From assembly GCF_002278035.1 (NCBI RefSeq), contig NZ_CP022603.1, forward strand, positions 372,001 through 436,000: DNA of 64,000 nt, read 5' to 3'. This stretch comes from Ochrobactrum quorumnocens. Its GTDB lineage: Bacteria; Pseudomonadota; Alphaproteobacteria; Rhizobiales; Rhizobiaceae. Below are positions 1 to 64,000 of this stretch, one piece after another. Both the position numbers and the translations under genes were made by a program. Position 1 is the first letter of the stretch. Every line of letters starts with the position of its first letter. The notes under the pieces were generated by a model, which had not been told where the DNA came from, did not search any database, and saw only the letters and a program-made list of their open reading frames with translations.

Positions 1-583
1 TACGCGAATGAATAAGCCGATAAAGTCCGGCAAAGCACAGCACCATCAATACAACCGACACATAATAGAAAGCTGCACGCGGGTTCTGTAGCGTTGCGAA
101 ATCTGGCAAAATGGTCAGACCGAATATTGATATGCCACCGGGCATCGGGATGCTTACCATGCCTTTCGCACCATTGGTGATTGGTAGGGCCATCGCCAGC
201 AGACGCGCAACTTCTGTGAGCACCAGAGTGACCATGGCGAAGTAAACGCCGCGCAGTCGCAGGATCGGAATGCCAATAAGGATGCTGGCGAAGGCGCAGA
301 ACAGACCGGCCAATGGTAGTGTCAGCCAGAAAGAAACGCCGTATTTGACCATAAGAATGGCCGAGACATAGCCCCCCATCAGTGCATAGGCACCCTGACC
401 GATATTGATGCGGCCAATGTAGAAGGTAAGCCACACACCACCGCTGACGATAGATAACAGAGCTACCGAGGTCAGGGTATAATAGAGGTCGCTACGTCCG
501 GTCACTTCGATGAGCAGCGGAATGCCAATTAGCACGAGTGCGAGAAAGGCAACGACACCGAGAATTTTTGTTGTCTTTGTCAT
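1..583 (-). CDS. livM: Branched-chain amino-acid-type ABC transporter permease, LivM family (3' part cut by window)
   Basis: Integral-membrane permease of a LivHMGF-type importer that moves branched-chain amino acids or related small amides into the cytoplasm. The visible N-terminal part (about 194 residues) starts MTKTTKIL and has several hydrophobic segments and the LivM-type stretch FYIGRINIGQGAYALMGGY. The start is the ATG at 583, 11 bp after the stop of the livH-like gene, so the two are co-transcribed with the binding-protein gene further upstream. The ATPase genes would be expected beyond base 1. Substrate cannot be fixed from the sequence; urea or amide transporters of the same family are possible. 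Confidence 0.9.
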   Translation of the reverse strand, partial: MTKTTKILGVVAFLALVLIGIPLLIEVTGRSDLYYTLTSVALLSIVSGGVWLTFYIGRINIGQGAYALMGGYVSAILMVKYGVSFWLTLPLAGLFCAFASILIGIPILRLRGVYFAMVTLVLTEVARLLAMALPITNGAKGMVSIPMPGGISIFGLTILPDFATLQNPRAAFYYVSVVLMVLCFAGLYRLIHSR

Positions 584-594
584 GATTGCCCCCA

Positions 595-1461
595 TCAACC
601 CCAAGGTTTGCCCATAAGCCCATTCGGGCGAAGACTGAGGAAGACCATCAGTCCGGCAAAGATGACGAGATAGGTGATATCACCGTAAGGACGCAGCACG
701 GTGAGGCCGACCGACTCCAACATGCCAAGGATGAAGCCACCGGCAATTGCACCGCTGACGACACCTGCGCCACCAATCATCACCATCATGAAAGCCTTGA
801 TGGAAATTGCTCCACCAATGCCTGAATTAACACCGGTAATGGCGACCAACAGACCACCGACCAGGCCTGCCAGCATAGCCCCCATTGCGAAGCCGATCAT
901 GGAGTAACGGTCAACATTCACACCCATCAACTGCGCAGCTACGCGGTCTTGAGCGAGCGCGCGCATGGCGCGACCGGGTTTCGTGAATTGCATAAAGAGA
1001 ACGAAAGCTGCGATGAAGATGACGGCGAGCGCGCCGATCAACATGCGGTCATAAGGCATTATCAGCCAATCAGAAACGAAGACACCGTTTATGATTTTCG
1101 GTACGCCACGCTGCTTTTCGCCAAAGAGTAGAAGGATAATTGCATCAAGAAAGAACGCGACCGCCGCTGCAAGCAGCATCGTACTTTCATCTCGCAGACT
1201 TCGTTTAATAACGGGTCTGAACAACAGCTTCTCAATCAACGCGCCCACAATCATCAATGTGACTGCTGAAGCGAGCAATGCCACGACAAATGGTAATCCA
1301 AGCTGGCCATAGATCGTGTAAGTGACGAAGCCGCCGAGCACATACATCTGGCCGTGCGCGAAATTGAGGACGTTCATCAGAGCGAAGATCAGCGTCAAAC
1401 CTAACGCGATCAGTGCATATTGCGCACCAAGATACAGCCCATTGGCTATAATTTGTTCCAT
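595..1461 (-). CDS. livH: Branched-chain amino-acid-type ABC transporter permease, LivH family
   Basis: Second membrane permease of the importer, 288 residues, the usual LivH size. It begins MEQIIANGLYLGAQYALIA and has the family hallmark ALMNVLNFAHGQMYVLGGF near residue 25-45, followed by about seven more hydrophobic segments and a C-terminal region ending GLMGKPWG. The open frame runs 78 codons further upstream, but that part is rich in Arg and Ser, overlaps the binding-protein gene, and does not resemble the family. The ATG at 1461 is therefore used. It forms one unit with the livM-like gene downstream and the livK-like gene upstream. Confidence 0.92.
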   Translation of the reverse strand: MEQIIANGLYLGAQYALIALGLTLIFALMNVLNFAHGQMYVLGGFVTYTIYGQLGLPFVVALLASAVTLMIVGALIEKLLFRPVIKRSLRDESTMLLAAAVAFFLDAIILLLFGEKQRGVPKIINGVFVSDWLIMPYDRMLIGALAVIFIAAFVLFMQFTKPGRAMRALAQDRVAAQLMGVNVDRYSMIGFAMGAMLAGLVGGLLVAITGVNSGIGGAISIKAFMMVMIGGAGVVSGAIAGGFILGMLESVGLTVLRPYGDITYLVIFAGLMVFLSLRPNGLMGKPWG

Positions 1462-1530
1462 GAAGGCAGACTCCCCCTGCGGAGACAGGGCTACGCCAAA
1501 GCCTCCGTGACAGTTCTTTATGGTTGGGAG

Positions 1531-1564
1531 GCCTGATGCGGAATATATCGACACCGCATCAGGC
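1531..1564 (-). other. Strong hairpin between livK- and livH-like genes
   Basis: The 124-bp spacer between the binding-protein stop and the permease start holds a perfect 11-bp inverted repeat (GCCTGATGCGG / CCGCATCAGGC) with a 12-nt loop. There is no U-run directly after it on the minus strand, so it is more likely an RNA-stability or partial read-through element. Such elements make the binding protein more abundant than the permeases, a common arrangement in ABC importer operons. This role is inferred from position. Confidence 0.6.
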
Positions 1565-1585
1565 AATTGTTTTAAGCGCTGTCGT

Positions 1586-2785
1586 TTAGTCGACCTGCGC
1601 CACAAACAGCGTTTCGAACTTGCCGTCCTTGTATTCTGTAACAACCATAGGAATGCCGATCTGGCGCTTCTGACCAAATGACGTTGTGCCAACATAAGTC
1701 AGCTTCGCGTCATCACCCTTCACGAAAGGATTCTTTGCCGAGAAGGTATCCATGGTCTTCATGAATTCTTTGACATCATCGATTGCTGCCGGATTGGCTT
1801 TGATTGTTTCGATAATGTAATCGAGCGCATAAACCTTGGTGTTGGACTCGTCATTATACTCGCCATAGGCTTTGGTGTAGCGATCAACGAATTCCTTCAT
1901 GGTGTCAGACGCGATTTCTGGCGTAGAAGCACCTCCTACGGAAATGAAGCCATTCGCGAGCTCGCCCGCGCCTTCTTCAAGAACCTTGGCATCCTGTGCG
2001 GTTTCTGTTGAAATGAAGCCTTCGTAACCGAGTTCACGTGCAGCACGGATCAAAAGAGGCGCATTCCCGGGCGCAACGCCAGAAAGAACGAGAAGATCAG
2101 GCTTCTGCATGATAATTGGCGTCAGAACCGGCGTGAAGTCACGTGTGTCGTTCTGATAAGCGTCGCTGGTAGAGACCACTTCAAGGCCAAGAGCTTTGGC
2201 AGCCTCAATGCCGCTATCGCGCTGGCTCAGTGGATCAGATTCATTGGCGGCGACGAACGCAACGCTCTTAATGCCCTTATTGTCCTTGAGATATTTATAG
2301 ATCGCCGGACCTGACTGATAGTTAGCGATCATACCAAGAACGGCATTGGATGCTGGCGGCGTGTAAAGTTCTTTCGGGAATGAATAAGGGAAGTAAATAA
2401 TCCCTTTGGACTCGGCGACTGGACGAACAGCGGCTGCGCCGTCATCGACATTAGGTCCGACAACGTAATGTACGCCTTCCTGAGCCATTTTTTCCATGCC
2501 AGCGATGGCGCGTTTTGGATCTTTCTGATCATCGAATGTGACGATATTAATTTTGTAAGTATCGTCACCGATTTTCACACCACCGGACTCATTGAGCCAG
2601 TCGGCACGTACCTGCATCGAACGAACGTTGGAAGTACCCCATGATGCAGCCGGTCCACTCGTTACACCGACAAAGCCGATTTTGAGTTCTTTGTCTGCTG
2701 CTTGGGAGGCATTGGCGGACATGAGCGCAAAAAGTGACACGGCGCCCAGCGCCGCAGTTTTAATAACTGCGCGTCTGTTAAACAT
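1586..2785 (-). CDS. livK: Periplasmic amino-acid/amide-binding protein of ABC importer, LivK family
   Basis: Soluble periplasmic receptor (399 residues, typical for the family). It has an N-terminal signal peptide (RRAVIKTAALGAVSLFALMS, then ASQAADKE, cleavage probably after ASQA). The mature part starts KELKIGFVGVTSGPAASWG, the usual opening strand of periplasmic-binding-protein fold type I, and includes GMEKMAQEGVHYVVGPNVDD. It is the first gene of a minus-strand operon with livH- and livM-like permeases. The 5' region (2786-2870) is AT-rich and probably holds the promoter. The ligand is unknown; branched-chain amino acids, urea and amides all use this fold. Confidence 0.9.
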   Translation of the reverse strand: MFNRRAVIKTAALGAVSLFALMSANASQAADKELKIGFVGVTSGPAASWGTSNVRSMQVRADWLNESGGVKIGDDTYKINIVTFDDQKDPKRAIAGMEKMAQEGVHYVVGPNVDDGAAAVRPVAESKGIIYFPYSFPKELYTPPASNAVLGMIANYQSGPAIYKYLKDNKGIKSVAFVAANESDPLSQRDSGIEAAKALGLEVVSTSDAYQNDTRDFTPVLTPIIMQKPDLLVLSGVAPGNAPLLIRAARELGYEGFISTETAQDAKVLEEGAGELANGFISVGGASTPEIASDTMKEFVDRYTKAYGEYNDESNTKVYALDYIIETIKANPAAIDDVKEFMKTMDTFSAKNPFVKGDDAKLTYVGTTSFGQKRQIGIPMVVTEYKDGKFETLFVAQVD

Positions 2786-3055
2786 TTTTATTCCCCTTGT
2801 TTAAATCACCCCTCTCTCGTTTGATGGAGAAGAGCATGATGGATTGAACGCCACATATTAAAAATTGTCAACAATATTAATTATCATCATAAACAATATG
2901 GAAGTGGCGTGGTCACAATGCTTATTAGAAATGGATAAAATACTTCATTATAACGGCTTGTCCCTGATCATTCCTGTAAACGTCACATGCCCAATCAGGG
3001 GAATGATCTCATTCAATATTGAATCGTTGAAACCACTCTATCTATTTGTTTTAAC

Positions 3056-3102
3056 GTATTCGTCTTCCACGAAACCGCTTCGCACTTTTGGCTCAAATGA
3101 TT
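3056..3102. repeat. Short intergenic repeat, 'CCGCTTCGCACTTTTGG' type
   Basis: The 384-bp gap between the livK-like gene and the AI-2E gene has no convincing gene. Its right part contains CGAAACCGCTTCGCACTTTT, which resembles elements at 27136-27180 and 29230-29271 (shared core CCGCTKCGCACTTTTG, in either orientation). These are short dispersed intergenic palindrome-like repeats; no function is evident. Confidence 0.45.
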
Positions 3103-3169
3103 TAGGGTTTGTTGGATGCAAATTGAATTGCACTCACGTTTGATGCCAACTCCAGACTGAAGAGATCTC

Positions 3170-4237
3170 ATGTCCGTCCAGCGCGTAAGCTTCTACATTC
3201 TTCTGGCTCTGGTCACTATAGCCTTCGCATGGCTGCTTATTCCGTATTATTCCGCAGTGCTTTGGGGCGTCATCCTTGCGGTCATTTTCTACCCTGTTCA
3301 ACAATGGCTGCTGAGAGTTCTGAATGGCCGACGCAATGTTGCCGCGCTGTTATCGGTGTTGATGTGTATTTGTCTGGTGATCATTCCAACGCTTTTGATC
3401 TTTGGATCGCTGGTTCAGGAAGGCAACTCGCTCTATCAGCGGCTCAGTACGCGTGAGTTTGATCTCAATAGCTATATCACCAGCATATTAGGAGCGTTGC
3501 CTGACTCACTTGAAGAATGGATGGTTCGTTTTGAACTCGGCAGTTTTGCTGAATGGCGTTCGCGCATTTCATCCGCCATTTTGCAGGGCAGTCAGATCTT
3601 TGCTGGTCGGTTGGTGAGTTTTGGCCAGAACACGCTCCAGTTCTTCATAAGCTTCGGCATCATGATTTATCTGCTGTTTTTCCTGTTCCGCGATGGCGCT
3701 GAGCTGGGTGCCAAAATTCGCCAAACAATTCCTCTTAGCGAAGAATATACCGGCCAAATTCTGGAAAAGTTCACTGCGGTTATTCGCGCCACGGTTAAAG
3801 GCAACATCATCATTGCGCTTATTCAAGGAACACTTGGCGGCTTGACCTTCTGGTTTCTTGGCATCGAGGCGGCATTGCTTTGGGGCGTGATGATGACGAT
3901 TTTCTCACTGCTTCCGGTTGTCGGCGCTTCTCTCGTTTGGGGACCCGCCGCCATCTGGTTCATGGTCAACGGCATCTGGATAAAAGCAGCAGTTCTGATA
4001 TTCGTAGGCGTTTTCGTGATTGGCCTGATCGACAACTTCTTGCGCCCGCCGTTGGTTGGTAAAGGTACGCGCATGCCCGACTTTGTCGTGCTTATCTCGA
4101 CAATCGGCGGTATTTCGCTGGTGGGAATTAATGGCTTTGTCGTTGGCCCGATGATTGCTGCCATGTTTATCGCTGCCTGGTCTCTTCTCGCACAAGAACA
4201 GAAGACAGATGTCGCTCCGCAAAAGAAAGCTGATTGA
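3170..4237 (+). CDS. AI-2E family transporter (PerM/TqsA-like membrane protein)
   Basis: Inner-membrane protein of 355 residues with about eight hydrophobic segments. It opens with VSFYILLALVTIAFAWLLIPYYS and has the family features of the C-terminal half: LIQGTLGGLTFWFLGIEAA, a LLPVVGASLVWGP stretch near residue 250, and NFLRPPLVG near residue 290. Family members have been linked to autoinducer-2 export, ion/proton antiport or general efflux; the substrate here cannot be deduced. It stands alone, with no operon partner on either side. Confidence 0.9.
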   Translation: MSVQRVSFYILLALVTIAFAWLLIPYYSAVLWGVILAVIFYPVQQWLLRVLNGRRNVAALLSVLMCICLVIIPTLLIFGSLVQEGNSLYQRLSTREFDLNSYITSILGALPDSLEEWMVRFELGSFAEWRSRISSAILQGSQIFAGRLVSFGQNTLQFFISFGIMIYLLFFLFRDGAELGAKIRQTIPLSEEYTGQILEKFTAVIRATVKGNIIIALIQGTLGGLTFWFLGIEAALLWGVMMTIFSLLPVVGASLVWGPAAIWFMVNGIWIKAAVLIFVGVFVIGLIDNFLRPPLVGKGTRMPDFVVLISTIGGISLVGINGFVVGPMIAAMFIAAWSLLAQEQKTDVAPQKKAD

Positions 4238-4262
4238 AAAGACTCGGGAAGTGCACAGGGAT

Positions 4263-4312
4263 AAAGCGCCGTGTGTGCACTTGGGCGCTACACAAGCACG
4301 CTCCAAACGATT
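4263..4312. repeat. Intergenic palindromic repeat (copy 1, AGCGCCGTG...CACTTGGGCGC type)
   Basis: AGCGCC and GGCGCT bracket a short hairpin here. The core AGCGCCGTG..CACTTGGGCGC recurs between cydB and cydX (47582-47628), where the inverted repeat is better preserved. Two copies in unrelated places indicate a dispersed repeat element, not a gene-specific signal. Confidence 0.5.
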
Positions 4313-4359
4313 GAATCTACGCAGCGCGTAGGCATTTCACACATCTTCGGATGTGCTCT

Positions 4360-4484
4360 AAAAACAAGAAAGCCCGCTGCACTGGGAGGAGGAGTGTGCA
4401 ACGGGCTGATCTGTAAAGCGCGACTGGGAGGAGGAGTGCCGCGCTTCGCGTTCAGTTTCTGGGAGGAGGAGTGAAACTGAACAA
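4360..4484 (-). ncRNA. Small RNA of alpha-r14/NfeR1 type with three anti-Shine-Dalgarno hairpin loops
   Basis: On the minus strand three hairpins follow each other, at 4450-4482, 4416-4446 and 4372-4406. Stems are 9-11 bp with different sequences, but all three have the identical 13-nt loop ACUCCUCCUCCCA. Stem irregularities that would be A-C mismatches on the plus strand become G-U pairs on the minus strand, which sets the orientation. The last hairpin is followed by UUUCUUGUUUUU and acts as an intrinsic terminator. A sigma-70-like promoter (4489-4517) predicts a start near 4484, so the RNA is about 125 nt. Repeated CCUCCUCCC loops are the hallmark of the alpha-r14 family (S. meliloti NfeR1), trans-acting RNAs that pair with ribosome binding sites. 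Family assignment is from memory of this feature. Confidence 0.8.
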
Positions 4485-4488
4485 GCCC

Positions 4489-4517
4489 AAAATAGGAGCG
4501 AGGCCCGCCACTTACAA
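4489..4517 (-). promoter_or_regulatory. Predicted promoter of the alpha-r14-like small RNA
   Basis: Minus-strand TTGTAA (4512-4517) and TATTTT (4489-4494) are separated by exactly 17 bp, about 5 bp before the predicted RNA start. The match to the sigma-70 consensus is moderate, but the position relative to the first hairpin is right. Confidence 0.55.
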
Positions 4518-4558
4518 GAGGCGATGCTGCAAGGCAGTTATGCATTTATGAATAGCTC

Positions 4559-4651
4559 AAAAAAAGAGACCGCCCCGCAGCGATAAACGCGCTGGGGCGG
4601 CTCGATCCTCCTCCAAGTGGAGCCGACAATAACCGCAAGCGATCAAAAAGC
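4559..4651 (-). ncRNA. Candidate second small RNA carrying GGAGGAGG, with intrinsic terminator
   Basis: On the minus strand a GC-rich hairpin (CCGCCCC 4570-4576 pairing GGGGCGG 4594-4600, with extra inner pairs) is followed after four bases by seven Us (4565-4559), a good intrinsic terminator. Just upstream, CGGCUC (4625-4620) and GAGCCG (4603-4598) can form an alternative hairpin whose loop exposes GGAGGAGG. TATAAA at 4663-4658 is a candidate -10 box, giving a transcript of about 92 nt starting near 4651. No start codon follows GGAGGAGG at a usable distance, so it does not look like a ribosome binding site. The octamer is perfectly complementary to the loops of the neighbouring small RNA. 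Existence and function are inferences. Confidence 0.5.
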
Positions 4652-4675
4652 AACCCCTTTATATTCAGCTCTAAT

Positions 4676-4693
4676 TTTCAGAAATTACTGAAA
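4676..4693. promoter_or_regulatory. 18-bp operator-like palindrome, identical to the site before the GbsR-like gene
   Basis: TTTCAGAAATTACTGAAA, an inverted repeat with 6-bp arms TTTCAG/CTGAAA. Its reverse complement, with two flanking bases, is identical over 20 bp to 40724-40743, directly upstream of the GbsR/MarR-like regulator. Here it covers the -35 area of the predicted second small RNA on the minus strand. It lies about 240 bp upstream of the bhuA promoter, so the small RNA is the more likely target. Confidence 0.6.
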
Positions 4694-4930
4694 TTAATGT
4701 ACATTTAAGTGTTGATGCAAAATAGCTACCAAGCTTTAATTACAACGTCTTCATTCCCCAACTTACATAGTGTAATTATTTCACCGTTCTGCAAAAAATT
4801 ACACTATTTGACATCAGATATGACTTAACTCGGCAAACTTAACGCTGTATTCTTTAATCGATTAAAGCCACGCAATGCCTCACATTTCACAACCTGCGCG
4901 CACCCCTTATCCCCATTCATATAATTAAAG

Positions 4931-4959
4931 TTGACTCATAATATCAGGATTAATATAGC
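4931..4959 (+). promoter_or_regulatory. bhuA promoter with embedded iron-responsive (IRO) box
   Basis: TTGACT (4931-4936) and TATAGC (4954-4959) with a 17-bp spacer form a good sigma-70-type promoter. TGA-N9-TCA, the half-site pattern of the rhizobial RirA operator, lies at 4932-4946 and overlaps the -35 box and spacer. Repression of heme uptake by RirA in iron-replete cells is the simplest reading. The pattern alone is short, so this relies on the second box and on the similar site at 12700. Confidence 0.6.
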
Positions 4960-4965
4960 CTCCAA

Positions 4966-4986
4966 TTAATATGAGTATTTTTATCA
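4966..4986 (+). promoter_or_regulatory. Second IRO-like box at the bhuA transcription start
   Basis: TGA-N9-TCA at 4972-4986 sits within TTAATATGAGTATTT, a 15-mer that recurs exactly upstream of the siderophore receptor gene at 12694-12708, also with ATCA two bases later. The site covers the expected start of transcription, a good position for a repressor. Confidence 0.6.
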
Positions 4987-5026
4987 TCTTAGTGGCATGG
5001 CGGTGAAGGCCAATTCGGGGGTTGCA

Positions 5027-7141
5027 ATGAAAATGAAGTCGAGACTTGGCAGCTATCTGTTGGAAACAACAGTTTTAAGTGGAGCAATTGGTTTAAGTCT
5101 CCTGATTGCGATGCCCGCTTTTGGGCAGACTGCTCAGAATCAGAAGACAGCTGAGGAAAGACAGCAAGCTCAAAAGAAAGAGCAGGCACTTCAGCTCGAT
5201 ACAATCACCATTTCACCCAATATTCAGAACCAGGCCGCTATTGATGCGATGGCATCAACGAGTGTCATCACGCAGCAGCAGCTGGATCGCATTCAGGCAA
5301 CTACTGCCGCTGATATTTTCCGTTCGACACCAGGTGTCCATGCCTCTTTGAATGGTGATGATCCGGCGACATCCATCAATATTCGCGGCCTTCAGGAATA
5401 TGGCCGTGTCGCAGTAACGATTGACGGCGCACGTCAGGACTATTGGCGCGTCGGTCACGGCTCAGGTTCATTCTATATTGACCCGGAAATGCTCAAACAG
5501 GTAACGGTTATTCGCGGGCCTGTTTCCAATGCCTATGGTTCTGGGGGTATCGGCGGTCTTGTCGCCTTTGAAACCAAAGATGCCGGCGATTTCCTGCGCG
5601 ACGACGAAACCTGGGCGTTGAGCGAAAAGCTGCGTTACGAAAGTAACGGAAACGGTTGGATGACCAGCACGGTTGGCGCCTATCGCTTAAACCCAAATTT
5701 CGATGTCATTGGCAATATCAACTATCGTGATAGTGATGCCTATAAGAATGGCGATGGCGATGTTGTCCGCTGGACAGGAGAACGCGTCGTCAGCGGTCTG
5801 GGCAAAGTTACGATCCGCCCGGCCGATGGTCACGAAGTAAAACTCGGTTTCCAGCGCCAGAAATATAACGACATCATGACAGGCAGCAGCGGATCAACAT
5901 CCAGCACATTGTCGCGTTATAATGCCGAAACGATCGTCAGCACCTATACCGGCAACTACACCTATAAGCCTGACGATAATCCGTTTTGGGACCTGTCGGT
6001 TAATGCCTATTACAGCGACACCGACAATGATCAGTATCAGGTTTGGCCAAAGGCCAGTATCGGCAAGACGCGTTATTACGACGTTTCGACAGCCGGTTTC
6101 CGCGCCTATAACAGCTCGCGCTTTGAAACGACGACCATGAGCCATACGCTTACCTATGGCGTTGATTATTATAAGATGCGCGGAAAATCCGACACCGACA
6201 ACTTCGGCAACGGTGAACAGCAGGCTTATGGCGGTGTTATTCAATGGCAGGGCGATTATCAGAAGTGGCTCGAGCTGATCGGTGCTCTCCGTTACGATGG
6301 CTATCGTCTCGACGGCACGACCAAGGCCACCAATGTCCTGCCTTCGGAAGACGTCAGCGTTGATGGCAATCGCGTTTCTCCGCGTTTCAGCGTCGGTGTG
6401 ACACCGTGGGATGGCGTTCAGTTCTACGGCCTTTATTCGCAGGGTTATCGTGTTCCCCACATGCAAGATATGTTCAGGCAGAACGGAGCGCACGGTTCGG
6501 GATATGAACCGAACCTGCTCTTGAAGCCTGAAGTCGCAACCTCTTATGAATTCGGTGTCAATCTTCGCCAGGACGGCATTCTGGATGCAGGCGATCAGGT
6601 CCGCGCCAAGCTCAACTTCTTCCATACAGACGTCAAGAATTACATCAACACCGTCAAGACCGGCAACGTGACGACATCTGAGAATGTCGGCGATGCACGT
6701 CTGCGCGGGGTTGAGCTTGAAGGCACCTATGACAACTGGTGGGGCTACGTGAACCTCGCAGCTTCTTACACCGACGCGGAAATGAAGGATGGTGTCTACA
6801 AAGGCGAAAGCCTAAGCAACACACCGCTCAACAACCTTAGTGCAACGCTCGGCCTTAAGGCGTTTGACGAAAAGCTCGTCTACGGTGTCGAATATGAAAG
6901 TGTGGGCAAGGTCAATCGCGCGCTTACAACAGGCGGCGTCAAAGTCTATCCGCGCGTGGATCTCGTAAATGTCTTCGCCAACTGGCAGGTTACGGACAAT
7001 GTGAAGCTCGACTTCGGCGTCGATAACCTCTTCAACAAAGCCTATACCGATGCACAGACTGGCTGGGCTACCAGCACGGATATCGAACAGGCAAAGGGGC
7101 GTACCTTTATGGTCGCCATCACCGGTCGCATCGGCGGATAA
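5027..7141 (+). CDS. bhuA: TonB-dependent heme receptor, BhuA-like
   Basis: Outer-membrane receptor for heme uptake, about 704 residues. It has a signal peptide (ETTVLSGAIGLSLLIAMPAFG then QTAQ), a TonB-box-like LDTITISP, and a plug domain (STSVITQQQLDRIQATTAADI... and VTVIRGPVSNAYGSGGIGG). A 22-strand barrel follows and ends in the receptor C-terminus RTFMVAITGRIGG. The FRAP/NPNL region of heme receptors appears in altered form as MFRQNG...YEPNLLLKPE near residue 490. The ATG at 5027 follows GGGGG at a workable distance, while the upstream ATG at 4997 has no ribosome binding site. It is preceded by two IRO boxes and followed by other iron genes. No heme permease or ATPase genes lie beside it. 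Confidence 0.88.
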   Translation: MKMKSRLGSYLLETTVLSGAIGLSLLIAMPAFGQTAQNQKTAEERQQAQKKEQALQLDTITISPNIQNQAAIDAMASTSVITQQQLDRIQATTAADIFRSTPGVHASLNGDDPATSINIRGLQEYGRVAVTIDGARQDYWRVGHGSGSFYIDPEMLKQVTVIRGPVSNAYGSGGIGGLVAFETKDAGDFLRDDETWALSEKLRYESNGNGWMTSTVGAYRLNPNFDVIGNINYRDSDAYKNGDGDVVRWTGERVVSGLGKVTIRPADGHEVKLGFQRQKYNDIMTGSSGSTSSTLSRYNAETIVSTYTGNYTYKPDDNPFWDLSVNAYYSDTDNDQYQVWPKASIGKTRYYDVSTAGFRAYNSSRFETTTMSHTLTYGVDYYKMRGKSDTDNFGNGEQQAYGGVIQWQGDYQKWLELIGALRYDGYRLDGTTKATNVLPSEDVSVDGNRVSPRFSVGVTPWDGVQFYGLYSQGYRVPHMQDMFRQNGAHGSGYEPNLLLKPEVATSYEFGVNLRQDGILDAGDQVRAKLNFFHTDVKNYINTVKTGNVTTSENVGDARLRGVELEGTYDNWWGYVNLAASYTDAEMKDGVYKGESLSNTPLNNLSATLGLKAFDEKLVYGVEYESVGKVNRALTTGGVKVYPRVDLVNVFANWQVTDNVKLDFGVDNLFNKAYTDAQTGWATSTDIEQAKGRTFMVAITGRIGG

Positions 7142-7257
7142 CTTTGCAGCAGGCGAGGCGATTTGCCTCGCCCACCATTCCCTAACAAGCCTTAATCAAA
7201 ATGATAAACTTTTCCAGAATACTCATGTTTATGCTATGAGATTGTGGAAAGAAAAGA

Positions 7258-8367
7258 TTGAGAAAAGCCGTGTCTAAGATGTCATCAGTACCGACCTCCA
7301 AGCTGACAAGCCATTCCCATATTAGCCTTCAAAACGGTGAAGCCTATCTGCCGAACATTATTGATCGGCTGCATTCCTATCAGGCGCAATATGGTAGTCA
7401 TGAAGGTCGCCATTCATTCGGTTACGATTTCGGTCGAATCGAAATCGATGCCGCTGATAGCGGCTATCGCGTTTCGCTTTTCGCTGATGAGGATATCGGC
7501 CTGCATCGTCTGAAAGACCTCGCGGCGGTGGCGATCAAGCTTTACACCAAAGAAGAAGCGCCGGAGATTGTGTGGCAAGGCGATCATGCAGGCGAACAGG
7601 TTTTGCCACAGTTTCGGTTGATGCGTGTGCTGTCGACGAGCCTGTTCACACCGCATATGTTGCGCGTGCGGCTGGCAGGTGAAGATTTGAAGCGGTTTTC
7701 ACTCTTTGGCGCAATGCATGTTCGCTTGCTGCTTCCAACAGAAGAGGTATCTCGGCCTGTATGGCCTATCATGGGACCAAACGGCCTGCCGTTCTGGCCA
7801 GATGAAGCGCGCAAACCGGCATCACGTGCCTATACGATCCGTGGTCTTGATATCGATGCAGGCTGGCTAGAAATTGACTTCTATCTGCATGAAGTGGAAG
7901 GCTTGGCCTGCAAGTGGGCTAAAGGCGCGCAGATTGGCGACACTATCGGCCTGACGGGACCTGTGGGACGTCCGTTGCGCCAGGCAGCCCGTTATCTCAT
8001 TGGTGCCGACGCGACCGGATTACCAGCTATTGGACGTATGCTTGAGGAGTTTTCCGCAGACGTGACGGGTCGCGTTATCATCGCAGTTGATAGTGAAAAA
8101 GACGTACAAACTTTGCGGCATCCACAAGGTGTTTCCGTCGACTGGATTGTGGATTCAGATCAGAAACGTGCCGCAGAAAAATTGACGCAAGTTCTCTGCG
8201 AAGCAGAATGGCCAGAAGGTCCGGATAGTTTCGGCTGGTTTGCGGGCGAGGCGGATCAGGCCAAGATTGTTCGACAGTATTGGCGGCAAACACTCGGTAA
8301 GAGTAGGGAAAGTACACTCGTTGCCGGTTATTGGAACAAGGATGCTGTTGGTTTCATGGCTGGTTAA
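7258..8367 (+). CDS. Siderophore-interacting flavoprotein (SIP family) with N-terminal DUF2218 domain
   Basis: Cytoplasmic FAD-dependent ferric reductase of about 369 residues. Residues ~15-110 resemble DUF2218 (SHSHISLQNGEAYLPNIIDR... GYDFGRIEIDAADSGYRVSL). The rest is a SIP-type FAD/NAD(P)H module with the flavin motif RAYTIR near residue 190 and a C-terminal WFAGEADQAKIVRQYWR stretch typical of the family. It would release iron from imported siderophores, or reduce heme-linked substrates, by reduction. The TTG at 7258 follows GGAAAG at good spacing; the ATG at 7279 is an alternative without a clear ribosome binding site. It follows bhuA after 116 bp and precedes an exporter-type ABC gene in the same direction. 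Confidence 0.82.
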   Translation: MRKAVSKMSSVPTSKLTSHSHISLQNGEAYLPNIIDRLHSYQAQYGSHEGRHSFGYDFGRIEIDAADSGYRVSLFADEDIGLHRLKDLAAVAIKLYTKEEAPEIVWQGDHAGEQVLPQFRLMRVLSTSLFTPHMLRVRLAGEDLKRFSLFGAMHVRLLLPTEEVSRPVWPIMGPNGLPFWPDEARKPASRAYTIRGLDIDAGWLEIDFYLHEVEGLACKWAKGAQIGDTIGLTGPVGRPLRQAARYLIGADATGLPAIGRMLEEFSADVTGRVIIAVDSEKDVQTLRHPQGVSVDWIVDSDQKRAAEKLTQVLCEAEWPEGPDSFGWFAGEADQAKIVRQYWRQTLGKSRESTLVAGYWNKDAVGFMAG

Positions 8368-8534
8368 AGCAAGCGGAATCTAGAGTGAGCGGTAGAAATA
8401 CAATCAAACGCCGCCCACTCTATCGAAAAATGTCCTTACCCAAAGAATGCCGATCCAGGAGGTCATAATAACCTTTCACTCCCAAACGGAATGCGCTAGG
8501 CACCCTACTAATTGTGAATAGAAGGAGCCACGCC

Positions 8535-10292
8535 ATGGCCGATTTGTTGAAACGCTTTGCCAGCTATTACCGACCGCATCGCGGTTTGTTTATACTGGAC
8601 TTTTCAAGTGCTGTGGCCGCGGGTCTTCTGGAGCTTGCCTTTCCGATTGCAGTAACGCTCTTCATCGACAGGCTGCTGCCAACTGGCCAGCTCGGCCTTA
8701 TTTCACTGGCAGCCATAGGTTTGCTTGGGATTTACGTGCTCAATGCGTTTCTTCAGGTTATCGTGACCTATTGGGGACACATGCTCGGCATCAATATCGA
8801 GACCGAGATGCGCCGTAAGGCTTTCGACCATTTGCAAAAGCTGTCCTTCGGCTTCTTCGATAATCAGAAAACTGGCCATTTGGTTGCCAGATTGACCAAG
8901 GATCTCGAGGAGATCGGCGAAGTCGCCCACCACGGACCGGAAGATCTGTTCATCGCTATCATGACGCTGATTGGTGCGTTCTGCCTGATGATGTGGGTTC
9001 ACGTTCCATTGGCGTTAATCACAGCGGTTATCGTGCCTCTTTGTGCTTATGTCACGCTGCGCTACGGTGGCCGCATGACCACCACATGGCATGCTCTCTA
9101 TCGTCGTGTCGGCGATTTTAACGCCCGTATCGAAGAAAATGTCGGTGGCATCCGCGTCGTGCAAGCCTTCACCAATGAAGACCATGAACGCAAACTCTTT
9201 GCGGAAAGCAACGAGAACTATCAGAAAACAAAGCTCGCCGCCTACAAGATCATGGCAGCCTCTATGTCGCTATCTTATCTCTCCATGCGTTTTGTGCAGG
9301 TCGTTGTTATGCTTGCCGGTGCCTGGTTTGTCTTGCGCGGCGAGCTGACTGCTGGCGGATTTGTCGGCTTCCTGTTGCTCGTTAATGTCTTCTTCCGCCC
9401 TATCGATAAGATCAATTCGGTTATCGAGACTTATCCGAAGGGCATTGCCGGTTTTCAACGCTATATCCAGTTTCTGGATACACGTCCTGATATCGCCGAT
9501 CGTCCGAATGCGAAATCGGTTGCACGCCTCAAAGGTGATATCGAATATCGCGATGTTGGCTTCGGCTATAATTCAGAGCGACCGATTTTCGATGGCCTGA
9601 ACATGGCTATCCGTGCGGGCGAAACAATCGCTTTTGTTGGTTCGTCCGGGGCAGGCAAGACGACGATTTGCTCGTTATTGCCGCGGTTTTACGAAGTCAG
9701 TGGTGGGGCAATTCTGGTCGACGGCATCGACATTCGCGATATGACCTTGAAATCGCTGCGTTACAATATCGGAATTGTCAGTCAGGATGTCTTTCTGTTC
9801 GCGGGGACCATCCGCGAAAACATTGCCTATGGTCGCCTGGACGCAAGTGATCAGGACATTGCCGACGCCGCCCGTCGTGCGCGTCTTGATGCTGTCATTG
9901 CTGCAATGCCAGAAGGCTATGACACGATTATCGGCGAACGTGGCGTCAAGCTTTCGGGTGGGCAGAAGCAGCGTCTCGCCATTGCGCGCATTTTCCTGCG
10001 CAACCCACCGATCCTGATCCTCGATGAAGCAACTTCTGCACTTGATACGGAAACTGAACGCGCGATCCAGCAATCTTTGTCGGAGCTTTCCGTAGGTCGC
10101 ACGACGCTGGTAATCGCGCATCGGCTTGCCACCATCGTCAACGCAGATCGAATTATGGTTGTCGAGGGTGGTCAGATTGTCGAGCAGGGCAGTCATGCTG
10201 AACTTCTGTCTGTAAAGAATGGGCGCTACAAACGCCTTCATGCGGTACAGGCAGGTTCATCAGGTGACGGGATGTTTTCCGCCGCCGGATGA
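8535..10292 (+). CDS. ABC transporter, fused exporter-type membrane and ATPase domains
   Basis: Half-transporter of 585 residues: six membrane segments in residues ~1-310, then a nucleotide-binding domain with Walker A (GSSGAGKTT), signature LSGGQKQR, Walker B (PILILDEATSALD) and H-loop (VIAHRLATI). The protein presumably works as a homodimer. The ATG at 8535 has a strong AGAAGGAG upstream; the in-frame GTG at 8514 lies before it and is less likely. Placed after the SIP flavoprotein in an iron island, it recalls IrtAB, where exporter-fold half-transporters import siderophores and a SIP domain reduces the iron. The direction and substrate of transport are not proven. Lipid or drug export are alternatives. 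Confidence 0.85.
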   Translation: MADLLKRFASYYRPHRGLFILDFSSAVAAGLLELAFPIAVTLFIDRLLPTGQLGLISLAAIGLLGIYVLNAFLQVIVTYWGHMLGINIETEMRRKAFDHLQKLSFGFFDNQKTGHLVARLTKDLEEIGEVAHHGPEDLFIAIMTLIGAFCLMMWVHVPLALITAVIVPLCAYVTLRYGGRMTTTWHALYRRVGDFNARIEENVGGIRVVQAFTNEDHERKLFAESNENYQKTKLAAYKIMAASMSLSYLSMRFVQVVVMLAGAWFVLRGELTAGGFVGFLLLVNVFFRPIDKINSVIETYPKGIAGFQRYIQFLDTRPDIADRPNAKSVARLKGDIEYRDVGFGYNSERPIFDGLNMAIRAGETIAFVGSSGAGKTTICSLLPRFYEVSGGAILVDGIDIRDMTLKSLRYNIGIVSQDVFLFAGTIRENIAYGRLDASDQDIADAARRARLDAVIAAMPEGYDTIIGERGVKLSGGQKQRLAIARIFLRNPPILILDEATSALDTETERAIQQSLSELSVGRTTLVIAHRLATIVNADRIMVVEGGQIVEQGSHAELLSVKNGRYKRLHAVQAGSSGDGMFSAAG

Positions 10293-10360
10293 TTGTTGAG
10301 TTTGTCCTGAATTGATCTTTTAAGAAAACTTATTATCTATTTGTAATATATGAATTAAAG

Positions 10361-10394
10361 AAACGCCATGAATATGGGAATTCAGGGCGTTTTT
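10361..10394. terminator. Intrinsic terminator between convergent ABC and receptor genes
   Basis: AAACGCC with ATGAAT pairs with ATTCA and GGCGTTTTT around a short loop, followed by a T-run on the plus strand and preceded by A-rich sequence, so it can serve both convergent genes. Confidence 0.75.
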
Positions 10395-10422
10395 CTTATC
10401 TAATTTTAATCTGATTTCTATT

Positions 10423-12585
10423 TTACCACTTGGTATGAACCTTCAGAAGCGCCTTACGGCCTTCGCCATATCCGCAGACGAAGACACCCTGACATCCGGC
10501 AACATAATTCTTGTCGAACAGGTTTGTGACGTTGAGATCAATGCCCCAATTGTCCTTTTCATAGCCGATTTTCAAATCGGCGAGGGCAACTGCTGGCACT
10601 TTTAGCGTGTTCTCTTCGTCGGCATAAGAGGAACCGACATAGCGGACACCGCCACCCAGAGTTACACCTTCCAGCTTGCCTTCCGGCACCTTGTATTCAA
10701 CAAAGACCGAAGCCTGTTGTTCAGGCAAAAGATATGGCCTCTTGCCAATAAGCGCCTCGTTACTCTCGTTTTCTTTGATCTTGAGATCATAGGCCGTGAC
10801 AGAAGCGGTAATCTTCCATGCATCGGTGATATTAGCCTGAACTTCCAGTTCGAGACCGCGCGAATTGACCTTGCCAAGCTGTTCGCGAGCGAAGCTGCTG
10901 CCGGTCACTGCGTTTTCTTTGGTCAGATCAAACAGCGATGCGGTGATTAGACCATCGAACAGTTCGGGGCGGTATTTCAAGCCGACTTCATATTGCGTGC
11001 CCGTTTCTGGCTGGGCATAGCTGCCGTCATAAAGCGTTTCGATGATCGGATTGAAGAAAGTTGCAACGCTAAGATAAGGCGTAAGACCGTTGTCAAACTG
11101 ATAACCCACACCGGCACGGCCAGAAAGGCGACCTGTATTATACTCGTATGCAGGCAGGCCAGTCGCATCGGTCCAGACGTAATCGTAGCGGCCATTTGCC
11201 GTCACAATCCAGCCATCACCAAATTCGATACGATCTTGCGCATAGACGCCGAGCTGATGACGTCGCAAATCCTGATCGATGTAAGGGTCCCACATCGGCC
11301 CCTGCGGCTCACCATAAACCGGATCATACGGGTTGATTGGTGTAGCACCGCCTGTTTGCTGCATCTGATTGATGCGGAAATATCTATATTCCGCACCGAA
11401 CAGCAGATTATGGGTCAGGGCGCCGGTAGTTACAGTACCTTCAAGCTGATTATCGGCCTGAAACGTATGCACAGTCGTGTCGTGTTTGAAGTTGATGCGC
11501 GAGACATTCGGATCGCCGGGAGCAGGCTGTGGGAGATAATTATAGCCATATGCATAAAGGCTATGTTCTTTGACATGCGCAAAGCCGTAGCGAACATTCT
11601 GGCGAATGGTCCAGTCATTGTCGAACTGGTGTTCGAATTCATAACCGATCTGGGCTTGCTCCCGCTTATAGTCGTCCAGATCTGGTTCAGTCAGATTTGT
11701 CTTACGCGAAATCTTGCCGAACTCGGTAGGAACGACAGTACCATAATATGGGAGGAAACCGCCGCCATCATGTGTCAGGTCGAGATGCGTATAATTGCCC
11801 AGAATGGTCAGGCGCGTTGTTTCATCCGGCTTATATTCAATGCTCGGTGAAATGACGCCGCGGAATTCCTTGGAATAGTCAGTGTAGTTGTCGCCACCCT
11901 GAATCTTACCGTTGATGCGGTAATTGACGGTTTCGGTAGCTTTATCGCCGATATCGAAGCCGAGATAACCGTTACCATAGCTGTTAATGCCAGCTTCCAG
12001 ATAGCGGATGGGCTCACCGGTCGGACGTCTACTGATATAGTTGACGATACCACCTGGATTGGTGCCGCCATAAAGTGCTGAAGAAGCACCACGCAGAACA
12101 TCAATACGCTCTATATCGAAGCTATCGATAAGGAAGCCACCGAAACCATAGCTGAAGTTTTGAAGGCCATTCAAGTAGGTGCCGTACTGCGTCGCTTCAA
12201 AACCGCGAATATAAATCCAGTTCGTATCGTTATCGACGCCGAAAGGCTGGCCGAGTACGCCCGGCGTGTAACGCAAAGCTTCATCAAGCTTCTGTGCGCC
12301 AATAGCGTCCATTTGATCGCGCCCAACGACAGAAACAGATTGCGGGATTTTTTCGATCGCCACACTGCTTTTCGAGCCTGTGGTCGTTGCAGCCGGAACA
12401 AAGCCTTCTACCGGTGCAGTGCCGTCCGATGGTTTGCCATTGCCAGTTTGTACGACAACTGTATCAAGACGGATCGATGTGTCAGCATCCTGTGCGTAAG
12501 TCGACGCACCTGTGAATGGAAGCAGGGCGAGAGCCGTTCCGCTTGCCAACAGCGTCATCATTTTTTGCTTCATCGATATTGTCAT
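10423..12585 (-). CDS. TonB-dependent ferric-siderophore receptor, FhuA-like
   Basis: Outer-membrane siderophore receptor of about 720 residues. It has a signal peptide (MMTLLASGTALALLPFTGAS...AQDAD), the TonB box IRLDTVVVQTG, a plug domain (KIPQSVSVVGRDQMDAIGAQKLDEALRYTPGV and IDVLRGASSALYGGTNPGG), then a beta-barrel ending TNLFDKNY...LLKVHTKW. The plug and barrel signatures are those of the FhuA/FoxA hydroxamate receptor group. The ATG at 12585 follows AGGGG; in-frame ATGs at 12603 and 12573 and a much longer form from 12669 are alternatives. The upstream region carries an IRO-like box and direct repeats that fit the AraC regulator encoded next door, suggesting induction by the siderophore and repression by iron. 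Confidence 0.87.
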   Translation of the reverse strand: MTISMKQKMMTLLASGTALALLPFTGASTYAQDADTSIRLDTVVVQTGNGKPSDGTAPVEGFVPAATTTGSKSSVAIEKIPQSVSVVGRDQMDAIGAQKLDEALRYTPGVLGQPFGVDNDTNWIYIRGFEATQYGTYLNGLQNFSYGFGGFLIDSFDIERIDVLRGASSALYGGTNPGGIVNYISRRPTGEPIRYLEAGINSYGNGYLGFDIGDKATETVNYRINGKIQGGDNYTDYSKEFRGVISPSIEYKPDETTRLTILGNYTHLDLTHDGGGFLPYYGTVVPTEFGKISRKTNLTEPDLDDYKREQAQIGYEFEHQFDNDWTIRQNVRYGFAHVKEHSLYAYGYNYLPQPAPGDPNVSRINFKHDTTVHTFQADNQLEGTVTTGALTHNLLFGAEYRYFRINQMQQTGGATPINPYDPVYGEPQGPMWDPYIDQDLRRHQLGVYAQDRIEFGDGWIVTANGRYDYVWTDATGLPAYEYNTGRLSGRAGVGYQFDNGLTPYLSVATFFNPIIETLYDGSYAQPETGTQYEVGLKYRPELFDGLITASLFDLTKENAVTGSSFAREQLGKVNSRGLELEVQANITDAWKITASVTAYDLKIKENESNEALIGKRPYLLPEQQASVFVEYKVPEGKLEGVTLGGGVRYVGSSYADEENTLKVPAVALADLKIGYEKDNWGIDLNVTNLFDKNYVAGCQGVFVCGYGEGRKALLKVHTKW

Positions 12586-12693
12586 ACGGCTATGGCCCCT
12601 CATATAAATTGATAAGTGCCTGCGTAACGCGAGAATTTCCTCTCTGGATATATTCTCAGGCACAATCATTGCGAACTCTGATCAAGCTGCAAG

Positions 12694-12714
12694 TTAATAT
12701 GAGTATTTACATCA
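12694..12714. promoter_or_regulatory. IRO-like box upstream of the siderophore receptor
   Basis: TGA-N9-TCA at 12700-12714 inside the 15-mer TTAATATGAGTATTT (12694-12708), which is identical to the site at the bhuA start (4966-4980). Two receptors of one iron island sharing a 15-mer plus ATCA is well above chance for this window. Confidence 0.6.
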
Positions 12715-12730
12715 GGATATATCGCGAAGA

Positions 12731-12770
12731 TTGATCGATATTCTGCTAAATTGAACGATATTTCGCTAAT
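12731..12770. promoter_or_regulatory. Two adjacent 20-bp direct repeats, probable AraC-family operator
   Basis: TTGATCGATATTCTGCTAAA (12731-12750) is followed immediately by a copy with 16 of 20 bases identical (12751-12770), sharing TTGA, CGATATT and GCTAA. Direct repeats spaced about two helical turns apart are the usual binding layout for a dimer of AraC-type activators. They lie between the araC-like gene end and the receptor gene, just upstream of the IRO box. Confidence 0.65.
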
Positions 12771-12795
12771 ATGACGAAACAGCCACAGGATCGTT

Positions 12796-13743
12796 TTATG
12801 ATTGCAAACGTAACCATGCGGCTGGCGTGATACCGGTCAACTTCTTGAATACGCGCGTAAAATGGGCCTGATCAGAAAAGCCGGTGACAGCCGCTATATG
12901 AGGCAGAGAAGCACGAGGCTGCAGGAGAAATAACCGCGCATGTTCAATGCGCCGCTTCATCTGCCAGGCATGAGGTGAAACGCCGGTTGATGCTTTGAAT
13001 GCGCTGCAGAAATAGGATTCTGACAACTCTGCCAGTGAAGCCAGCTCCTGAAGGCGGATAATGCGATAATAATTATCCTCGATGAAATCAGTGACACGGC
13101 GCAGCTGCCACGGAGAAAGCTTGCTCGTGCGTGCTGCCTGTTCGGGGCGCGCTTCAAACAGCTCGCTGACAAGCGCATTGATCAGTCCTTCGCCATATAG
13201 CCCATGCAATGGCGCGTCAGACAGGCATTCTTCAGCAAGCAGAGTGCCGATCTGTTCTATTTTTGTGTTGGAGAAGAGCAGGCGCGGGCGCTCCATGGCA
13301 TTAACGTCAAGCGCATTGCCAAAGCGCTGTTGGAGCGCGCAGGTGTCGAGATGCAGATCAAGATGTTTCAGCTTTCCCGGTCTGGTGACGCGACTCCAGA
13401 TCGTCATACCAGCGGGTATATAACAAAGTTTTGGTTGCTCTGCGGTTTGTGCAATGGCACGGGAGCTTTGCTCAGGCCTGATAGCCAGTTCACCACGGCT
13501 TTCAAGCACCAGAAAAAGTCGTGGGGCTTGCGAAACATATTCTCCACGCGCATCCGGACCGCATTCGACTGACCACACATCCGCGATGGCGCCGTTCCAG
13601 ACGCGATAATGAAGATCGTCCAGCAAACAGACGTCTTCGATGCGGCTTTTCATATGCGGATGGAAGCCCAATAGGATTTTTCCTGATGAAACAATTTTAA
13701 CATGTATATATTCGTCATGTTTTGCTATCAACCGGCCAAACAT
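12796..13743 (-). CDS. AraC-family transcriptional regulator (siderophore receptor activator, inferred)
   Basis: 315-residue regulator with an N-terminal ligand-sensing region and a C-terminal AraC DNA-binding domain of two helix-turn-helices. The first lies at RLQELASLAELSESYFCSAFKASTG near residue 235-260; the second is HIAAVTGFSDQAHFTRVFKKLTG, which carries the family signature. Several iron-uptake AraC proteins (PchR, AlcR, RhrA types) sense an internalised siderophore. Its location between the siderophore receptor and an FhuC-like ATPase, plus the direct repeats at 12731-12770, supports the same role here. It diverges from the fhuC-like gene across only 41 bp, so the two promoters must overlap. 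Confidence 0.88.
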   Translation of the reverse strand: MFGRLIAKHDEYIHVKIVSSGKILLGFHPHMKSRIEDVCLLDDLHYRVWNGAIADVWSVECGPDARGEYVSQAPRLFLVLESRGELAIRPEQSSRAIAQTAEQPKLCYIPAGMTIWSRVTRPGKLKHLDLHLDTCALQQRFGNALDVNAMERPRLLFSNTKIEQIGTLLAEECLSDAPLHGLYGEGLINALVSELFEARPEQAARTSKLSPWQLRRVTDFIEDNYYRIIRLQELASLAELSESYFCSAFKASTGVSPHAWQMKRRIEHARLFLLQPRASLPHIAAVTGFSDQAHFTRVFKKLTGITPAAWLRLQS

Positions 13744-13784
13744 AGTTTTAACGCACGGCAGCTATCCGAAAACGGGACAAATTA

Positions 13785-14564
13785 ATGACTTCCGCATTGT
13801 TCGAACTTGAGAATGTCAGCTTCGCAGTTCCCGGGCGCACCTTGTTGCAGCCGTTGACCATGTCGATCTCAGCGGCAAGCCTGACAGCACTCATCGGACA
13901 TAATGGATCGGGAAAGTCGACGCTTCTGAAAATTCTGGCCCGTCAGCATCCCGCGTCGGGCGGAACAGTGCGTTTTGCCGGCAAGCCATTGAACGATTGG
14001 GGTGATCGCGAGTTTGCGCGCAAGCTCGCTTATCTACCGCAACAAACAGCGGCAGCATCGGGCATGTTGGTTAAAGAGCTGGTGGCACTTGGTCGTTATC
14101 CATGGCACGGCGCTCTTGGTCGCTTTAGCGCTATTGACCGTCAAAAGGTCGATGAAGCCATCGAATTGACGGGTATTTCGCGTTTCGTGGATCGCATGGT
14201 CGATACGCTTTCGGGTGGCGAACGTCAGCGCGTTTGGCTGGCAATGTTGGTCGCACAGGATGCAGAATGCCTGCTGCTGGACGAACCGACATCGGCGCTC
14301 GATATTGCTCACCAGATTGATGTTCTCTCGCTTGTGCAGAAACTCTCGCATGAAAAGAACCTGAGTGTATTCGTCGTACTTCACGATGTGAATATGGCTT
14401 CGCGTTTCTGCGATGCTGTATTCGCACTACACAGCGGTCGTCTCATCGCGCAATCGACACCGACCGGCATTATGGTTCCGGAACAGCTTAAAGAGATTTA
14501 CGGCATTCAGATGGACGTTATGCAACATGCATCAACAGGCCACCTGATCGCGGCACCTCGATAA
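13785..14564 (+). CDS. Iron-siderophore ABC transporter ATP-binding protein, FhuC-like
   Basis: 259-residue ATPase of the iron/B12 importer group. It has Walker A GHNGSGKSTLLK near residue 40, Q-loop YLPQQTAAASG, signature LSGGERQR near residue 145, Walker B LLLDEPTSALD, and H-loop VLHDVNMASRFCD. It closely resembles FhuC in layout and should energise a permease for ferric hydroxamates. No fhuB permease or fhuD binding-protein gene follows: a converging dctD gene begins 10 bp downstream. The ATPase must serve partners encoded elsewhere, or the operon has been truncated. Confidence 0.88.
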   Translation: MTSALFELENVSFAVPGRTLLQPLTMSISAASLTALIGHNGSGKSTLLKILARQHPASGGTVRFAGKPLNDWGDREFARKLAYLPQQTAAASGMLVKELVALGRYPWHGALGRFSAIDRQKVDEAIELTGISRFVDRMVDTLSGGERQRVWLAMLVAQDAECLLLDEPTSALDIAHQIDVLSLVQKLSHEKNLSVFVVLHDVNMASRFCDAVFALHSGRLIAQSTPTGIMVPEQLKEIYGIQMDVMQHASTGHLIAAPR

Positions 14565-14573
14565 AAGGAAGTG

Positions 14574-15914
14574 TTAGCCGTCGGATTTGTAATCCGCTCG
14601 ATTTATGCCGTGGCGCTGCATCTTGTCGTAAAAGGTCTTACGCGGGATGCCGAGGGCTTCGAGCGTTTGCTGCACATCGCCATTGTTTGTTGCAAGCGTC
14701 TCGCGGATGAGTGTCGCTTCATAAAATTCAAGCCGCTTTGGTAGCGTTGCTTGTTCATCCAGAACCGGCGCAGACTTGGCAGGAGCGGACACGCCCAACG
14801 AAAATCTCTCCGCAAAATGCACAAGTTCGCGGACATTGCCAGGCCAGTTATGCTCCATGAGATGTCGGTGCGTGGAGGCGTCCAGTACGGGAATATCTCG
14901 ATTAAAGCGCCGCGCAGCACGCGCAAGAAAATGCGAGAAAAGAAGGGGAATATCCTCGCGGCGTTCGCGCAAGGGCGGAATGGTCAGTGTGACGACATTC
15001 AACCGATAATAGAGGTCTTCGCGAAAATCACCCCGTTGGTCGGGGCTGCCGAGATCAATCTTGGCTGCTGCGACAACGCGAAGATCAACTGGCCGGATTT
15101 CATTGGTTCCAAGTGGGGTAATCTCGCGCATTTCCAGCACGCGCAACAGCTTTACCTGTGTTGCGGCTGGCATACTTTCGATCTCATCAAGAAACAGAGT
15201 ACCGCCGCTCGCGTGCTCAATACGACCAACACGTTTTTTCTGAGCACCGGTGAAAGCTCCCGCCTCATGGCCGAACAATTCGCTTTCGATCACAGTTTCA
15301 GGCAATGCTCCGCAGTTGAGTGCAACGAAATTGCCTTTTCGTCTTCGGCCCCAATCGTGAAGCAATTGAGCCACAACTTCCTTGCCGCTGCCGGTTTCTC
15401 CTGCAATCAGCACATCGACATCCGTGTCGGCAATGTCGCGTATCGTGCGGCGAAGATTTTCAATCGCGGGCGTTTGGCCTATGAGCGGCATATCATTCTG
15501 CGCTTCATCGGCCATCTGACGCAGACTGCGGTTTTCCAGAACAAGCTTGCGCCGCTCTCCGGCTCTCAGAACGCTGTGAACCAACCTATCCGTCGCGAAA
15601 GGCTTGGCAATGAAGTCATAAGCGCCATCCTGAATGGCCTGAACTGCCATAGGAATATCACCGTGACCTGTGATCAGAATAACTGGTAAATCGGGATCAA
15701 TTTCACGAATGCGGGCAAATAGCTCAAGCCCGTCTATCTGTGGCATTCGCACATCTGTAACGATCACCCCTTCGAATGAACCGCTGATAGCGGCCAATGC
15801 TTCGCTGGCACTAGCAAAATCCAACACTTCATAACCCGCGAGTTCCAATGTCTGTCTGGTTGCACGGCGTAGTGCTTTGTCGTCATCGACGAGTATGACT
15901 GGAATGTTCATCAT
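14574..15914 (-). CDS. dctD: C4-dicarboxylate response regulator DctD (sigma-54 activator)
   Basis: 446-residue NtrC-class regulator. The receiver domain (residues 1-120) has the phosphoacceptor Asp54 in [12 protein letters not shown]. The central AAA+ domain has Walker A GETGSGKE near residue 170 and the sigma-54 contact loop GAFTGA, and a Fis-type helix-turn-helix ([21 protein letters not shown]) lies at the end. It is phosphorylated by the adjacent DctB and activates sigma-54 holoenzyme at dctA. Its start overlaps the dctB stop by 4 bp, so translation is coupled. Confidence 0.93.
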
Positions 15915-17767
15915 GCTTTCTTAAATTCCACGCGGAATAGAGTGCCATACGCGCTGCTTTTCACTGAAATCTTGCCGCCGTAATCGGTCAGAATTTCTTT
16001 GACGATCACCAGACCAAGCCCAAGGCCCCGTTCCTTAGAGGTGTTGAACGGCGTAAAAAGGTTATCCAGAATTTGCTGCGGAATACCGGGGCCATTATCA
16101 GAAACTGTGAGCACAACGCTTTTTGACAGAGCTTTTGTTCTAACTTCTATGTGACCTTTATTACCTTTATTTTCAACAGCTTCCAGAGCATTTTGAAACA
16201 AGTTTATAAGCACTTGTTCAAGTCGAATTGAATGTCCGGCTACGCAGAGGTCACGCGCAGGCAGTTCGATATTGAGCTGATCCATACTTCCCGCAAACCG
16301 GCTGCGAAGCAGCACCAATGCGCCGGAAATTACTTGTGCAAGCGGCACAGGCTCGGAGGCACGATGACCTTTACGAGCGAACGCGCGCAAATCGCCTGTA
16401 ATGGTTCCGATGCGTTCCGTAAGCGATGCAATCTCAGCCAGATTATCAGCTGCTTCATCCAGGCGCTTTCGATCAAGGAAGGTGCGGGCATTGTCTGCAT
16501 AAGCGCGGATTGTCGCGACGGGCTGATTAATTTCATGTGCGACACCCGCTGCTACTTGCCCCATAATAGCCAGTCGGTTTGCATGAACGAGGTCTTGTTG
16601 AACACCTTGCAGCATGGTCTCCGTTTTATGGTGGTCGCCGATTTCCGCTTCGAGACGGTCACGCGCTGTGATGAGATCACGAGTCCGCTCCGCTACTCGC
16701 TGCTCCAGCTCAATCTGTCTGCGTTGTGCATCGGCGATTCGTGCAACAACACGTTGGCGACGACGCAATAGGATACCTGCAACAGTGGCGATGCTCGCAA
16801 GTAGAATGAAGGCAATCAGGCGCGCTTCACGCATAGCCGCTTCAACCGGCTGTCTGATGGGAGCAAGGCTATACATCAACCATGGTGTGCTCGGCACGTG
16901 GGAGCGAATGGCCAGAAAGTCCGTGCTGCGTGCCGAGCCGGGCAGAATGGCATCGACCAGCACCATATCATCGCCAGCCACAGGCTTTAGCGATAGTGGC
17001 AATGCCTTCAAAGGCGCATTGCCAAACTGGAGGCTATTACGGATGGTTTCGACATTCTGAGGCTGTAGTTCACCAATGGTCATGAACCGCCAAGACGGCA
17101 TGGTCGTGATCAGCACGATATTTCTATTGTCTGTCACAAAAGTCGGGCGACCGGCTTCGTTCCAATCGCTTTCGAGCTGATCGAACGATAGTTTCACCAC
17201 AACGACGCCAAGCGGTCCGTTTGGCCCGTCTACCCGACGCGAAATGTAAAGTCCTGGACGAAGGCTAACGTTACCGAGCGCAAAGTATTCGGCATTGGTA
17301 TTTTTCAGAGCATCATTGAAATAGGGACGAAACTTATAGTCGTTGCCGACAAAGCTGTCAGGCTCGCGCCAGTTGCTGGCCGATATCGCATAGCCGTGTA
17401 GGCCGACAAGATAGATCACAGCAGCTTGCGTGCCTTCAGCGAGTGCCTCCAGTTTACGGTTTAACTGGTCCACAACCACCGCACTCGGCATTGCAAGCGC
17501 ATCCGCCAGTTCTTTGTCTTTGGATAGAACCAATGGAAGTGCACGCTGTTTCTCCAGAACAGTACGGAGGAGGGCCGTGTTTAGATTAGCATCTATTCGC
17601 GTCTGTTCACCCAATGAGAGCAAAGCACGGCCACGCGCCGCATTGCCAACAAACCAGAAAGCCATTGCGAAAATGGCAGCGCAAATCACACCAAATATCC
17701 ACCATGTCCGGCGATTGCTGGCGGGTGACGGGCTTGTTTCGATCGTTGAGACAGGCGCTTCCTTCAT
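15911..17767 (-). CDS. dctB: C4-dicarboxylate sensor histidine kinase DctB
   Basis: 618-residue membrane kinase with TM1 at residues ~22-45 ([20 protein letters not shown]), a periplasmic double-PAS/Cache sensor domain to ~305, TM2 ([18 protein letters not shown]) and a coiled coil. A dimerisation H-box follows with His ~410 in [18 protein letters not shown], then N ([13 protein letters not shown]) and G boxes ([15 protein letters not shown]). It senses succinate, malate and fumarate, together with DctA, and phosphorylates DctD. It diverges from dctA; its promoter region overlaps the DctD binding sites. Confidence 0.92.
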
Positions 17768-17776
17768 AAAGCTTAT

Positions 17777-17794
17777 TGTGCATTAATCCGCACT
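17777..17794. promoter_or_regulatory. DctD upstream activator site, distal
   Basis: TGTGCATTAATCCGCACT is an inverted repeat close to the known rhizobial DctD site (TGTGCGGAAATCCGCACA-like). It lies about 120 bp upstream of the sigma-54 promoter and touches the dctB leader. Confidence 0.7.
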
Positions 17795-17809
17795 TCATGA
17801 AAAGATATA

Positions 17810-17827
17810 TGTGCGATAAATCGCACA
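17810..17827. promoter_or_regulatory. DctD upstream activator site, proximal
   Basis: TGTGCGATAAATCGCACA is a near-perfect inverted repeat and the better of two tandem sites. The centre-to-centre distance to the distal site is 33 bp, about three helical turns, allowing cooperative binding as at the S. meliloti dctA promoter. Confidence 0.75.
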
Positions 17828-17898
17828 AATGAAACGCAATATTCGGCGAACAAAGAAATTACCATTATATTTCAATATATTAATCACCTAATGAAAAC

Positions 17899-17914
17899 TG
17901 GCATAGTCCTTGCA
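17899..17914 (+). promoter_or_regulatory. Sigma-54 promoter of dctA
   Basis: TGGCATAGTCCTTGCA matches the -24/-12 consensus TGGCAC-N5-TTGCW in all but one base. It lies 95 bp before the dctA start and downstream of the two DctD sites. Confidence 0.88.
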
Positions 17915-18009
17915 AATCATGATGTGAGCGGCGGCGAGGGCCGCTGAACAAGAGGACGAAAGGCTCGGGAGGCTGGACGGGATCCAGATAGAGCCAAACG
18001 GAGGACATC

Positions 18010-19356
18010 ATGATTGCCGTACCGAATGGCGCTGTGGCTGAACCACGCCGCCCAATCCCATTTTATAAGCAACTTTATGTGCAGGTTCTGTTCGCGATTG
18101 CTGCAGGTATTTTGCTTGGACATTTCTATCCTGAGCTTGGCACCTCTTTGAAGCCTTTGGGCGATGCCTTTATCAAGCTCGTGAAGATGATCATCGCTCC
18201 GGTGATCTTCCTGACGGTAGCAACCGGCATTGCCGGTATGACCGACATGAAGAAAGTCGGGCGCGTGGCCGGTAAGGCCATGATCTACTTCCTGACGTTT
18301 TCCACACTGGCACTGATCATTGGTCTCATCGTTGCCAATGTTGTGCAGCCGGGCGCAGGTATGCATATTGATCCGGCCTCGCTTGATCCAAGCGCGGTCG
18401 CAAATTACGCCGAAAAGGCGCATGAACAGACGATCAGCGGCTTCCTGTCCAACATCATACCAACCACAATCGTTGGCGCATTCGCTTCAGGAGACATTCT
18501 TCAGGTTCTGTTTTTCTCGGTCCTGTTCGGCGTCTCTCTTGCCATGGTTGGCGATAAAGGCAAGCCAGTTACAGACTTCCTGCAGATGCTGACTGCACCC
18601 GTTTTCAAGTTGGTTTCGATCCTGATGAAAGCTGCGCCAATTGGTGCCTTCGGCGCAATGGCATTCACAATCGGCAAATATGGCATCGGGTCTATTGCCA
18701 ATCTGGCAATGCTCATCGCTACATTCTACATCACGGCATTGTTGTTCGTACTCGTGGTGTTGGGTGCTGTTGCTCGCTATAACGGGTTCTCGATCATTGC
18801 GCTCATTCGCTACATCAAGGAAGAGCTCCTGCTGGTTCTTGGTACATCTTCTTCGGAAGCCGCGTTGCCGAGCCTCATGGACAAAATGGAAAAGGCAGGT
18901 TGCAAGCGCTCCGTCGTTGGCCTCGTTATTCCAACTGGCTACTCGTTCAACCTTGATGGCACGAATATCTACATGACGCTTGCAGCACTGTTCATCGCGC
19001 AGGCGACAGATATTCCACTCTCGCTAACCGACCAGATTCTGCTGCTTCTTGTGGCTATGTTGAGTTCTAAGGGTGCAGCGGGCATCACCGGTGCTGGCTT
19101 CATCACTCTTGCAGCCACGCTTTCTGTTGTTCCTGCGGTTCCAGTTGCCGGTATGGCGTTGATCCTGGGTATCGACCGCTTTATGTCGGAATGCCGTGCA
19201 CTGACCAATCTTGTCGGCAATGCAGTTGCGACCATCGTGGTCGCGCGTTGGGAAAACGAACTGGATGTCGAGCGTCTTAATGCCGCGATGAATGGCAAAC
19301 CGATAGTCATAGAACCGGAGCCAGTGGGCGAACTGGTTTTGCAACCTGCAGAGTAA
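18010..19356 (+). CDS. dctA: C4-dicarboxylate:cation symporter DctA
   Basis: 448-residue inner-membrane carrier of the glutamate/dicarboxylate symporter fold that imports succinate, fumarate and malate. Visible family signatures are the serine-rich re-entrant loop [16 protein letters not shown] near residue 280, the NLDGTNIYM motif of TM7 and the second loop [14 protein letters not shown]. The start ATG has GGAGG eight bases upstream. It is driven by a sigma-54 promoter under DctBD and closed by a terminator. Confidence 0.95.
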
Positions 19357-19371
19357 TATCTCAGGCAACAG

Positions 19372-19399
19372 AAACGGCCCGCTTTTGGCGGGCCGTTTT
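19372..19399. terminator. Bidirectional intrinsic terminator, dctA/ndh
   Basis: AAACGGCCCGC-TTTT-GGCGGGCCGTTT hairpin with a T-run on the plus strand. It lies between the dctA stop and the convergent NADH dehydrogenase stop. Confidence 0.85.
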
Positions 19400-19402
19400 G
19401 TT

Positions 19403-20677
19403 TCATTTATTGTCTTCTGCGGCTTTGCCTTGCGTAATCAGGCGCGCACTGTGTTGGCCTGATATGAAGGTCCAGAGCCAACTCCATGCAACAGCGGCTC
19501 GGCTTCGCGTACCAATCAGGAAGAAGATATGGGCAATACCCCATACCCACCAAGCAATTGCACCGGTTAGTTTGATGCGTCCCATATCGACCACAGCCGC
19601 ACCACGACCGATGGTCGCAAGATTTCCTTGGTGGCGATAGCGAAATGGCGCTGGAATTGCCTTTCCCGACGTGCGGCTGCGAATGACCTTCGCAACATAG
19701 GCTCCCTGCTGCTTGGCCGCCGGAGCAATACCCGGGACAGGTTTTCCGTCCGGACCTTCAACCCACGCCGTATCGCCAATCACGAAGATGTTTTCATGAC
19801 CAGCTACGGTCAGGTCGGGTAGAACGCGAACGCGGCCAGCGCGGTCGCTTTCAGCGCCCAACCATACCGCTGCAGGTGATGCCGCAACACCAGCAGCCCA
19901 AATGGCTGTTTTGCAAGGGATGAACTCTTCACCAACGGTCACTCCGTCTTCGGTGATTTCCTTGACGGGCACGCCGAGACGGACTTCAACACCAATCTTC
20001 TGCAATGCGTTTTGCGCGTAAGTCGAAAGATCTTCGGGGAACGCCGCCAGAATACGTGGTCCCGCCTCAACAAGCAGAATGCGTGCTTGCCGCGTGTCGA
20101 TATTGCGAAATTCCGGCCACATGGTTTGCTTGGCGAGCTCTGCAATAATGCCCGCCAATTCAACGCCGGTCGGTCCCCCACCAACCACCGAGAATGTTAG
20201 CAATGCCTGTTGCTTCGCAGGATCAGTCTCGCGCTCCGCACGCTCAAATGCGAGAAGTAAACGGCGGCGAATGGTCGTGGCGTCCTCCAGCGCTTTCAGA
20301 CCCGGAGCAACTTTTTCCCAACGATCATTGCCAAAATAAGCGTGGCGCGCGCCCGTTGCGAGCACGAGTGTGTCGTAAGCAATTTCCTCACCGTTTTCGA
20401 GTTGCACTTTTTGTGCCGCAGTATCCACACCGACAACTGTGCCGAGTAAGGTTGTGACATCCTTGCGATCCCGAAAAAGGTGGCGGATTGGCCAGGCAAT
20501 TTCAGACGTGGCGAGGATTGTTGTCGCAACCTGATAAAGCAGCGGCTGGAAAAGATGATGATTGCGTTGATCGACAAGCGTAATGCGAACATTCGCGCTT
20601 TTCAGATCATGGATAAATTGCAGGCCACCAAAGCCTGCACCAACGACGAGGATATGGGGGGTATCCGGTCCGCTCAT
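19403..20677 (-). CDS. ndh: Type II NADH:quinone oxidoreductase (NDH-2)
   Basis: Single-subunit, non-proton-pumping NADH dehydrogenase of 424 residues that feeds electrons to quinone at the inner face of the membrane. FAD-binding ILVVGAGFGGLQF lies at the N-terminus, NADH-binding VVGGGPTGVELAG near residue 165, and GDTAWVEG in the late FAD motif. A hydrophobic C-terminal stretch (IAWWVWGIAHIFFLIG) serves membrane attachment. The ATG at 20677 begins directly before the Rossmann motif; the 16-codon extension upstream is not family-like. The MarR gene upstream runs in the same direction, with a 98-bp gap. Confidence 0.9.
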   Translation of the reverse strand: MSGPDTPHILVVGAGFGGLQFIHDLKSANVRITLVDQRNHHLFQPLLYQVATTILATSEIAWPIRHLFRDRKDVTTLLGTVVGVDTAAQKVQLENGEEIAYDTLVLATGARHAYFGNDRWEKVAPGLKALEDATTIRRRLLLAFERAERETDPAKQQALLTFSVVGGGPTGVELAGIIAELAKQTMWPEFRNIDTRQARILLVEAGPRILAAFPEDLSTYAQNALQKIGVEVRLGVPVKEITEDGVTVGEEFIPCKTAIWAAGVAASPAAVWLGAESDRAGRVRVLPDLTVAGHENIFVIGDTAWVEGPDGKPVPGIAPAAKQQGAYVAKVIRSRTSGKAIPAPFRYRHQGNLATIGRGAAVVDMGRIKLTGAIAWWVWGIAHIFFLIGTRSRAAVAWSWLWTFISGQHSARLITQGKAAEDNK

Positions 20678-20775
20678 TGAGATTTTACACCTGCATTTGG
20701 CGTGAAGCCTGTTCACGCTCGTCAAAAGATAGTCGTGCTTTGCAAACTAACGCTATCAGGTGGATGGTAAAGAGA

Positions 20776-21225
20776 CTAACGGCAAAGTGAAACTAATTCT
20801 TGACGAAATAACTCAAGCTTATTGCCGGGAAAAGTGTTTTCAAGTTTCGCATGCGCTGCCATCCAGATAGGAACGGCAGAGGCAAGCACTGATTGTCCTT
20901 CAGATGTTAGAACAAGAAGCCGCTCGCGACGATCTTTCGGATTAACGACAACTTCGACCCAGCCATTTCGCTGCAAGGGTTTTAGTGCTGCGGTGAGGGT
21001 GGTCTGATCCATGGCGAGAAGCTCAGCCACTGGTTTCATAGGAGGTGGGCTAGGGCGATTGAGTGACATGAGCAGCGAGAATTGCCCGTTATTCAAGCCC
21101 GATGGGCGCAGCTCCTCATCAAAAAAGCGCGCAAGTGCGCGTGCTGCACGCTGTACATGCAGACATAAACAAGTGTCACGCACAAGAAGCGTGGTTTCAA
21201 ACGGGACGTCGCGAACTTCTGGCAT
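20776..21225 (-). CDS. MarR-family transcriptional regulator
   Basis: 149-residue winged-helix regulator. The family core is SLLMSLNRPSPPPMKPVAELLAMDQTTLTAALKPLQRNGWVEV, followed by the wing motif NPKDRRERLLVLTSEGQ. It contains three Cys, two close together (RDTCLCLH) near the N-terminus, which could act in redox or metal sensing, although MarR ligands vary. A TTGATATCAA palindrome just upstream is a likely self-operator. It may also control the NADH dehydrogenase gene downstream. Confidence 0.88.
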   Translation of the reverse strand: MPEVRDVPFETTLLVRDTCLCLHVQRAARALARFFDEELRPSGLNNGQFSLLMSLNRPSPPPMKPVAELLAMDQTTLTAALKPLQRNGWVEVVVNPKDRRERLLVLTSEGQSVLASAVPIWMAAHAKLENTFPGNKLELFRQELVSLCR

Positions 21226-21237
21226 TGCCTAGTAATG

Positions 21238-21247
21238 TTGATATCAA
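21238..21247. promoter_or_regulatory. TTGATATCAA palindrome, probable MarR operator
   Basis: A perfect 10-bp palindrome 12 bp upstream of the marR-like start codon. TTGATATCAA cores are common in operators of MarR-family repressors, so autoregulation is inferred. Confidence 0.5.
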
Positions 21248-21294
21248 TCTATTTCGTCAAGCCAGTTAGTTAGCCTCATCATTAAAGGACCGTC

Positions 21295-21396
21295 TTAAAA
21301 ATCATCGCCGTGATGCATATGACGAAGATAGGCGAAAGCTGTTCCTGCCAGAATCGGCAGAATGACAAGCGCCATCCAGAAAATAATATTGCTCAT
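21295..21396 (-). CDS. 33-residue single-pass membrane peptide, function unknown
   Basis: Starts MSNIIFWMALVILPILAG, one hydrophobic helix, and ends with the charged, His-containing tail LRHMHHGDDF. The ATG at 21396 has a strong GGGAGG seven bases upstream, which favours a real gene over the longer open frame from 21519. Size and layout resemble small respiratory-complex subunits such as CydX, but the sequence is not CydX (which is at 47677). It lies upstream of, and codirectional with, the marR and ndh genes. No function is assigned. Confidence 0.6.
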   Translation of the reverse strand: MSNIIFWMALVILPILAGTAFAYLRHMHHGDDF

Positions 21397-21617
21397 TTTT
21401 CCCTCCCTTTTCCGCCAGTTTAACATATCCGCCGGATAAAGGAAAAACGCGCGAAATGACGGCTGGTTCCCAGAACGTATCGATTGTGATGCTTTCCACT
21501 CGGAGCTCATCATTTGCATTGAAAAGACAGTTCTTTTCGTCTTTGGCTCTTTAAGGGCGATCTGACCGCCTTCATTACGTGAGTGAACAGAATAAAATTC
21601 CGCAGTGTTGGAGTGGC

Positions 21618-21633
21618 GAGTGTTTAAACACTC
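21618..21633. promoter_or_regulatory. Perfect 16-bp palindrome upstream of the metA riboswitch
   Basis: GAGTGTTTAAACACTC, a perfect inverted repeat, 34 bp before the riboswitch aptamer. It could be an operator for a DNA-binding regulator acting on metA or on the divergent small gene; no regulator is evident nearby. Confidence 0.4.
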
Positions 21634-21666
21634 TTGTCAGCGCGCATCAGTTTGAGTAGAAGTAGC

Positions 21667-21751
21667 GTCACATCAAGAGTTGGGGCGACGCCCAACGCCA
21701 ACCTGCCTTTCCGGGCAAGGTGGTACTTCCTTAAAAAAGGAAGGATGTGGC
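21667..21751 (+). promoter_or_regulatory. SAM-I-clan riboswitch (SAM-I or SAM-I/IV variant) of metA
   Basis: P1 is formed by GTCACATC (21667-21674) and GATGTGGC (21744-21751). Inside are the conserved AAGAG after P1, a short P2 (GTTGGG/CCCAAC), P3 with GCCAACCTGCC and GGGCAAGGTGGT, and P4 (CTTCCTT/AAGGAAG). The AUCAAGAG, CAACC and GCAAGGU elements match the S-box core. P2 is short and seems to lack the internal kink-turn, which fits the I/IV variant. A P3-loop TCCG could pair with CGGA at 21767-21770, as in SAM-IV. It would turn metA off when S-adenosylmethionine is plentiful. Confidence 0.75.
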
Positions 21752-21780
21752 CAACCGGCAAGTATACGGATAAAGCCACG

Positions 21781-21814
21781 CGCGTCTGCTCTGATATAAA
21801 GAAGGACCGACGCG
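21781..21814 (+). promoter_or_regulatory. Hairpin enclosing the metA ribosome binding site (riboswitch expression platform)
   Basis: CGCGTC (21781-21786) is complementary to GACGCG (21809-21814), and the loop holds AGAAGGA, the metA Shine-Dalgarno sequence. This fits translational control by the upstream aptamer. Confidence 0.5.
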
Positions 21815-21816
21815 AC

Positions 21817-22737
21817 ATGCCTATTAAAATTCCTGACGATCTGCCCGCAACCAGTGTTCTCGAAGCCGAGGGCGTTATGGTCATGCGTGAGGCGGATGCT
21901 ATCCGTCAGGATATCAGGCCGTTGAAAATTGGCCTTCTTAATCTGATGCCGAATAAAGCGACGACAGAAACGCAGATTGCGCGGCTGCTGGGGGCTACCC
22001 CGCTACAACTCGAACTAACGCTCGTGCGCATAACCAATCACGTTGCACGTCACACGTCAGCCGACCACATGCTTTCCTTCTACCGTCCATGGGAAGAGGT
22101 GCGTGATGAGCGCTTTGATGGCTTTGTCATTACGGGCGCGCCAGTTGAACGCATGCCATTTGAGGAAGTCACTTATTGGGATGAGATGCAGCGCGTTTTC
22201 GACTGGACGCAGACGCATGTTCATCGCACGCTGAATATCTGCTGGGCTGCGCAAGCTGCTGTGCATCATTTTCACGGCATGAGTAAATATGATCTGCCCG
22301 GTAAAGCCTCCGGTGTTTACAGCCAGCAGAATTTGGCACCGTCTTCGCCTTATTTGCGCGGTTTCTCAGATGACTTCGCAATCCCAGTCTCTCGGTGGAC
22401 AGAAGTGCGCAAAGACGACATCCCGTCAGAAAGCAGCCTGAGGGTTCTGGTTGACAGTCCAGAAAGCGGCCTGTGCTTGCTGGAAGATCCGCAGCATCGC
22501 GCGCTACACATGTTCAACCATGTTGAATATGATACGACATCGCTTGCAGATGAGTATTTCCGGGATATCCAGCTTCAACCGGAAACACCACCGCCTGCCA
22601 ATTATTTTCCAAATGATGATGTCAGCCGTAAGCCACAGAACTGCTGGCGTGGCCACGCGCATCTGCTTTTTGGCAACTGGATCAATGAGATGTACCAGTC
22701 AACGCCTTATGACCTCGAAAATATCGGCAAGTCCTAA
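21817..22737 (+). CDS. metA: Homoserine O-acyltransferase MetA (predicted to use acetyl-CoA)
   Basis: First step of methionine synthesis from homoserine, 306 residues. The catalytic Cys142 (NICWAAQA), His235 and Glu237 (FNHVEYD) of the MetA family are present. Residue 111 is Glu in GAPVERM, as in the acetyl-CoA-using enzyme of Bacillus cereus, whereas succinyl-CoA-using E. coli MetA has Gly there. Acetyl transfer is therefore predicted despite the usual name homoserine O-succinyltransferase. The ATG at 21817 follows AGAAGGA; the longer open frame reads through the riboswitch and is not coding. Controlled by the riboswitch and ended by a terminator. Confidence 0.93.
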
Positions 22738-22743
22738 ACAAAA

Positions 22744-22773
22744 AAAGCTAATCCCCTCGCGGGGATTAGCTTT
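22744..22773. terminator. Bidirectional intrinsic terminator, metA/lysozyme
   Basis: AAAGCTAATCCCC-TCGC-GGGGATTAGCTTT, a perfect 13-bp stem with A- and T-runs on the two sides, between convergent genes. Confidence 0.88.
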
Positions 22774-22780
22774 CTAAATA

Positions 22781-23836
22781 TCAAGATTGACTGGCGAAGC
22801 GGTCAACCCATTTGTGCCATTGCTCTTCGCTGCCATGGAAGACGTTCAAATCGATCTTACCATTAACGCCCTGAGACAAGCCTGAGCCAGAATACTGCCA
22901 GAAGACCCAGCGACGGCCGGGGTAGACTTTTGATGGATGCTGGGCCACCGCACGCAGCCAGAACGGATAATCCGTGAATGCACCTTTGAGATTATCATCA
23001 TAGAAATCTGGTGCCGTGTAGATAACCGGTCGCTTACCGTAATGGCGCTCAAGTGCATCCATAAAGACCTGCATCTTTTCGCGTACCTGTGCCGGAGATG
23101 GGCGGCGCTTGCAGGATGAATCACCATTCCATTCCACGTCGATAACAGGTGGCAATGCGTCAGGATCGACCGGCACGTTGCGGATAAACCAATCGGCCTG
23201 CTGGCTTGCGACGCGGCACCAATAGAAGAAGTGATAAGCGCCGCGCTTCAGGCCTGCTGCCTTTGCATCGCGCCAATTCTTGCGGAACATCGGATCGAGA
23301 TGATCACCACCGTCCGTTGCTTTAATATATGCGAAGTTAGCACCATTCTGGCGCAACGTAGCCCAGTCAATATTACCTTGCCAGCGCGAGACGTCGACAC
23401 CGTGTACGGCGTGCCTACGCGGCGATACGCTTCCGAAGTTGATTGGCTTTGCATCCCGGAAGCGCTGGCTATAGACGCGCGAACGTTGCTGAGGTGCAAG
23501 ACGCACAGGCGGATAGGCGGCAACTTCTGGCTTGGGAACTGAAATAGGCGCCGCCACCCTTTGTTCAGGGCGCTGCGTCAAGGGAGCGGGAGGCTCGGTT
23601 TTAAACGGGCCTGCATCGGGAACGGGACCGGCCCAAGCAAGAACTTCTTCCTGCGGGGCGGCGGGCATCGATTGCGACGCCCTCGCTGTTTCTATCACAG
23701 GTGCAGATGGCCGGACCACGGAGCTGGTCAGCTCAGCAGATGGCTGCGGCATGAGACTGTCGATGCCGGAACTTGACGTGCAACCCGCCAGAGCGGTGCA
23801 GGCAAGGGCAATTGCTGACACAACTGAAAAACGCAT
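22781..23836 (-). CDS. Lipoprotein with GH25 (lysozyme/muramidase) domain
   Basis: 351 residues. The N-terminal lipoprotein signal ends in the lipobox LAGC (Cys ~19), followed by a Pro/Ala-rich low-complexity linker to about residue 130. A GH25 domain follows: HGVDVSRWQGNIDW, FAYIKATDGG, AYHFFYWCR, and the catalytic VIDVEWNGD (Asp and Glu). It should cleave the glycan strands of peptidoglycan in the periplasm, tethered to a membrane, and probably acts in wall remodelling. The ATG at 23836 gives a standard signal peptide; the frame also opens at a TTG five codons upstream. It stands alone. Confidence 0.9.
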   Translation of the reverse strand: MRFSVVSAIALACTALAGCTSSSGIDSLMPQPSAELTSSVVRPSAPVIETARASQSMPAAPQEEVLAWAGPVPDAGPFKTEPPAPLTQRPEQRVAAPISVPKPEVAAYPPVRLAPQQRSRVYSQRFRDAKPINFGSVSPRRHAVHGVDVSRWQGNIDWATLRQNGANFAYIKATDGGDHLDPMFRKNWRDAKAAGLKRGAYHFFYWCRVASQQADWFIRNVPVDPDALPPVIDVEWNGDSSCKRRPSPAQVREKMQVFMDALERHYGKRPVIYTAPDFYDDNLKGAFTDYPFWLRAVAQHPSKVYPGRRWVFWQYSGSGLSQGVNGKIDLNVFHGSEEQWHKWVDRFASQS

Positions 23837-24132
23837 GATACCCGTACACAAAACTCAGGCGCTCTACAGCCAGACCAAAAAAGGTTGCAGAAATGCCATC
23901 CACCAAAACTCGCAACGCTCCTCCCGAGCAAATTGCTAACCAAAGATTACCGCACAAAGCTGAATCCAAAGTTTACGAAAGACTTAAGGGCGCATGAGCG
24001 AGTGACTGTGATGGGAGCAACTATTATGAAACTAAAACAATATGTTATGTTATTAATATAATATATTACTTAAGAGAGGAAGGTTTCCACCTGTTGAATG
24101 TCAGATAAATTTCCAGATTTTTAGCAGAAATG

Positions 24133-24414
24133 TCAGGCGGTTTTCGCGGTGCGATCAAAATCCTGCTCAAAGACCTGTTCTGCAAACGGCTTTGGCTTCA
24201 CGCTTTCAATTTGCATCATGAGATCGGCAATTTTGTCAGGATTTGAAATACCACATTCATAAATCTGAATGATTTCTCGCGCCATTTCATCTTTCTGAGG
24301 AGAGGTTATCGGGCAACGCCCTAAACGTTGACACGTCTCTATAAAGGCCGCCTGCAACTGTTCCAGTTCAGCGGGCTTGAAACGCTTAAAATAATAATCT
24401 CTCGAAAACGGCAT
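24133..24414 (-). CDS. Small conserved protein, paralogue of the gene at 24646
   Basis: 93 residues with no recognised domain, probably cytoplasmic and helical. It shares with the 74-residue product of 24646-24870 the start MPF, F.P.(E/D)L..(L/M)QAA, RCP.T, (L/M)AR.II and (D/N)P.KIA, so the two are paralogues. It has a 20-residue extra C-terminal tail (KPFAEQVFEQDFDRTAKTA). The ribosome binding site is weak. A 230-bp gap with repeat elements separates the two genes. Confidence 0.65.
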   Translation of the reverse strand: MPFSRDYYFKRFKPAELEQLQAAFIETCQRLGRCPITSPQKDEMAREIIQIYECGISNPDKIADLMMQIESVKPKPFAEQVFEQDFDRTAKTA

Positions 24415-24474
24415 ATCATTTCATTCGCAGTTTGGTCGTGATTGACCGAATTTCATAACCTTGACGATAGTTTA

Positions 24475-24568
24475 GAGCGCTTATCGATCTGATTACACCA
24501 GACCGGCGCTCCACTCACTTGTCTTAACACGCATCTTACCGAAAACCGTTTCACACTTTTCGGGATGC
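24475..24568. repeat. Intergenic inverted-repeat elements between the paralogous small genes
   Basis: Two short inverted repeats follow each other: GAGCGC...GCGCTC (24475-24511), and GCATC/CCGAAAA pairing with TTTTCGG/GATGC (24531-24568). The second resembles sequence at 30056-30075. They belong to the dispersed palindromic repeats of this genome. Confidence 0.5.
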
Positions 24569-24645
24569 GTTCTAAAAGCATGTCCTTAGTAAATCTGAAC
24601 GCTTTACTACCATACATAGGGATAGTTTACATTCAGTAACTGGTT

Positions 24646-24870
24646 TCAACTGCGCATATGCTCTACTCGCGCTGCGATTGCAGCAATTTTCTCTGGGTCG
24701 CACTCGCCGGATTGAAATGTCCTGATAATGGCACGTGCTAGATCGTTTTTGGCCTCATGCGTGGTTGGACAACGCTCCAACAAAGCACAGCTTCGATTAT
24801 AGGCGGCTTGCATCAACTGCAAGTCCTCGGGCGTGAACGTTCCGTGATATTGGCTGCCTTTGAATGGCAT
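24646..24870 (-). CDS. Small conserved protein, paralogue of the gene at 24133
   Basis: 74 residues, soluble, with no recognised domain; two Cys (RSCALLERCP), which the paralogue also has (ETCQRLGRCP). It has a strong ribosome binding site (GGGGGAG, eight bases before ATG). The pair probably arose by local duplication. Function unknown. Confidence 0.72.
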   Translation of the reverse strand: MPFKGSQYHGTFTPEDLQLMQAAYNRSCALLERCPTTHEAKNDLARAIIRTFQSGECDPEKIAAIAARVEHMRS

Positions 24871-25046
24871 GGTATTCTCCCCCTAAATTATTTGATTGAA
24901 GCTCGAATTTCAAAGGAAAGCAACAGCATTTTAAAGCGGATTTGTTCAACTGTTTTCGTGATGCCTCCGCCTGGAAGCCAAACCTTCACAAGCCTGAGAT
25001 ACAACGATATAAGCCAAGACAAAAGCCAAATGAAGAGGATGCGATA

Positions 25047-25565
25047 GTGAAAATCGGCGTCGTTACAGTTTCTGACCGTGCAAGCCGCGGCGAATACGAA
25101 GATTTGAGCGGTCCGGCAATCGAATCTTGGCTAAAAAGCGCGATTGTAACGCCCTATGAAATCATCAAATGCGTCATTCCGGACGGCATGGAATCTGTGC
25201 GTGATACGCTGATCGATCTCGCAGACAATATTGGATGCGATTTGATCCTGACCACAGGTGGCACAGGTCCTAGTCCACGTGACGAAACACCGGAAGCAAT
25301 GAATGCTGTTTTACATAAAGAGTTGCCGGGTTTTGGCGAACAGATGCGTCGCGCAAGCCTCGAGCAAACACCAACGGCAATACTCTCACGTCAGACCGCT
25401 GGCAGTCGCGGCAAGAGCTTCATACTCAATCTGCCGGGTAAACCTGTATCCATCGCAATGACCTTACAGGCCATTTTCCCGGCTGTGCCTTATTGCCTTG
25501 ATTTAATCGGAGCAGGTCGCATCGAGACCGATCCGGCGGTTGTCAAAGCCCATCGTCCCGGCTGA
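25047..25565 (+). CDS. mogA: Molybdopterin adenylyltransferase MogA
   Basis: 172 residues. It adenylylates molybdopterin in molybdenum-cofactor synthesis. The MoaB/Mog fold is evident: KIGVVTVSDRASRGEYEDLSG at the start and the substrate motif TTGGTGPSPRDETPEAM near residue 70. A conserved LNLPGKPVSI lies near residue 133. The GTG at 25047 is preceded by GAAGAGGA at good spacing; the longer frame from 24942 adds 35 unrelated residues. No other molybdenum genes are next to it. Confidence 0.92.
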   Translation: MKIGVVTVSDRASRGEYEDLSGPAIESWLKSAIVTPYEIIKCVIPDGMESVRDTLIDLADNIGCDLILTTGGTGPSPRDETPEAMNAVLHKELPGFGEQMRRASLEQTPTAILSRQTAGSRGKSFILNLPGKPVSIAMTLQAIFPAVPYCLDLIGAGRIETDPAVVKAHRPG

Positions 25566-25721
25566 AATCCAGCGCTGAATACCAGTTGCGCGGGATTAGA
25601 AACTATCGTTAAGCCGCTGTCGCGACGAAATTGCGCAACCCAGCCTTGCGCTTTTGCATGATATGCACACTTGCATTTCCCTGATTTGAAGCTGAATATT
25701 AGCGAAAAGAAGGGGAATTCA

Positions 25722-27134
25722 GTGAAGCCATTCGATGAGATGCTCAATCATGGCGGGAGTGTCCGCCAACCTTACGAATTTCTCAAGCAGTGGCTCGACC
25801 AGCAGGATCAACACAAACTTCTGCAGAAAACGCAGGATGCTGAAAGCGTCTTTCGCAAGACAGGCATCACATTTGCGGTTTATGGCGATGAAGACGCAGC
25901 GGAACGTCTGATCCCATTCGATATCATTCCGCGTATTATTTCAGGTCAGGAATGGCGACGACTTTCACAAGGCATCGAGCAGCGCGTGATGGCGCTCAAT
26001 GCTTTTCTGGACGATATCTATCATCGACAGGAAATCGTCCGGGCAGGGCGTATCCCAAGAGAACTCATTACCAATAATGAAGCATTTCTTCCGGAAATGA
26101 TCGGGTTTCGCCCACCCGGAAATGTCTATACGCACATTATCGGCGTCGATATCGTGCGCACGGCTGAAAACCAATTCTATGTGCTTGAAGACAATGCGCG
26201 AACACCTTCCGGTGTTTCCTATATGCTGGAAAACCGCGAAACTATGATGCAACTGTTCCCAGAGTTGTTTCAGAATGTGAAGGTTCGCCCAGTCGAGAAC
26301 TATCCGCAATTGCTGCGCCAATCACTCGCAAGTGTGGCACCACCCGGAACGCAAGGTGTGCCAACGGTGGCAGTGTTGACACCTGGCATCTACAACTCGG
26401 CCTATTTCGAGCACGCCTTTCTGGCAGATCAAATGGGCGTGGAACTTGTAGAGGGGAGTGACCTGCGCGTTGTGGATGGGCGTGTCGCCATGCGCACTAC
26501 GAAAGGCTATCGCGCCATCGATGTGCTTTATCGTCGTGTCGACGATGATTATCTTGATCCACTAACATTCAGACCAGATTCCACGCTTGGCGTCGCAGGC
26601 ATCATGGATGTCTATCGCGCTGGAAACATCACAATCGCCAATGCGCCGGGCACAGGAATTGCCGACGATAAAGCGATCTACTCTTATATGCCCGAGATCA
26701 TTGAGTTTTATACCGGTCGCAAGGCTATTTTGGAAAACGTTCCGACCTGGCGCTGTTCAGAGCCTGACAGTCTGGCCTATGTGCTCGATAATCTTGCCGA
26801 TCTTGTCGTCAAGGAAGTGCATGGCTCAGGGGGCTACGGCATGCTAGTCGGCCCGGCCGCGACCAAGGCTGAACGCGACACTTTTGCGGAGAAACTGAAA
26901 GCCCGTCCTCGGAACTATATTGCGCAGCCGACATTAGCACTTTCAACGACACCGATCTTCACTGAAAGCGGCCTTGCTCCACGCCACGTCGATCTTAGGC
27001 CGTTCGTACTGGTGTCAGACCGCATTCGCATCACACCCGGCGGATTGACGCGTGTGGCGCTGAAGGAAGGCTCGCTCGTTGTGAACTCCAGTCAGGGCGG
27101 CGGCACAAAGGACACTTGGGTACTCGACGACTAA
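25722..27134 (+). CDS. Circularly permuted ATP-grasp protein of the Anbu cluster
   Basis: About 470 residues. It belongs to the permuted ATP-grasp family (formerly DUF404/407/403), predicted to form amide or peptide bonds with ATP. Typical stretches are FYVLEDNARTPSGVSYMLENR near residue 165, IANAPGTGIADDKAIY near residue 310 and VVKEVHGSGGYGMLVGP near residue 365. The GTG at 25722 follows AAGGGGAA; the ATG at 25740 is an alternative. First gene of the cluster ATP-grasp / alpha-E / transglutaminase / Anbu, a conserved set thought to make and process a peptide-like tag or product; the substrate is unknown. Confidence 0.9.
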   Translation: MKPFDEMLNHGGSVRQPYEFLKQWLDQQDQHKLLQKTQDAESVFRKTGITFAVYGDEDAAERLIPFDIIPRIISGQEWRRLSQGIEQRVMALNAFLDDIYHRQEIVRAGRIPRELITNNEAFLPEMIGFRPPGNVYTHIIGVDIVRTAENQFYVLEDNARTPSGVSYMLENRETMMQLFPELFQNVKVRPVENYPQLLRQSLASVAPPGTQGVPTVAVLTPGIYNSAYFEHAFLADQMGVELVEGSDLRVVDGRVAMRTTKGYRAIDVLYRRVDDDYLDPLTFRPDSTLGVAGIMDVYRAGNITIANAPGTGIADDKAIYSYMPEIIEFYTGRKAILENVPTWRCSEPDSLAYVLDNLADLVVKEVHGSGGYGMLVGPAATKAERDTFAEKLKARPRNYIAQPTLALSTTPIFTESGLAPRHVDLRPFVLVSDRIRITPGGLTRVALKEGSLVVNSSQGGGTKDTWVLDD

Positions 27135-27135
27135 A

Positions 27136-27180
27136 GCATTTCCAGCAAAAGTGCGAAGCGGTTTTGTGTGGGAAAAGGCG
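27136..27180. repeat. Short intergenic repeat (GCATTTCCAGCAAAAGTGCGAAGCGG type)
   Basis: Begins right after the ATP-grasp stop codon. Its core CAAAAGTGCGAAGCGGTTTT is the reverse complement of a close copy at 29230-29271 and resembles 3056-3102. Confidence 0.55.
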
Positions 27181-27236
27181 CAAAAACAAATAGTAAGAGC
27201 GGTTCTAATGATTCAGTCTTAACTCGGCCCGCTCTA

Positions 27237-27339
27237 ATACCAAGGTGCTAAGATGCTGACGCATCACGCCTTGAAAATGTTCAATCGCCACACGGGCTTA
27301 ATCAAAGTCCGATGAGTCTTACTCAATGAACTTTGGTAT
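27237..27339. mobile_element. 103-bp element with terminal inverted repeats (MITE or Bru-RS-like)
   Basis: ATACCAAGGT at the left end and ACTTTGGTAT at the right end are inverted repeats with 9 of 10 bases matching, enclosing 83 bp that contain further hairpins such as GATGC-TGAC-GCATC. It has no coding capacity. Length and structure recall the Bru-RS palindromic elements of Brucella. It sits within the Anbu operon spacer, between the ATP-grasp and alpha-E genes, and may alter read-through. Confidence 0.5.
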
Positions 27340-27411
27340 AAGATAATAGTTTTTGGAATTGCGCATCAAAACCGGCGATAAGACCGGAGCGTGTTGAAGG
27401 GGAATGAATTT

Positions 27412-28353
27412 ATGCTTCTTGGCCGTACGGCAAACGGGCTTTACTGGATGTTCCGCTATATCGAGCGCGCTGAAAACATGGCGCGTCTGGTTGATGCGGG
27501 ATTGCGTATGGCACTTACAAAAACATCGGATGCACCGGAAGAGTGGTCTTCTGTGGTGGTATCGGCAGGCGCAAGCCAGACGTTCTCGGCGAAATATCAC
27601 GCTTATAATGCTGCAAACGTCGCTGACTTTCTGCTTCGGGATATGGATAATCCGTCAAGCGTCATGTCCTGCATAGAAAACGCACGTTCCAATGGACGTA
27701 TGGTGCGAACTGCACTAACTCGCGAAGCGTGGGAAAGCGTCAATGAAGCGTGGATGGTCCTTAAAAAGTCGCTCTGTAAGCCATTGAAAGAAGCCGATTT
27801 ACCGCCGCTGCTCGATCAGATCAAACGCGAGACAGCACTGATCCGCGGTGCGTTTCACGGGACGATGCTGCGTAACGAGATCTTCGATTTTGCGGGGCTC
27901 GGCACTTTTATCGAACGCGCAGACAATACGGCACGTATTCTCGATGTGAAATATTATGTGCTCCTGCCGGCTGTTTCTTATGTCGGAACCACGCTGGACA
28001 ATTATCAGTGGGAGTCGATTCTCCGATCAGTCTCAGCACATCGGTCGTATCGCTGGGTTTATGATGGTGACTATCGTCCTGCGCATGTCGCGGACTATCT
28101 GATCCTCAATGGGCGTATGCCGCGATCGCTCAATTATTGCTATCAGAGCATTAACGGACATTTGAACTATCTAGCCAAGGATTATGGCGATAGCGCTGTT
28201 TGTCACCAGACGGGCGAGAAAATCTATGCAACCCTGCAAAATCAGGAGATTGGTGCAATTTTCGATGTCGGTTTACATGAGTTCCTGACTGATTTCATTT
28301 CCCGCAACAACCGGCTCGGCAACGAGATCGCTGAAACCTATAATTTTTATTGA
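27412..28353 (+). CDS. Alpha-E domain protein of the Anbu cluster
   Basis: 313 residues, almost all helical. It starts MLLGRTANGLYWMFRYIERAENMARL, the alpha-E family signature with conserved Arg and Glu repeated at FIERADNTARILDVKYY near residue 165. Its role is unknown; it always accompanies the permuted ATP-grasp and transglutaminase proteins and may bind or carry the product. The ATG at 27412 follows AAGGGGAA. Confidence 0.9.
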   Translation: MLLGRTANGLYWMFRYIERAENMARLVDAGLRMALTKTSDAPEEWSSVVVSAGASQTFSAKYHAYNAANVADFLLRDMDNPSSVMSCIENARSNGRMVRTALTREAWESVNEAWMVLKKSLCKPLKEADLPPLLDQIKRETALIRGAFHGTMLRNEIFDFAGLGTFIERADNTARILDVKYYVLLPAVSYVGTTLDNYQWESILRSVSAHRSYRWVYDGDYRPAHVADYLILNGRMPRSLNYCYQSINGHLNYLAKDYGDSAVCHQTGEKIYATLQNQEIGAIFDVGLHEFLTDFISRNNRLGNEIAETYNFY

Positions 28354-28362
28354 GGTGATTGC

Positions 28363-29160
28363 TTGTTGCTCAATATCCGGCATGTTTCGCATTATCGATA
28401 TGAAAACCCGGTTCCCTATGCGGTTCAGCGGTTGCGGCTGCGCCCGCCGACTTTACCCGGCCAAGTGGTCAAACACTGGGAACTTAAGATTGAAGGCGGC
28501 GAGCCTGAAGTTTCCTATATCGATGGCTTCGGCAACAAGACCGATCTTGTCCAGCATGCCCGCAATGTGAACGAGATCATCATTACCGCGAGCGGCAATG
28601 TTGAAGTGGAAGATCGTGTTGGCGTTCTGGGTCCAGTGTATGGCTATGCGCCTCTGTGGCTGTTTGAACGCGAAACCCACCTGACGATGCCCGGCGATCG
28701 CATCCGCGCACTTTCTGGTGATCTGCCGAAAGATAAGGAACGTCTTGCATTGTTACATGAACTGATGAATTCAGTTCATACTGCAGTTGCCTATATGCCT
28801 GGCACGACTAGCGTCGCGACCAATGCAGAAAGTGCACTCGAGGCGGGTAGGGGCGTTTGTCAGGACCACAGTCATATCTTTCTCTCTGCAGCGCGATTGC
28901 TTAAAATTCCGGCCCGCTATGTGTCCGGCTATCTGTTAATGGAAGGCATCGATGAGCAAACCGCGAGCCATGCATGGACAGAGGCGCATATCGATGGACT
29001 TGGCTGGGTAGGGTTTGATGCTGCCAATAATGTCTGCCCAAATGATCGGTATGTTCGTCTGGCAACGGGGCTTGATTATCGCGATGCAGCGCCAATTTCC
29101 GGGGTAAGGCTTGGAGGCGCTGTTGAAAGCCTTGCGGTCCACATCAATGTAGGGCAGTGA
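28363..29160 (+). CDS. Transglutaminase-like cysteine peptidase of the Anbu cluster
   Basis: 265 residues. An N-terminal domain (LLNIRHVSHYRYENPVPYAVQ) is followed by a transglutaminase core with the triad Cys in GRGVCQDHSHIF (~166), His in SHAWTEAHIDG (~205) and Asp in GFDAANN (~220). It probably hydrolyses or transfers amide bonds. The start is TTG at 28363 or 28366, following GAGGTG; this unusual start suggests low translation or coupling to the alpha-E gene 9 bp upstream. Confidence 0.9.
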   Translation: MLLNIRHVSHYRYENPVPYAVQRLRLRPPTLPGQVVKHWELKIEGGEPEVSYIDGFGNKTDLVQHARNVNEIIITASGNVEVEDRVGVLGPVYGYAPLWLFERETHLTMPGDRIRALSGDLPKDKERLALLHELMNSVHTAVAYMPGTTSVATNAESALEAGRGVCQDHSHIFLSAARLLKIPARYVSGYLLMEGIDEQTASHAWTEAHIDGLGWVGFDAANNVCPNDRYVRLATGLDYRDAAPISGVRLGGAVESLAVHINVGQ

Positions 29161-29195
29161 TTGTTAAGAACATTGTGCTTCATGACTGAATGAGA

Positions 29196-29272
29196 AGTAA
29201 TGCTCTAAGTGTTTGTTTTGTCGCATTGTCCTACGCAAAACCGCTGCGCACTTTTGCTGGAAATGCTCTATG
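29196..29272. repeat. Intergenic repeat before the Anbu gene
   Basis: ATGCTCTAAGTG opens and GGAAATGCTCTA closes the element; AAAACCGCTGCGCACTTTTG inside is a close inverted copy of 27150-27170. It fills most of the 140-bp gap before the Anbu gene. Confidence 0.5.
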
Positions 29273-29300
29273 ATTATAAATTGCATGCCGGAAACTGCTG

Positions 29301-30035
29301 ATGACTTATTGCGTTGGAATGAAAATTGATCGCGGCCTTGTGTTTATGTCCGATACAAGGACGAATGCAGGCCTCGATAATATCTCGACATTCTCGAAGA
29401 TGCGTAGCTGGAACAAAGCTGGCGAACGTGTGATTGTGCTTTTATCGGCGGGTAATCTCGCTACCACACAAGCCGTTGCGAGCCTGCTTGAAGAGCGCAT
29501 GAAGGCGCCAGAGGACAGGCACCCGTCAATATTCGACGCACCCTCCATGTTTCAGGTGGCACGTCTCATTGGCGATACGGTCAAGGAAGTCATTACGAAC
29601 TCGGCAACAGGCGGGCAGAGTGCGGACGCATTTGGCGCATCGTTCATTCTGGGCGGGCAGATCAAAGGCGGACAGCCTCGGCTCTTCTATATTTATCCCG
29701 AAGGCAACTTCATCGAAAGCTCGGTCGATACGCCATTTTTTCAGATTGGTGAGAACAAGTACGGCAAGCCAATTTTGGTGCGCGCTTATCAGGAGACAAT
29801 GAGTTTCGAGGAAGCGGTCAAGCTGCTGCTCGTTTCTTTTGACTCGACATTGAAGGCAAATCTCTCGGTAGGGCTGCCGCTTGATATGCAGATTTATGAG
29901 ACCGACAGCCTCGAGCTCGGCGAACACAGGCGCTTTGAAGCAAGCGACCCTTATTATCAGACGGTTTCGGAAAGTTGGTCTGAAGCGCTGAAGTCGGCGC
30001 TCGAGCAGTTGCCGTCTTTCAGTTTTGATCAGTAG
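29301..30035 (+). CDS. Anbu (ancestral beta-subunit) proteasome-type peptidase
   Basis: 244 residues with the Ntn-hydrolase fold. It starts MTYCVGMKIDRGLVFMSDTRTNAG, so removal of Met1 exposes Thr2 as the likely nucleophile. Asp18 (SDTRTNAG), a Lys in FSKMRSW and LLSAGNLATTQ follow the proteasome beta-subunit pattern. There is no propeptide. Known Anbu proteins self-assemble into helical or ring-like oligomers. It is last in the cluster, with a 140-bp gap, and should process the product of the ATP-grasp enzyme; true substrates are not known. Confidence 0.92.
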   Translation: MTYCVGMKIDRGLVFMSDTRTNAGLDNISTFSKMRSWNKAGERVIVLLSAGNLATTQAVASLLEERMKAPEDRHPSIFDAPSMFQVARLIGDTVKEVITNSATGGQSADAFGASFILGGQIKGGQPRLFYIYPEGNFIESSVDTPFFQIGENKYGKPILVRAYQETMSFEEAVKLLLVSFDSTLKANLSVGLPLDMQIYETDSLELGEHRRFEASDPYYQTVSESWSEALKSALEQLPSFSFDQ

Positions 30036-30053
30036 AGAAAAGACGGGGTCAGA

Positions 30054-30113
30054 GCGCATCCCGAAAAGTGTTAGAGTACCGATCTATTGATTCCGATCGA
30101 TACTCTAATCCAC
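30054..30113. repeat. Intergenic repeat after the Anbu gene
   Basis: GCATCCCGAAAAGTGTTAGAGTA followed by GATCTATTGATTCCGATC and TACTCTAA: nested inverted repeats (AGAGTA/TACTCT). It resembles the second element at 24531-24568. Confidence 0.45.
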
Positions 30114-30127
30114 TCGGCTTTTACTTT

Positions 30128-31807
30128 TTAGTCTTTTGTTACGGTCGCAACATAGTTCGCATCGGCGACCATATCGAAGTTGTGAACGTTTGAAACCGTC
30201 ACAGCCGTTTCGATCTGCTGATAAATGACCGTTATCGGGCTATCTTCCTGAAATTTCTTTTGAAGATCATGATACATGGCTTCACGCTTGGTCGTATCAC
30301 GTTCCTCTGCCGCTGCCATGGTTTCGGCGGTCAGTTCTGGAATATCCCATGAAGCCTGCCAGGCGGTTGTCCGCAAATTTACCTCATCACCGTTATTCGG
30401 ATTGTTAGTGAATGTGACGGCGTTGGTGTGTGGGTCCCAATAATCTGGACCCCAAATACCCAATGCAAGCTGATGCTTGCGGGCACGAACTTTGGTGGTC
30501 GTAAGCTTGCCATCGCCTTGTAGGATTTCAACACTGACCCCGGCCTTGGCCATGGTTTGCTGGATGCTTTCAGCAATGCCAACGTATGGCTGGTTGTTAC
30601 GAACATCAAGCGTGATGCTCAAGCCATCTTTTAGCCCTGCTTTTTCAAGCAATTCCTTTGCTTTCTCAACATCATACTTGAAAGGTTTGTCATCGACTGC
30701 ACCAAACATGCCGACCGGCAAGAAGGATTGATGCTTGCGGCCAATTCCTTTGATCAGGGTTGCTTCAATCGTATCGTAATCAATCAGATACTTCAGTGCT
30801 TGACGCACTTCAGGCTTGGCTAGTTCCGGCACATTCTGGTTCGCGCTAAGGTAATAAATGCGGCCCTTTGGAGCGTTGATAACGCTGAACTTGGCATCCT
30901 TGCCAAGTTCTTCAATGTCACCCGGTTCGAGATTGCGCGCAATGTCGATATCTCCAGCCTGTAGCAGAAGACGCTGCGACACGCCTTCCTTCACGTGACG
31001 ATAGATAACGCGCTTCATGGCCGGCTTGGTGTCAGAATAATTCTCGTTTTGCTCCAGAAGCATAACTTCATTGGCGCGCCATTGCTTCAAAGCGAATGGC
31101 CCAGACCCAGCGTAATTATTCTTCAGCCAGTCATAACCGAAGTCCGTATCATAAGCATACGTGTCCGTCTTCTCGGTCTTCTGTTCATGTTCCTTGACCA
31201 GTTTGCTATCGACAATCGATGCGACGCTGGAGGTCAAACAGTTCATGACGAAACTTGGCGCAAAGGCCTTGCCGGTCGTGAAAACGAATGTCTTGTCATC
31301 GGTTGCAACGACGTTTTGGTCGACGTTTTCAGCAGTGATGCCAAACTGGCTCAGAATAAATGCAGGGCTCTTGTCGAGCTTGATTGCGCGTTGGAGCGAA
31401 TAGGCGGCATCATGCGCCGTAATAGGGTTGCCGGAGGCAAATTTTAGGCCATCGCGAATTTTGAACGTGATCGATTTGCCATCGTCGGAGAAAGTCCAGC
31501 TCTCGGCGATCTGTGGTATGATCTTGGTTGGATCTTTCGTGTCTGTCGTCACCAGTCGTTCATAAGTGCTGGTCAGCATTTCAGACGTAGTGATTTCAAA
31601 GATTTCTGCTGGATCGAGCGAAATAATATCATCGATACTCATCGCAATGACGAGCGTGTCGGCTGGCGTAGCGGCTTCCACGGCCTTTGGTGAGGCTGAC
31701 AGGCAAAGAGCGAATGCCAGCGCCGCAGGAATGGACGTACGCATCAGTCTGGTGGTGAGTGTCCCATTCTGCCAAGCAATAACAGGTAATGTAGTTCCGA
31801 ATTTCAT
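30128..31807 (-). CDS. Periplasmic peptide/oligopeptide-binding protein (SBP family 5), orphan
   Basis: About 559 residues with a signal peptide (SIPAALAFALCLSASPKAVEAA) and the family-5 fold: DTLVIAMSIDDIISLDPAEIF, TYERLVTTDTKDPTKIIPQIAESW, ITFKIRDGLKFASGNPITAHDAAYS. Members bind di- or oligopeptides, opines, nickel chelates or glutathione for ABC uptake. The ATG at 31807 follows AGGGGAA. No permease or ATPase gene is adjacent, so it either feeds a transporter encoded elsewhere or serves as an accessory receptor. Confidence 0.9.
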   Translation of the reverse strand: MKFGTTLPVIAWQNGTLTTRLMRTSIPAALAFALCLSASPKAVEAATPADTLVIAMSIDDIISLDPAEIFEITTSEMLTSTYERLVTTDTKDPTKIIPQIAESWTFSDDGKSITFKIRDGLKFASGNPITAHDAAYSLQRAIKLDKSPAFILSQFGITAENVDQNVVATDDKTFVFTTGKAFAPSFVMNCLTSSVASIVDSKLVKEHEQKTEKTDTYAYDTDFGYDWLKNNYAGSGPFALKQWRANEVMLLEQNENYSDTKPAMKRVIYRHVKEGVSQRLLLQAGDIDIARNLEPGDIEELGKDAKFSVINAPKGRIYYLSANQNVPELAKPEVRQALKYLIDYDTIEATLIKGIGRKHQSFLPVGMFGAVDDKPFKYDVEKAKELLEKAGLKDGLSITLDVRNNQPYVGIAESIQQTMAKAGVSVEILQGDGKLTTTKVRARKHQLALGIWGPDYWDPHTNAVTFTNNPNNGDEVNLRTTAWQASWDIPELTAETMAAAEERDTTKREAMYHDLQKKFQEDSPITVIYQQIETAVTVSNVHNFDMVADANYVATVTKD

Positions 31808-31953
31808 GTGTTTTCCCCTGGAGATCACGTCCGTTGTTCGGACATGCTCATCAATTCCCAACTCGTTCCGGTGACGACTCTCCTGAACGTGGAAGTATTA
31901 GATTCCGTTTTTAAAGGGGGCACAATGGCGGGAGATATTTAGCCGTAAAATAA

Positions 31954-31979
31954 AAACGGCTGGAAAATTCCAGCCGTTT
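31954..31979. terminator. Intrinsic terminator downstream of the nitroreductase gene
   Basis: AAACGGCTGGAA-AA-TTCCAGCCGTTT, a perfect 12-bp stem, followed by a T-rich stretch on the minus strand. Confidence 0.8.
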
Positions 31980-31999
31980 CATAAATCAATAGCAATGTA

Positions 32000-32602
32000 T
32001 TATGCGAATATCTTGAAGCGTTCGCCATCATCCATAAAAGCTTTGTCGCCAAAAGCCTGCTCATTCGAGCCAAATGGCATCTGCGCACGCAGCTTCCATG
32101 ACGATGGAATATCCCAGGTCTTGGCAACTTCGGCGTCGATCAGCGGATTGTAATGCTGGAGGCTTGCACCGATGTCTGCATTGGCAAGTGCCGACCAAAC
32201 CGAAAGCTGTGCCATGCCGCCAGCCTGTTCCGACCAAACCGGGAAATTGTCTGCATAGAGTGCAAAGTTCTCCTGAAGGCCCTTAACGACATTCTGGTCT
32301 TCAAAGAACAACACAGTGCCTGCGCCAGCAGCAAAGCTGTTGATTTTGGCTTCGGTCTGCTCAAAAGCATCAGCAGGAACGATTTTGCGGAGCTCTTCCT
32401 TGGCGATGTTCCAGAGTTTGTCGCTCTCAGCACCAAAAAGAACAATAGCGCGCGAGCTTTGCGAATTGAAGGAGGATGGCGAATGCTTAATTGCTTCGCG
32501 GATCAGCTCGGCAGTCGCATCCTGGGAGAGGGGAAGGTTTTTGCCGAGTGCGTATTGTGTACGACGCTTCTTAAGGGCGGCGATATAACTATTGCTCATC
32601 AT
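32000..32602 (-). CDS. Nitroreductase-family FMN oxidoreductase
   Basis: 200 residues, starting MSNSYIAALKKRRTQYALGK with the FMN phosphate-binding RRT motif. KHSPSSFNSQSSRAIVLFG follows and LSVWSALANADIGASLQHYNP lies near residue 145. The closest look is to the HBN1/Frm2-like branch that reduces nitroaromatics or quinones, but family members are broad. Monocistronic; terminator downstream. Confidence 0.87.
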   Translation of the reverse strand: MMSNSYIAALKKRRTQYALGKNLPLSQDATAELIREAIKHSPSSFNSQSSRAIVLFGAESDKLWNIAKEELRKIVPADAFEQTEAKINSFAAGAGTVLFFEDQNVVKGLQENFALYADNFPVWSEQAGGMAQLSVWSALANADIGASLQHYNPLIDAEVAKTWDIPSSWKLRAQMPFGSNEQAFGDKAFMDDGERFKIFA

Positions 32603-32919
32603 CAGTGTCCTGTTTTTACAGCGATTCTGTGCTGCAAACTTATTGCAGCGCTTGGGAAAATCTCATGCAAAATATTGTGATTTTTGAACAAGAAGCCAGC
32701 CCATGTTTCTGAAACACACTGTCAACAGATGACGCGTTTCTTCGCTTAATTGTTTCAGTTCTGTGAACTGAGCGATGCTGATTTTTGGGATAATTTAGCT
32801 TTTGCCTTTCGTTTTTATTCGAAATCTGACAAAATTTATCGGAATATGGGAACGCCAAAGAAAAAGGCGGTGTGAACCGCCAGTTCATAACTGACTGAGC
32901 ACTACGAGGTTACGATCGT

Positions 32920-34257
32920 TTGAAGTCATTTATTATTATCGGAGGTGGTGCGAGTGGTGTTCTCATGGCCGCACAATTGCTTGGCCGTTCCCCAGAAACG
33001 ACGGTTCGTGTTTTCGAGCGTTCCGGTGATTTAGGGGCAGGGATTGCCTATTCAACGCAAAATCCCAATCATCTGTTGAATGTCCGCGCCAGCAATATGA
33101 GCGCGTTTCCAGATCAGCCAGAACATTTTCTCAACTGGCTTCAAAACAATTCTCACTCAATGACGGAAACTGCGTGGCAGCCGCAATCCTTCGCGCCACG
33201 CGCTCTTTATCGGCTATACCTCAATGATTTGCTCAAACCATATATCGAGAGTGATGCGCCGCGAATTTTCATTGAAACTTCAGATGTTTCCGACGTCTCT
33301 TTTGAAGGCCTGCGTCCGCAGGTAACAAACTCTATAGGTGAAACCTTCCCCGCAGATACTATTATTGTCGCCACAGGCAATGAAGCCGCAATTGCGACAT
33401 CTGGCGTTCATGTGACCGAATACTGGTCCAGTGACGGCTATTTCGACATTCCTTCCGATCATCCGGTAGCGATTTTTGGCACAGGATTGTCCATGGTCGA
33501 CAGTGTGATTTCACTGCTAGACAGGGGACACAAGGGCAAGATTCATGCGATTTCCCGGCGTGGTTTGCTGCCTGCACGCCATGCACCGGCTGAACCATTC
33601 CCAATCGACGCGGATGCGCTACTGGTTGCCGATGGATTGCCTAGGCTTTTGCATATTGTTCGTAAGATGATTGTTCAATGTGAGGCGGAGGGTAAAAGCT
33701 GGCGCAGCGTAATTGATGGATTGCGACCTCACACGAAGAACATCTGGAACAGACTACCTGTGAGGCAACGCCAGAGCTTTCTGCGGCACCTACGGCCATG
33801 GTGGGACGTACATCGTCACCGGATGGCCCCGGAGGTTGCTGATCGCATTCAAATTGCACAGCAATCGGGGCAGCTCACAATCACCGCTGCACATCTCACT
33901 TCTGTTAAGAACAAAGCTGATCACGTCATAATTTGCTATCGCAAACGATGGGGCGTTGGACTTGAGGAGCTTGATGTTCAAACGATCATTGATTGTCGTG
34001 GCGGAAGTTCGCGATTTTCAACGACGCGCAATCTCGCGCTGACTAGTCTGATGGAGCACGGACTTGCAAAGCCTGACGCTGTCGATCTAGGCCTTGACGT
34101 TACAGCAGATCTGCAAGTCTTGAATGCGCGTGGCGAACCGTCAGGGCCAATCTTCGCGATTGGACCGGTAACAAAAGGTGTCTTCTGGGAAGTGACGGCC
34201 GTGCCGGATATTCGCGTTCAAGCAGAGAAACTCGCTAAGACGCTTCTGGAAGGTTAG
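32920..34257 (+). CDS. FAD/NAD(P)-binding protein, YdhS-like
   Basis: 445 residues, of the uncharacterised FAD/NAD(P)-binding group (COG4529). A dinucleotide-binding FIIIGGGASGVLMAAQLL lies at the N-terminus, GAGIAYSTQNPNHLLNVRASNMSAF is the family hallmark near residue 45, and a second Rossmann motif (VAIFGTGLSMVDSVISLL) lies near residue 185. The substrate is unknown; it may be a monooxygenase or oxidoreductase. The start is TTG at 32920, after CGAGG. It stands alone. The 317-bp gap before it holds no recognised element. Confidence 0.85.
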   Translation: MKSFIIIGGGASGVLMAAQLLGRSPETTVRVFERSGDLGAGIAYSTQNPNHLLNVRASNMSAFPDQPEHFLNWLQNNSHSMTETAWQPQSFAPRALYRLYLNDLLKPYIESDAPRIFIETSDVSDVSFEGLRPQVTNSIGETFPADTIIVATGNEAAIATSGVHVTEYWSSDGYFDIPSDHPVAIFGTGLSMVDSVISLLDRGHKGKIHAISRRGLLPARHAPAEPFPIDADALLVADGLPRLLHIVRKMIVQCEAEGKSWRSVIDGLRPHTKNIWNRLPVRQRQSFLRHLRPWWDVHRHRMAPEVADRIQIAQQSGQLTITAAHLTSVKNKADHVIICYRKRWGVGLEELDVQTIIDCRGGSSRFSTTRNLALTSLMEHGLAKPDAVDLGLDVTADLQVLNARGEPSGPIFAIGPVTKGVFWEVTAVPDIRVQAEKLAKTLLEG

Positions 34258-34581
34258 GAATCACTAATTAATCCGCCAACGCACACGGTGCAGGCTGTCA
34301 TTCGGTTGCAAAATTGCGCGTCAATATGCCCGATAGAATGCGGTTGTGTGGAAATCTGGCACTAAGGAAGCTGTTTTCTGGCGTGTTTGTAGACTAAAAC
34401 GATTCAAAATATCGCGATAAGCCATTGAAAGCTATTGCCATAATAACCCCTAGCCGGTCATAATAAAGACATCGGAATATATGATTCCTCTCGACAACTT
34501 ACCGGAGCGTTCCTGTTGCTGTTTTCATGAGCGGTGCCTGCTTCGGATCAACATTGATTACGGAATGGAGGCCTGTGGCGC

Positions 34582-37497
34582 ATGACGATGGACGGCAGAA
34601 TGCTTTTCTTGCTTGTCCTTTTACCGTTTCTTGGCAGCGCTATAACAGGTCTATTCAGGGGTGTTGATCGCACAGGTTCAGCATGGTTTACAGCGGCGAT
34701 TGCGCTTGTAGCCTTTATCATTACAGCAAGCCTTTACCCCATCGTCGCGGACGGAGGTGTTGTTCGCGGATCAATTGACTGGCTTCCGAACTACGGCCTG
34801 AATGTAACGTTCCGGATGGATGGTTTTGCGTGGCTATTCGCCATGCTGATTACCGGCATCGGTCTGTTGGTTGTCATTTACGCACGCTATTACATGTCAC
34901 CGGAAGATCCGGTCCCGCGTTTTTTCTCGTTCCTGTTGTCCTTCATGGGTTCGATGCTCGGCGTCGTCCTGTCGGGCAACATTGTTCTGCTCGCCGTGTT
35001 CTGGGAGCTGACCAGCATCTTCTCGTTCCTGCTCATCGGCTACTGGTATCACAATGCCAGCGCCCGCGATGGCGCGCGTATGGCTTTGACAGTAACCGGT
35101 ATTGGCGGCTTCTGCTTGCTTGCAGGCGTGCTTTTGCTCGGTCACATTGTTGGCAGCTACGATCTCGACAAAGTTCTTGAAGCAGGAAATGTCGTTCGCG
35201 CGCATCCACTCTACACGGTCGCGCTGGTTCTTATTCTTATGGCCGCTTTCACCAAGTCGGCGCAGTTCCCGTTCCATTTCTGGCTACCCAATGCGATGGC
35301 AGCGCCGACGCCTGTGTCCGCCTATCTTCATTCGGCAACGATGGTGAAAGCGGGTGTCTTCCTGCTCGCGCGCTTGTGGCCAGTATTTGCGGGCACCGAA
35401 GAATGGTTCTGGATTTTGGGTCTTGCCGGCCTGACAACCTTGTTGATCGGCAGCTTCTTTGCGGTATTCCAGCAGGACCTCAAAGGTTTGCTGGCTTATT
35501 CAACCATCAGCAATCTTGGGCTTATTACCGCCCTGTTGAGCCTTGGCAGTCCGCTTGCTGCTGTTGCAGCGATCTTCCACATGGTCAACCACGCCATCTT
35601 CAAGGCGTCTTTGTTCATGGCAGCGGGCATCATCGACCATGAAACTGGCACGCGTGACATGCGCAAGCTGAGTGGTCTTGCTCGCGCCATGCCTTACACC
35701 GCGACGCTTGCAATGGTTGCGAGCGCTTCCATGGCCGGTGTTCCGCTGCTCAACGGCTTCCTATCCAAAGAAATGTTCTTTGCCGAAGCCGTCGAAACGC
35801 ACATGGCATCGTCGTTGGATACAATCACGCCTTATATTGCCACATTAGCAGGTATATTCACGGTCGCTTATTCGGTGCGTTTCATCTACTCGACCTTCTT
35901 CGGCCCTGCACCGCATGACCTGCCGAAAGCACCGCACGAGCCGCCACACTGGATGCGTCGCCCGATCGAGCTTCTGGTCTTACTCTGCCTGTTGATCGGC
36001 ATCATTCCGAATATCGCAATCGGACCTTTCCTGCACTCGGCTGTGGTTTCAGTGCTTGGAGATGCAGCACCGCAATATAGCCTTTCAGTCTGGCACGGAT
36101 TTAACCTTCCGCTGATGATGAGTATCGTTGCCATGATTGGCGGTATTATTCTGCATTGGGCGCTGAAAAATTATCTGGCGACCAGTGAAGATGGACCACC
36201 CTTCTTCCGTCATTTACAGGGTCAGCGTATTTTCGAGCGTGTGCTCGTCACGGTCTCATGGAACTGGGCGCGTAAGGCCGAAAATTTCTTTAGCACGCGT
36301 CGTCTCCAGCCACAGCTGCGTATTGTCGTGGCCGTTGCTCTCGTTGCAGCCGCATGGCCAATTTTCGAAGATGGCATCCATGCGGGTATGCTTGGCGTGC
36401 AGCCTGTCGATCCAATTTTTGCCGGCCTTTGGATTTTGGGCGGAGCATGTGCAATTGGCGCTGCTTATCAGGCAAAATATCACCGTCTTGCAGCTTTGAT
36501 CCTGCTTGGCGGGGCAGGGCTTATCACCTGTATAACGTTTGTATGGCTCTCAGCGCCTGATCTTGCCGTAACGCAGCTACTGGTGGAAATCGTGACGACC
36601 GTGCTGCTCCTGCTTGGTCTTCGCTGGCTGCCAAAGCGCTGGGAAGATCCAGATCCGATTCCGGTGAAATTCGGGCCAAGAATTCGCCGTTATCGCGATT
36701 TCGCGCTGGCTATTGGCAGTGGTGTCGGTGTGTTTATCATCTCCTATGCGATGATGACCCGCCCATCGCCTGTCAGCATTGGCGACTACTTCCTGCAAAA
36801 CGCCTATTCGGGCGGCGGCGGCAAAAATGTCGTAAACGTCACTCTGGTTGATTTCCGCGCCTTCGATACTTTCGGTGAAATCGCGGTTCTAGGCATCGTT
36901 GGCCTAACTGTGTTCGCATTGTTGCGCCGTTTCCGTCCGGCACCAGACAGCACTGGCTCAACTGCACAGCAGAAGATTCAGGATGCGTATGATGAGGCTA
37001 TGGAAGATCGCGAGAAGGGCGAAACCCTCACCGATTATTTGGCTGTACCCTCTGTGATCATGCAGTGGCTGTTCCCGGTCATCATCGTGCTTGCAGTTCA
37101 TCTAATCCTGCGCGGTCACGATCTGCCGGGCGGCGGCTTTGCAGCCGGTATCACTTTGGCCGTTGCATTCATTTTGCAGTATCTTGCGGCTGGTACGCGC
37201 TGGGTTGAAGACCACCTGCGTATTCTTCCTGTGCGCTGGATCGGTTTCGGCTTGTTGATAGCGGCGGCAACTGGTGCAGGTGCATGGATATTCGGTTACC
37301 CGTTCATGACCACGTTCTTCCAGTATGCAGATATTCCATATGTAGGAAAAATGCCCGTTGCGAGCGCATTGATCTTCGATATCGGCGTCTTCGCTCTCGT
37401 CGTGGGCGCCACGGTTCTGATGTTGATTGCGCTTGCTCACCAGTCGATCCGTAAACATCGTGTTGAAAAACTTGCCGCTGCGAAGGAGGAGAACTGA
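34582..37497 (+). CDS. mrpA: Na+(K+)/H+ antiporter subunit A, with fused subunit B (MrpA/PhaAB)
   Basis: 971 residues, with about 20 membrane segments. Residues ~1-650 are the NuoL-like proton-channel part (the Glu of LAVFWELTSIFSFLLIGYW and the Lys of FTKSAQFPFHFWLPNAM are visible). The C-terminal part from ~800 (DYLAVPSVIMQWLFPVIIVLAVHLILRGHDLPGGGFAAG) matches MrpB, so A and B are fused as in rhizobial Pha systems. The six-gene operon exports Na+ or K+ for H+ and supports growth at high pH or salt. It overlaps the mrpC start by one base. The 324-bp region before it shows no clear signal. Confidence 0.93.
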   Translation: MTMDGRMLFLLVLLPFLGSAITGLFRGVDRTGSAWFTAAIALVAFIITASLYPIVADGGVVRGSIDWLPNYGLNVTFRMDGFAWLFAMLITGIGLLVVIYARYYMSPEDPVPRFFSFLLSFMGSMLGVVLSGNIVLLAVFWELTSIFSFLLIGYWYHNASARDGARMALTVTGIGGFCLLAGVLLLGHIVGSYDLDKVLEAGNVVRAHPLYTVALVLILMAAFTKSAQFPFHFWLPNAMAAPTPVSAYLHSATMVKAGVFLLARLWPVFAGTEEWFWILGLAGLTTLLIGSFFAVFQQDLKGLLAYSTISNLGLITALLSLGSPLAAVAAIFHMVNHAIFKASLFMAAGIIDHETGTRDMRKLSGLARAMPYTATLAMVASASMAGVPLLNGFLSKEMFFAEAVETHMASSLDTITPYIATLAGIFTVAYSVRFIYSTFFGPAPHDLPKAPHEPPHWMRRPIELLVLLCLLIGIIPNIAIGPFLHSAVVSVLGDAAPQYSLSVWHGFNLPLMMSIVAMIGGIILHWALKNYLATSEDGPPFFRHLQGQRIFERVLVTVSWNWARKAENFFSTRRLQPQLRIVVAVALVAAAWPIFEDGIHAGMLGVQPVDPIFAGLWILGGACAIGAAYQAKYHRLAALILLGGAGLITCITFVWLSAPDLAVTQLLVEIVTTVLLLLGLRWLPKRWEDPDPIPVKFGPRIRRYRDFALAIGSGVGVFIISYAMMTRPSPVSIGDYFLQNAYSGGGGKNVVNVTLVDFRAFDTFGEIAVLGIVGLTVFALLRRFRPAPDSTGSTAQQKIQDAYDEAMEDREKGETLTDYLAVPSVIMQWLFPVIIVLAVHLILRGHDLPGGGFAAGITLAVAFILQYLAAGTRWVEDHLRILPVRWIGFGLLIAAATGAGAWIFGYPFMTTFFQYADIPYVGKMPVASALIFDIGVFALVVGATVLMLIALAHQSIRKHRVEKLAAAKEEN

Positions 37498-37835
37498 TGG
37501 AACTGGTTCTCGCTATAGCAATCGGCGTGTTGATGTCGTCTGGTGTCTGGCTGGTCCTGCGCCCACGCACGTTTCAGGTCGCCATCGGTCTGGCGCTTGT
37601 CTCTTATGCGGTTAATCTGTTCATCTTCTCGATGGGCCGTTTGCGCACCAATGCACCTCCTGTTCTTGATTCCGGCATTAATGTTCAGGCCGCGCAATAT
37701 ACCGATCCTGTGCCTCAGGCACTGGTTCTGACAGCGATCGTTATCGGCTTTGCAATGACTGCGCTTTTCCTTGTCGTGTTGCTCGCATCGCGCGGAATGA
37801 CACGCACCGACCATGTCGACGGCAAGGAGAATTGA
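37497..37835 (+). CDS. mrpC: Na+(K+)/H+ antiporter subunit C
   Basis: 112 residues, NuoK-like, with three membrane segments (MELVLAIAIGVLMSSGVWLVL, FQVAIGLALVSYAVNLFIF, ALVLTAIVIGFAMTALFLVV). It is a structural subunit of the Mrp complex. AAGGAGG lies before the ATG, and its end overlaps mrpD by 4 bp. Confidence 0.93.
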   Translation: MELVLAIAIGVLMSSGVWLVLRPRTFQVAIGLALVSYAVNLFIFSMGRLRTNAPPVLDSGINVQAAQYTDPVPQALVLTAIVIGFAMTALFLVVLLASRGMTRTDHVDGKEN

Positions 37836-39466
37836 TGATGGATTGGAAGGCACACCTCATCGTCGCGCCCATTCTCTTGCCGCTTGTAACAGCTGCATTG
37901 TTGCTGATGTTCGACGAACGCAAGCGCAAGCTCAAAATGACGATCAATACGATCTCTATCATCGGCTTGATCTACATTGCGTACACGCTACTCGGCGTTG
38001 CGAGCGAAAAAGCACCGGAAGCACCAGTTTATCTGATCGGCAACTGGCCCGCACCATTCGGCATTGTGTTGGTTCTCGACAGGCTTGCTGCGTTGATGCT
38101 GATGCTAACCAGTGTGCTTGCACTGGCAGCACTCAGCTTTGCGCTTGCCCATTGGCACAAGGCAAGCCCGAATTTCCATACGATTTTCCAGCTTCTGCTC
38201 ATGGGCCTTAATGGCGCGTTTCTGACAGGCGATCTGTTCAATCTCTTTGTTTTCTTTGAGGTTATGCTTGCAGCATCTTACGGCCTGGCGCTCCATGGTT
38301 CAGGTCCGGCACGCGTTAAAGCTGGCATGCACTATATCGCGGTCAATCTGGTTGCGTCGTCACTGTTTCTGATTGGTGTCAGTCTGATTTACGGCGTGAC
38401 GGGTACGCTTAACATGGCGGATCTGGCGCAAAAGATTTCGCAGGTTGCGCCAGAAGATCGTATGCTCCTTGAAGCAGGCGCTGCCATTCTCGCCGTTGCG
38501 TTCCTCGTCAAAGCCGGTATGTGGCCACTCAATTTCTGGCTCGTACCTGCTTATACGGCAGCTGCGGCTCCGATTGCGGCTATTTTCGCGATCATGAGTA
38601 AGGTCGGCATTTACGTTCTTTTGCGTCTTTCACCGCTCATGTTCGGTATTGGAGCTGGCGAATCCTACGGGTTTGGTAACGACTGGCTCTATTACGGCGG
38701 CATGGTCACACTGGCCTTTGGCCTGATTGGAGTGGTCGCATCGCAGGCTATGGGTCGTCTTGCGAGCTACAGCATTCTGGTATCCTCCGGCACATTGCTT
38801 GCCGCCATCGGCAGCGGCAACACCGCGATGACAGGTGCAGCACTCTTCTACATGGTCAGCTCCACACTGACGATTGCTGCTTTCTTCCTGCTGATCGAAC
38901 TTGTCGAGCGTGGTCAGGATGCTGCGGCAAACGTTCTTGCGGTCACGATGGAAGCCTATGGCGACGACGAGGAAGAAGAAGAGGAAGAGGAAGTTGGCGT
39001 AGTACTGCCTGCAACCCTCGCCATTCTCGGCACCTGCTTTGCCGTGGTGGCTATACTTCTGATCGGCTTGCCACCATTCTCTGGCTTTATCGCGAAGTTC
39101 CTGATCCTTGCAGCCGTTTTCAACGGCGATGGAGCCGCACCGACATTGGCTATGCCAGTCAGCCCGGCAAGTTGGGCACTGATCGCGCTTATCCTGCTTT
39201 CTGGACTTTCGGCGCTGATTGCGATGACCCGCACAGGCATTCGCACATTCTGGGCGTCGCTTGAGGGCAATGTCCCGCGCGTTCTGGTCCGCGAAGTGGT
39301 GCCTATAGCGGGTCTACTGGCCGTCTGCCTGGCACTCACCATCGCAGCAGGTCCGGCCATGCGTTATATGGATGCAACAGCTCGTTCGCTGCACAATCCG
39401 AAAGACTACATCAACAGTGTCCTGGACGCCCCGCGTGTGGGCGGAGCAACGGTGGAGGTAAAATGA
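37832..39466 (+). CDS. mrpD: Na+(K+)/H+ antiporter subunit D
   Basis: 544 residues, NuoM/N-like proton-channel subunit with about 14 membrane segments. The key Glu lies in LFNLFVFFEVMLAASYGLAL (~145) and the Lys in FLVKAGMWPLNFWLVPAY (~230). An unusual acidic run GDDEEEEEEEEVG at about residue 375-387 interrupts the loop between two helices. It overlaps mrpC and mrpE by 4 bp each, so all are translationally coupled. Confidence 0.93.
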   Translation: MMMDWKAHLIVAPILLPLVTAALLLMFDERKRKLKMTINTISIIGLIYIAYTLLGVASEKAPEAPVYLIGNWPAPFGIVLVLDRLAALMLMLTSVLALAALSFALAHWHKASPNFHTIFQLLLMGLNGAFLTGDLFNLFVFFEVMLAASYGLALHGSGPARVKAGMHYIAVNLVASSLFLIGVSLIYGVTGTLNMADLAQKISQVAPEDRMLLEAGAAILAVAFLVKAGMWPLNFWLVPAYTAAAAPIAAIFAIMSKVGIYVLLRLSPLMFGIGAGESYGFGNDWLYYGGMVTLAFGLIGVVASQAMGRLASYSILVSSGTLLAAIGSGNTAMTGAALFYMVSSTLTIAAFFLLIELVERGQDAAANVLAVTMEAYGDDEEEEEEEEVGVVLPATLAILGTCFAVVAILLIGLPPFSGFIAKFLILAAVFNGDGAAPTLAMPVSPASWALIALILLSGLSALIAMTRTGIRTFWASLEGNVPRVLVREVVPIAGLLAVCLALTIAAGPAMRYMDATARSLHNPKDYINSVLDAPRVGGATVEVK

Positions 39467-39978
39467 GAAAAATTCTACCTTTCCCGCTGCTCTTTGTATC
39501 TTTGATAGTGTTTTGGCTTCTGCTGAACGGGTTTACACGCGCTCAGCTGATCCTGGGCATCGTTATTGCGCTCTTTGCCTGTCATGCGATGACAGCGCTT
39601 CAGCCACAGAAAAATCATTTGCGCTCGATACCGACCATGTTGTGGCTGTTTTGGGCCGTCAGCATCGACATCCTCACATCGAACATTGCAGTCGTGAAAC
39701 TGATCCTGTCTCGGCGTAAGGAGCGCCATCCGGGATTCGTGGTCATTCCGCTTGATCTTGAAAACCGGACAGGGCTGGCAATCCTTGCTTGTATCATCAC
39801 AACGACGCCGGGAACTGCATGGGTTGATTACAACGTTGCCCGTAAGGCGCTGACGATCCACGTTCTTGATCTGGAAGATGCCAAAACCTGGCGAACAACG
39901 ATCAAGCAACGTTATGAACAGCCACTCATTCGCATCTTCGGGGCGCGAGACATAGTGAAAGAGGAGCAATCGGCATGA
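39463..39978 (+). CDS. mrpE: Na+(K+)/H+ antiporter subunit E
   Basis: 171 residues with an N-terminal pair of membrane helices and a cytoplasmic C-terminal domain (LANCIITTTPGTAWVDY-type region seen as LACIITTTPGTAWVDYN near residue 105). Required for assembly and full activity in known Mrp systems. Overlaps both neighbours by 4 bp. Confidence 0.92.
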   Translation: MRKILPFPLLFVSLIVFWLLLNGFTRAQLILGIVIALFACHAMTALQPQKNHLRSIPTMLWLFWAVSIDILTSNIAVVKLILSRRKERHPGFVVIPLDLENRTGLAILACIITTTPGTAWVDYNVARKALTIHVLDLEDAKTWRTTIKQRYEQPLIRIFGARDIVKEEQSA

Positions 39979-40256
39979 GCGCAGTTATTCTTTTCTGGTC
40001 ACTACTCGCCGCACAGATCATGCTCATCGCCGCCATGGGCTGTGTGATTTATCGCTTGCTCATCGGACCACGTGCGCAAGATCGCGTACTGGCAACTGAC
40101 GCCCTTTATCTCAATGCGCTTTTATTGCTGCTTACTTTTGGCATGCGCACAGGCAGCGTCATCTATTTTGAAGCCGCACTTATCATTTCATTGCTCGGTT
40201 TTGTAGCCACTGTTGCACTTGCCAAATTCCTGATGCGCGGGGAGGTCATCGAATGA
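39975..40256 (+). CDS. mrpF: Na+(K+)/H+ antiporter subunit F
   Basis: 93 residues, three membrane helices. The family stretch YRLLIGPRAQDRVLATDALYLNAL near residue 25-48 includes the conserved Asp-Arg and Asp. Overlaps both neighbours by 4 bp. Confidence 0.92.
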   Translation: MSAVILFWSLLAAQIMLIAAMGCVIYRLLIGPRAQDRVLATDALYLNALLLLLTFGMRTGSVIYFEAALIISLLGFVATVALAKFLMRGEVIE

Positions 40257-40606
40257 TCGGAGCTGCTGATCTGCCCGTCTGGGCCGCAATCGTCATTTCG
40301 TTTTTTCTTGTTTCCGGCGCCTTCCTGACGCTCGTCGGTTGCATTGGACTTGTTCGTTTTAAGAGTTTTTATGAACGCATTCATGCGCCAACTATTGGTT
40401 CTTCGTTCGGTGCCGGTGGAATCTTGATTGCTTCCATCATGTTTTTCTCCATCTTGCAATCCAAGCCGATTCTGCATGAAGTGTTGATTACCGTCTTTGT
40501 GGTCATCACAACGCCGGTAACGCTCATGTTGCTAAGCCGCGCGGTGATTCATCGTGATCAAACGCAGGACAGCAAAGAGCTTCCTTCATCTTCCGACCAG
40601 AAATGA
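40253..40606 (+). CDS. mrpG: Na+(K+)/H+ antiporter subunit G
   Basis: 117 residues, three membrane helices. The family signature is VGCIGLVRFKSFYERIHAPT near residue 28-47, followed by GSSFGAGGILIASI and VFVVITTPVTLMLLSRAV. Last gene of the operon; no clear terminator is seen in the 162 bp after it. Confidence 0.92.
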   Translation: MIGAADLPVWAAIVISFFLVSGAFLTLVGCIGLVRFKSFYERIHAPTIGSSFGAGGILIASIMFFSILQSKPILHEVLITVFVVITTPVTLMLLSRAVIHRDQTQDSKELPSSSDQK

Positions 40607-40725
40607 TGGTTGGAAGCATCGGCTTGAGGCATTTGGAGGAGTGCTGAAGGCTGCGGCCAATTGTCCATATGCACCTTGCATCCAGACATGCGGATTGAAG
40701 GTTGAGGCCATTTGAATTATCTGAA

Positions 40726-40743
40726 TTTCAGTAATTTCTGAAA
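40726..40743. promoter_or_regulatory. 18-bp operator-like palindrome before the GbsR-like gene
   Basis: TTTCAGTAATTTCTGAAA, 6-bp arms, 25 bp upstream of the TTG start. Over 20 bp (40724-40743) it is identical to the reverse complement of 4676-4695. A further half-site-like TTCAGAATTT follows at 40745. Position and symmetry suggest autoregulation by the downstream regulator. Confidence 0.65.
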
Positions 40744-40768
40744 GTTCAGAATTTACGGGAGAGAGAAC

Positions 40769-41353
40769 TTGGAATTATCGCCAATTGTTCAGTCGTTTGT
40801 ACTCCACTTCGGAGAGATGGGTAGTCGCTGGGGTATCAATCGTACGGTTGGACAGATTTATGCGCTGCTCTATTTATCGTCTGAACCCTTGTGTGCGGAC
40901 GATATCGTTGATGCGCTTGGTGTTTCGCGCTCCAACGTTTCGATGGGCATCCGCGAGTTGCAGGGCTGGAATCTTGTGCTGTTAAAGCACATACCCGGTG
41001 ATCGTCGCGACTTTTTCACGACGCCGGGCGATGTATGGGTGATTTTGCGAACGCTTGCCGAAGAGCGCAAGAAGCGCGAGATCGACCCAACCCTTACAGT
41101 TCTGCGCGAAGTCCTGATGGAACAGCCGCAGGACGCCGGCGATCAATATGCGCAAGACCGCATGAAGGACATGTACGCGCTCATCGAGCGGCTAACCAAC
41201 TGGTACGACGACGTCAAGAAACTCGATACCGACAGATTGACCAGCCTGCTGGCGCTTGGCGCCAAGGTTACCCGCTTTCTGGAGACGACCGACAGGATCG
41301 TGGCTCTGGGAAGGGGTAGAACATCGGCCAAAAAGGAGCCTAAGCGAGAGTGA
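40769..41353 (+). CDS. GbsR/MarR-like winged-helix transcriptional regulator
   Basis: 194 residues. The winged helix spans residues ~20-90: TVGQIYALLYLSSEPLCADDIVDALGVSRSNVSMGIRELQGW, then a wing with HIPGDRRDFFTTPGD. A long helical C-terminal part probably serves dimerisation. This resembles the GbsR branch of MarR proteins, known in Bacillus as repressors of glycine-betaine genes, but here it leads the cytochrome bd operon. The start is TTG at 40769 with GGGAGAG upstream. Its stop overlaps the cydD start (GTGA), so it is co-translated with cydD. Ligand unknown. Confidence 0.88.
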   Translation: MELSPIVQSFVLHFGEMGSRWGINRTVGQIYALLYLSSEPLCADDIVDALGVSRSNVSMGIRELQGWNLVLLKHIPGDRRDFFTTPGDVWVILRTLAEERKKREIDPTLTVLREVLMEQPQDAGDQYAQDRMKDMYALIERLTNWYDDVKKLDTDRLTSLLALGAKVTRFLETTDRIVALGRGRTSAKKEPKRE

Positions 41354-43083
41354 AACCCGTTGCCCCCCGAACGGAAGAAGCGGCACGACAAGACGGCGAA
41401 ACCTCTGGCGACAAACGTCGTCCGCGTCCAGTTCCGTCTCTGCTACAAACGGGGGCAAGGTTTCAAGCTGTGGCAGCACTTTTATGGCTGCCACAGGCTG
41501 CACTTCTCGCCTATGGCGTAGGCTATCTCGCTAATACAGGCTTTGATGCCACAATCTATTATCTTGCTGCGGGACTATTTCTTATAGGCTGTGTGCGTAA
41601 TCTTCTGGACGCACATGGCGCGAAAAAGGCGTTCGATGCAGCCAGAAGTGAGTTGGCCAAGCTACGAGAAAAAGCTGTAACGGCGTTATCGCACCGCTCT
41701 CCCCTTGATACGTCCCGTCCGTCTTCCGGAGAAGCTGCAAGCATACTCGCTGAACAGGCTGAGATGATTGTCCCCTATCTCTCTCGCTTTTTACCAGTTC
41801 GCATTCGAGTTATGCTCGTGCCACTGGCAATCCTTGTCGTCGTGTTTTGGTTTTCCTGGATAGCAGCAACGATCCTGCTGATAGCAGCACCTTTGATCCC
41901 GATTTTCATGGCGCTCATTGGCTGGCGTGCAAAAGCTGCCAGTGAAAAGCAACTCATTGCGTTGGGCGACATGAACGGTTTTCTGCTTGATCGTCTGCGT
42001 GGGCTTGCAACAATTCGCAGCTTTAATGCTGTCGATATGACCGCGACACGTCTCCGTGATAATGCCGAGACACTACGCAGCAAGACAATGATTGTTCTGC
42101 GTATAGCCTTCCTGTCATCTGCCGTTCTGGAGCTCTTCGCGGCCCTTGGCGTTGCTATGGTGGCGGTTTACATCGGCTTTCATCTGCTCGGACCTTTAGG
42201 TTTTGGTGCTTGGGGACATAAGCTAAGCCTCGCTGAAGGCTTGTTTATTCTCTTGCTTGCCCCCGCATTCTTTGAACCTCTGCGCGATCTCTCCGCCGTT
42301 TGGCATGACAGGGCATCTGGCGAAGCCGCCATTGATGCGCTCGAAGAACTTTCAATGCACGAAATGCCTGTGGTTGGTGGCATTACTGCTGTGAAGAAAG
42401 TCGAGAACGCGCCTTCGCTGATGCTTCGGAATGTCCGCTTTCGGTATTGCACTGGTGAGGATGTCTTCAGCGGTTTTAATCTCGATATTGAATCGGGAGA
42501 GCACGTGGCACTTCTCGCCCCTAGCGGTTATGGCAAGTCGACATTGCTTGCTTTGATTGCTGGATTGGCGGCACCACAGGAAGGTGAAATCCGGATTGGT
42601 GGTGTTACGCTTCAAAATGAAACGGCTGCAACCCTGCGTACAAGAATGCGATGGGTTGGCCAGAAGCCCCATATTTTTGCAGGCAGCGCCCGACACAATA
42701 TAACTCTTGGTCGCGATGCCGGTGTCGAGAAGACCGCGTCTATCATCGACCAGATGGCCTTGAGCCATGTGGCAGGCATTACCGGAGCCGGAGTAATCGG
42801 CGAAAATGGTGCCGGGCTTTCCGGTGGTGAAGCACTTCGATTGGCCTTAGCGCGGATCGCTGTTGATCAAGACGCCGATATCATTCTCGCTGACGAGCCA
42901 ACGGCACATCTTGACCATGAAACAGCGGATCGCATCGCTGATACTCTGATCAGTCTTGCCAAGGGCAAGACGCTCATCATTTCAACACATGATGAGACGC
43001 TCGCAAGCCGTATGGATCGCGTGGTTCGGCTCAATGATTTGAGTGGCAATGGGCAAATCTGGCAGAAAAGGGCAGCAGAATGA
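41350..43083 (+). CDS. cydD: Cysteine/glutathione ABC exporter subunit CydD
   Basis: 577 residues. Six membrane helices, then an ATPase domain with Walker A APSGYGKST near residue 395, signature LSGGEALRLAL and Walker B ADIILADEPTAHLD. With CydC it forms a heterodimer that exports thiols (and binds heme) to the periplasm, needed for assembly of cytochrome bd. The start is GTG at 41350, overlapping the regulator; its end overlaps cydC by 4 bp. Confidence 0.92.
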   Translation: MKPVAPRTEEAARQDGETSGDKRRPRPVPSLLQTGARFQAVAALLWLPQAALLAYGVGYLANTGFDATIYYLAAGLFLIGCVRNLLDAHGAKKAFDAARSELAKLREKAVTALSHRSPLDTSRPSSGEAASILAEQAEMIVPYLSRFLPVRIRVMLVPLAILVVVFWFSWIAATILLIAAPLIPIFMALIGWRAKAASEKQLIALGDMNGFLLDRLRGLATIRSFNAVDMTATRLRDNAETLRSKTMIVLRIAFLSSAVLELFAALGVAMVAVYIGFHLLGPLGFGAWGHKLSLAEGLFILLLAPAFFEPLRDLSAVWHDRASGEAAIDALEELSMHEMPVVGGITAVKKVENAPSLMLRNVRFRYCTGEDVFSGFNLDIESGEHVALLAPSGYGKSTLLALIAGLAAPQEGEIRIGGVTLQNETAATLRTRMRWVGQKPHIFAGSARHNITLGRDAGVEKTASIIDQMALSHVAGITGAGVIGENGAGLSGGEALRLALARIAVDQDADIILADEPTAHLDHETADRIADTLISLAKGKTLIISTHDETLASRMDRVVRLNDLSGNGQIWQKRAAE

Positions 43084-44762
43084 AGGGACTTCAATCGCTC
43101 GGCCCGATCCTGCAGCTTTTCTTCCGCACAAAAGCGTTGATGCTTTATGTGGGCATTGCAGCCGCAACAGCAACGGTTCTCGCGGGCATCGCGCTGCTCG
43201 GGCTTTCCGGTTGGTTTATTACAGCCACTGCTATTGCCGGTTTAAGTGTTGCAACTGCCGTAGTTTTCGATGTTTTTGCGCCAGCTGCCGGTATTCGACT
43301 TCTGGCAATTTTACGTACAGGCGCGCGCTATCTGGAGCGTCTTGTAACGCATGATGCGACGCTCGCCATTCTCGCAGCGCTACGCGAAAAGCTGTTCCGC
43401 AGCTGGGCCCGCCCGGCAGCGGCCAGTGCATTGCTCAAACGACCAGCACGGCTTCTATTCAGACTGACTGCTGATATCGATGCACTTGATTCACTTTATC
43501 TGCGCGTCCTTGTGCCAGCAGGGGCAGCTCTCGTAACAGCGCTCATCACTGGTGTGGCGCTTGGTCTGATGTATCCGCTTTTTGGTTTGATCATTGCGTT
43601 GACGTTGCTTTTTATCGGACTGGGACTGCCACTTATTGCGGCTAAACGGGCTGAAAAGCCAATGCGCCAGCGCGCCAAAGGCACTGAAGCATTGCGTGCG
43701 CGGACGGTCGATCTGGTCGCAGGTCAAACTGAACTCATAATGGCTGGGCGCATGAACAGTCAGAATGCAAGCATCATGCGGGCCGATAGCTACATCGCAT
43801 CAAGCGACCGCGTTCTCAACCGCATTGAAATTTCGACCGGTGCTGGTCTTGGCATTCTTCATGCTGGCCTACTGGCGGGCGGACTGATCGGTGTCGGGTT
43901 ACTCATGCAAGCTGGATTGATCAATGCCCCGGTAGCGGCGCTCGGATTGCTTATCATCCTTGGCGCGATGGAGCCATTTGCAGCACTGCGCCGTGGTGCA
44001 ATGGAACTCGGCCGCACAATACTCGCTGCGCGCCGCGTCGCTCCCGCACTTGAAGCACCGGACAACATCCAAACGCTGGCGGCGCCTGCAAAAGGCTATG
44101 CCGTGAACCTGGAACATGTCACCGTTCGCCATGAAAGTGTTGTAGCAAAAGCTCTTGATACGGTTGATCTGAACATCTTTACAGGCGAACGCTTGGCGAT
44201 CATCGGCACCAGTGGCGCTGGTAAGTCTACTCTTTTCAATGTGCTGGCTGGCGAGATCAATGCCGAGGACGGCAATGTCCGAGTTTTGCCAGCACGACTT
44301 CTGACGCAGCGAACTGAGCTGTTCAAAGACAGTCTTCGTAACAATCTCAAGCTCGCGAAGTCAGATGCAAGCGATGCGGAGTTAAACGCCGCATTAGAAG
44401 CCGCCGGTCTAGGCGACTTCATGGACGCCCAGACCGAGGGAATGGATACGGTTTTGGGCGAGGGGGGACTTGGGCTCTCTGGTGGTCAGGCCAGACGCCT
44501 TGCTTTGGCCCGACTGTTCCTGACCGATTCTCCTTTATGGCTCCTTGATGAGCCCACTGAAGGGCTCGATCAGGCAACTGCCGAGGATGTGCTTTGCCGC
44601 CTCAGTGAACAGGCCAAGGGCCGTACTTTATTGATCGCGACGCATATTCAACGCGAAGCACGCATTTGTGATCGTGCAATTGTTTTGGATCAAGGCGCGC
44701 TCGTTCATTCGATGACCAAAGGAGAACCCTCTTTCGACAAAGCCCTCAAATCTTTGAGGTGA
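43080..44762 (+). CDS. cydC: Cysteine/glutathione ABC exporter subunit CydC
   Basis: 560 residues, partner of CydD. Six helices (GIALLGLSGWFITATAIAGL is typical of CydC), Walker A GTSGAGKST near residue 380, signature LSGGQARRLAL, Walker B LWLLDEPTEGLD, and the H-loop in IATHIQREARICD. Followed after 84 bp by cydA. Confidence 0.92.
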   Translation: MKGLQSLGPILQLFFRTKALMLYVGIAAATATVLAGIALLGLSGWFITATAIAGLSVATAVVFDVFAPAAGIRLLAILRTGARYLERLVTHDATLAILAALREKLFRSWARPAAASALLKRPARLLFRLTADIDALDSLYLRVLVPAGAALVTALITGVALGLMYPLFGLIIALTLLFIGLGLPLIAAKRAEKPMRQRAKGTEALRARTVDLVAGQTELIMAGRMNSQNASIMRADSYIASSDRVLNRIEISTGAGLGILHAGLLAGGLIGVGLLMQAGLINAPVAALGLLIILGAMEPFAALRRGAMELGRTILAARRVAPALEAPDNIQTLAAPAKGYAVNLEHVTVRHESVVAKALDTVDLNIFTGERLAIIGTSGAGKSTLFNVLAGEINAEDGNVRVLPARLLTQRTELFKDSLRNNLKLAKSDASDAELNAALEAAGLGDFMDAQTEGMDTVLGEGGLGLSGGQARRLALARLFLTDSPLWLLDEPTEGLDQATAEDVLCRLSEQAKGRTLLIATHIQREARICDRAIVLDQGALVHSMTKGEPSFDKALKSLR

Positions 44763-44846
44763 ATTTTAAGTAGGGGGGCTGTGAGCCGGTTCAGCATCGG
44801 TAGCAGCTCGTAACATCAGGAGGGCCGGATTTGCCGGCTTAAAGAG

Positions 44847-46424
44847 ATGGAATTCGATATTGTCTCCCTGTCGAGATTGCAGTTTGCAATTACGGCACTT
44901 TATCACTTCCTCTTCGTACCTCTGACATTGGGTCTGTCCGTGCTGCTTGCCATCATGGAAACCGTTTATGTCATGACCGGAAGGCTCATCTGGCGGCAGA
45001 TGACCAAATTCTGGGGTACGCTGTTTGGTATCAACTTCGTTATGGGCGTCGCGACCGGCGTTGTGATGGAGTTTCAGTTCGGCATGAACTGGAGCTATTA
45101 CAGCCATTATGTCGGCGACATATTCGGAGCGCCGCTTGCTATTGAAGGCATGATGGCCTTCTTCCTTGAAGCAACCTTCGTTGGCCTGTTCTTCTTTGGC
45201 TGGGATCGTCTGTCCAAGGTCGGTCACCTCATGGCGACCTATGCGGTCGCAGCCGGGTCAAACTTCTCCGCGCTATGGATTCTGATCGCCAACGGTTGGA
45301 TGCAAAACCCGGTTGGTTCAGCATTCAATCCCGAAACGATGCGTATGGAGATCACCGACTTCTTTGCGGTTCTGATGAACCCGGTGGCGCAGGCGAAATT
45401 CGTACACACCGTTTCGGCTGGCTATGTAACGGCTTCGATTTTTGTACTCGGCGTTTCTGCCTGGTATCTGTTGAAGGGTCGCTCCACCGAGCTCGCCAAG
45501 CGGTCGATGACTGTTGCGGCGTCGTTTGGTCTCGCGGCTTCTCTTTCAGTGGTCGTTCTGGGCGACGAAAGCGGTTATCTCGCCAATGAACATCAGAAGA
45601 TGAAAATCGCGGCCATCGAAGCCATGTGGGAAACAGAGCCGGCTCCGGCTTCATTCACTGTCTTCGGCTTTCCAAATCAGGAAGCACGTGAAACCCATTA
45701 TGCCGTGCATATTCCTTGGGTCATGGGTCTGATTGGTACACGCTCGCTGACAACACCAATCGAAGGCATTGAGCAGCTCGTCGAAAATGCGCAGGGCCAT
45801 ATCCGTAAGGGTATCATCGCTTATGATGCGCTTCAGAAAATCCGTGCTGCAGGCGATACAAGCGTTGTGCCGCAGGACGTCAAGGATGTATTCGCCGATA
45901 ATAGCCAATGGATGGGTTATGCGCTGCTTCTGAAGCGCTATGTCGATGATCCGCGTCAAGCAACTGATGCGCAAATCGCGCAGGCGGCCAATGACACCGT
46001 TCCGGGCGTATTGCCCTTGTTCTGGGCGTTCCGCATCATGGTCGGCATCGGCTTCTTCTTGATCCTGTTGACCGGCACATTCTTCGTGCTGTCTGCGCGG
46101 CGCAAGCTGGATCGCCATCCATTCCTGCTCAAAGTTGCAGTCTTTGCCATTCCACTGCCATGGATCGCTGCGGAAATGGGCTGGATTGTCGCTGAGTTCG
46201 GACGACAGCCTTGGATTATTGAAGGTATTCTGCCAACAGCGGTTGCCGTCTCCAATCTTGGTGCCTCGACGGTTCTTTTGACGATCGTCGGATTTGTAGC
46301 GATCTACACAGTCCTGTTCATCATCGAAATGGGCCTGATGTTGCGCGCGATCAAAGCCGGGCCTGAACCCGACAGCAAACCAGAAGCAAAGCTTGCACCT
46401 GTAAGCATTGCGCCAGCGGAGTAA
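44847..46424 (+). CDS. cydA: Cytochrome bd ubiquinol oxidase subunit I
   Basis: 525 residues, nine helices. Heme ligands are recognisable: His20 (ITALYHFLFVPLTLG, heme b595), a His near 186 (KFVHTVSAGYV) and a later Met. The region between ~255 and 390, with GFPNQEARETHYAVHIPWVMGL and a long following stretch, indicates the long Q-loop as in E. coli. This terminal oxidase has high oxygen affinity and resists nitric oxide and peroxide. Confidence 0.95.
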   Translation: MEFDIVSLSRLQFAITALYHFLFVPLTLGLSVLLAIMETVYVMTGRLIWRQMTKFWGTLFGINFVMGVATGVVMEFQFGMNWSYYSHYVGDIFGAPLAIEGMMAFFLEATFVGLFFFGWDRLSKVGHLMATYAVAAGSNFSALWILIANGWMQNPVGSAFNPETMRMEITDFFAVLMNPVAQAKFVHTVSAGYVTASIFVLGVSAWYLLKGRSTELAKRSMTVAASFGLAASLSVVVLGDESGYLANEHQKMKIAAIEAMWETEPAPASFTVFGFPNQEARETHYAVHIPWVMGLIGTRSLTTPIEGIEQLVENAQGHIRKGIIAYDALQKIRAAGDTSVVPQDVKDVFADNSQWMGYALLLKRYVDDPRQATDAQIAQAANDTVPGVLPLFWAFRIMVGIGFFLILLTGTFFVLSARRKLDRHPFLLKVAVFAIPLPWIAAEMGWIVAEFGRQPWIIEGILPTAVAVSNLGASTVLLTIVGFVAIYTVLFIIEMGLMLRAIKAGPEPDSKPEAKLAPVSIAPAE

Positions 46425-46429
46425 AGATC

Positions 46430-47584
46430 ATGATACTCAGCGACTTGTTGGACTATGAAACACTCCGCATCATCTGGTGGGTGCTGCTCGGTGTATTGCT
46501 GATCGCCTTTGCTGCGATGGATGGTTTCGATCTTGGCGTCGGCATTTTGTTGCCGTTTGCCGGTAGAACGGATGTCGAGCGGCGTATTGTCATCAATACC
46601 ATCGGTCCCATTTGGGAAGGCAATCAGGTGTGGTTGATCCTTGGCGGCGGCGCTATCTTCGCCGCTTGGCCGCCGCTTTACGCCGTATCCTTCTCAGGAT
46701 TCTATCTGGCAATGTTTCTTATATTGTTTGCCCTGATCCTGCGTCCGGTTGGCTTTAAGTTTCGCTCGAAACGCGACAGCGTGGCGTGGCGTACGGGCTG
46801 GGACTGGGCGTTGTTCATCGGTGGCTTCGTGCCTTCGTTGATCTTCGGCGTTGCGGTAGGAAACGTTTTGCAAGGCGTGCCATTCCGTTTCAACGACGAT
46901 CTTCAGATCTTCTATGACGGAACATTCTTCGGGTTGCTCAATCCGTTCGCACTACTCTGCGGTGTGCTTTCCGTCACGATGCTGACGATGCTCGGCGCGG
47001 GATGGCTGGTGCTGAAGACCACTGGCGAGGTGCAGGCAAGGGCGCGTTCATTTGGCAGCATTGCAGCGTTGCTGACGACCGTACTTTACGTGGTGGCAGG
47101 CATCATCAGCTGGCTCTGGGTATCGGGCTACACAATCACCAGTGCTGTGGTGACAGGAGGACCATCGAACCCCCTGCGCAAGGCCGTTGAACTGGATCAC
47201 GGTGCATGGTTCGTTAATTACATGAACTATCCGATCCTCCTGATCGCACCGGCACTTGGCATTCTCGGTCCGCTGCTGCTTTTCATCATGTTTCGCAGCA
47301 AACGTGAGATCGCACCGATACTCACCGGACAGCTATCCGTCTTGGGCATTATCGCTTCAGTCGGTGTCTCGATGTTCCCGTTCATTCTGCCATCTTCGAT
47401 CGATCCCCGTTCGAGCCTGACAGTCTGGGATGCATCGTCGAGCCACATGACCTTGTTCATCATGCTGGTTGTAACCTTGATCTTCCTTCCACTCATCGTC
47501 GCCTATACCTCGTGGGTTTATAAGGTTCTGTGGGGCAAGGTTGATAAGGAAATGATCGAAGACGAAAGCAACCACGCTTATTAG
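46430..47584 (+). CDS. cydB: Cytochrome bd ubiquinol oxidase subunit II
   Basis: 384 residues, eight helices. It starts LLDYETLRIIWWVLLGVLLIAFAAMDGFDLGVG, the CydB N-terminal signature, and WEGNQVWLILGGGAIFAAWP is also typical. Only 5 bp separate it from cydA. Confidence 0.95.
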   Translation: MILSDLLDYETLRIIWWVLLGVLLIAFAAMDGFDLGVGILLPFAGRTDVERRIVINTIGPIWEGNQVWLILGGGAIFAAWPPLYAVSFSGFYLAMFLILFALILRPVGFKFRSKRDSVAWRTGWDWALFIGGFVPSLIFGVAVGNVLQGVPFRFNDDLQIFYDGTFFGLLNPFALLCGVLSVTMLTMLGAGWLVLKTTGEVQARARSFGSIAALLTTVLYVVAGIISWLWVSGYTITSAVVTGGPSNPLRKAVELDHGAWFVNYMNYPILLIAPALGILGPLLLFIMFRSKREIAPILTGQLSVLGIIASVGVSMFPFILPSSIDPRSSLTVWDASSSHMTLFIMLVVTLIFLPLIVAYTSWVYKVLWGKVDKEMIEDESNHAY

Positions 47585-47628
47585 AGCGCCGTGCGCCCAC
47601 TTGGGCGCACAAAGGTCACTCTAACACT
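47582..47628. repeat. Intergenic palindromic repeat (copy 2) between cydB and cydX
   Basis: GTGCGCCCA-CT-TGGGCGCAC (47591-47610) is a perfect 9-bp inverted repeat, in an element that opens TTAGAGCGCC and resembles 4263-4312. In the mRNA it would form a hairpin between cydB and cydX and may lower read-through or protect the upstream message. Confidence 0.6.
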
Positions 47629-47676
47629 TTAAAATGAGAGCATAATTTTAGCTCAAACTAAGAAAGGAAGAGCAAG

Positions 47677-47832
47677 ATGTGGTATTTCTCCTGGCTTCTT
47701 GGCCTGCCGCTTGCTGTAGCTTTCGCCGTATTGAACGCCATGTGGTATGAGTTGATGGACGACAGGGCGCGTAAGCGCCTTGCCGGAGACCCAACCGCTG
47801 AACTGGCGCGCGAAGGCATCAAGCATCATTAG
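47677..47832 (+). CDS. cydX: Cytochrome bd oxidase small subunit CydX
   Basis: 51 residues: MWYFSWLLGLPLAVAFAVLN is the CydX/YbgT signature (one helix), followed by AMWYELMDD and a charged tail. It stabilises the heme sites of the CydAB complex. AGGAAGAG lies before the ATG. It completes the operon and is followed by a terminator. Confidence 0.93.
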   Translation: MWYFSWLLGLPLAVAFAVLNAMWYELMDDRARKRLAGDPTAELAREGIKHH

Positions 47833-47843
47833 ACTACCAACAG

Positions 47844-47870
47844 AAATGGCCCGGAAACGGGCCATTTATT
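47844..47870 (+). terminator. Intrinsic terminator of the cyd operon
   Basis: AAATGGCCCG-GAAA-CGGGCCATTT, a 10-bp stem with a GAAA tetraloop, then TATTTATTT. Confidence 0.87.
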
Positions 47871-47992
47871 TATTTGGTGCCAAAACCAAATCGATTCCTA
47901 CAATCCGGCAACAAACACAGCTATTGGAGCTGTGGACAAAATGCCTCACATGGCAGCAAAGCGCATAATTTTCTCGGCGGTTACATCCAATC

Positions 47993-48046
47993 AGTACCAA
48001 TTGGTACTTACCTTTCCGTCAACGAAAGGAAATAATATTGCGCAAT
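47993..48046. promoter_or_regulatory. Palindromes upstream of the bkd operon (possible operators)
   Basis: The 541-bp gap before bkdA1 contains AGTACCAATTGGTACT (47993-48008), a perfect 16-bp palindrome, and ATTGCGCAAT (48037-48046), a perfect 10-bp palindrome followed by ACGCAAT. Both are AT-bordered and could bind a regulator such as an Lrp-type BkdR, which controls bkd operons in other bacteria. No such regulator gene is in the window. Confidence 0.4.
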
Positions 48047-48217
48047 ACGCAATCAATCTTCTCATAAAAAACATATATGAAATCAGTTGTATAAGCTTGT
48101 TTCGACAGCGGGTTTCAACGGTCCATATTTCTCGTGGGAACTAACTGGATTTTTATTGAGCAAGGCCAGTCAAGAATAATCTTGCTTTATTCTGAAAGCC
48201 GTTCCACCCTGAATGAA

Positions 48218-49606
<1,389 letters not shown>

Positions 49607-49609
49607 GAC

Positions 49610-50632
49610 ATGACCAAGACAACGAAAATGACCATGATCGAGGCCATTCAGAGCGCCCATGACATTGCCATGGAGCGCGATCAGAAGGTCGTCGTGTTCG
49701 GTGAGGATGTCGGCTATTTTGGCGGCGTGTTTCGTTGCACTGCCGGTTTGCAGAAAAAATATGGCAAAGAACGCTGTTTCGACGCGCCTATCAGCGAACT
49801 TGGTATTGTCGGAACAGCCATCGGTATGGCGACTTATGGCCTGCGGCCCTGTATCGAAGTGCAATTCGCGGATTATGTCTATCCGGCTTATGATCAGATT
49901 GTCTCCGAAGCGGCACGCTTGCGCTATCGCTCGGCGGGTGAATTTACCTGCCCTCTGGTGATCCGTATGCCTTCGGGCGGCGGCATCTATGGCGGACAGA
50001 CCCACAGCCAGAGCCCGGAAGCACTTTTCACCCACGTTTCGGGTTTGAAAACGATAATGCCTTCAACGCCGGCCGACGCGAAAGGCTTGCTGCTGGCAGC
50101 CATCGAAGATCCTGATCCGGTGATCATGTTTGAGCCGAAGCGGCTTTATAACGGCCCATTCGATGGCCACCATGACAAGCCAGTCACATCGTGGAAAAAG
50201 CACGATTTGGGTGATGTGCCCGAAGGCTATTACACTGTACCACTTGGCAAGGCCGCAATTCGTCGTGAAGGCAATGATGTGACCGTGCTGGCATACGGCA
50301 CCATGGTGCATGTGGCTCTTGCAGCGGCAGAAGAAACAGGCGTCGATGCTGAAATCATCGATCTGCGTACGCTGTTACCACTTGATACGGAAACCATTAT
50401 GGCTTCCGTCAGGAAAACTGGGCGCTGTGTGATCGTGCATGAAGCAACACTTACCTGTGGCTATGGTGCGGAACTTGCAGCCCTCGTGCAACGCGACTGC
50501 TTCTATCATCTCGAAGCGCCAATCGTTCGTGTGACCGGCTGGGACACGCCATACCCACATGCGCAGGAATGGGCTTATTTCCCTGGTCCTGACCGGGTTG
50601 GGCGCGCGCTCACATCGATCATGGAAGCTTGA
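49610..50632 (+). CDS. bkdA2: Branched-chain 2-oxoacid dehydrogenase E1 beta subunit
   Basis: 340 residues, forms the alpha2beta2 E1 with BkdA1. Typical stretches are MTMIEAIQSAHDIAMERDQ, VVVFGEDVGYFGGVFRCTAGL, and RMPSGGGIYGGQTHSQSPEA near residue 125. The ATG at 49610 is used; in-frame ATGs at 49628 and 49634 are possible alternatives. Confidence 0.94.
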   Translation: MTKTTKMTMIEAIQSAHDIAMERDQKVVVFGEDVGYFGGVFRCTAGLQKKYGKERCFDAPISELGIVGTAIGMATYGLRPCIEVQFADYVYPAYDQIVSEAARLRYRSAGEFTCPLVIRMPSGGGIYGGQTHSQSPEALFTHVSGLKTIMPSTPADAKGLLLAAIEDPDPVIMFEPKRLYNGPFDGHHDKPVTSWKKHDLGDVPEGYYTVPLGKAAIRREGNDVTVLAYGTMVHVALAAAEETGVDAEIIDLRTLLPLDTETIMASVRKTGRCVIVHEATLTCGYGAELAALVQRDCFYHLEAPIVRVTGWDTPYPHAQEWAYFPGPDRVGRALTSIMEA

Positions 50633-50644
50633 GGGGAGAGAAAC

Positions 50645-51961
50645 ATGGCTCATTTTACAATCAAGCTCCCCGATGTTGGAGAAGGTGTTGCCGAGGCCGA
50701 GCTTGTCGAATGGCATGTGAAGGTCGGTGATATCGTGCGCGAAGATGACCTGCTTGCCGCCGTTATGACCGATAAGGCGACGGTAGAGATTCCATCGTCA
50801 CGTGCCGGTAAGGTCGTGCTGACCAATGGCGAAATCGGTGAAAAAATTGCGGTAGGCTCCGAACTCGTACGACTTGAAATCGAAGGCGCTGCGGATAGCA
50901 AACAAGAATCTGTAAAGCCAGAATCCGTAAAGACTGAGCCATCGGCGTCAGTCGAGCCTCCCAAGGCAAAGGCTGAAGAAGCGGCACCGGTTCTTTTGCA
51001 AACACCGGTTCCAGAAAAGCCCGCCGCGCCCAAACGCGAAGCCATAAATCGTACCTTCACCGGAGCAGGGCCCGTGCGCGCAGAGGGCGAAAAGCCGCTC
51101 GCGACACCTTCGGTCAGGCTGCGAGCACGGGATGCAGGCATAGATCTCAGACGTGTTCGTGGCACAGGCCCTGCAGGGCGTATTACACATGAAGACATGG
51201 ATGCATACTTCAAGCTGGAAGCAGGTGGTTCGCCGCAAACAGCTGGATATGTTGCCGATACCTCGATTAATGAAATCAAAGTAATCGGGCTTCGACGCAA
51301 AATTGCCGAACGCATGGCGGAAGCCAAACGTCATATCCCACATATCACCATCGTCGAAGAGGTCGATGTTACGCAGCTCGAAGAACTGCGCGCGGGTCTC
51401 AATAATGAAAAGAAGGAAGGGCGTCCGAGATTAACGCTGCTGCCTTTTGTTATCCGCACAATCGTTAAGGCTGTGAAAGAGCAGCCGGGACTGAATGCAC
51501 ATTTTGACGACGAAGCCGACATTATCCGTCAGTTCGGCGGCGTGCATATGGGGATTGCTACGCAAACGCCGAACGGGCTGATCGTTCCGGTCGTGCGTCA
51601 TGCTGAAAGCATGAGTGTGTTTGCAGCTGCAACCGAGCTCACGCGCGTTACAGAAGCTGCACGCAATGGAACTGCGAAGCGCGAAGAGCTGTCCGGTTCC
51701 ACAATCACAATCACATCGCTCGGACCGCTCGGTGCAATCGCCACGACACCAATCATCAATCGACCGGAAGTTGCGATTGTCGGTATTAACAAGATGGCCG
51801 TCCGCCCGATGTGGGACGGCACACAATTTGTGCCGCGCAAGATGATGAACCTTTCGTGCAGCTTCGACCATCGCGTGATTGATGGCTGGGACGCTGCCGT
51901 CTTTGTGCAGAAACTAAAAAGCCTGCTCGAAACACCTGCGATGATCTTTGTGGAAGGCTGA
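50645..51961 (+). CDS. bkdB: Dihydrolipoamide acyltransferase E2 of the branched-chain complex
   Basis: 438 residues. One lipoyl domain (residues 1-80, lipoyl Lys in VMTDKATVEIPS at ~43), a Pro/Ala/Glu-rich linker, a peripheral-subunit-binding domain (TPSVRLRARDAGIDLRRVRGTG near 150-185), and the catalytic core with DHRVIDGWD (His and Asp) near the end. It transfers the branched acyl group to CoA. The start has GGGGAG upstream. Confidence 0.94.
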   Translation: MAHFTIKLPDVGEGVAEAELVEWHVKVGDIVREDDLLAAVMTDKATVEIPSSRAGKVVLTNGEIGEKIAVGSELVRLEIEGAADSKQESVKPESVKTEPSASVEPPKAKAEEAAPVLLQTPVPEKPAAPKREAINRTFTGAGPVRAEGEKPLATPSVRLRARDAGIDLRRVRGTGPAGRITHEDMDAYFKLEAGGSPQTAGYVADTSINEIKVIGLRRKIAERMAEAKRHIPHITIVEEVDVTQLEELRAGLNNEKKEGRPRLTLLPFVIRTIVKAVKEQPGLNAHFDDEADIIRQFGGVHMGIATQTPNGLIVPVVRHAESMSVFAAATELTRVTEAARNGTAKREELSGSTITITSLGPLGAIATTPIINRPEVAIVGINKMAVRPMWDGTQFVPRKMMNLSCSFDHRVIDGWDAAVFVQKLKSLLETPAMIFVEG

Positions 51962-51965
51962 CACT

Positions 51966-53360
51966 ATGAGTGAAATTTCCTGCAAACTTCTGATCATTGG
52001 TGGTGGTCCCGGCGGATATGTCTGCGGCATACGTGCAGGACAGCTTGGCATTGATACCGTACTCGTCGAAAAAAAGCGTCTCGGCGGCACATGTCTGAAC
52101 GTCGGCTGCATTCCGTCGAAGGCGCTGATCCATGCAGCAGACGAGTTTCATCGCCTCACAACATTCGCAAACAAGAGTTCTCTTGGCATTACGACACAAA
52201 ACCCCGCAATTGACTTTGTCAAAACGCTTGAGTGGAAAGACGGTATCGTCAACCGGCTTAACAGCGGCGTGGCGGGTCTTCTAAAACGCTCCCATGTGCG
52301 CATGTTTCAGGGACAGGCCCGGTTCATCGATGGCAAGACCGTGCTGGTCGATACCGATACCGGACGCCAGACAATCCATGCTGAAAACATCGTCATTGCG
52401 ACGGGTTCTGTGCCGGTAGAAATTACCTCGTTGCCGTTTGGCGGCAATATTATTTCATCGACCGAAGCACTCGCTCTCGAAAAAATACCAGAAAAACTGG
52501 CAATCGTTGGCGGCGGTTATATAGGGCTTGAAATAGGCACGGCATTTGCCAAACTCGGCTCGAAAGTCACGATCGTTGAAGCAACTGACCGCATTCTGCC
52601 GCAATATGATGTGGAACTGACGCGACCAGTCATGGCGCGGCTGAAACAGTTTGGTGTTGAGGTACTCACCAATACCTCCGCCAAAGGCATGAAGTCGGAC
52701 AGCACAGCATTGGAGGTCACGACATCCGATGGTGCTACCCATTCAATCGATGCAGACAAGGTGCTTGTCACGGTCGGACGCAAGCCGCAGACGGATGGGT
52801 GGGGGTTGAGCGAGATCCGTCTTGATATGGAAGGGCGCTTTATTCGTATTGACGATAGATGCCGCACTTCCATGCGCGGTGTCTACGCGATTGGAGATGT
52901 GACCGGCGAACCGATGCTTGCGCATCGAGCTATGGTGCAAGGCGAAATGGTGGCTGAAATTATTGCAGGCGGCAAGCAGGTCTGGGATAAACGCTGCATT
53001 CCTGCCGTCTGCTTTACAGATCCTGAAATCGTGACTGTGGGCTTATCGCCTGACGATGCCCGCAAGGCAGGACACAATATTCAGACCGGAATTTTTCCAT
53101 TTCAGGCCAATGGTCGCGCGATGACCATCGAAAGGGAGGACGGCATGATCCGCGTTGTGGCGCGAGCTGACAATCATGTCATCCTTGGTATTCAAGCAGT
53201 TGGGGCAGGCATTTCGGAACTATCAGCAGCCTTTGCTCAAGCCGTCGAAATGGGTGCACGTCTGGAAGATATTGCCGGTACGATCCATGCCCACCCGACG
53301 CTGAGTGAAGGCTTTGCCGAAGCCAGCATGAAGGCGCTCGGCCATGCGCTGCATGTCTAG
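51966..53360 (+). CDS. lpdV: Dihydrolipoamide dehydrogenase E3 of the branched-chain complex
   Basis: 464 residues. FAD-binding LLIIGGGPGGYVCGIRAGQ, redox disulfide in GGTCLNVGCIPSKALIHA (~residues 41-46), NAD-binding AIVGGGYIGLEIGTAF near 175, and the catalytic His-Glu region AHPTLSEGF near 445. It reoxidises the lipoyl group of BkdB with NAD+. The ATG at 51966 lies 4 bp after the bkdB stop. Its stop overlaps the converging SURF1 gene by 4 bp. Confidence 0.93.
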   Translation: MSEISCKLLIIGGGPGGYVCGIRAGQLGIDTVLVEKKRLGGTCLNVGCIPSKALIHAADEFHRLTTFANKSSLGITTQNPAIDFVKTLEWKDGIVNRLNSGVAGLLKRSHVRMFQGQARFIDGKTVLVDTDTGRQTIHAENIVIATGSVPVEITSLPFGGNIISSTEALALEKIPEKLAIVGGGYIGLEIGTAFAKLGSKVTIVEATDRILPQYDVELTRPVMARLKQFGVEVLTNTSAKGMKSDSTALEVTTSDGATHSIDADKVLVTVGRKPQTDGWGLSEIRLDMEGRFIRIDDRCRTSMRGVYAIGDVTGEPMLAHRAMVQGEMVAEIIAGGKQVWDKRCIPAVCFTDPEIVTVGLSPDDARKAGHNIQTGIFPFQANGRAMTIEREDGMIRVVARADNHVILGIQAVGAGISELSAAFAQAVEMGARLEDIAGTIHAHPTLSEGFAEASMKALGHALHV

Positions 53361-54115
53361 CTATTTGCCTTCCGCTCGTGCCGCCAGACAAAAATGGCGG
53401 CACCGGCAACCATCGCCGCGAGTGCAAACCATGTAATCGCATAAGAAAGATGGTTGTTGCGGAAAGCGACGACAGTCAGACCGCCAATTGGCACGTTGCC
53501 CGGGTTTGACTGTGCGTCGGCATCAATGAAATAAGGCGCTACGGTGCCAAGGCCTTCTTTGGCGGCAAAAGCCACCACGTCGCGCGAGTTCCATTCATTG
53601 CGGACGGGATCGTTGGGGCGAAGGAAAAAGCCATCTGGCTCAGGCATACGCAAAAGGCCAGTTACAGTCGTTTCCCCGTCAATCTGCGTCTCGGCCAGCA
53701 ATGCAGGATCACGCTTGGTGTCTGGTATAAAACCGCGATTTATGAATGTCAGAGCACCATCGTTAGAGCGTAAAGGGGTAAGAACCCAAAAACCTGAACC
53801 ACGCTCGGTCAAAGCACGAACAAGTATTTCCTTGTCGTTAAGATAGGTTCCGGTCAGTGCGACATGCCTGTATTCATCTTCAGCCTGATTGACATTGGCC
53901 CAGTCATCACGCCCCGGAGCTGCAATTGGTTCGGCATGCACACGTGCATCAACACGCGCTATGAGATCGAGCTTCCATTGTAAGCGCTCTACCTGCCAAA
54001 TCCCCAGACCAAGAAACAAGGCAAACAAACCAAAAGCCAGAATTGACAAAAAACCGAGGAAGAACCGCGACTTCTTCTTTTGAGGGGCTTCATTTGTTTG
54101 GGCCGGGGCGGACAT
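53357..54115 (-). CDS. SURF1-family cytochrome oxidase assembly protein
   Basis: 252 residues with a membrane helix at each end: FLGFLSILAFGLFALFLGLGIWQVERLQWK (~23-50; GIWQVERLQWK is the SURF1 hallmark) and ITWFALAAMVAGAAIFVWRH near the C-terminus, with a periplasmic domain between. The conserved NRGFIP lies near residue 135. It helps insert heme a into aa3-type oxidases. The ATG at 54115 follows AGGAAA; a longer frame to 54193 is unlikely. No oxidase genes are adjacent. Confidence 0.9.
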   Translation of the reverse strand: MSAPAQTNEAPQKKKSRFFLGFLSILAFGLFALFLGLGIWQVERLQWKLDLIARVDARVHAEPIAAPGRDDWANVNQAEDEYRHVALTGTYLNDKEILVRALTERGSGFWVLTPLRSNDGALTFINRGFIPDTKRDPALLAETQIDGETTVTGLLRMPEPDGFFLRPNDPVRNEWNSRDVVAFAAKEGLGTVAPYFIDADAQSNPGNVPIGGLTVVAFRNNHLSYAITWFALAAMVAGAAIFVWRHERKANS

Positions 54116-54228
54116 GGCAGTTTCCTGAACTTGGGCGAGGGACAAACTGCCCTCAGATACCCCAGAAGGCATACTTAAGAAAGTGCAGCGCACGGCAAAA
54201 GAATGTTACTGAAAGAGCATATTAGAGC

Positions 54229-54288
54229 ATGTCGCGGAAAAACAAAGAGATAGAGCGCGTGCAGTGGTTACGATTAGATGCGACATGA
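54229..54288. repeat. Intergenic repeat with CATGTCGC/GCGACATG ends
   Basis: AGAGCATGTCGC at the left and ATGCGACATG at the right are inverted repeats enclosing about 40 bp. It resembles the dispersed palindromic elements of this genome and lies between SURF1 and the small gene. Confidence 0.45.
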
Positions 54289-54295
54289 TTTAGCC

Positions 54296-54337
54296 AAAAA
54301 AACAGCGCCTGATGTCCTCTGAGCGGACATGGCGCTG
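54296..54337 (-). terminator. Intrinsic terminator of the 59-residue small gene
   Basis: On the minus strand CAGCGCC-A-TGTCC pairs with GGACA-TCA-GGCGCTG around a short loop, followed by seven Us (54302-54296). It lies 16 bp after the stop at 54354 and shows that a minus-strand transcript ends here. Confidence 0.85.
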
Positions 54338-54353
54338 GCATATATAAATCAGG

Positions 54354-54533
54354 TTATGCGCTTTTATGAACTCTGCGTCTGCGATGCGAATAACCACCTT
54401 TAGAAAGGCGCAAAACATTGCAAACCTGTGTCCGATCTTCGGACGGCTTTTCCATCTGGGATTTTATGTTTTGCAATACCTGCTGTGTGACCACTCGATC
54501 TCTGTCGCTGGGTCCAACGATTATGCTTTTCAT
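54354..54533 (-). CDS. 59-residue basic protein of unknown function (new small gene)
   Basis: Encodes 59 residues starting MKSIIVGPSDRDRVVTQQVL and ending in the very basic GGYSHRRRVHKSA. It is soluble, with one Cys near residue 38 and no known domain. Support: AGGGAGA nine bases before the ATG, a sigma-70-like promoter about 75 bp upstream of the start codon, and a strong terminator 16 bp after the stop. The basic tail suggests nucleic-acid or phosphate binding, but that is a guess. The transcript could instead be a small RNA. The overlapping plus-strand frame (54366-54635) has no such signals. Confidence 0.55.
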   Translation of the reverse strand: MKSIIVGPSDRDRVVTQQVLQNIKSQMEKPSEDRTQVCNVLRLSKGGYSHRRRRVHKSA

Positions 54534-54615
54534 CGATCATTCTCCCTGTTTTTGGGCGCGGCGATAACTTCGAAAGCTACGCCGTCCGGTAGTCAAGAAT
54601 GTACGAATGAACCAA

Positions 54616-54643
54616 TTATTAACCTAAATGGATAAGTTGACAA
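54616..54643 (-). promoter_or_regulatory. Predicted promoter of the 59-residue small gene
   Basis: Minus-strand TTGTCA (54638-54643) and TAATAA (54616-54621) with a 16-bp spacer, giving a start near 54609 and a leader of about 75 nt. Confidence 0.5.
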
Positions 54644-54689
54644 GCGGCGTTTTGCAACCCTGCGTAAGCCCTTGTCCGTGCGTATAAAA

Positions 54690-54721
54690 AAAGCCGGAAC
54701 GCTCACGCGACCCGGCTTTTT
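54690..54721. terminator. Intrinsic terminator after ftsK
   Basis: AAAGCCGG/CCGGCTTT hairpin with A-run and T-run on both sides. It closes the minus-strand ftsK gene and insulates the small gene downstream. Confidence 0.85.
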
Positions 54722-54741
54722 GACGCTCTTATTTTGACCAA

Positions 54742-57267
54742 TCAGTCGCGACTACCAGTCAGAATTTCGCGCTTGCCGACATGGTTGGCAGCGCCAACCA
54801 GGCCCTCCTGTTCCATGCGTTCAACGAGCGAGGCAGCGCGATTATAACCGATGCCTAGACGGCGCTGGATGTAGGAGGTCGAGCATTTCTTGTCGCGCAT
54901 CACGACCTTGACGGCCTGCTCGTAAACATCGTCGCCATCTTCCGAACCCATTGCAGAGCTGTCAAACACCGCCGCGTCCTGGGCTGTGTCATCATCTTCT
55001 TCATCTTCGGTTACAGTCGCCAGATAGTCTGGGCGGCCCTGTTCCTTCAGATGATTGACGACCTTTTCGACTTCTTCATCAGAAACGAATGGTCCGTGGA
55101 CGCGAACGATACGGCCGCCACCAGCCATATGCAGCATGTCGCCCTGGCCGAGAAGCTGTTCTGCGCCCATTTCGCCGAGGATCGTTCGGCTATCGATCTT
55201 GGACGTGACCTGGAACGAGATACGGGTCGGGAAGTTTGCCTTGATCGTGCCAGTGATAACGTCAACCGAAGGACGCTGCGTTGCCATGATAAGGTGGATA
55301 CCTGCGGCGCGCGCCATCTGCGCCAAACGCTGCACGGCACCTTCAATATCCTTGCCAGCAACCATCATCAGGTCAGCCATTTCGTCGATGATAACCACGA
55401 TGTATGGCATTGGCGTCAGATCGAGTTCTTCCTGAACGTAGGTGGGTTCACTTGTTTCCTTGTCAAAGCCCGACTGCACCGTGCACATCACGGTTTCGCC
55501 TTTGCCCTTGGCGGAAGCTGCACGCTGATTGAAGCCCTCGATGTTGCGCACGCCAAGACGTGCCATCTTACGATAGCGGTCTTCCATCTCGCGCACGGCC
55601 CATTTAAGAGCCACAACGGCCTTCTTCGGATCGGTAACAACAGGCGTCAGCAGATGCGGAATGCCATCATAGATGGAGAGTTCCAGCATCTTTGGATCGA
55701 CCATGATCAGACGGCATTCTTCCGGCTTGAAGCGGTAGAGCAGCGATAGGATCATAGTGTTGATGGCAACCGACTTACCCGAGCCTGTGGTGCCAGCTAC
55801 GAGCAGGTGAGGCATCTTGGCCAGTTCTGCGATAATCGGCTCGCCACCAATGCCTTTGCCAAGGCAAAGCGGCAGACGATAGTTCGAAGATTCGAACGTC
55901 CGGGAGTCGATCATCTCACGCAGATAAACCGTTTCGCGATTGGCATTCGGCAACTCGATACCAATGACATTACGGCCTGGAACAACAGCAACGCGGGCCG
56001 ACAATGCTGACATTGAGCGCGCAATATCATCCGCCAGACCGATGACGCGGGAAGACTTTACACCCGGTGCAGGTTCAAATTCATAGAGCGTAACGACAGG
56101 GCCGGGGCGAACATGAATGATCTCGCCACGCACGCCAAAATCTTCCAGTACACTTTCGAGCAGGCCAGCGCTACGCTCAAGCATTTCCTGCGTGATGACA
56201 TTGCCATCTAGCGAAGGAGGCTCCTGAAGCAGATCGCGCGGCGGAAACTCGTAGTCGCCATGCATGACGACAGCTTCCGTACGGGGGAGGGGCTGAGGCT
56301 GATAAAGCGCAATAGAAGGTGCAGTTTTTGCAGGTGCAGCAACCGGCGCGGGCTGTTCTGCCTCTTCAACAAACTGCTCGTCGACAACATTCAGGACCAC
56401 ATCGGTTTCGATAGGTTCCTGAGATACTGCGACGACTTCCTCGACCTTCGGCGCTTCCGCTTCAACAGTTGGTGCCGCAGGTGCTTCAACCTGAACAGCA
56501 ACAGGCTCAGGCATGATGGGCGCTTCAATTCTCACTTCTGCGACAGCTGCTACAGTGGGCTGTGGTGCAGGCTCGGTGACAACTGGCTGCGCGACCGCAG
56601 CAACTGGTACTTCTTCAACTTTCTGCTTGTTCCACTCGACAGTGCGGAACTGCGCAATGATGGATTCAACTGTTGGAGCAGGGCGCTTTGGTGTTTCTGC
56701 GACGACAGCGGCAATAGGCTGTGCCGGAGCTGAATCAAAATCGAAGCTTTCCCAGAACGCGAAATCTGACAGATGAGCGAATGCAGAAACAGTTGCATTA
56801 CTGATGGGGTTGCTTGAGCTAATCGGCTCAACCTCCGCCGTCACAGCGACCTGCGCAGGTGCAGCTTCAACCGGCTGTGCGAGCGGAGCGACAGGGGCGG
56901 CCGTCACAACAGGTGGAACAGGTGCGACGGGCGTGCGAACCATATTTTGTGATACCGACTGCTGAAGAGCAGCGACAGCCATCGGCTGGGCTTCCGCAGC
57001 CTTCTCAACTTCAGCAGGAGAGGCTTCTGAAACGGCACCCTTCGTACGACCGTTGATATCCGGCAAATCTTCGCCGCGACGTCGAACGAGTTCAACCTCC
57101 GGCGTACGCGTAAAGCGCACATTTGCTCCAAGCGAAAAATGCGCCTTCCACGCTCCATCCGAATCCGGTGAATGCGCTCCCAACGGGTCGCGTTGCGGCT
57201 TCTGCTCGGAAGCAGTTTCTGCACGATTACCATTAGTATGGGGAAAGTTTTCTCTCAAATTACGCAT
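54742..57267 (-). CDS. FtsK/SpoIIIE-type DNA translocase without membrane domain
   Basis: 841 residues. Residues 1-330 are a Pro/Ala/Val/Glu-rich linker without any hydrophobic helix. The alpha/beta motor follows ([20 protein letters not shown]; Walker [14 protein letters not shown] near 495; Walker [15 protein letters not shown] near 615; [20 protein letters not shown]). The C-terminal gamma domain ([26 protein letters not shown]) recognises KOPS-like sequences. Full FtsK proteins have four N-terminal membrane helices at the septum, which are missing here. It may therefore be a second, soluble FtsK paralogue that moves DNA in segregation or dimer resolution, or it may need another anchor. 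Confidence 0.9.
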
Positions 57268-57772
57268 GATACCTGAACCATAGATATGTCGCCCGAATGA
57301 GCCTTAGTAATAAAAAATGAAGGTTAACAACCCCCTTCATAATTCACTCGAAACCGACAAATTTCTCAGATGGGGTCAGTCATAAAGTAGTCTCGAAAAT
57401 GATAGGGTAACGGTAAATATATATAAATACCAGATAGATACAAAAGATTATTAATTTAAAATATGACGATTAAGCCACCTCGCGGCAAGGTTTACAGTTG
57501 CGATTGCGGCTGTATGCGCACCCACCGTAAGACTCAGTGTGACACGACTTGCTCGACTCGCCCGCCAGCGCGCAGCATCCATTTGGGACACGAACGCCGA
57601 GTCGGAGTATAGCAGCCCTTTGAGAGTGTCATGAAAGTCGCACCGATACATTACTTATGCTCACTTTAAGCAAAAGCAGGGCTTTTTCGCCGGACTATCA
57701 TTGACAGATGTCATTGAGAGGCGCAGCAAAAGCACCGTAGAATTTTGGCCGGAAAGAGGGGATCAGCGCGGC
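57268..57772. other. Intergenic region between ftsK and the MFS gene, no supported gene
   Basis: About 500 bp, AT-rich at 57300-57460 and GC-richer at 57470-57640. A 49-codon Cys-rich frame (57463-57612, plus) and a 66-codon frame on the other strand (57451-57651) overlap, but neither has a ribosome binding site. The 57701 TTG could be an earlier start of the MFS gene. Nothing else was recognised. Confidence 0.4.
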
Positions 57773-59083
57773 ATGAAAGTTACTATCGAACAAACGCTCG
57801 ATCAGGCCGGAGCCGGCCCCTTCCAGCGTAACCTTCTCGGCGTATTTGGATTGGTCTGGGCTGCAGATGCCATGCAAGTGCTGGCCGTAGGCTTTACTGC
57901 CGCTTCGATTGCAATGACTTTCGGCTTAACCGTCCCGCAAGCTCTGCAGACCGGCACATTATTCTTTCTCGGGATGCTTATAGGTGCTGCGCTCTTCGGC
58001 AGGCTCGCTGATAAATATGGTCGTCGTCGCGTCCTTCTTATTACAGTTGCCTGCGATGCCGTGTTTGGCCTGCTATCAGCTTTCTCACCCAATTTTGCCA
58101 TTCTGCTTGGGTTGCGCTTTCTGACGGGGATCGCTGTTGGTGGCACCTTGCCTGTCGATTATGCGATGATGGCGGAGTTCCTCCCCTCAAAGAACCGCGG
58201 GCGCTGGCTGGTGATGCTTGAAGGTTTCTGGGCCGTTGGCACCGTCATCATTGCGTTGGCCGCATGGGCTGCAAGCCTTGCAGGCGTTGCAGACGCGTGG
58301 CGCTATATCTTTGTCGTGACTGCTGCTCCTGCGTTGATCGGCATCTGGTTGCGTTTCTGGGTGCCGGAATCGCCAATGCACCTGCTCAAAATCGGCCAGA
58401 CTAAAGAAGCCAAAGCCGTTATGAATCGCGTTCTGCGTAAGAACGGTAAGGCCGAACTGCCACCCAAGACGATTCTTATCGCGCCGCTTATGGTGACCAA
58501 CGAAAAGCTGTTATCGCCGAACTTACGTCAGCGAACGCTGACCACCTTAGCGATCTGGTTCCTTGTATCGGTCTCCTATTACGGCATCTTCACATGGATC
58601 CCGGCAAAGCTTGCAGGTGACGGTTTTGGCTTTGTACGCGGTTATGGCTTTCTGGTTATCGTTGCTCTGGCGCAGTTGCCGGGTTATGCGCTTGCAGCCT
58701 ATGGCGTCGAAGCATGGGGCCGCAAGAAAACGCTGATCGGCTTTCTCTTCATCAGTGCTGCTGCCTGCGCGCTCTTCACAGTTGCGGTTAGCTCGACCTT
58801 GGTTGGTGCTTCAATCCTGATCATGAGCTTTGCTCTGCTCGGAACGTGGGGGGCACTTTATGCGTTCACGCCTGAGCTTTATCCAACAGCCTTGCGCGCA
58901 AGCGGAATGGGTGCGGCAGGCGCTATGGCTCGTCTTGGTGGATTGCTCGCACCGTCTGCCCTCGCTTTGGTCATCAGCCAAAGCTTCAACGTGGCGGTGG
59001 CAATGTTTGCCGGATTGCTGGCGTTGGCCGGGATCATCGCGTTCTTCATCAATGTGGAAACGCGGGACAAGGCACTGAACTAA
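57773..59083 (+). CDS. MFS transporter, NaiP/SV2-like aromatic-acid or sugar type
   Basis: 436 residues, 12 membrane helices. It starts MKVTIEQTLDQAGAGPFQRNLLGVFGLVWAADAMQV. The MFS loop 2-3 motif GRLADKYGRRRVLL lies near residue 75 and the second-half equivalent YGVEAWGRKKTLIG near 300. RFLTGIAVGGTLPVDYAMMAEF is typical of the SV2/NaiP-like branch, whose members carry niacin, aromatic acids or sugars; the substrate is not determined. In frame, a TTG at 57701 would add 24 polar residues. Neither start has a perfect ribosome site, and the ATG is chosen because the extension does not resemble the family. Confidence 0.85.
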   Translation: MKVTIEQTLDQAGAGPFQRNLLGVFGLVWAADAMQVLAVGFTAASIAMTFGLTVPQALQTGTLFFLGMLIGAALFGRLADKYGRRRVLLITVACDAVFGLLSAFSPNFAILLGLRFLTGIAVGGTLPVDYAMMAEFLPSKNRGRWLVMLEGFWAVGTVIIALAAWAASLAGVADAWRYIFVVTAAPALIGIWLRFWVPESPMHLLKIGQTKEAKAVMNRVLRKNGKAELPPKTILIAPLMVTNEKLLSPNLRQRTLTTLAIWFLVSVSYYGIFTWIPAKLAGDGFGFVRGYGFLVIVALAQLPGYALAAYGVEAWGRKKTLIGFLFISAAACALFTVAVSSTLVGASILIMSFALLGTWGALYAFTPELYPTALRASGMGAAGAMARLGGLLAPSALALVISQSFNVAVAMFAGLLALAGIIAFFINVETRDKALN

Positions 59084-59091
59084 TAAATGAT

Positions 59092-59125
59092 AGCCCGGAT
59101 TTCAGATGTGAAATCCGGGCTTTTC
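59092..59125. terminator. Intrinsic terminator between the MFS gene and rhaK
   Basis: AGCCCGGATTTCA-GATG-TGAAATCCGGGCT, a perfect 13-bp stem, followed by TTTCTT on the plus strand. Confidence 0.87.
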
Positions 59126-59141
59126 TTGATAAATTAAACTG

Positions 59142-60503
59142 TCAATTAGATAGATTTACCCATTGTTTTTTATAAATTTTATACTGGTCAATATCGGCTA
59201 GATATCTTTGATTGTGCATCACCGGAATTGTGGCCCCTGCTAATAAACCTGCACCTAATGCCGTTCCAGTCGAGCCCGAAACAGCAATCACTTCGCGCTC
59301 TGAAAATCCGGCCAATGCTGAGAGATAGAAACTGTTTGCCGCAAATGGTCCCTCGACAATAATCGGCCCATCCGCACCCAACAGATCAAGACATGCTTCC
59401 GTCATCAGCGCCGCATAAAGGCAGGCAGCAATATAAAGCGCTTCCGAGCTGGCACTTTCTGTATTGATCCAGCGCAGACTTGTGTCCGGGTAAGGACCGC
59501 AGCCCGGAACAGCAGATGGCAGCGCCATGACGCCACGCTTCAGAACCTCCTCAACCATTCTGGCACCCTCCTTCAATGAAGGTGCATCGATGCCTTCGGT
59601 CATAAGGTCGAATTCCCGCCCACCCATATAGCGGGCGGAGGGGACAGCACGACCATAGGCATCGACATTTGCCAGCGTATCGCGCTTCGGATCGAGGCCC
59701 TCAAGATTGCCGCCCACCGCAAAGCTCACCACCCAAGTACCAGTAGAGACAACTGAGAACGGCGGCTTACGATCCATGAGATGTGATAGCAGCGATGCAT
59801 TTGAATCGTGAAGCCCGCAGTGAACCGGTACGGGGGGCGATAATCCGATTTCATCGGCTATTTCCGGGCGCAGTGTTCCAAGCGCATCAAAAGCGGACCG
59901 CAAGGGCGGAAACTTACCTTCAAGACCTAGACTTTCGACCAGCGAAGAAAAGGTGCCGCTCTTTGGACACCACAGGTCTGTGTGACAACCGAGCGATGTA
60001 ACTTCCACAGAAGCAATTCCGGTAAGCCGATATGCCCAATATTGCGGGTAGGTCAGAATGCGGTGCACATTCGCAAAATCATCTGGAAATTCCTTTTTCA
60101 GATAGTGAAGTTGCGCACCGACATTAAGCCCCAGCGATAGTGTCGGCGAGAACGTTTCTTCAAAAGGAGGTTTGATGCGAGCATAAGCTGCACGAATTTC
60201 AGACCCGTAATCGTGCTCATAGTCGAGTAAAGGCATGGCAAGCTCGCCATTTTTATCAAGCAGGGCAGCGCTTGCACCGTGGGTCGTTATTGATATGGCA
60301 TCAAAACCCGGCTCTCTCGCAAAGGTTTTCAGGCTCTCGATGAAAAAGCGCCACAAAGCCTCAATGTCATAATGCGGATATGGGCCATCGCGCAGGACCG
60401 TGTTCGGTGTGCGACGAACCGCAATCTCTTCACCCGTTTCTGAGTTCAAAAGAACGGTCTTGGCATTGGTCTTGCCGATATCGAGAATGGCAATGCGCTT
60501 CAT
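59142..60503 (-). CDS. rhaK: Rhamnose/rhamnulose kinase (FGGY family), RhaK
   Basis: 453 residues. The FGGY sugar-kinase fold is shown by the phosphate-binding [16 protein letters not shown] at the start, [11 protein letters not shown] near residue 230 with catalytic Asp, STGTWVVSF near 255, and the late [18 protein letters not shown] loop seen as [18 protein letters not shown]. In rhizobia RhaK phosphorylates the sugar and is also needed for activity of the rhamnose ABC importer. Last gene of the operon; its start overlaps the rhaU stop by 4 bp. Confidence 0.88.
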
Positions 60504-60820
60504 GGCATATGAAATACAAGGTTGAGGTTGGAGGAGATCGGCGCGTTATCGGGGTTGGTTTCCATGATGTCCGCCATATGCGCCCACCACTTTTTCATCA
60601 CAGGATGATCGGGCAAGACTGCCATGTCATTCGGCTTGGTGCGTGTCAGCACACCAAACAGAATATGCGTATCCTCATCCAGCCATATTGAATAATCAGA
60701 AACACCCGCCTCATGCAGAAGATCAACGAGTTCAGACCAGATTTCGTCATGGCGGCGGCGATATTCAGCCTCCATACCGGGATGTAGCTGCATCCGGAAA
60801 GCATAGCGCTCAGTCGTCAT
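60500..60820 (-). CDS. rhaU: L-rhamnose mutarotase
   Basis: 106 residues, a dimeric ferredoxin-like fold enzyme that converts the anomers of L-rhamnose. It begins [25 protein letters not shown], with the catalytic-site His and Tyr region, then [19 protein letters not shown]. It overlaps rhaQ and rhaK by 4 bp each. Named rhaU in rhizobia and rhaM in enterobacteria. Confidence 0.93.
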
Positions 60821-61818
60821 ATCCTGTGCCTCGCCTTGAATTTTCGGCCAAGGATCGGAAGCGAAATCGTGATGATCAACAAAAGGCCAATGAAGATAGA
60901 CATCACAATACCTGGCACATTGAGAAGCCCAAGCCCGAAGGTCACAAGTCCCATAACGAAAGCGGCAATCACTACGCCGATGATGCTGCCTGCACCGCCC
61001 AGGATAGACACACCGCCAAGCACGACCATTGTCACCACCTCAAGTTCCCATCCCTGTGCGATGGAAGGCCGGGTGGAGCCAAGGCGAGACGTAAGACAGA
61101 CGGCAGCAGTGCCGCTCATGACGCCGGTTAGCAGAAACAGGGTGAACTTCATCCGCTCTACCGGAATACCTGAAAAGCGCGCTGCGAATTCATTGTTACC
61201 GATGGCATAGATCCGCCGGCCGAAACTAGTGCAGTGAAGGAGCGTGCCGAAAATGATGGCGGCAACAATGAACAGCACAAATTCAAATGAGAAAACCCAG
61301 AAAACATAGCCCTGCCCGAAATAAGCAAAGCTTGCCGGGTAGCCGCCATAAGCTTTATCGCCAAGCACGATATAGGAAACACCGCGAAAGAGGCTCATAG
61401 TGCCAATGGTGACCACAATGGAGGGGAGTTTCAACCCTGCAACAAGACCCCCATTAATTGCTCCGCAGACAAGACCGGTGCCAATACCTATCAGGACCAA
61501 TCCGGGCGTGCCGACGCCTGCTTGTGCCGCAGCTCCCATCGCTGTGGAGGCCAGTGCGATAATTGCTGCGACCGACAGATCAATTTCACCGGATATGATC
61601 AATAGCGTCATGGCAAAAGCGATGAGTGCTTTTTCCGTAAAATTGAAGGTCGCATCCGACAAGTTCCAAGCATTGAGGAAAAATGGCGAGGCAAAGGCGT
61701 TTGCAATGAAGATCGCAATGGCAACGCCAAGCAGCAACATTTCCCAGCTGGCGAACAGGCGCGTATAGGAGGTTCCAAGCCGATCAGGGATTTGACGACG
61801 TTCGGTTATTTCGCTCAC
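60817..61818 (-). CDS. rhaQ: Rhamnose ABC transporter permease RhaQ
   Basis: 333 residues, ribose-type (RbsC) permease with about ten helices: [30 protein letters not shown] and [23 protein letters not shown] are the family signatures. Forms the channel with RhaP. Overlaps both neighbouring genes by 4 bp. Confidence 0.9.
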
Positions 61819-62819
61819 GCGGCTGGCTCCTCATAAGTCTTTGCGGCTTTCTCACGCAAAATGATGCGGCCACCGCGCTTTTCCTGTCGTGCATTGAAGA
61901 TCACAGCGGCGATGATGACAGCGCCGGAAATCGCCATTTGCCAGAAGGGAGAAATATTGATGACGGGCAGGGCGTTCTTGATCACGCCGAGAAACAAAGC
62001 GCCAAGCACCGCACCAACTGCTGTGCCGATGCCGCCCACAATTGAAATGCCGCCAATCACACATGCTGCAACACTATCGAGCTCGAACCCGTTGGCGATA
62101 TCGACATAGGCAACTGCATAGCGCGACACCCAGAGGTATCCGCAAAGCCCTGCCAAAGAACCAGAGAGTACAAAGGCAAAAAAGCGTGTGCGTCCGACAT
62201 CGATGCCGGCATAGATCGCGGCTGTTGGATTGCCGCCCGATGCATAAAGCGCGCGTCCAAAGAAACTGCGTGTCAGCAGCACAAAGACCAGCGCAACAAT
62301 TACGATAGCTGTCCAGCCCAGCAAAGGCAGGCCAAGGAAGACGGTGCGTGGCGTATTCAGAAACGGCGCTGTCATCTGGTGCGCATTCACCCACGCACCG
62401 CCAGAAAGCACAAAGGCCATGCCGCGATAGATGGTGAGTGTGCCAAGCGTGACCACAATCGCCGGGATATTAAGCTTCCAGACGAGGATACCGTTGATTG
62501 CGCCGAGGATCGCGCCGATGCCAATGGCCGTTATGATCAGGAGGATCAGTGGTAGCTCCGGGAAGGTTGCATTGAGCATCGCCACAGCCATACCGGTAAA
62601 AGCCAAGTTGGCCGCAACGGAAAGATCAATGGATTTAGTGAGAATGACCGACATCTGGCCCAGTGCCAGTATGATCAGGATCGACGTGTCATTGAAGATA
62701 TTTGCCAGATTACGTGGTGAGGCAAAGCCAGGTGCGCGCAATGAGAACAGCCCGATCATAATCGCAATGATAACAAGCAGTAGAACTTCGCGCTGTTTGA
62801 GAAGCTGTTTCATATTCAA
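61815..62819 (-). CDS. rhaP: Rhamnose ABC transporter permease RhaP
   Basis: 334 residues, paralogous to RhaQ. ALGQMSVILTKSIDLSVAANLAFTG and NGFELDSVAACVIGGISIVGGIGT mark the RbsC family. The order ATPase-P-Q-mutarotase-kinase matches the rhizobial rhamnose operon. Overlaps both neighbours by 4 bp. Confidence 0.9.
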   Translation of the reverse strand: MNMKQLLKQREVLLLVIIAIMIGLFSLRAPGFASPRNLANIFNDTSILIILALGQMSVILTKSIDLSVAANLAFTGMAVAMLNATFPELPLILLIITAIGIGAILGAINGILVWKLNIPAIVVTLGTLTIYRGMAFVLSGGAWVNAHQMTAPFLNTPRTVFLGLPLLGWTAIVIVALVFVLLTRSFFGRALYASGGNPTAAIYAGIDVGRTRFFAFVLSGSLAGLCGYLWVSRYAVAYVDIANGFELDSVAACVIGGISIVGGIGTAVGAVLGALFLGVIKNALPVINISPFWQMAISGAVIIAAVIFNARQEKRGGRIILREKAAKTYEEPAA

Positions 62820-64000
62820 CCCGCATTCCCCGTTGCAGCACGCACCAACACTTCTGCATCAAGCCCTGCTCGATCAAAAATACCTTCCACCAAGCCTTCA
62901 CGCATGACCATGACACGATCCGACATACCAATGATTTCAGGCAGTTCCGACGAAATCATAATAATGCTGAGACCTTCGGCAGCAAGCTCACTGATGAATT
63001 CATGAACGGCGGCTTTGGAACCTATATCGATGCCCTTGGTCGGCTCATCGAGAATGATGACCTTTGGATTGGTTGCAAGCCATTTGCCAATAACAACCTT
63101 CTGTTGATTGCCACCAGAAAGCGTTCCGACAGGTACAGAAAGTGCCGCGGCGCGAAGATCAAACCGCTCGGCATATTTACGCGCGAGCTTGAATTCTTTC
63201 GCCATTCGTAGAAACCCATGACGCGATGTGCGTCCAAGCGAGGGCAGGGAAATATTCTGGAAAATCGGCATTTGCAAAACTGCGCCGTGCCGACCGCGCT
63301 CTTCGGGAACATAGACAATGCCATGCGCGATGGCTTCGCCAGAGCGGCGTGTTCTGATTTCCTTGCCCTCCAGGGTTACACGCCCCTCAGAAGGTGTTGT
63401 CATGCCAAACAATGATTGCGCGAACTCTGAACGACCTGCACCAACAAGCCCATATATGCCGAGAATTTCGCCGCGCCTGAGATGAAATGAAATGTCGCGA
63501 AACTCGGTTGGATGCGAGTAATTTTCAACACTGAGAACCGTGTCGCCAAGCGCAAAATCCTGCTTGGGAAAAGCTTTCGCCACAGAACGTCCAACCATCA
63601 GCCGGACGATTTCTTTTTCGTTCATTTCGGACAGAAGTCCGTGTCCCACCGCACAACCATCGCGGAAAACCGCATAATGATCGGCGACTTCATAAACTTC
63701 ATCGAACTTGTGGCTGATAAACAGGATCGCTTTGCCTTGCGCCTTCAGGCGCTCGACGATCCGAAAAAGATCGTCGACCTCTTTGCGTGAAAGTGCTGCC
63801 GTTGGTTCGTCCATGATGACGATCTGCGCATCAACCGACAGCGCACGTGCGATCGCCACAAGATGTCGTTGCGCAATCGAAAGCTCCTTGAGCTTGATGC
63901 GGGCATCGACAGTAATTTCAAGTGAGGAGAGCAGGGCCTGTGCCCGTGCATAAACGGCACTCCAATTCACAAAACCAAGCTTTGTGCGTGGCGCATGACC
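62816..64000 (-). CDS. rhaT: Rhamnose ABC transporter ATP-binding protein RhaT (5' part cut by window)
   Basis: Sugar-importer ATPase with two tandem nucleotide-binding domains. Visible are the second half of domain 1 (signature LSIAQRHLVAIARAL, Walker B IVIMDEPTAALS, H-loop FISHK) and all of domain 2: Walker A-like GLVGAGRSEFAQSLFG (with Arg where Lys is usual, as in this family), signature LSGGNQQKVVIGKWL and Walker B VIILDEPTKGID. The reading frame stays open to base 64000 (…GHAPRTKLGF before the GTG at 63970), so the gene starts beyond the window and that GTG is not the start. The binding protein and regulator should lie further upstream. Confidence 0.9.
   Translation of the reverse strand, partial: GHAPRTKLGFVNWSAVYARAQALLSSLEITVDARIKLKELSIAQRHLVAIARALSVDAQIVIMDEPTAALSRKEVDDLFRIVERLKAQGKAILFISHKFDEVYEVADHYAVFRDGCAVGHGLLSEMNEKEIVRLMVGRSVAKAFPKQDFALGDTVLSVENYSHPTEFRDISFHLRRGEILGIYGLVGAGRSEFAQSLFGMTTPSEGRVTLEGKEIRTRRSGEAIAHGIVYVPEERGRHGAVLQMPIFQNISLPSLGRTSRHGFLRMAKEFKLARKYAERFDLRAAALSVPVGTLSGGNQQKVVIGKWLATNPKVIILDEPTKGIDIGSKAAVHEFISELAAEGLSIIMISSELPEIIGMSDRVMVMREGLVEGIFDRAGLDAEVLVRAATGNAG

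What the first reader, a model, noticed from the sequence alone, without database searches (positions are those of the whole stretch)
4674..4697. Same 20-bp palindromic site at the small-RNA locus and at the GbsR-like/cyd promoter
Positions 4676-4695 (reverse complement) and 40724-40743 are identical: AATTTCAGTAATTTCTGAAA. An 18-bp symmetric site shared by chance between two intergenic regions of a 64-kb window is very unlikely. One copy is 25 bp before a winged-helix regulator gene that leads the cytochrome bd operon, and the other covers the -35 area of the candidate decoy RNA. This suggests a regulon linking respiration, a GbsR-type sensor (osmolyte or other ligand) and a small RNA.
Basis: partly seen in the sequence, partly recalled or inferred. 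Interest (0 to 1): 0.8.

Follow-up and report, generated by a model that had tools for sequence, protein, structure and literature searches.

The report
Oxidase repressor site beside small RNA
The DNA site that controls a bacterium's emergency oxygen-using enzyme also sits, at a fixed distance, in front of a tiny RNA gene whose sequence looks built to soak up a neighbouring family of regulatory RNAs, which would tie respiration to RNA control.

Summary
In detail: the 20-mer AATTTCAGTAATTTCTGAAA occurs at 40724-40743 and, inverted, at 4676-4695. In the 5.65-Mb genome TTTCAGNAATTNCTGAAA has exactly these two perfect copies. The cyd copy is known biology: the operator of CydE, a GbsR-type repressor. 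The Alishewanella CydE footprint holds the same 18-bp core, and 80 of 80 fetched relatives carry the site (70 exact, 10 one mismatch). The new part is the other copy. It lies upstream of a predicted ~59-nt RNA (4618-4560, minus) next to the sRNA ar14. Of 35 genus genomes, 29 have this RNA, and all 29 keep the palindrome (12 exact, 16 one mismatch, 1 two) 21-22 bp before its -35 box, while the DNA around it has diverged. The RNA's 5' end ACUUGGAGGAG can pair with ar14's CCUCCUCCC loops, suggesting an sRNA sponge like Caulobacter CrfA. Binding, direction of regulation, transcription and sponging are inferred. Osmolyte sensing is not supported.

The parts
4676..4693 (-). CydE-type operator (TTTCAGTAATTTCTGAAA on the minus strand) upstream of the small-RNA promoter; the stretch identical to the cyd copy extends to 4676-4695
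   Evidence: kept with 0-2 mismatches in 29 of 29 loci that have the RNA
4648..4653 (-). putative -35 TTGCTT of the small RNA
   Evidence: 100% pairwise identity over 29 loci (the script required TTGCTT, and all 29 had it); alignment. Sub-consensus: the promoter scan found none
4626..4631 (-). putative -10 TATTGT of the small RNA
   Evidence: 98% pairwise identity over 29 loci for the 7-base block that holds it; alignment
4560..4618 (-). short RNA ('decoy1'), about 59 nt, 5' ACUUGGAGGAG then an intrinsic terminator; both ends inferred
   Evidence: terminator-like site; fold
4606..4618 (-). ACUUGGAGGAGGA, complementary to the CCUCCUCCC loops of ar14
   Evidence: -19.5 to -20.8 kcal/mol with the three ar14 loops
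4570..4600 (-). terminator hairpin of decoy1, followed by a T run
4490..4518 (-). putative ar14 promoter (-35 CTTGTA 4518-4513, -10 CTATTT 4495-4490)
   Evidence: read from the alignment
4367..4489 (-). ar14 sRNA (RF02344) with three hairpins, each with a CCUCCUCCC loop
   Evidence: Rfam 83.8 bits, gathering score 58.8; fold
40695..40723 (+). putative cyd promoter: -35 TTGAAG 40695-40700, 17-bp spacer, -10 TATCTG 40718-40723
   Evidence: alignment of 15 loci: TTGAAG in 12 of 15, TATCTG in 14 of 15
40726..40743 (+). CydE operator at the cyd promoter, overlapping the expected +1; outer arms CTGAA/TTCAG extend it
   Evidence: same core as the footprinted Alishewanella site
40769..41353 (+). CydE-type (GbsR/MarR) regulator
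   Evidence: PF12802; solved relative MJ223 1ku9; found in 34 of 35 genus genomes
41350..43083 (+). cydD
   Evidence: TIGR02857 above cut-off
43080..44762 (+). cydC
   Evidence: TIGR02868 above cut-off
44847..46424 (+). cydA, cytochrome bd subunit I
   Evidence: PF01654
46430..47584 (+). cydB, cytochrome bd subunit II
   Evidence: PF02322, TIGR00203

Best explanation
Both copies are operators of CydE, the GbsR/MarR-type regulator encoded at 40769. At cyd the operator overlaps the start of transcription, so CydE represses its own operon (cydE-cydDCAB), as shown for the Alishewanella protein. At 4676 the same operator is phased about -65 from the start of a ~59-nt RNA, so CydE most likely activates that RNA while it keeps cyd off. 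The RNA's 5' end, ACUUGGAGGAG, pairs with the CCUCCUCCC loops of ar14-type sRNAs (six copies in this genome) and titrates them, as CrfA titrates SisA-D in Caulobacter. When the inducing signal releases CydE, cyd turns on, the sponge turns off and ar14 is set free. Shown here: both sites, their conservation, the phasing, the RNA's promoter and terminator anatomy, and the complementarity. Inferred: CydE binding at 4676, activation rather than repression, transcription of the RNA, and sponging.
For: The operator core TTTCAGAAATTTCTGAAA was footprinted for Alishewanella CydE. The site precedes 80 of 80 fetched cydE relatives (the best 80 of 548; 70 exact, 10 one mismatch) and 34 of 34 cydE genes of the genus (32 exact, 2 one mismatch). 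Of 195 other-genus genomes in the family sample, 19 have an exact site, one each: 18 stand 11-26 bp before cydE and the 19th before a cydA gene. In the genus, 33 of 35 genomes hold 45 exact sites in all: 32 at cydE, 12 at decoy1 and 1 (G026) at an ar15 gene. In all 12 two-site genomes the second site is at decoy1. Decoy1 was found in 29 of 35 genomes, and in 29 of 29 the palindrome is kept, with 22 bp (25) or 21 bp (4) to TTGCTT. Mean pairwise (ungapped) identity is 0.94 in the palindrome, 0.55 in the spacer and 0.37 in the 40-bp stretch beyond. The commonest decoy1 variant, TTTCAGTATTTTCTGAAA (12 loci), is itself the cyd operator of G024; it scores 29.1 bits against a minimum of 26.9 for the 66 training operators. 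The decoy1 5' end pairs with ar14 loops at -19.5 to -20.8 kcal/mol (matched by 1 of 1000 shuffles against loop 1), and with the 16S tail (recalled sequence) at -14.6; a normal Shine-Dalgarno sequence shows the opposite order, -10.0 and -12.5. In at least ten genus genomes a third site (one mismatch) recurs; in the six fetched it lies upstream of a gene that is SCO1/SenC (oxidase assembly) in the four tested by Pfam, and the start region of the other two aligns with it.
Against: No binding or expression data. All four GbsR-type proteins studied up to 2018 are repressors (PMC6207618), and CioR since then too, so activation would be new. 17 of 29 decoy1 operators have one or two mismatches, and the one with two (G004) scores 22.9 bits, below every training operator. 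The outer arms of the cyd operator are missing at decoy1. In the window's own decoy1 the fold predicts that the GGAGGA stretch is partly paired with the U-rich tail (unpaired probability down to about 0.1). Types A and B of the related RNAs lack the CydE site. Decoy1 was not found in 6 of 35 genus genomes. With one mismatch allowed, the genus has 101 sites against 6 for the reversed control; 62 are cyd or decoy1, and of the other 39 at least ten are the recurrent sco type and at least three lie at ar15; most of the rest I did not explain.
Confidence: 0.6

Rival explanations
1. CydE binds both sites but represses the small RNA, so that the RNA and cytochrome bd are induced together.
For: The GbsR-type regulators described in the passages read all repress.
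Against: The site ends 21-22 bp upstream of the -35 and does not occlude it; the spacing is fixed in all 29 loci, and it is the only strongly conserved element seen upstream of a sub-consensus promoter, which fits an activator better.
Confidence: 0.25
2. The 4676 site belongs to another transcription factor with a similar palindrome, for example whatever binds the conserved element TTTCAGAATTTTCCGAAATGGTCAAAAA in front of an ar15 (AbcR-type) sRNA gene.
For: That element lies upstream of ar15 in the genus: of 30 loci, 1 matches the CydE pattern exactly, 1 has one mismatch, 17 two, 6 three and 5 four to six. A LysR-type regulator activates abcR2 in Brucella and the regulator of abcR1 is unknown (PMC9751625, passages).
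Against: Twelve decoy1 sites match the CydE pattern exactly; the ar15 element scores 22.1 bits, below every training operator (minimum 26.9) and near a stray site of the own genome (21.7), while the window site scores 34.7; the TGGTCAAAAA extension is absent at decoy1.
Confidence: 0.12
3. The short RNA does not act on ar14: it is a Shine-Dalgarno mimic acting on ribosomes, or has some other target.
For: GGAGG also pairs with the 16S 3' end (-14.6 kcal/mol, recalled sequence) and with an ar15 loop (-16.9).
Against: Pairing favours the ar14 loops over the 16S tail by about 5-6 kcal/mol and a real Shine-Dalgarno control shows the reverse; the gene sits beside ar14, and two of four type B RNAs upstream of other ar14 copies (L010, L192) carry UCUGGGAGGA, a 10-nt complement of the ar14 loop-1 region.
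Confidence: 0.2
4. The 4676 site controls the divergent gene, a TonB-dependent heme receptor at 4997.
For: Cytochrome bd needs heme (general knowledge); the receptor starts about 300 bp away.
Against: The receptor's start region aligns in 14 of 35 genomes in the listing; in one clade the divergent neighbour is another short RNA. The spacing is fixed to the small-RNA promoter.
Confidence: 0.04
5. Chance or a dispersed repeat.
For: None beyond the shortness of the site.
Against: Two exact copies in 5.65 Mb, zero in the reversed control in 35 of 35 genomes, and the same second locus in 12 of 12 two-site genomes.
Confidence: 0.01

Closest known systems
CydE of Alishewanella sp. WH16-1 (GbsR-type repressor of the cyd operon; PMC6096048, passages read)
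   Same: GbsR-type gene leading a cyd operon; footprinted site TATTTCAGAAATTTCTGAAAGTTCA has the same core, and the GTTCA after it is also present at the window's cyd site
   Different: Here cydDC follow cydE, and a second operator precedes a predicted RNA gene; no sRNA target is mentioned in the passages seen. Alishewanella has a second, unlike CydE site, which I did not look for here
CioR of Chromobacterium violaceum (PMC11837568, passages read)
   Same: GbsR-type direct autorepressor of a cytochrome bd operon
   Different: No operator sequence appeared in the passages seen; no sRNA link there
ar14 / NfeR1 sRNA family (RF02344; PMC10746234, passages read)
   Same: The neighbouring sRNA is an ar14 member with CCUCCUCCC loops
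   Different: NfeR1 in Sinorhizobium is controlled by LsrB and NtrC; no linked anti-ar14 RNA was seen upstream of one ar14 locus in each of 30 other-genus genomes (0 of 30, strict pattern)
CrfA sponge of SisA-D in Caulobacter (PMC12559287, abstract, section 7, part 1 of section 12 and passages read)
   Same: Small RNA with a G/A-rich stretch complementary to an anti-Shine-Dalgarno motif shared by sibling sRNAs
   Different: Targets are the alphaR8 family, not ar14; induced by carbon starvation; its transcriptional regulation is said to remain to be determined

Membership tests
CydE (GbsR-type regulator of cytochrome bd) | MarR/GbsR winged-helix protein | tested here: met
   PF12802 32.2 bits, cut-off 27; MJ223 1ku9 E 2.2e-13; NCBIfam CudC 45.6 bits, below its cut-off of 218
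CydE (GbsR-type regulator of cytochrome bd) | gene leads a cyd operon | tested here: met
   cydD, cydC, cydA, cydB follow on the same strand
CydE (GbsR-type regulator of cytochrome bd) | operator with core TTTCAG-N6-CTGAAA before its own gene | tested here: met
   (sequence identity only)
CydE (GbsR-type regulator of cytochrome bd) | represses cyd; released by sulfate in vitro | not testable with these tools
   operator overlaps the expected +1, which fits
Osmostress GbsR/OpuAR group | gene next to betaine synthesis or Opu transport genes | tested here: not met
   neighbours are mrp and cyd
Osmostress GbsR/OpuAR group | aromatic cage for osmolytes | not tested
   PMC6207618 says Alishewanella CydE lacks the residues
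ar14 sRNA | Rfam model above gathering score, three CCUCCUCCC hairpins | tested here: met
   83.8 bits, gathering score 58.8; fold
sRNA sponge (works like CrfA) | complementary to the seed of a sibling sRNA family | tested here: met
sRNA sponge (works like CrfA) | independent gene with promoter and terminator | tested here: inconclusive
   conserved boxes and terminator; the promoter scan found none; no transcript data
sRNA sponge (works like CrfA) | lowers target sRNA activity in cells | not testable with these tools
   none

The most novel reading that the evidence does not exclude
CydE, known so far as a local repressor, is a dual regulator that activates a genus-specific RNA sponge against the ar14 sRNAs from a -65 site. 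The state of the respiratory chain is thus read out directly as the free amount of an sRNA family, with sco genes (and perhaps the ar15/AbcR gene) as further members of the regulon in some species. It would be the first GbsR-type activator and the first ar14 sponge that I know of.
Probability: 0.35. Interest if true: 0.8.

Novelty: new variant of a known kind. Interest (0 to 1): 0.6.

Why it matters
The ar14 sRNAs are widespread in the family (70 of 71 genomes searched, 65 over the family cut-off), and the ar14 member NfeR1 acts in nitrogen metabolism and symbiosis (PMC10746234, passages). A respiration-linked sponge would give these multi-copy sRNAs an off-switch with a known regulator. It also gives a precise test of whether a GbsR-type protein can activate, because the same operator stands in two different geometries in one genome.

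Tried and rejected
Decoy-type RNAs elsewhere: covariance model R1 over 247 family genomes hit the 5 genus members sampled and one weak hit in another genus (E 0.009; 6 of 247). A strict pattern upstream of one ar14 locus in each of 30 other-genus genomes found 0 of 30; other ar14 copies and laxer forms were not looked at.

A shared operator for all anti-ar14 RNAs was rejected: the related RNAs other than decoy1 have no CydE site (best match 6-8 mismatches in 17 of 17). One type B copy (L174) has its own palindrome TATAATCATAC..GTATGATTATA, only partly kept in L192, so I did not pursue it.

The exact palindrome of genome G026 is not at cydE (its cydE site has one mismatch) but at an ar15 gene. 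Comparison with 29 further loci shows a variant of a longer asymmetric element, so I do not count ar15 as a CydE target.

Rfam has no family at the short RNA: the best match on its strand, 18.6 bits, is far below that family's gathering score of 70. In one search the list of places was cut after G026, so sco-site counts are lower bounds; the middle of the printed alignment was cut. 'Not found in 6 of 35' for decoy1 rests on the genome-wide DNA search and on the stretches scanned; R1 itself was not run over those six whole genomes. I did not predict a structure for CydE.

Full report
Observation. The 20-mer AATTTCAGTAATTTCTGAAA stands at 40724-40743 and, inverted, at 4676-4695. Within the window TTTCAGNAATTNCTGAAA matches only there, even with three mismatches allowed. 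In the whole genome (5.65 Mb) it has exactly two perfect matches. The reversed pattern gives 0 exact matches in 35 of 35 genus genomes.

The cyd copy is known. The gene at 40769 is a MarR/GbsR-type regulator leading cydD, cydC, cydA and cydB. In Alishewanella the GbsR-type repressor CydE was footprinted on TATTTCAGAAATTTCTGAAAGTTCA (PMC6096048, passages), which has the same core and the same GTTCA after it as the cyd site. I fetched 80 loci with relatives of the gene (548 confirmed, the best 80 kept, so the closest ones). All 80 have the site before the gene, 70 exact and 10 with one mismatch, 11-114 bp away. In the genus, 34 of 35 genomes have the gene (in G009 it is split in two pieces); all 34 have the site, 32 exact and 2 with one mismatch. 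An alignment of 15 loci shows a -35 TTGAAG (12 of 15) and a -10 TATCTG (14 of 15) just before the palindrome. The operator therefore covers the expected start of transcription, as a repressor site should.

The other copy is the new part. Rfam places the sRNA ar14 at 4489-4367 on the minus strand (83.8 bits, gathering score 58.8), one of six copies in the genome. Searching the region in the genus and aligning 30 loci showed a second, separate unit between ar14 and the palindrome: palindrome, spacer, TTGCTT, spacer, TATTGT, then ACTTGGAGGAG, a G+C-rich hairpin and a T run. I call this predicted RNA decoy1. It is present in 28 of the 30 loci, one per genome, and in one further genome (L183), so it was found in 29 of 35 genomes. 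The palindrome is kept in 29 of 29: 12 exact, 16 with one mismatch, 1 with two. It ends 22 bp (25 loci) or 21 bp (4 loci) before TTGCTT. Mean pairwise ungapped identity is 0.37 in the 40-bp stretch upstream, 0.94 in the palindrome, 0.55 in the spacer, 1.00 in the -35 (required by the script; all 29 had it) and 0.99 in the 12-base block CACTTGGAGGAG. The loci are related, so the pairs are not independent; but among the 262 pairs whose upstream stretches are less than 40% identical the palindrome is still 0.94 and the spacer 0.51. This is the pattern of a selected site phased to this promoter.

Is it a CydE site? The genus has 45 exact sites in 33 of 35 genomes: 32 at cydE, 12 at decoy1, and 1 (G026) at an ar15 gene. 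In the 12 genomes with two exact sites the second is always at decoy1. In 195 genomes of other genera, 19 have an exact site, one each: 18 before cydE and one before a cydA gene. The commonest decoy1 variant, TTTCAGTATTTTCTGAAA, is the cyd operator itself in G024. With a weight matrix from 66 cydE operators outside the nearest relatives (L026-L091), the window site scores 34.7 bits and this variant 29.1; the lowest training operator scores 26.9. Against: the outer arms of the cyd operator are missing at decoy1, 17 of 29 sites are not exact, and the G004 site scores only 22.9.

Geometry. The predicted start of the RNA is near 4618, so the palindrome is centred near -65. A site at fixed distance upstream of a weak promoter (none found by the consensus scan) suggests activation. 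All four GbsR-type proteins studied by 2018 repress (PMC6207618, passages), so this would be new, and co-repression stays a serious rival.

What the RNA may do. Its 5' end pairs with the three ar14 loops at -19.5, -20.2 and -20.8 kcal/mol, with 9 contiguous pairs; 1 of 1000 shuffles does as well against loop 1. It pairs with the 16S tail (typed from recall) at -14.6, while a standard Shine-Dalgarno control prefers the 16S tail (-12.5 against -10.0). For the full-length RNAs the predicted dimer (-87.8) is 8.6 kcal/mol below the sum of the two alone (-79.2) (all). Related RNAs occur upstream of other ar14 copies; two of four type B RNAs (L010, L192) carry UCUGGGAGGA, complementary to ten bases of the loop-1 region, and the other two carry near forms. 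Against: in the window's sequence the motif can pair with its own U-rich tail. The working model is a sponge, as CrfA is for SisA-D in Caulobacter (PMC12559287, abstract, section 7, part 1 of section 12). I do not call it a CrfA homologue: its predicted target family differs, and I did not compare the two sequences.

Wider regulon. With one mismatch allowed the genus has 101 sites against 6 for the reversed control; 62 are cyd or decoy1. Among the other 39 a third site, TTTCAGAAATTATTGAAA, appears in at least ten genomes (list cut after G026). In the six fetched it lies upstream of a gene that is SCO1/SenC in the 4 tested by Pfam; the start region of the other two aligns with it. In two of the six (L343, L346) extra DNA separates site and gene, so a neighbouring gene could be its target. 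This site was not found in the window's own genome. Most of the remaining one-mismatch sites are unexplained.

Literature. Searches in the held open library listed no paper that I recognised as linking CydE or cyd regulation with ar14 or an anti-ar14 RNA; the search for Brucella, sRNA and ar14 gave 0 papers. I read only abstracts, passages or named sections of the papers cited, and most subscription papers are not held, so this is not proof of absence.

Verdict. The cyd half is ordinary and known. The second operator, conserved and phased to a genus-specific anti-ar14 RNA, is a new variant of known kinds (CydE autoregulation, sRNA sponge). It is well supported as a shared operator and only inferred as a sponge switch.

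Noticed in passing
window 40628-40645 (+): Hairpin GGCATTTGGAGGAGTGCT between the mrp operon and cyd, with GGAG in its loop; the core was found in 30 of 30 genus loci checked (L248-L277) and is complementary to an ar14 loop (-26.8 kcal/mol). Possibly a second anti-ar14 element in the mrp 3' UTR.
   Followed up: partly
L115:1333-1439 and the own genome C2:232715-232732: Conserved promoter element TTTCAGAATTTTCCGAAATGGTCAAAAA upstream of the gcvP-adjacent ar15 (AbcR-type) sRNA in much of the genus; probably the abcR1 type (my inference from the replicon), whose regulator a 2022 review calls unknown. In G026 it is an exact CydE palindrome.
   Followed up: partly
L341-L346: Recurrent CydE-like site (one mismatch) upstream of SCO1/SenC in part of the genus.
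   Followed up: partly
L174, around 1608-1636: Different long palindrome TATAATCATACAGAATTAGTATGATTATA upstream of another anti-ar14-type RNA (type B), centred at about the same distance from its -35 by my count; only partly kept in L192.
   Followed up: partly
L133-L136, L138-L140, L142, L143, L147: In these ten loci a second, divergent anti-ar14-type RNA (type A) faces away from decoy1; in several genomes it has its own ar14 beside it.
   Followed up: partly
window 21665-21775 (+): SAM-I/IV riboswitch (RF01725, 58.4 bits).
   Followed up: no
window 4997-7141 (+): TonB-dependent heme/hemoglobin receptor (TIGR01785, 451.8 bits) beside the small-RNA locus, followed by a siderophore-interacting protein gene and an ABC exporter gene.
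   Followed up: no
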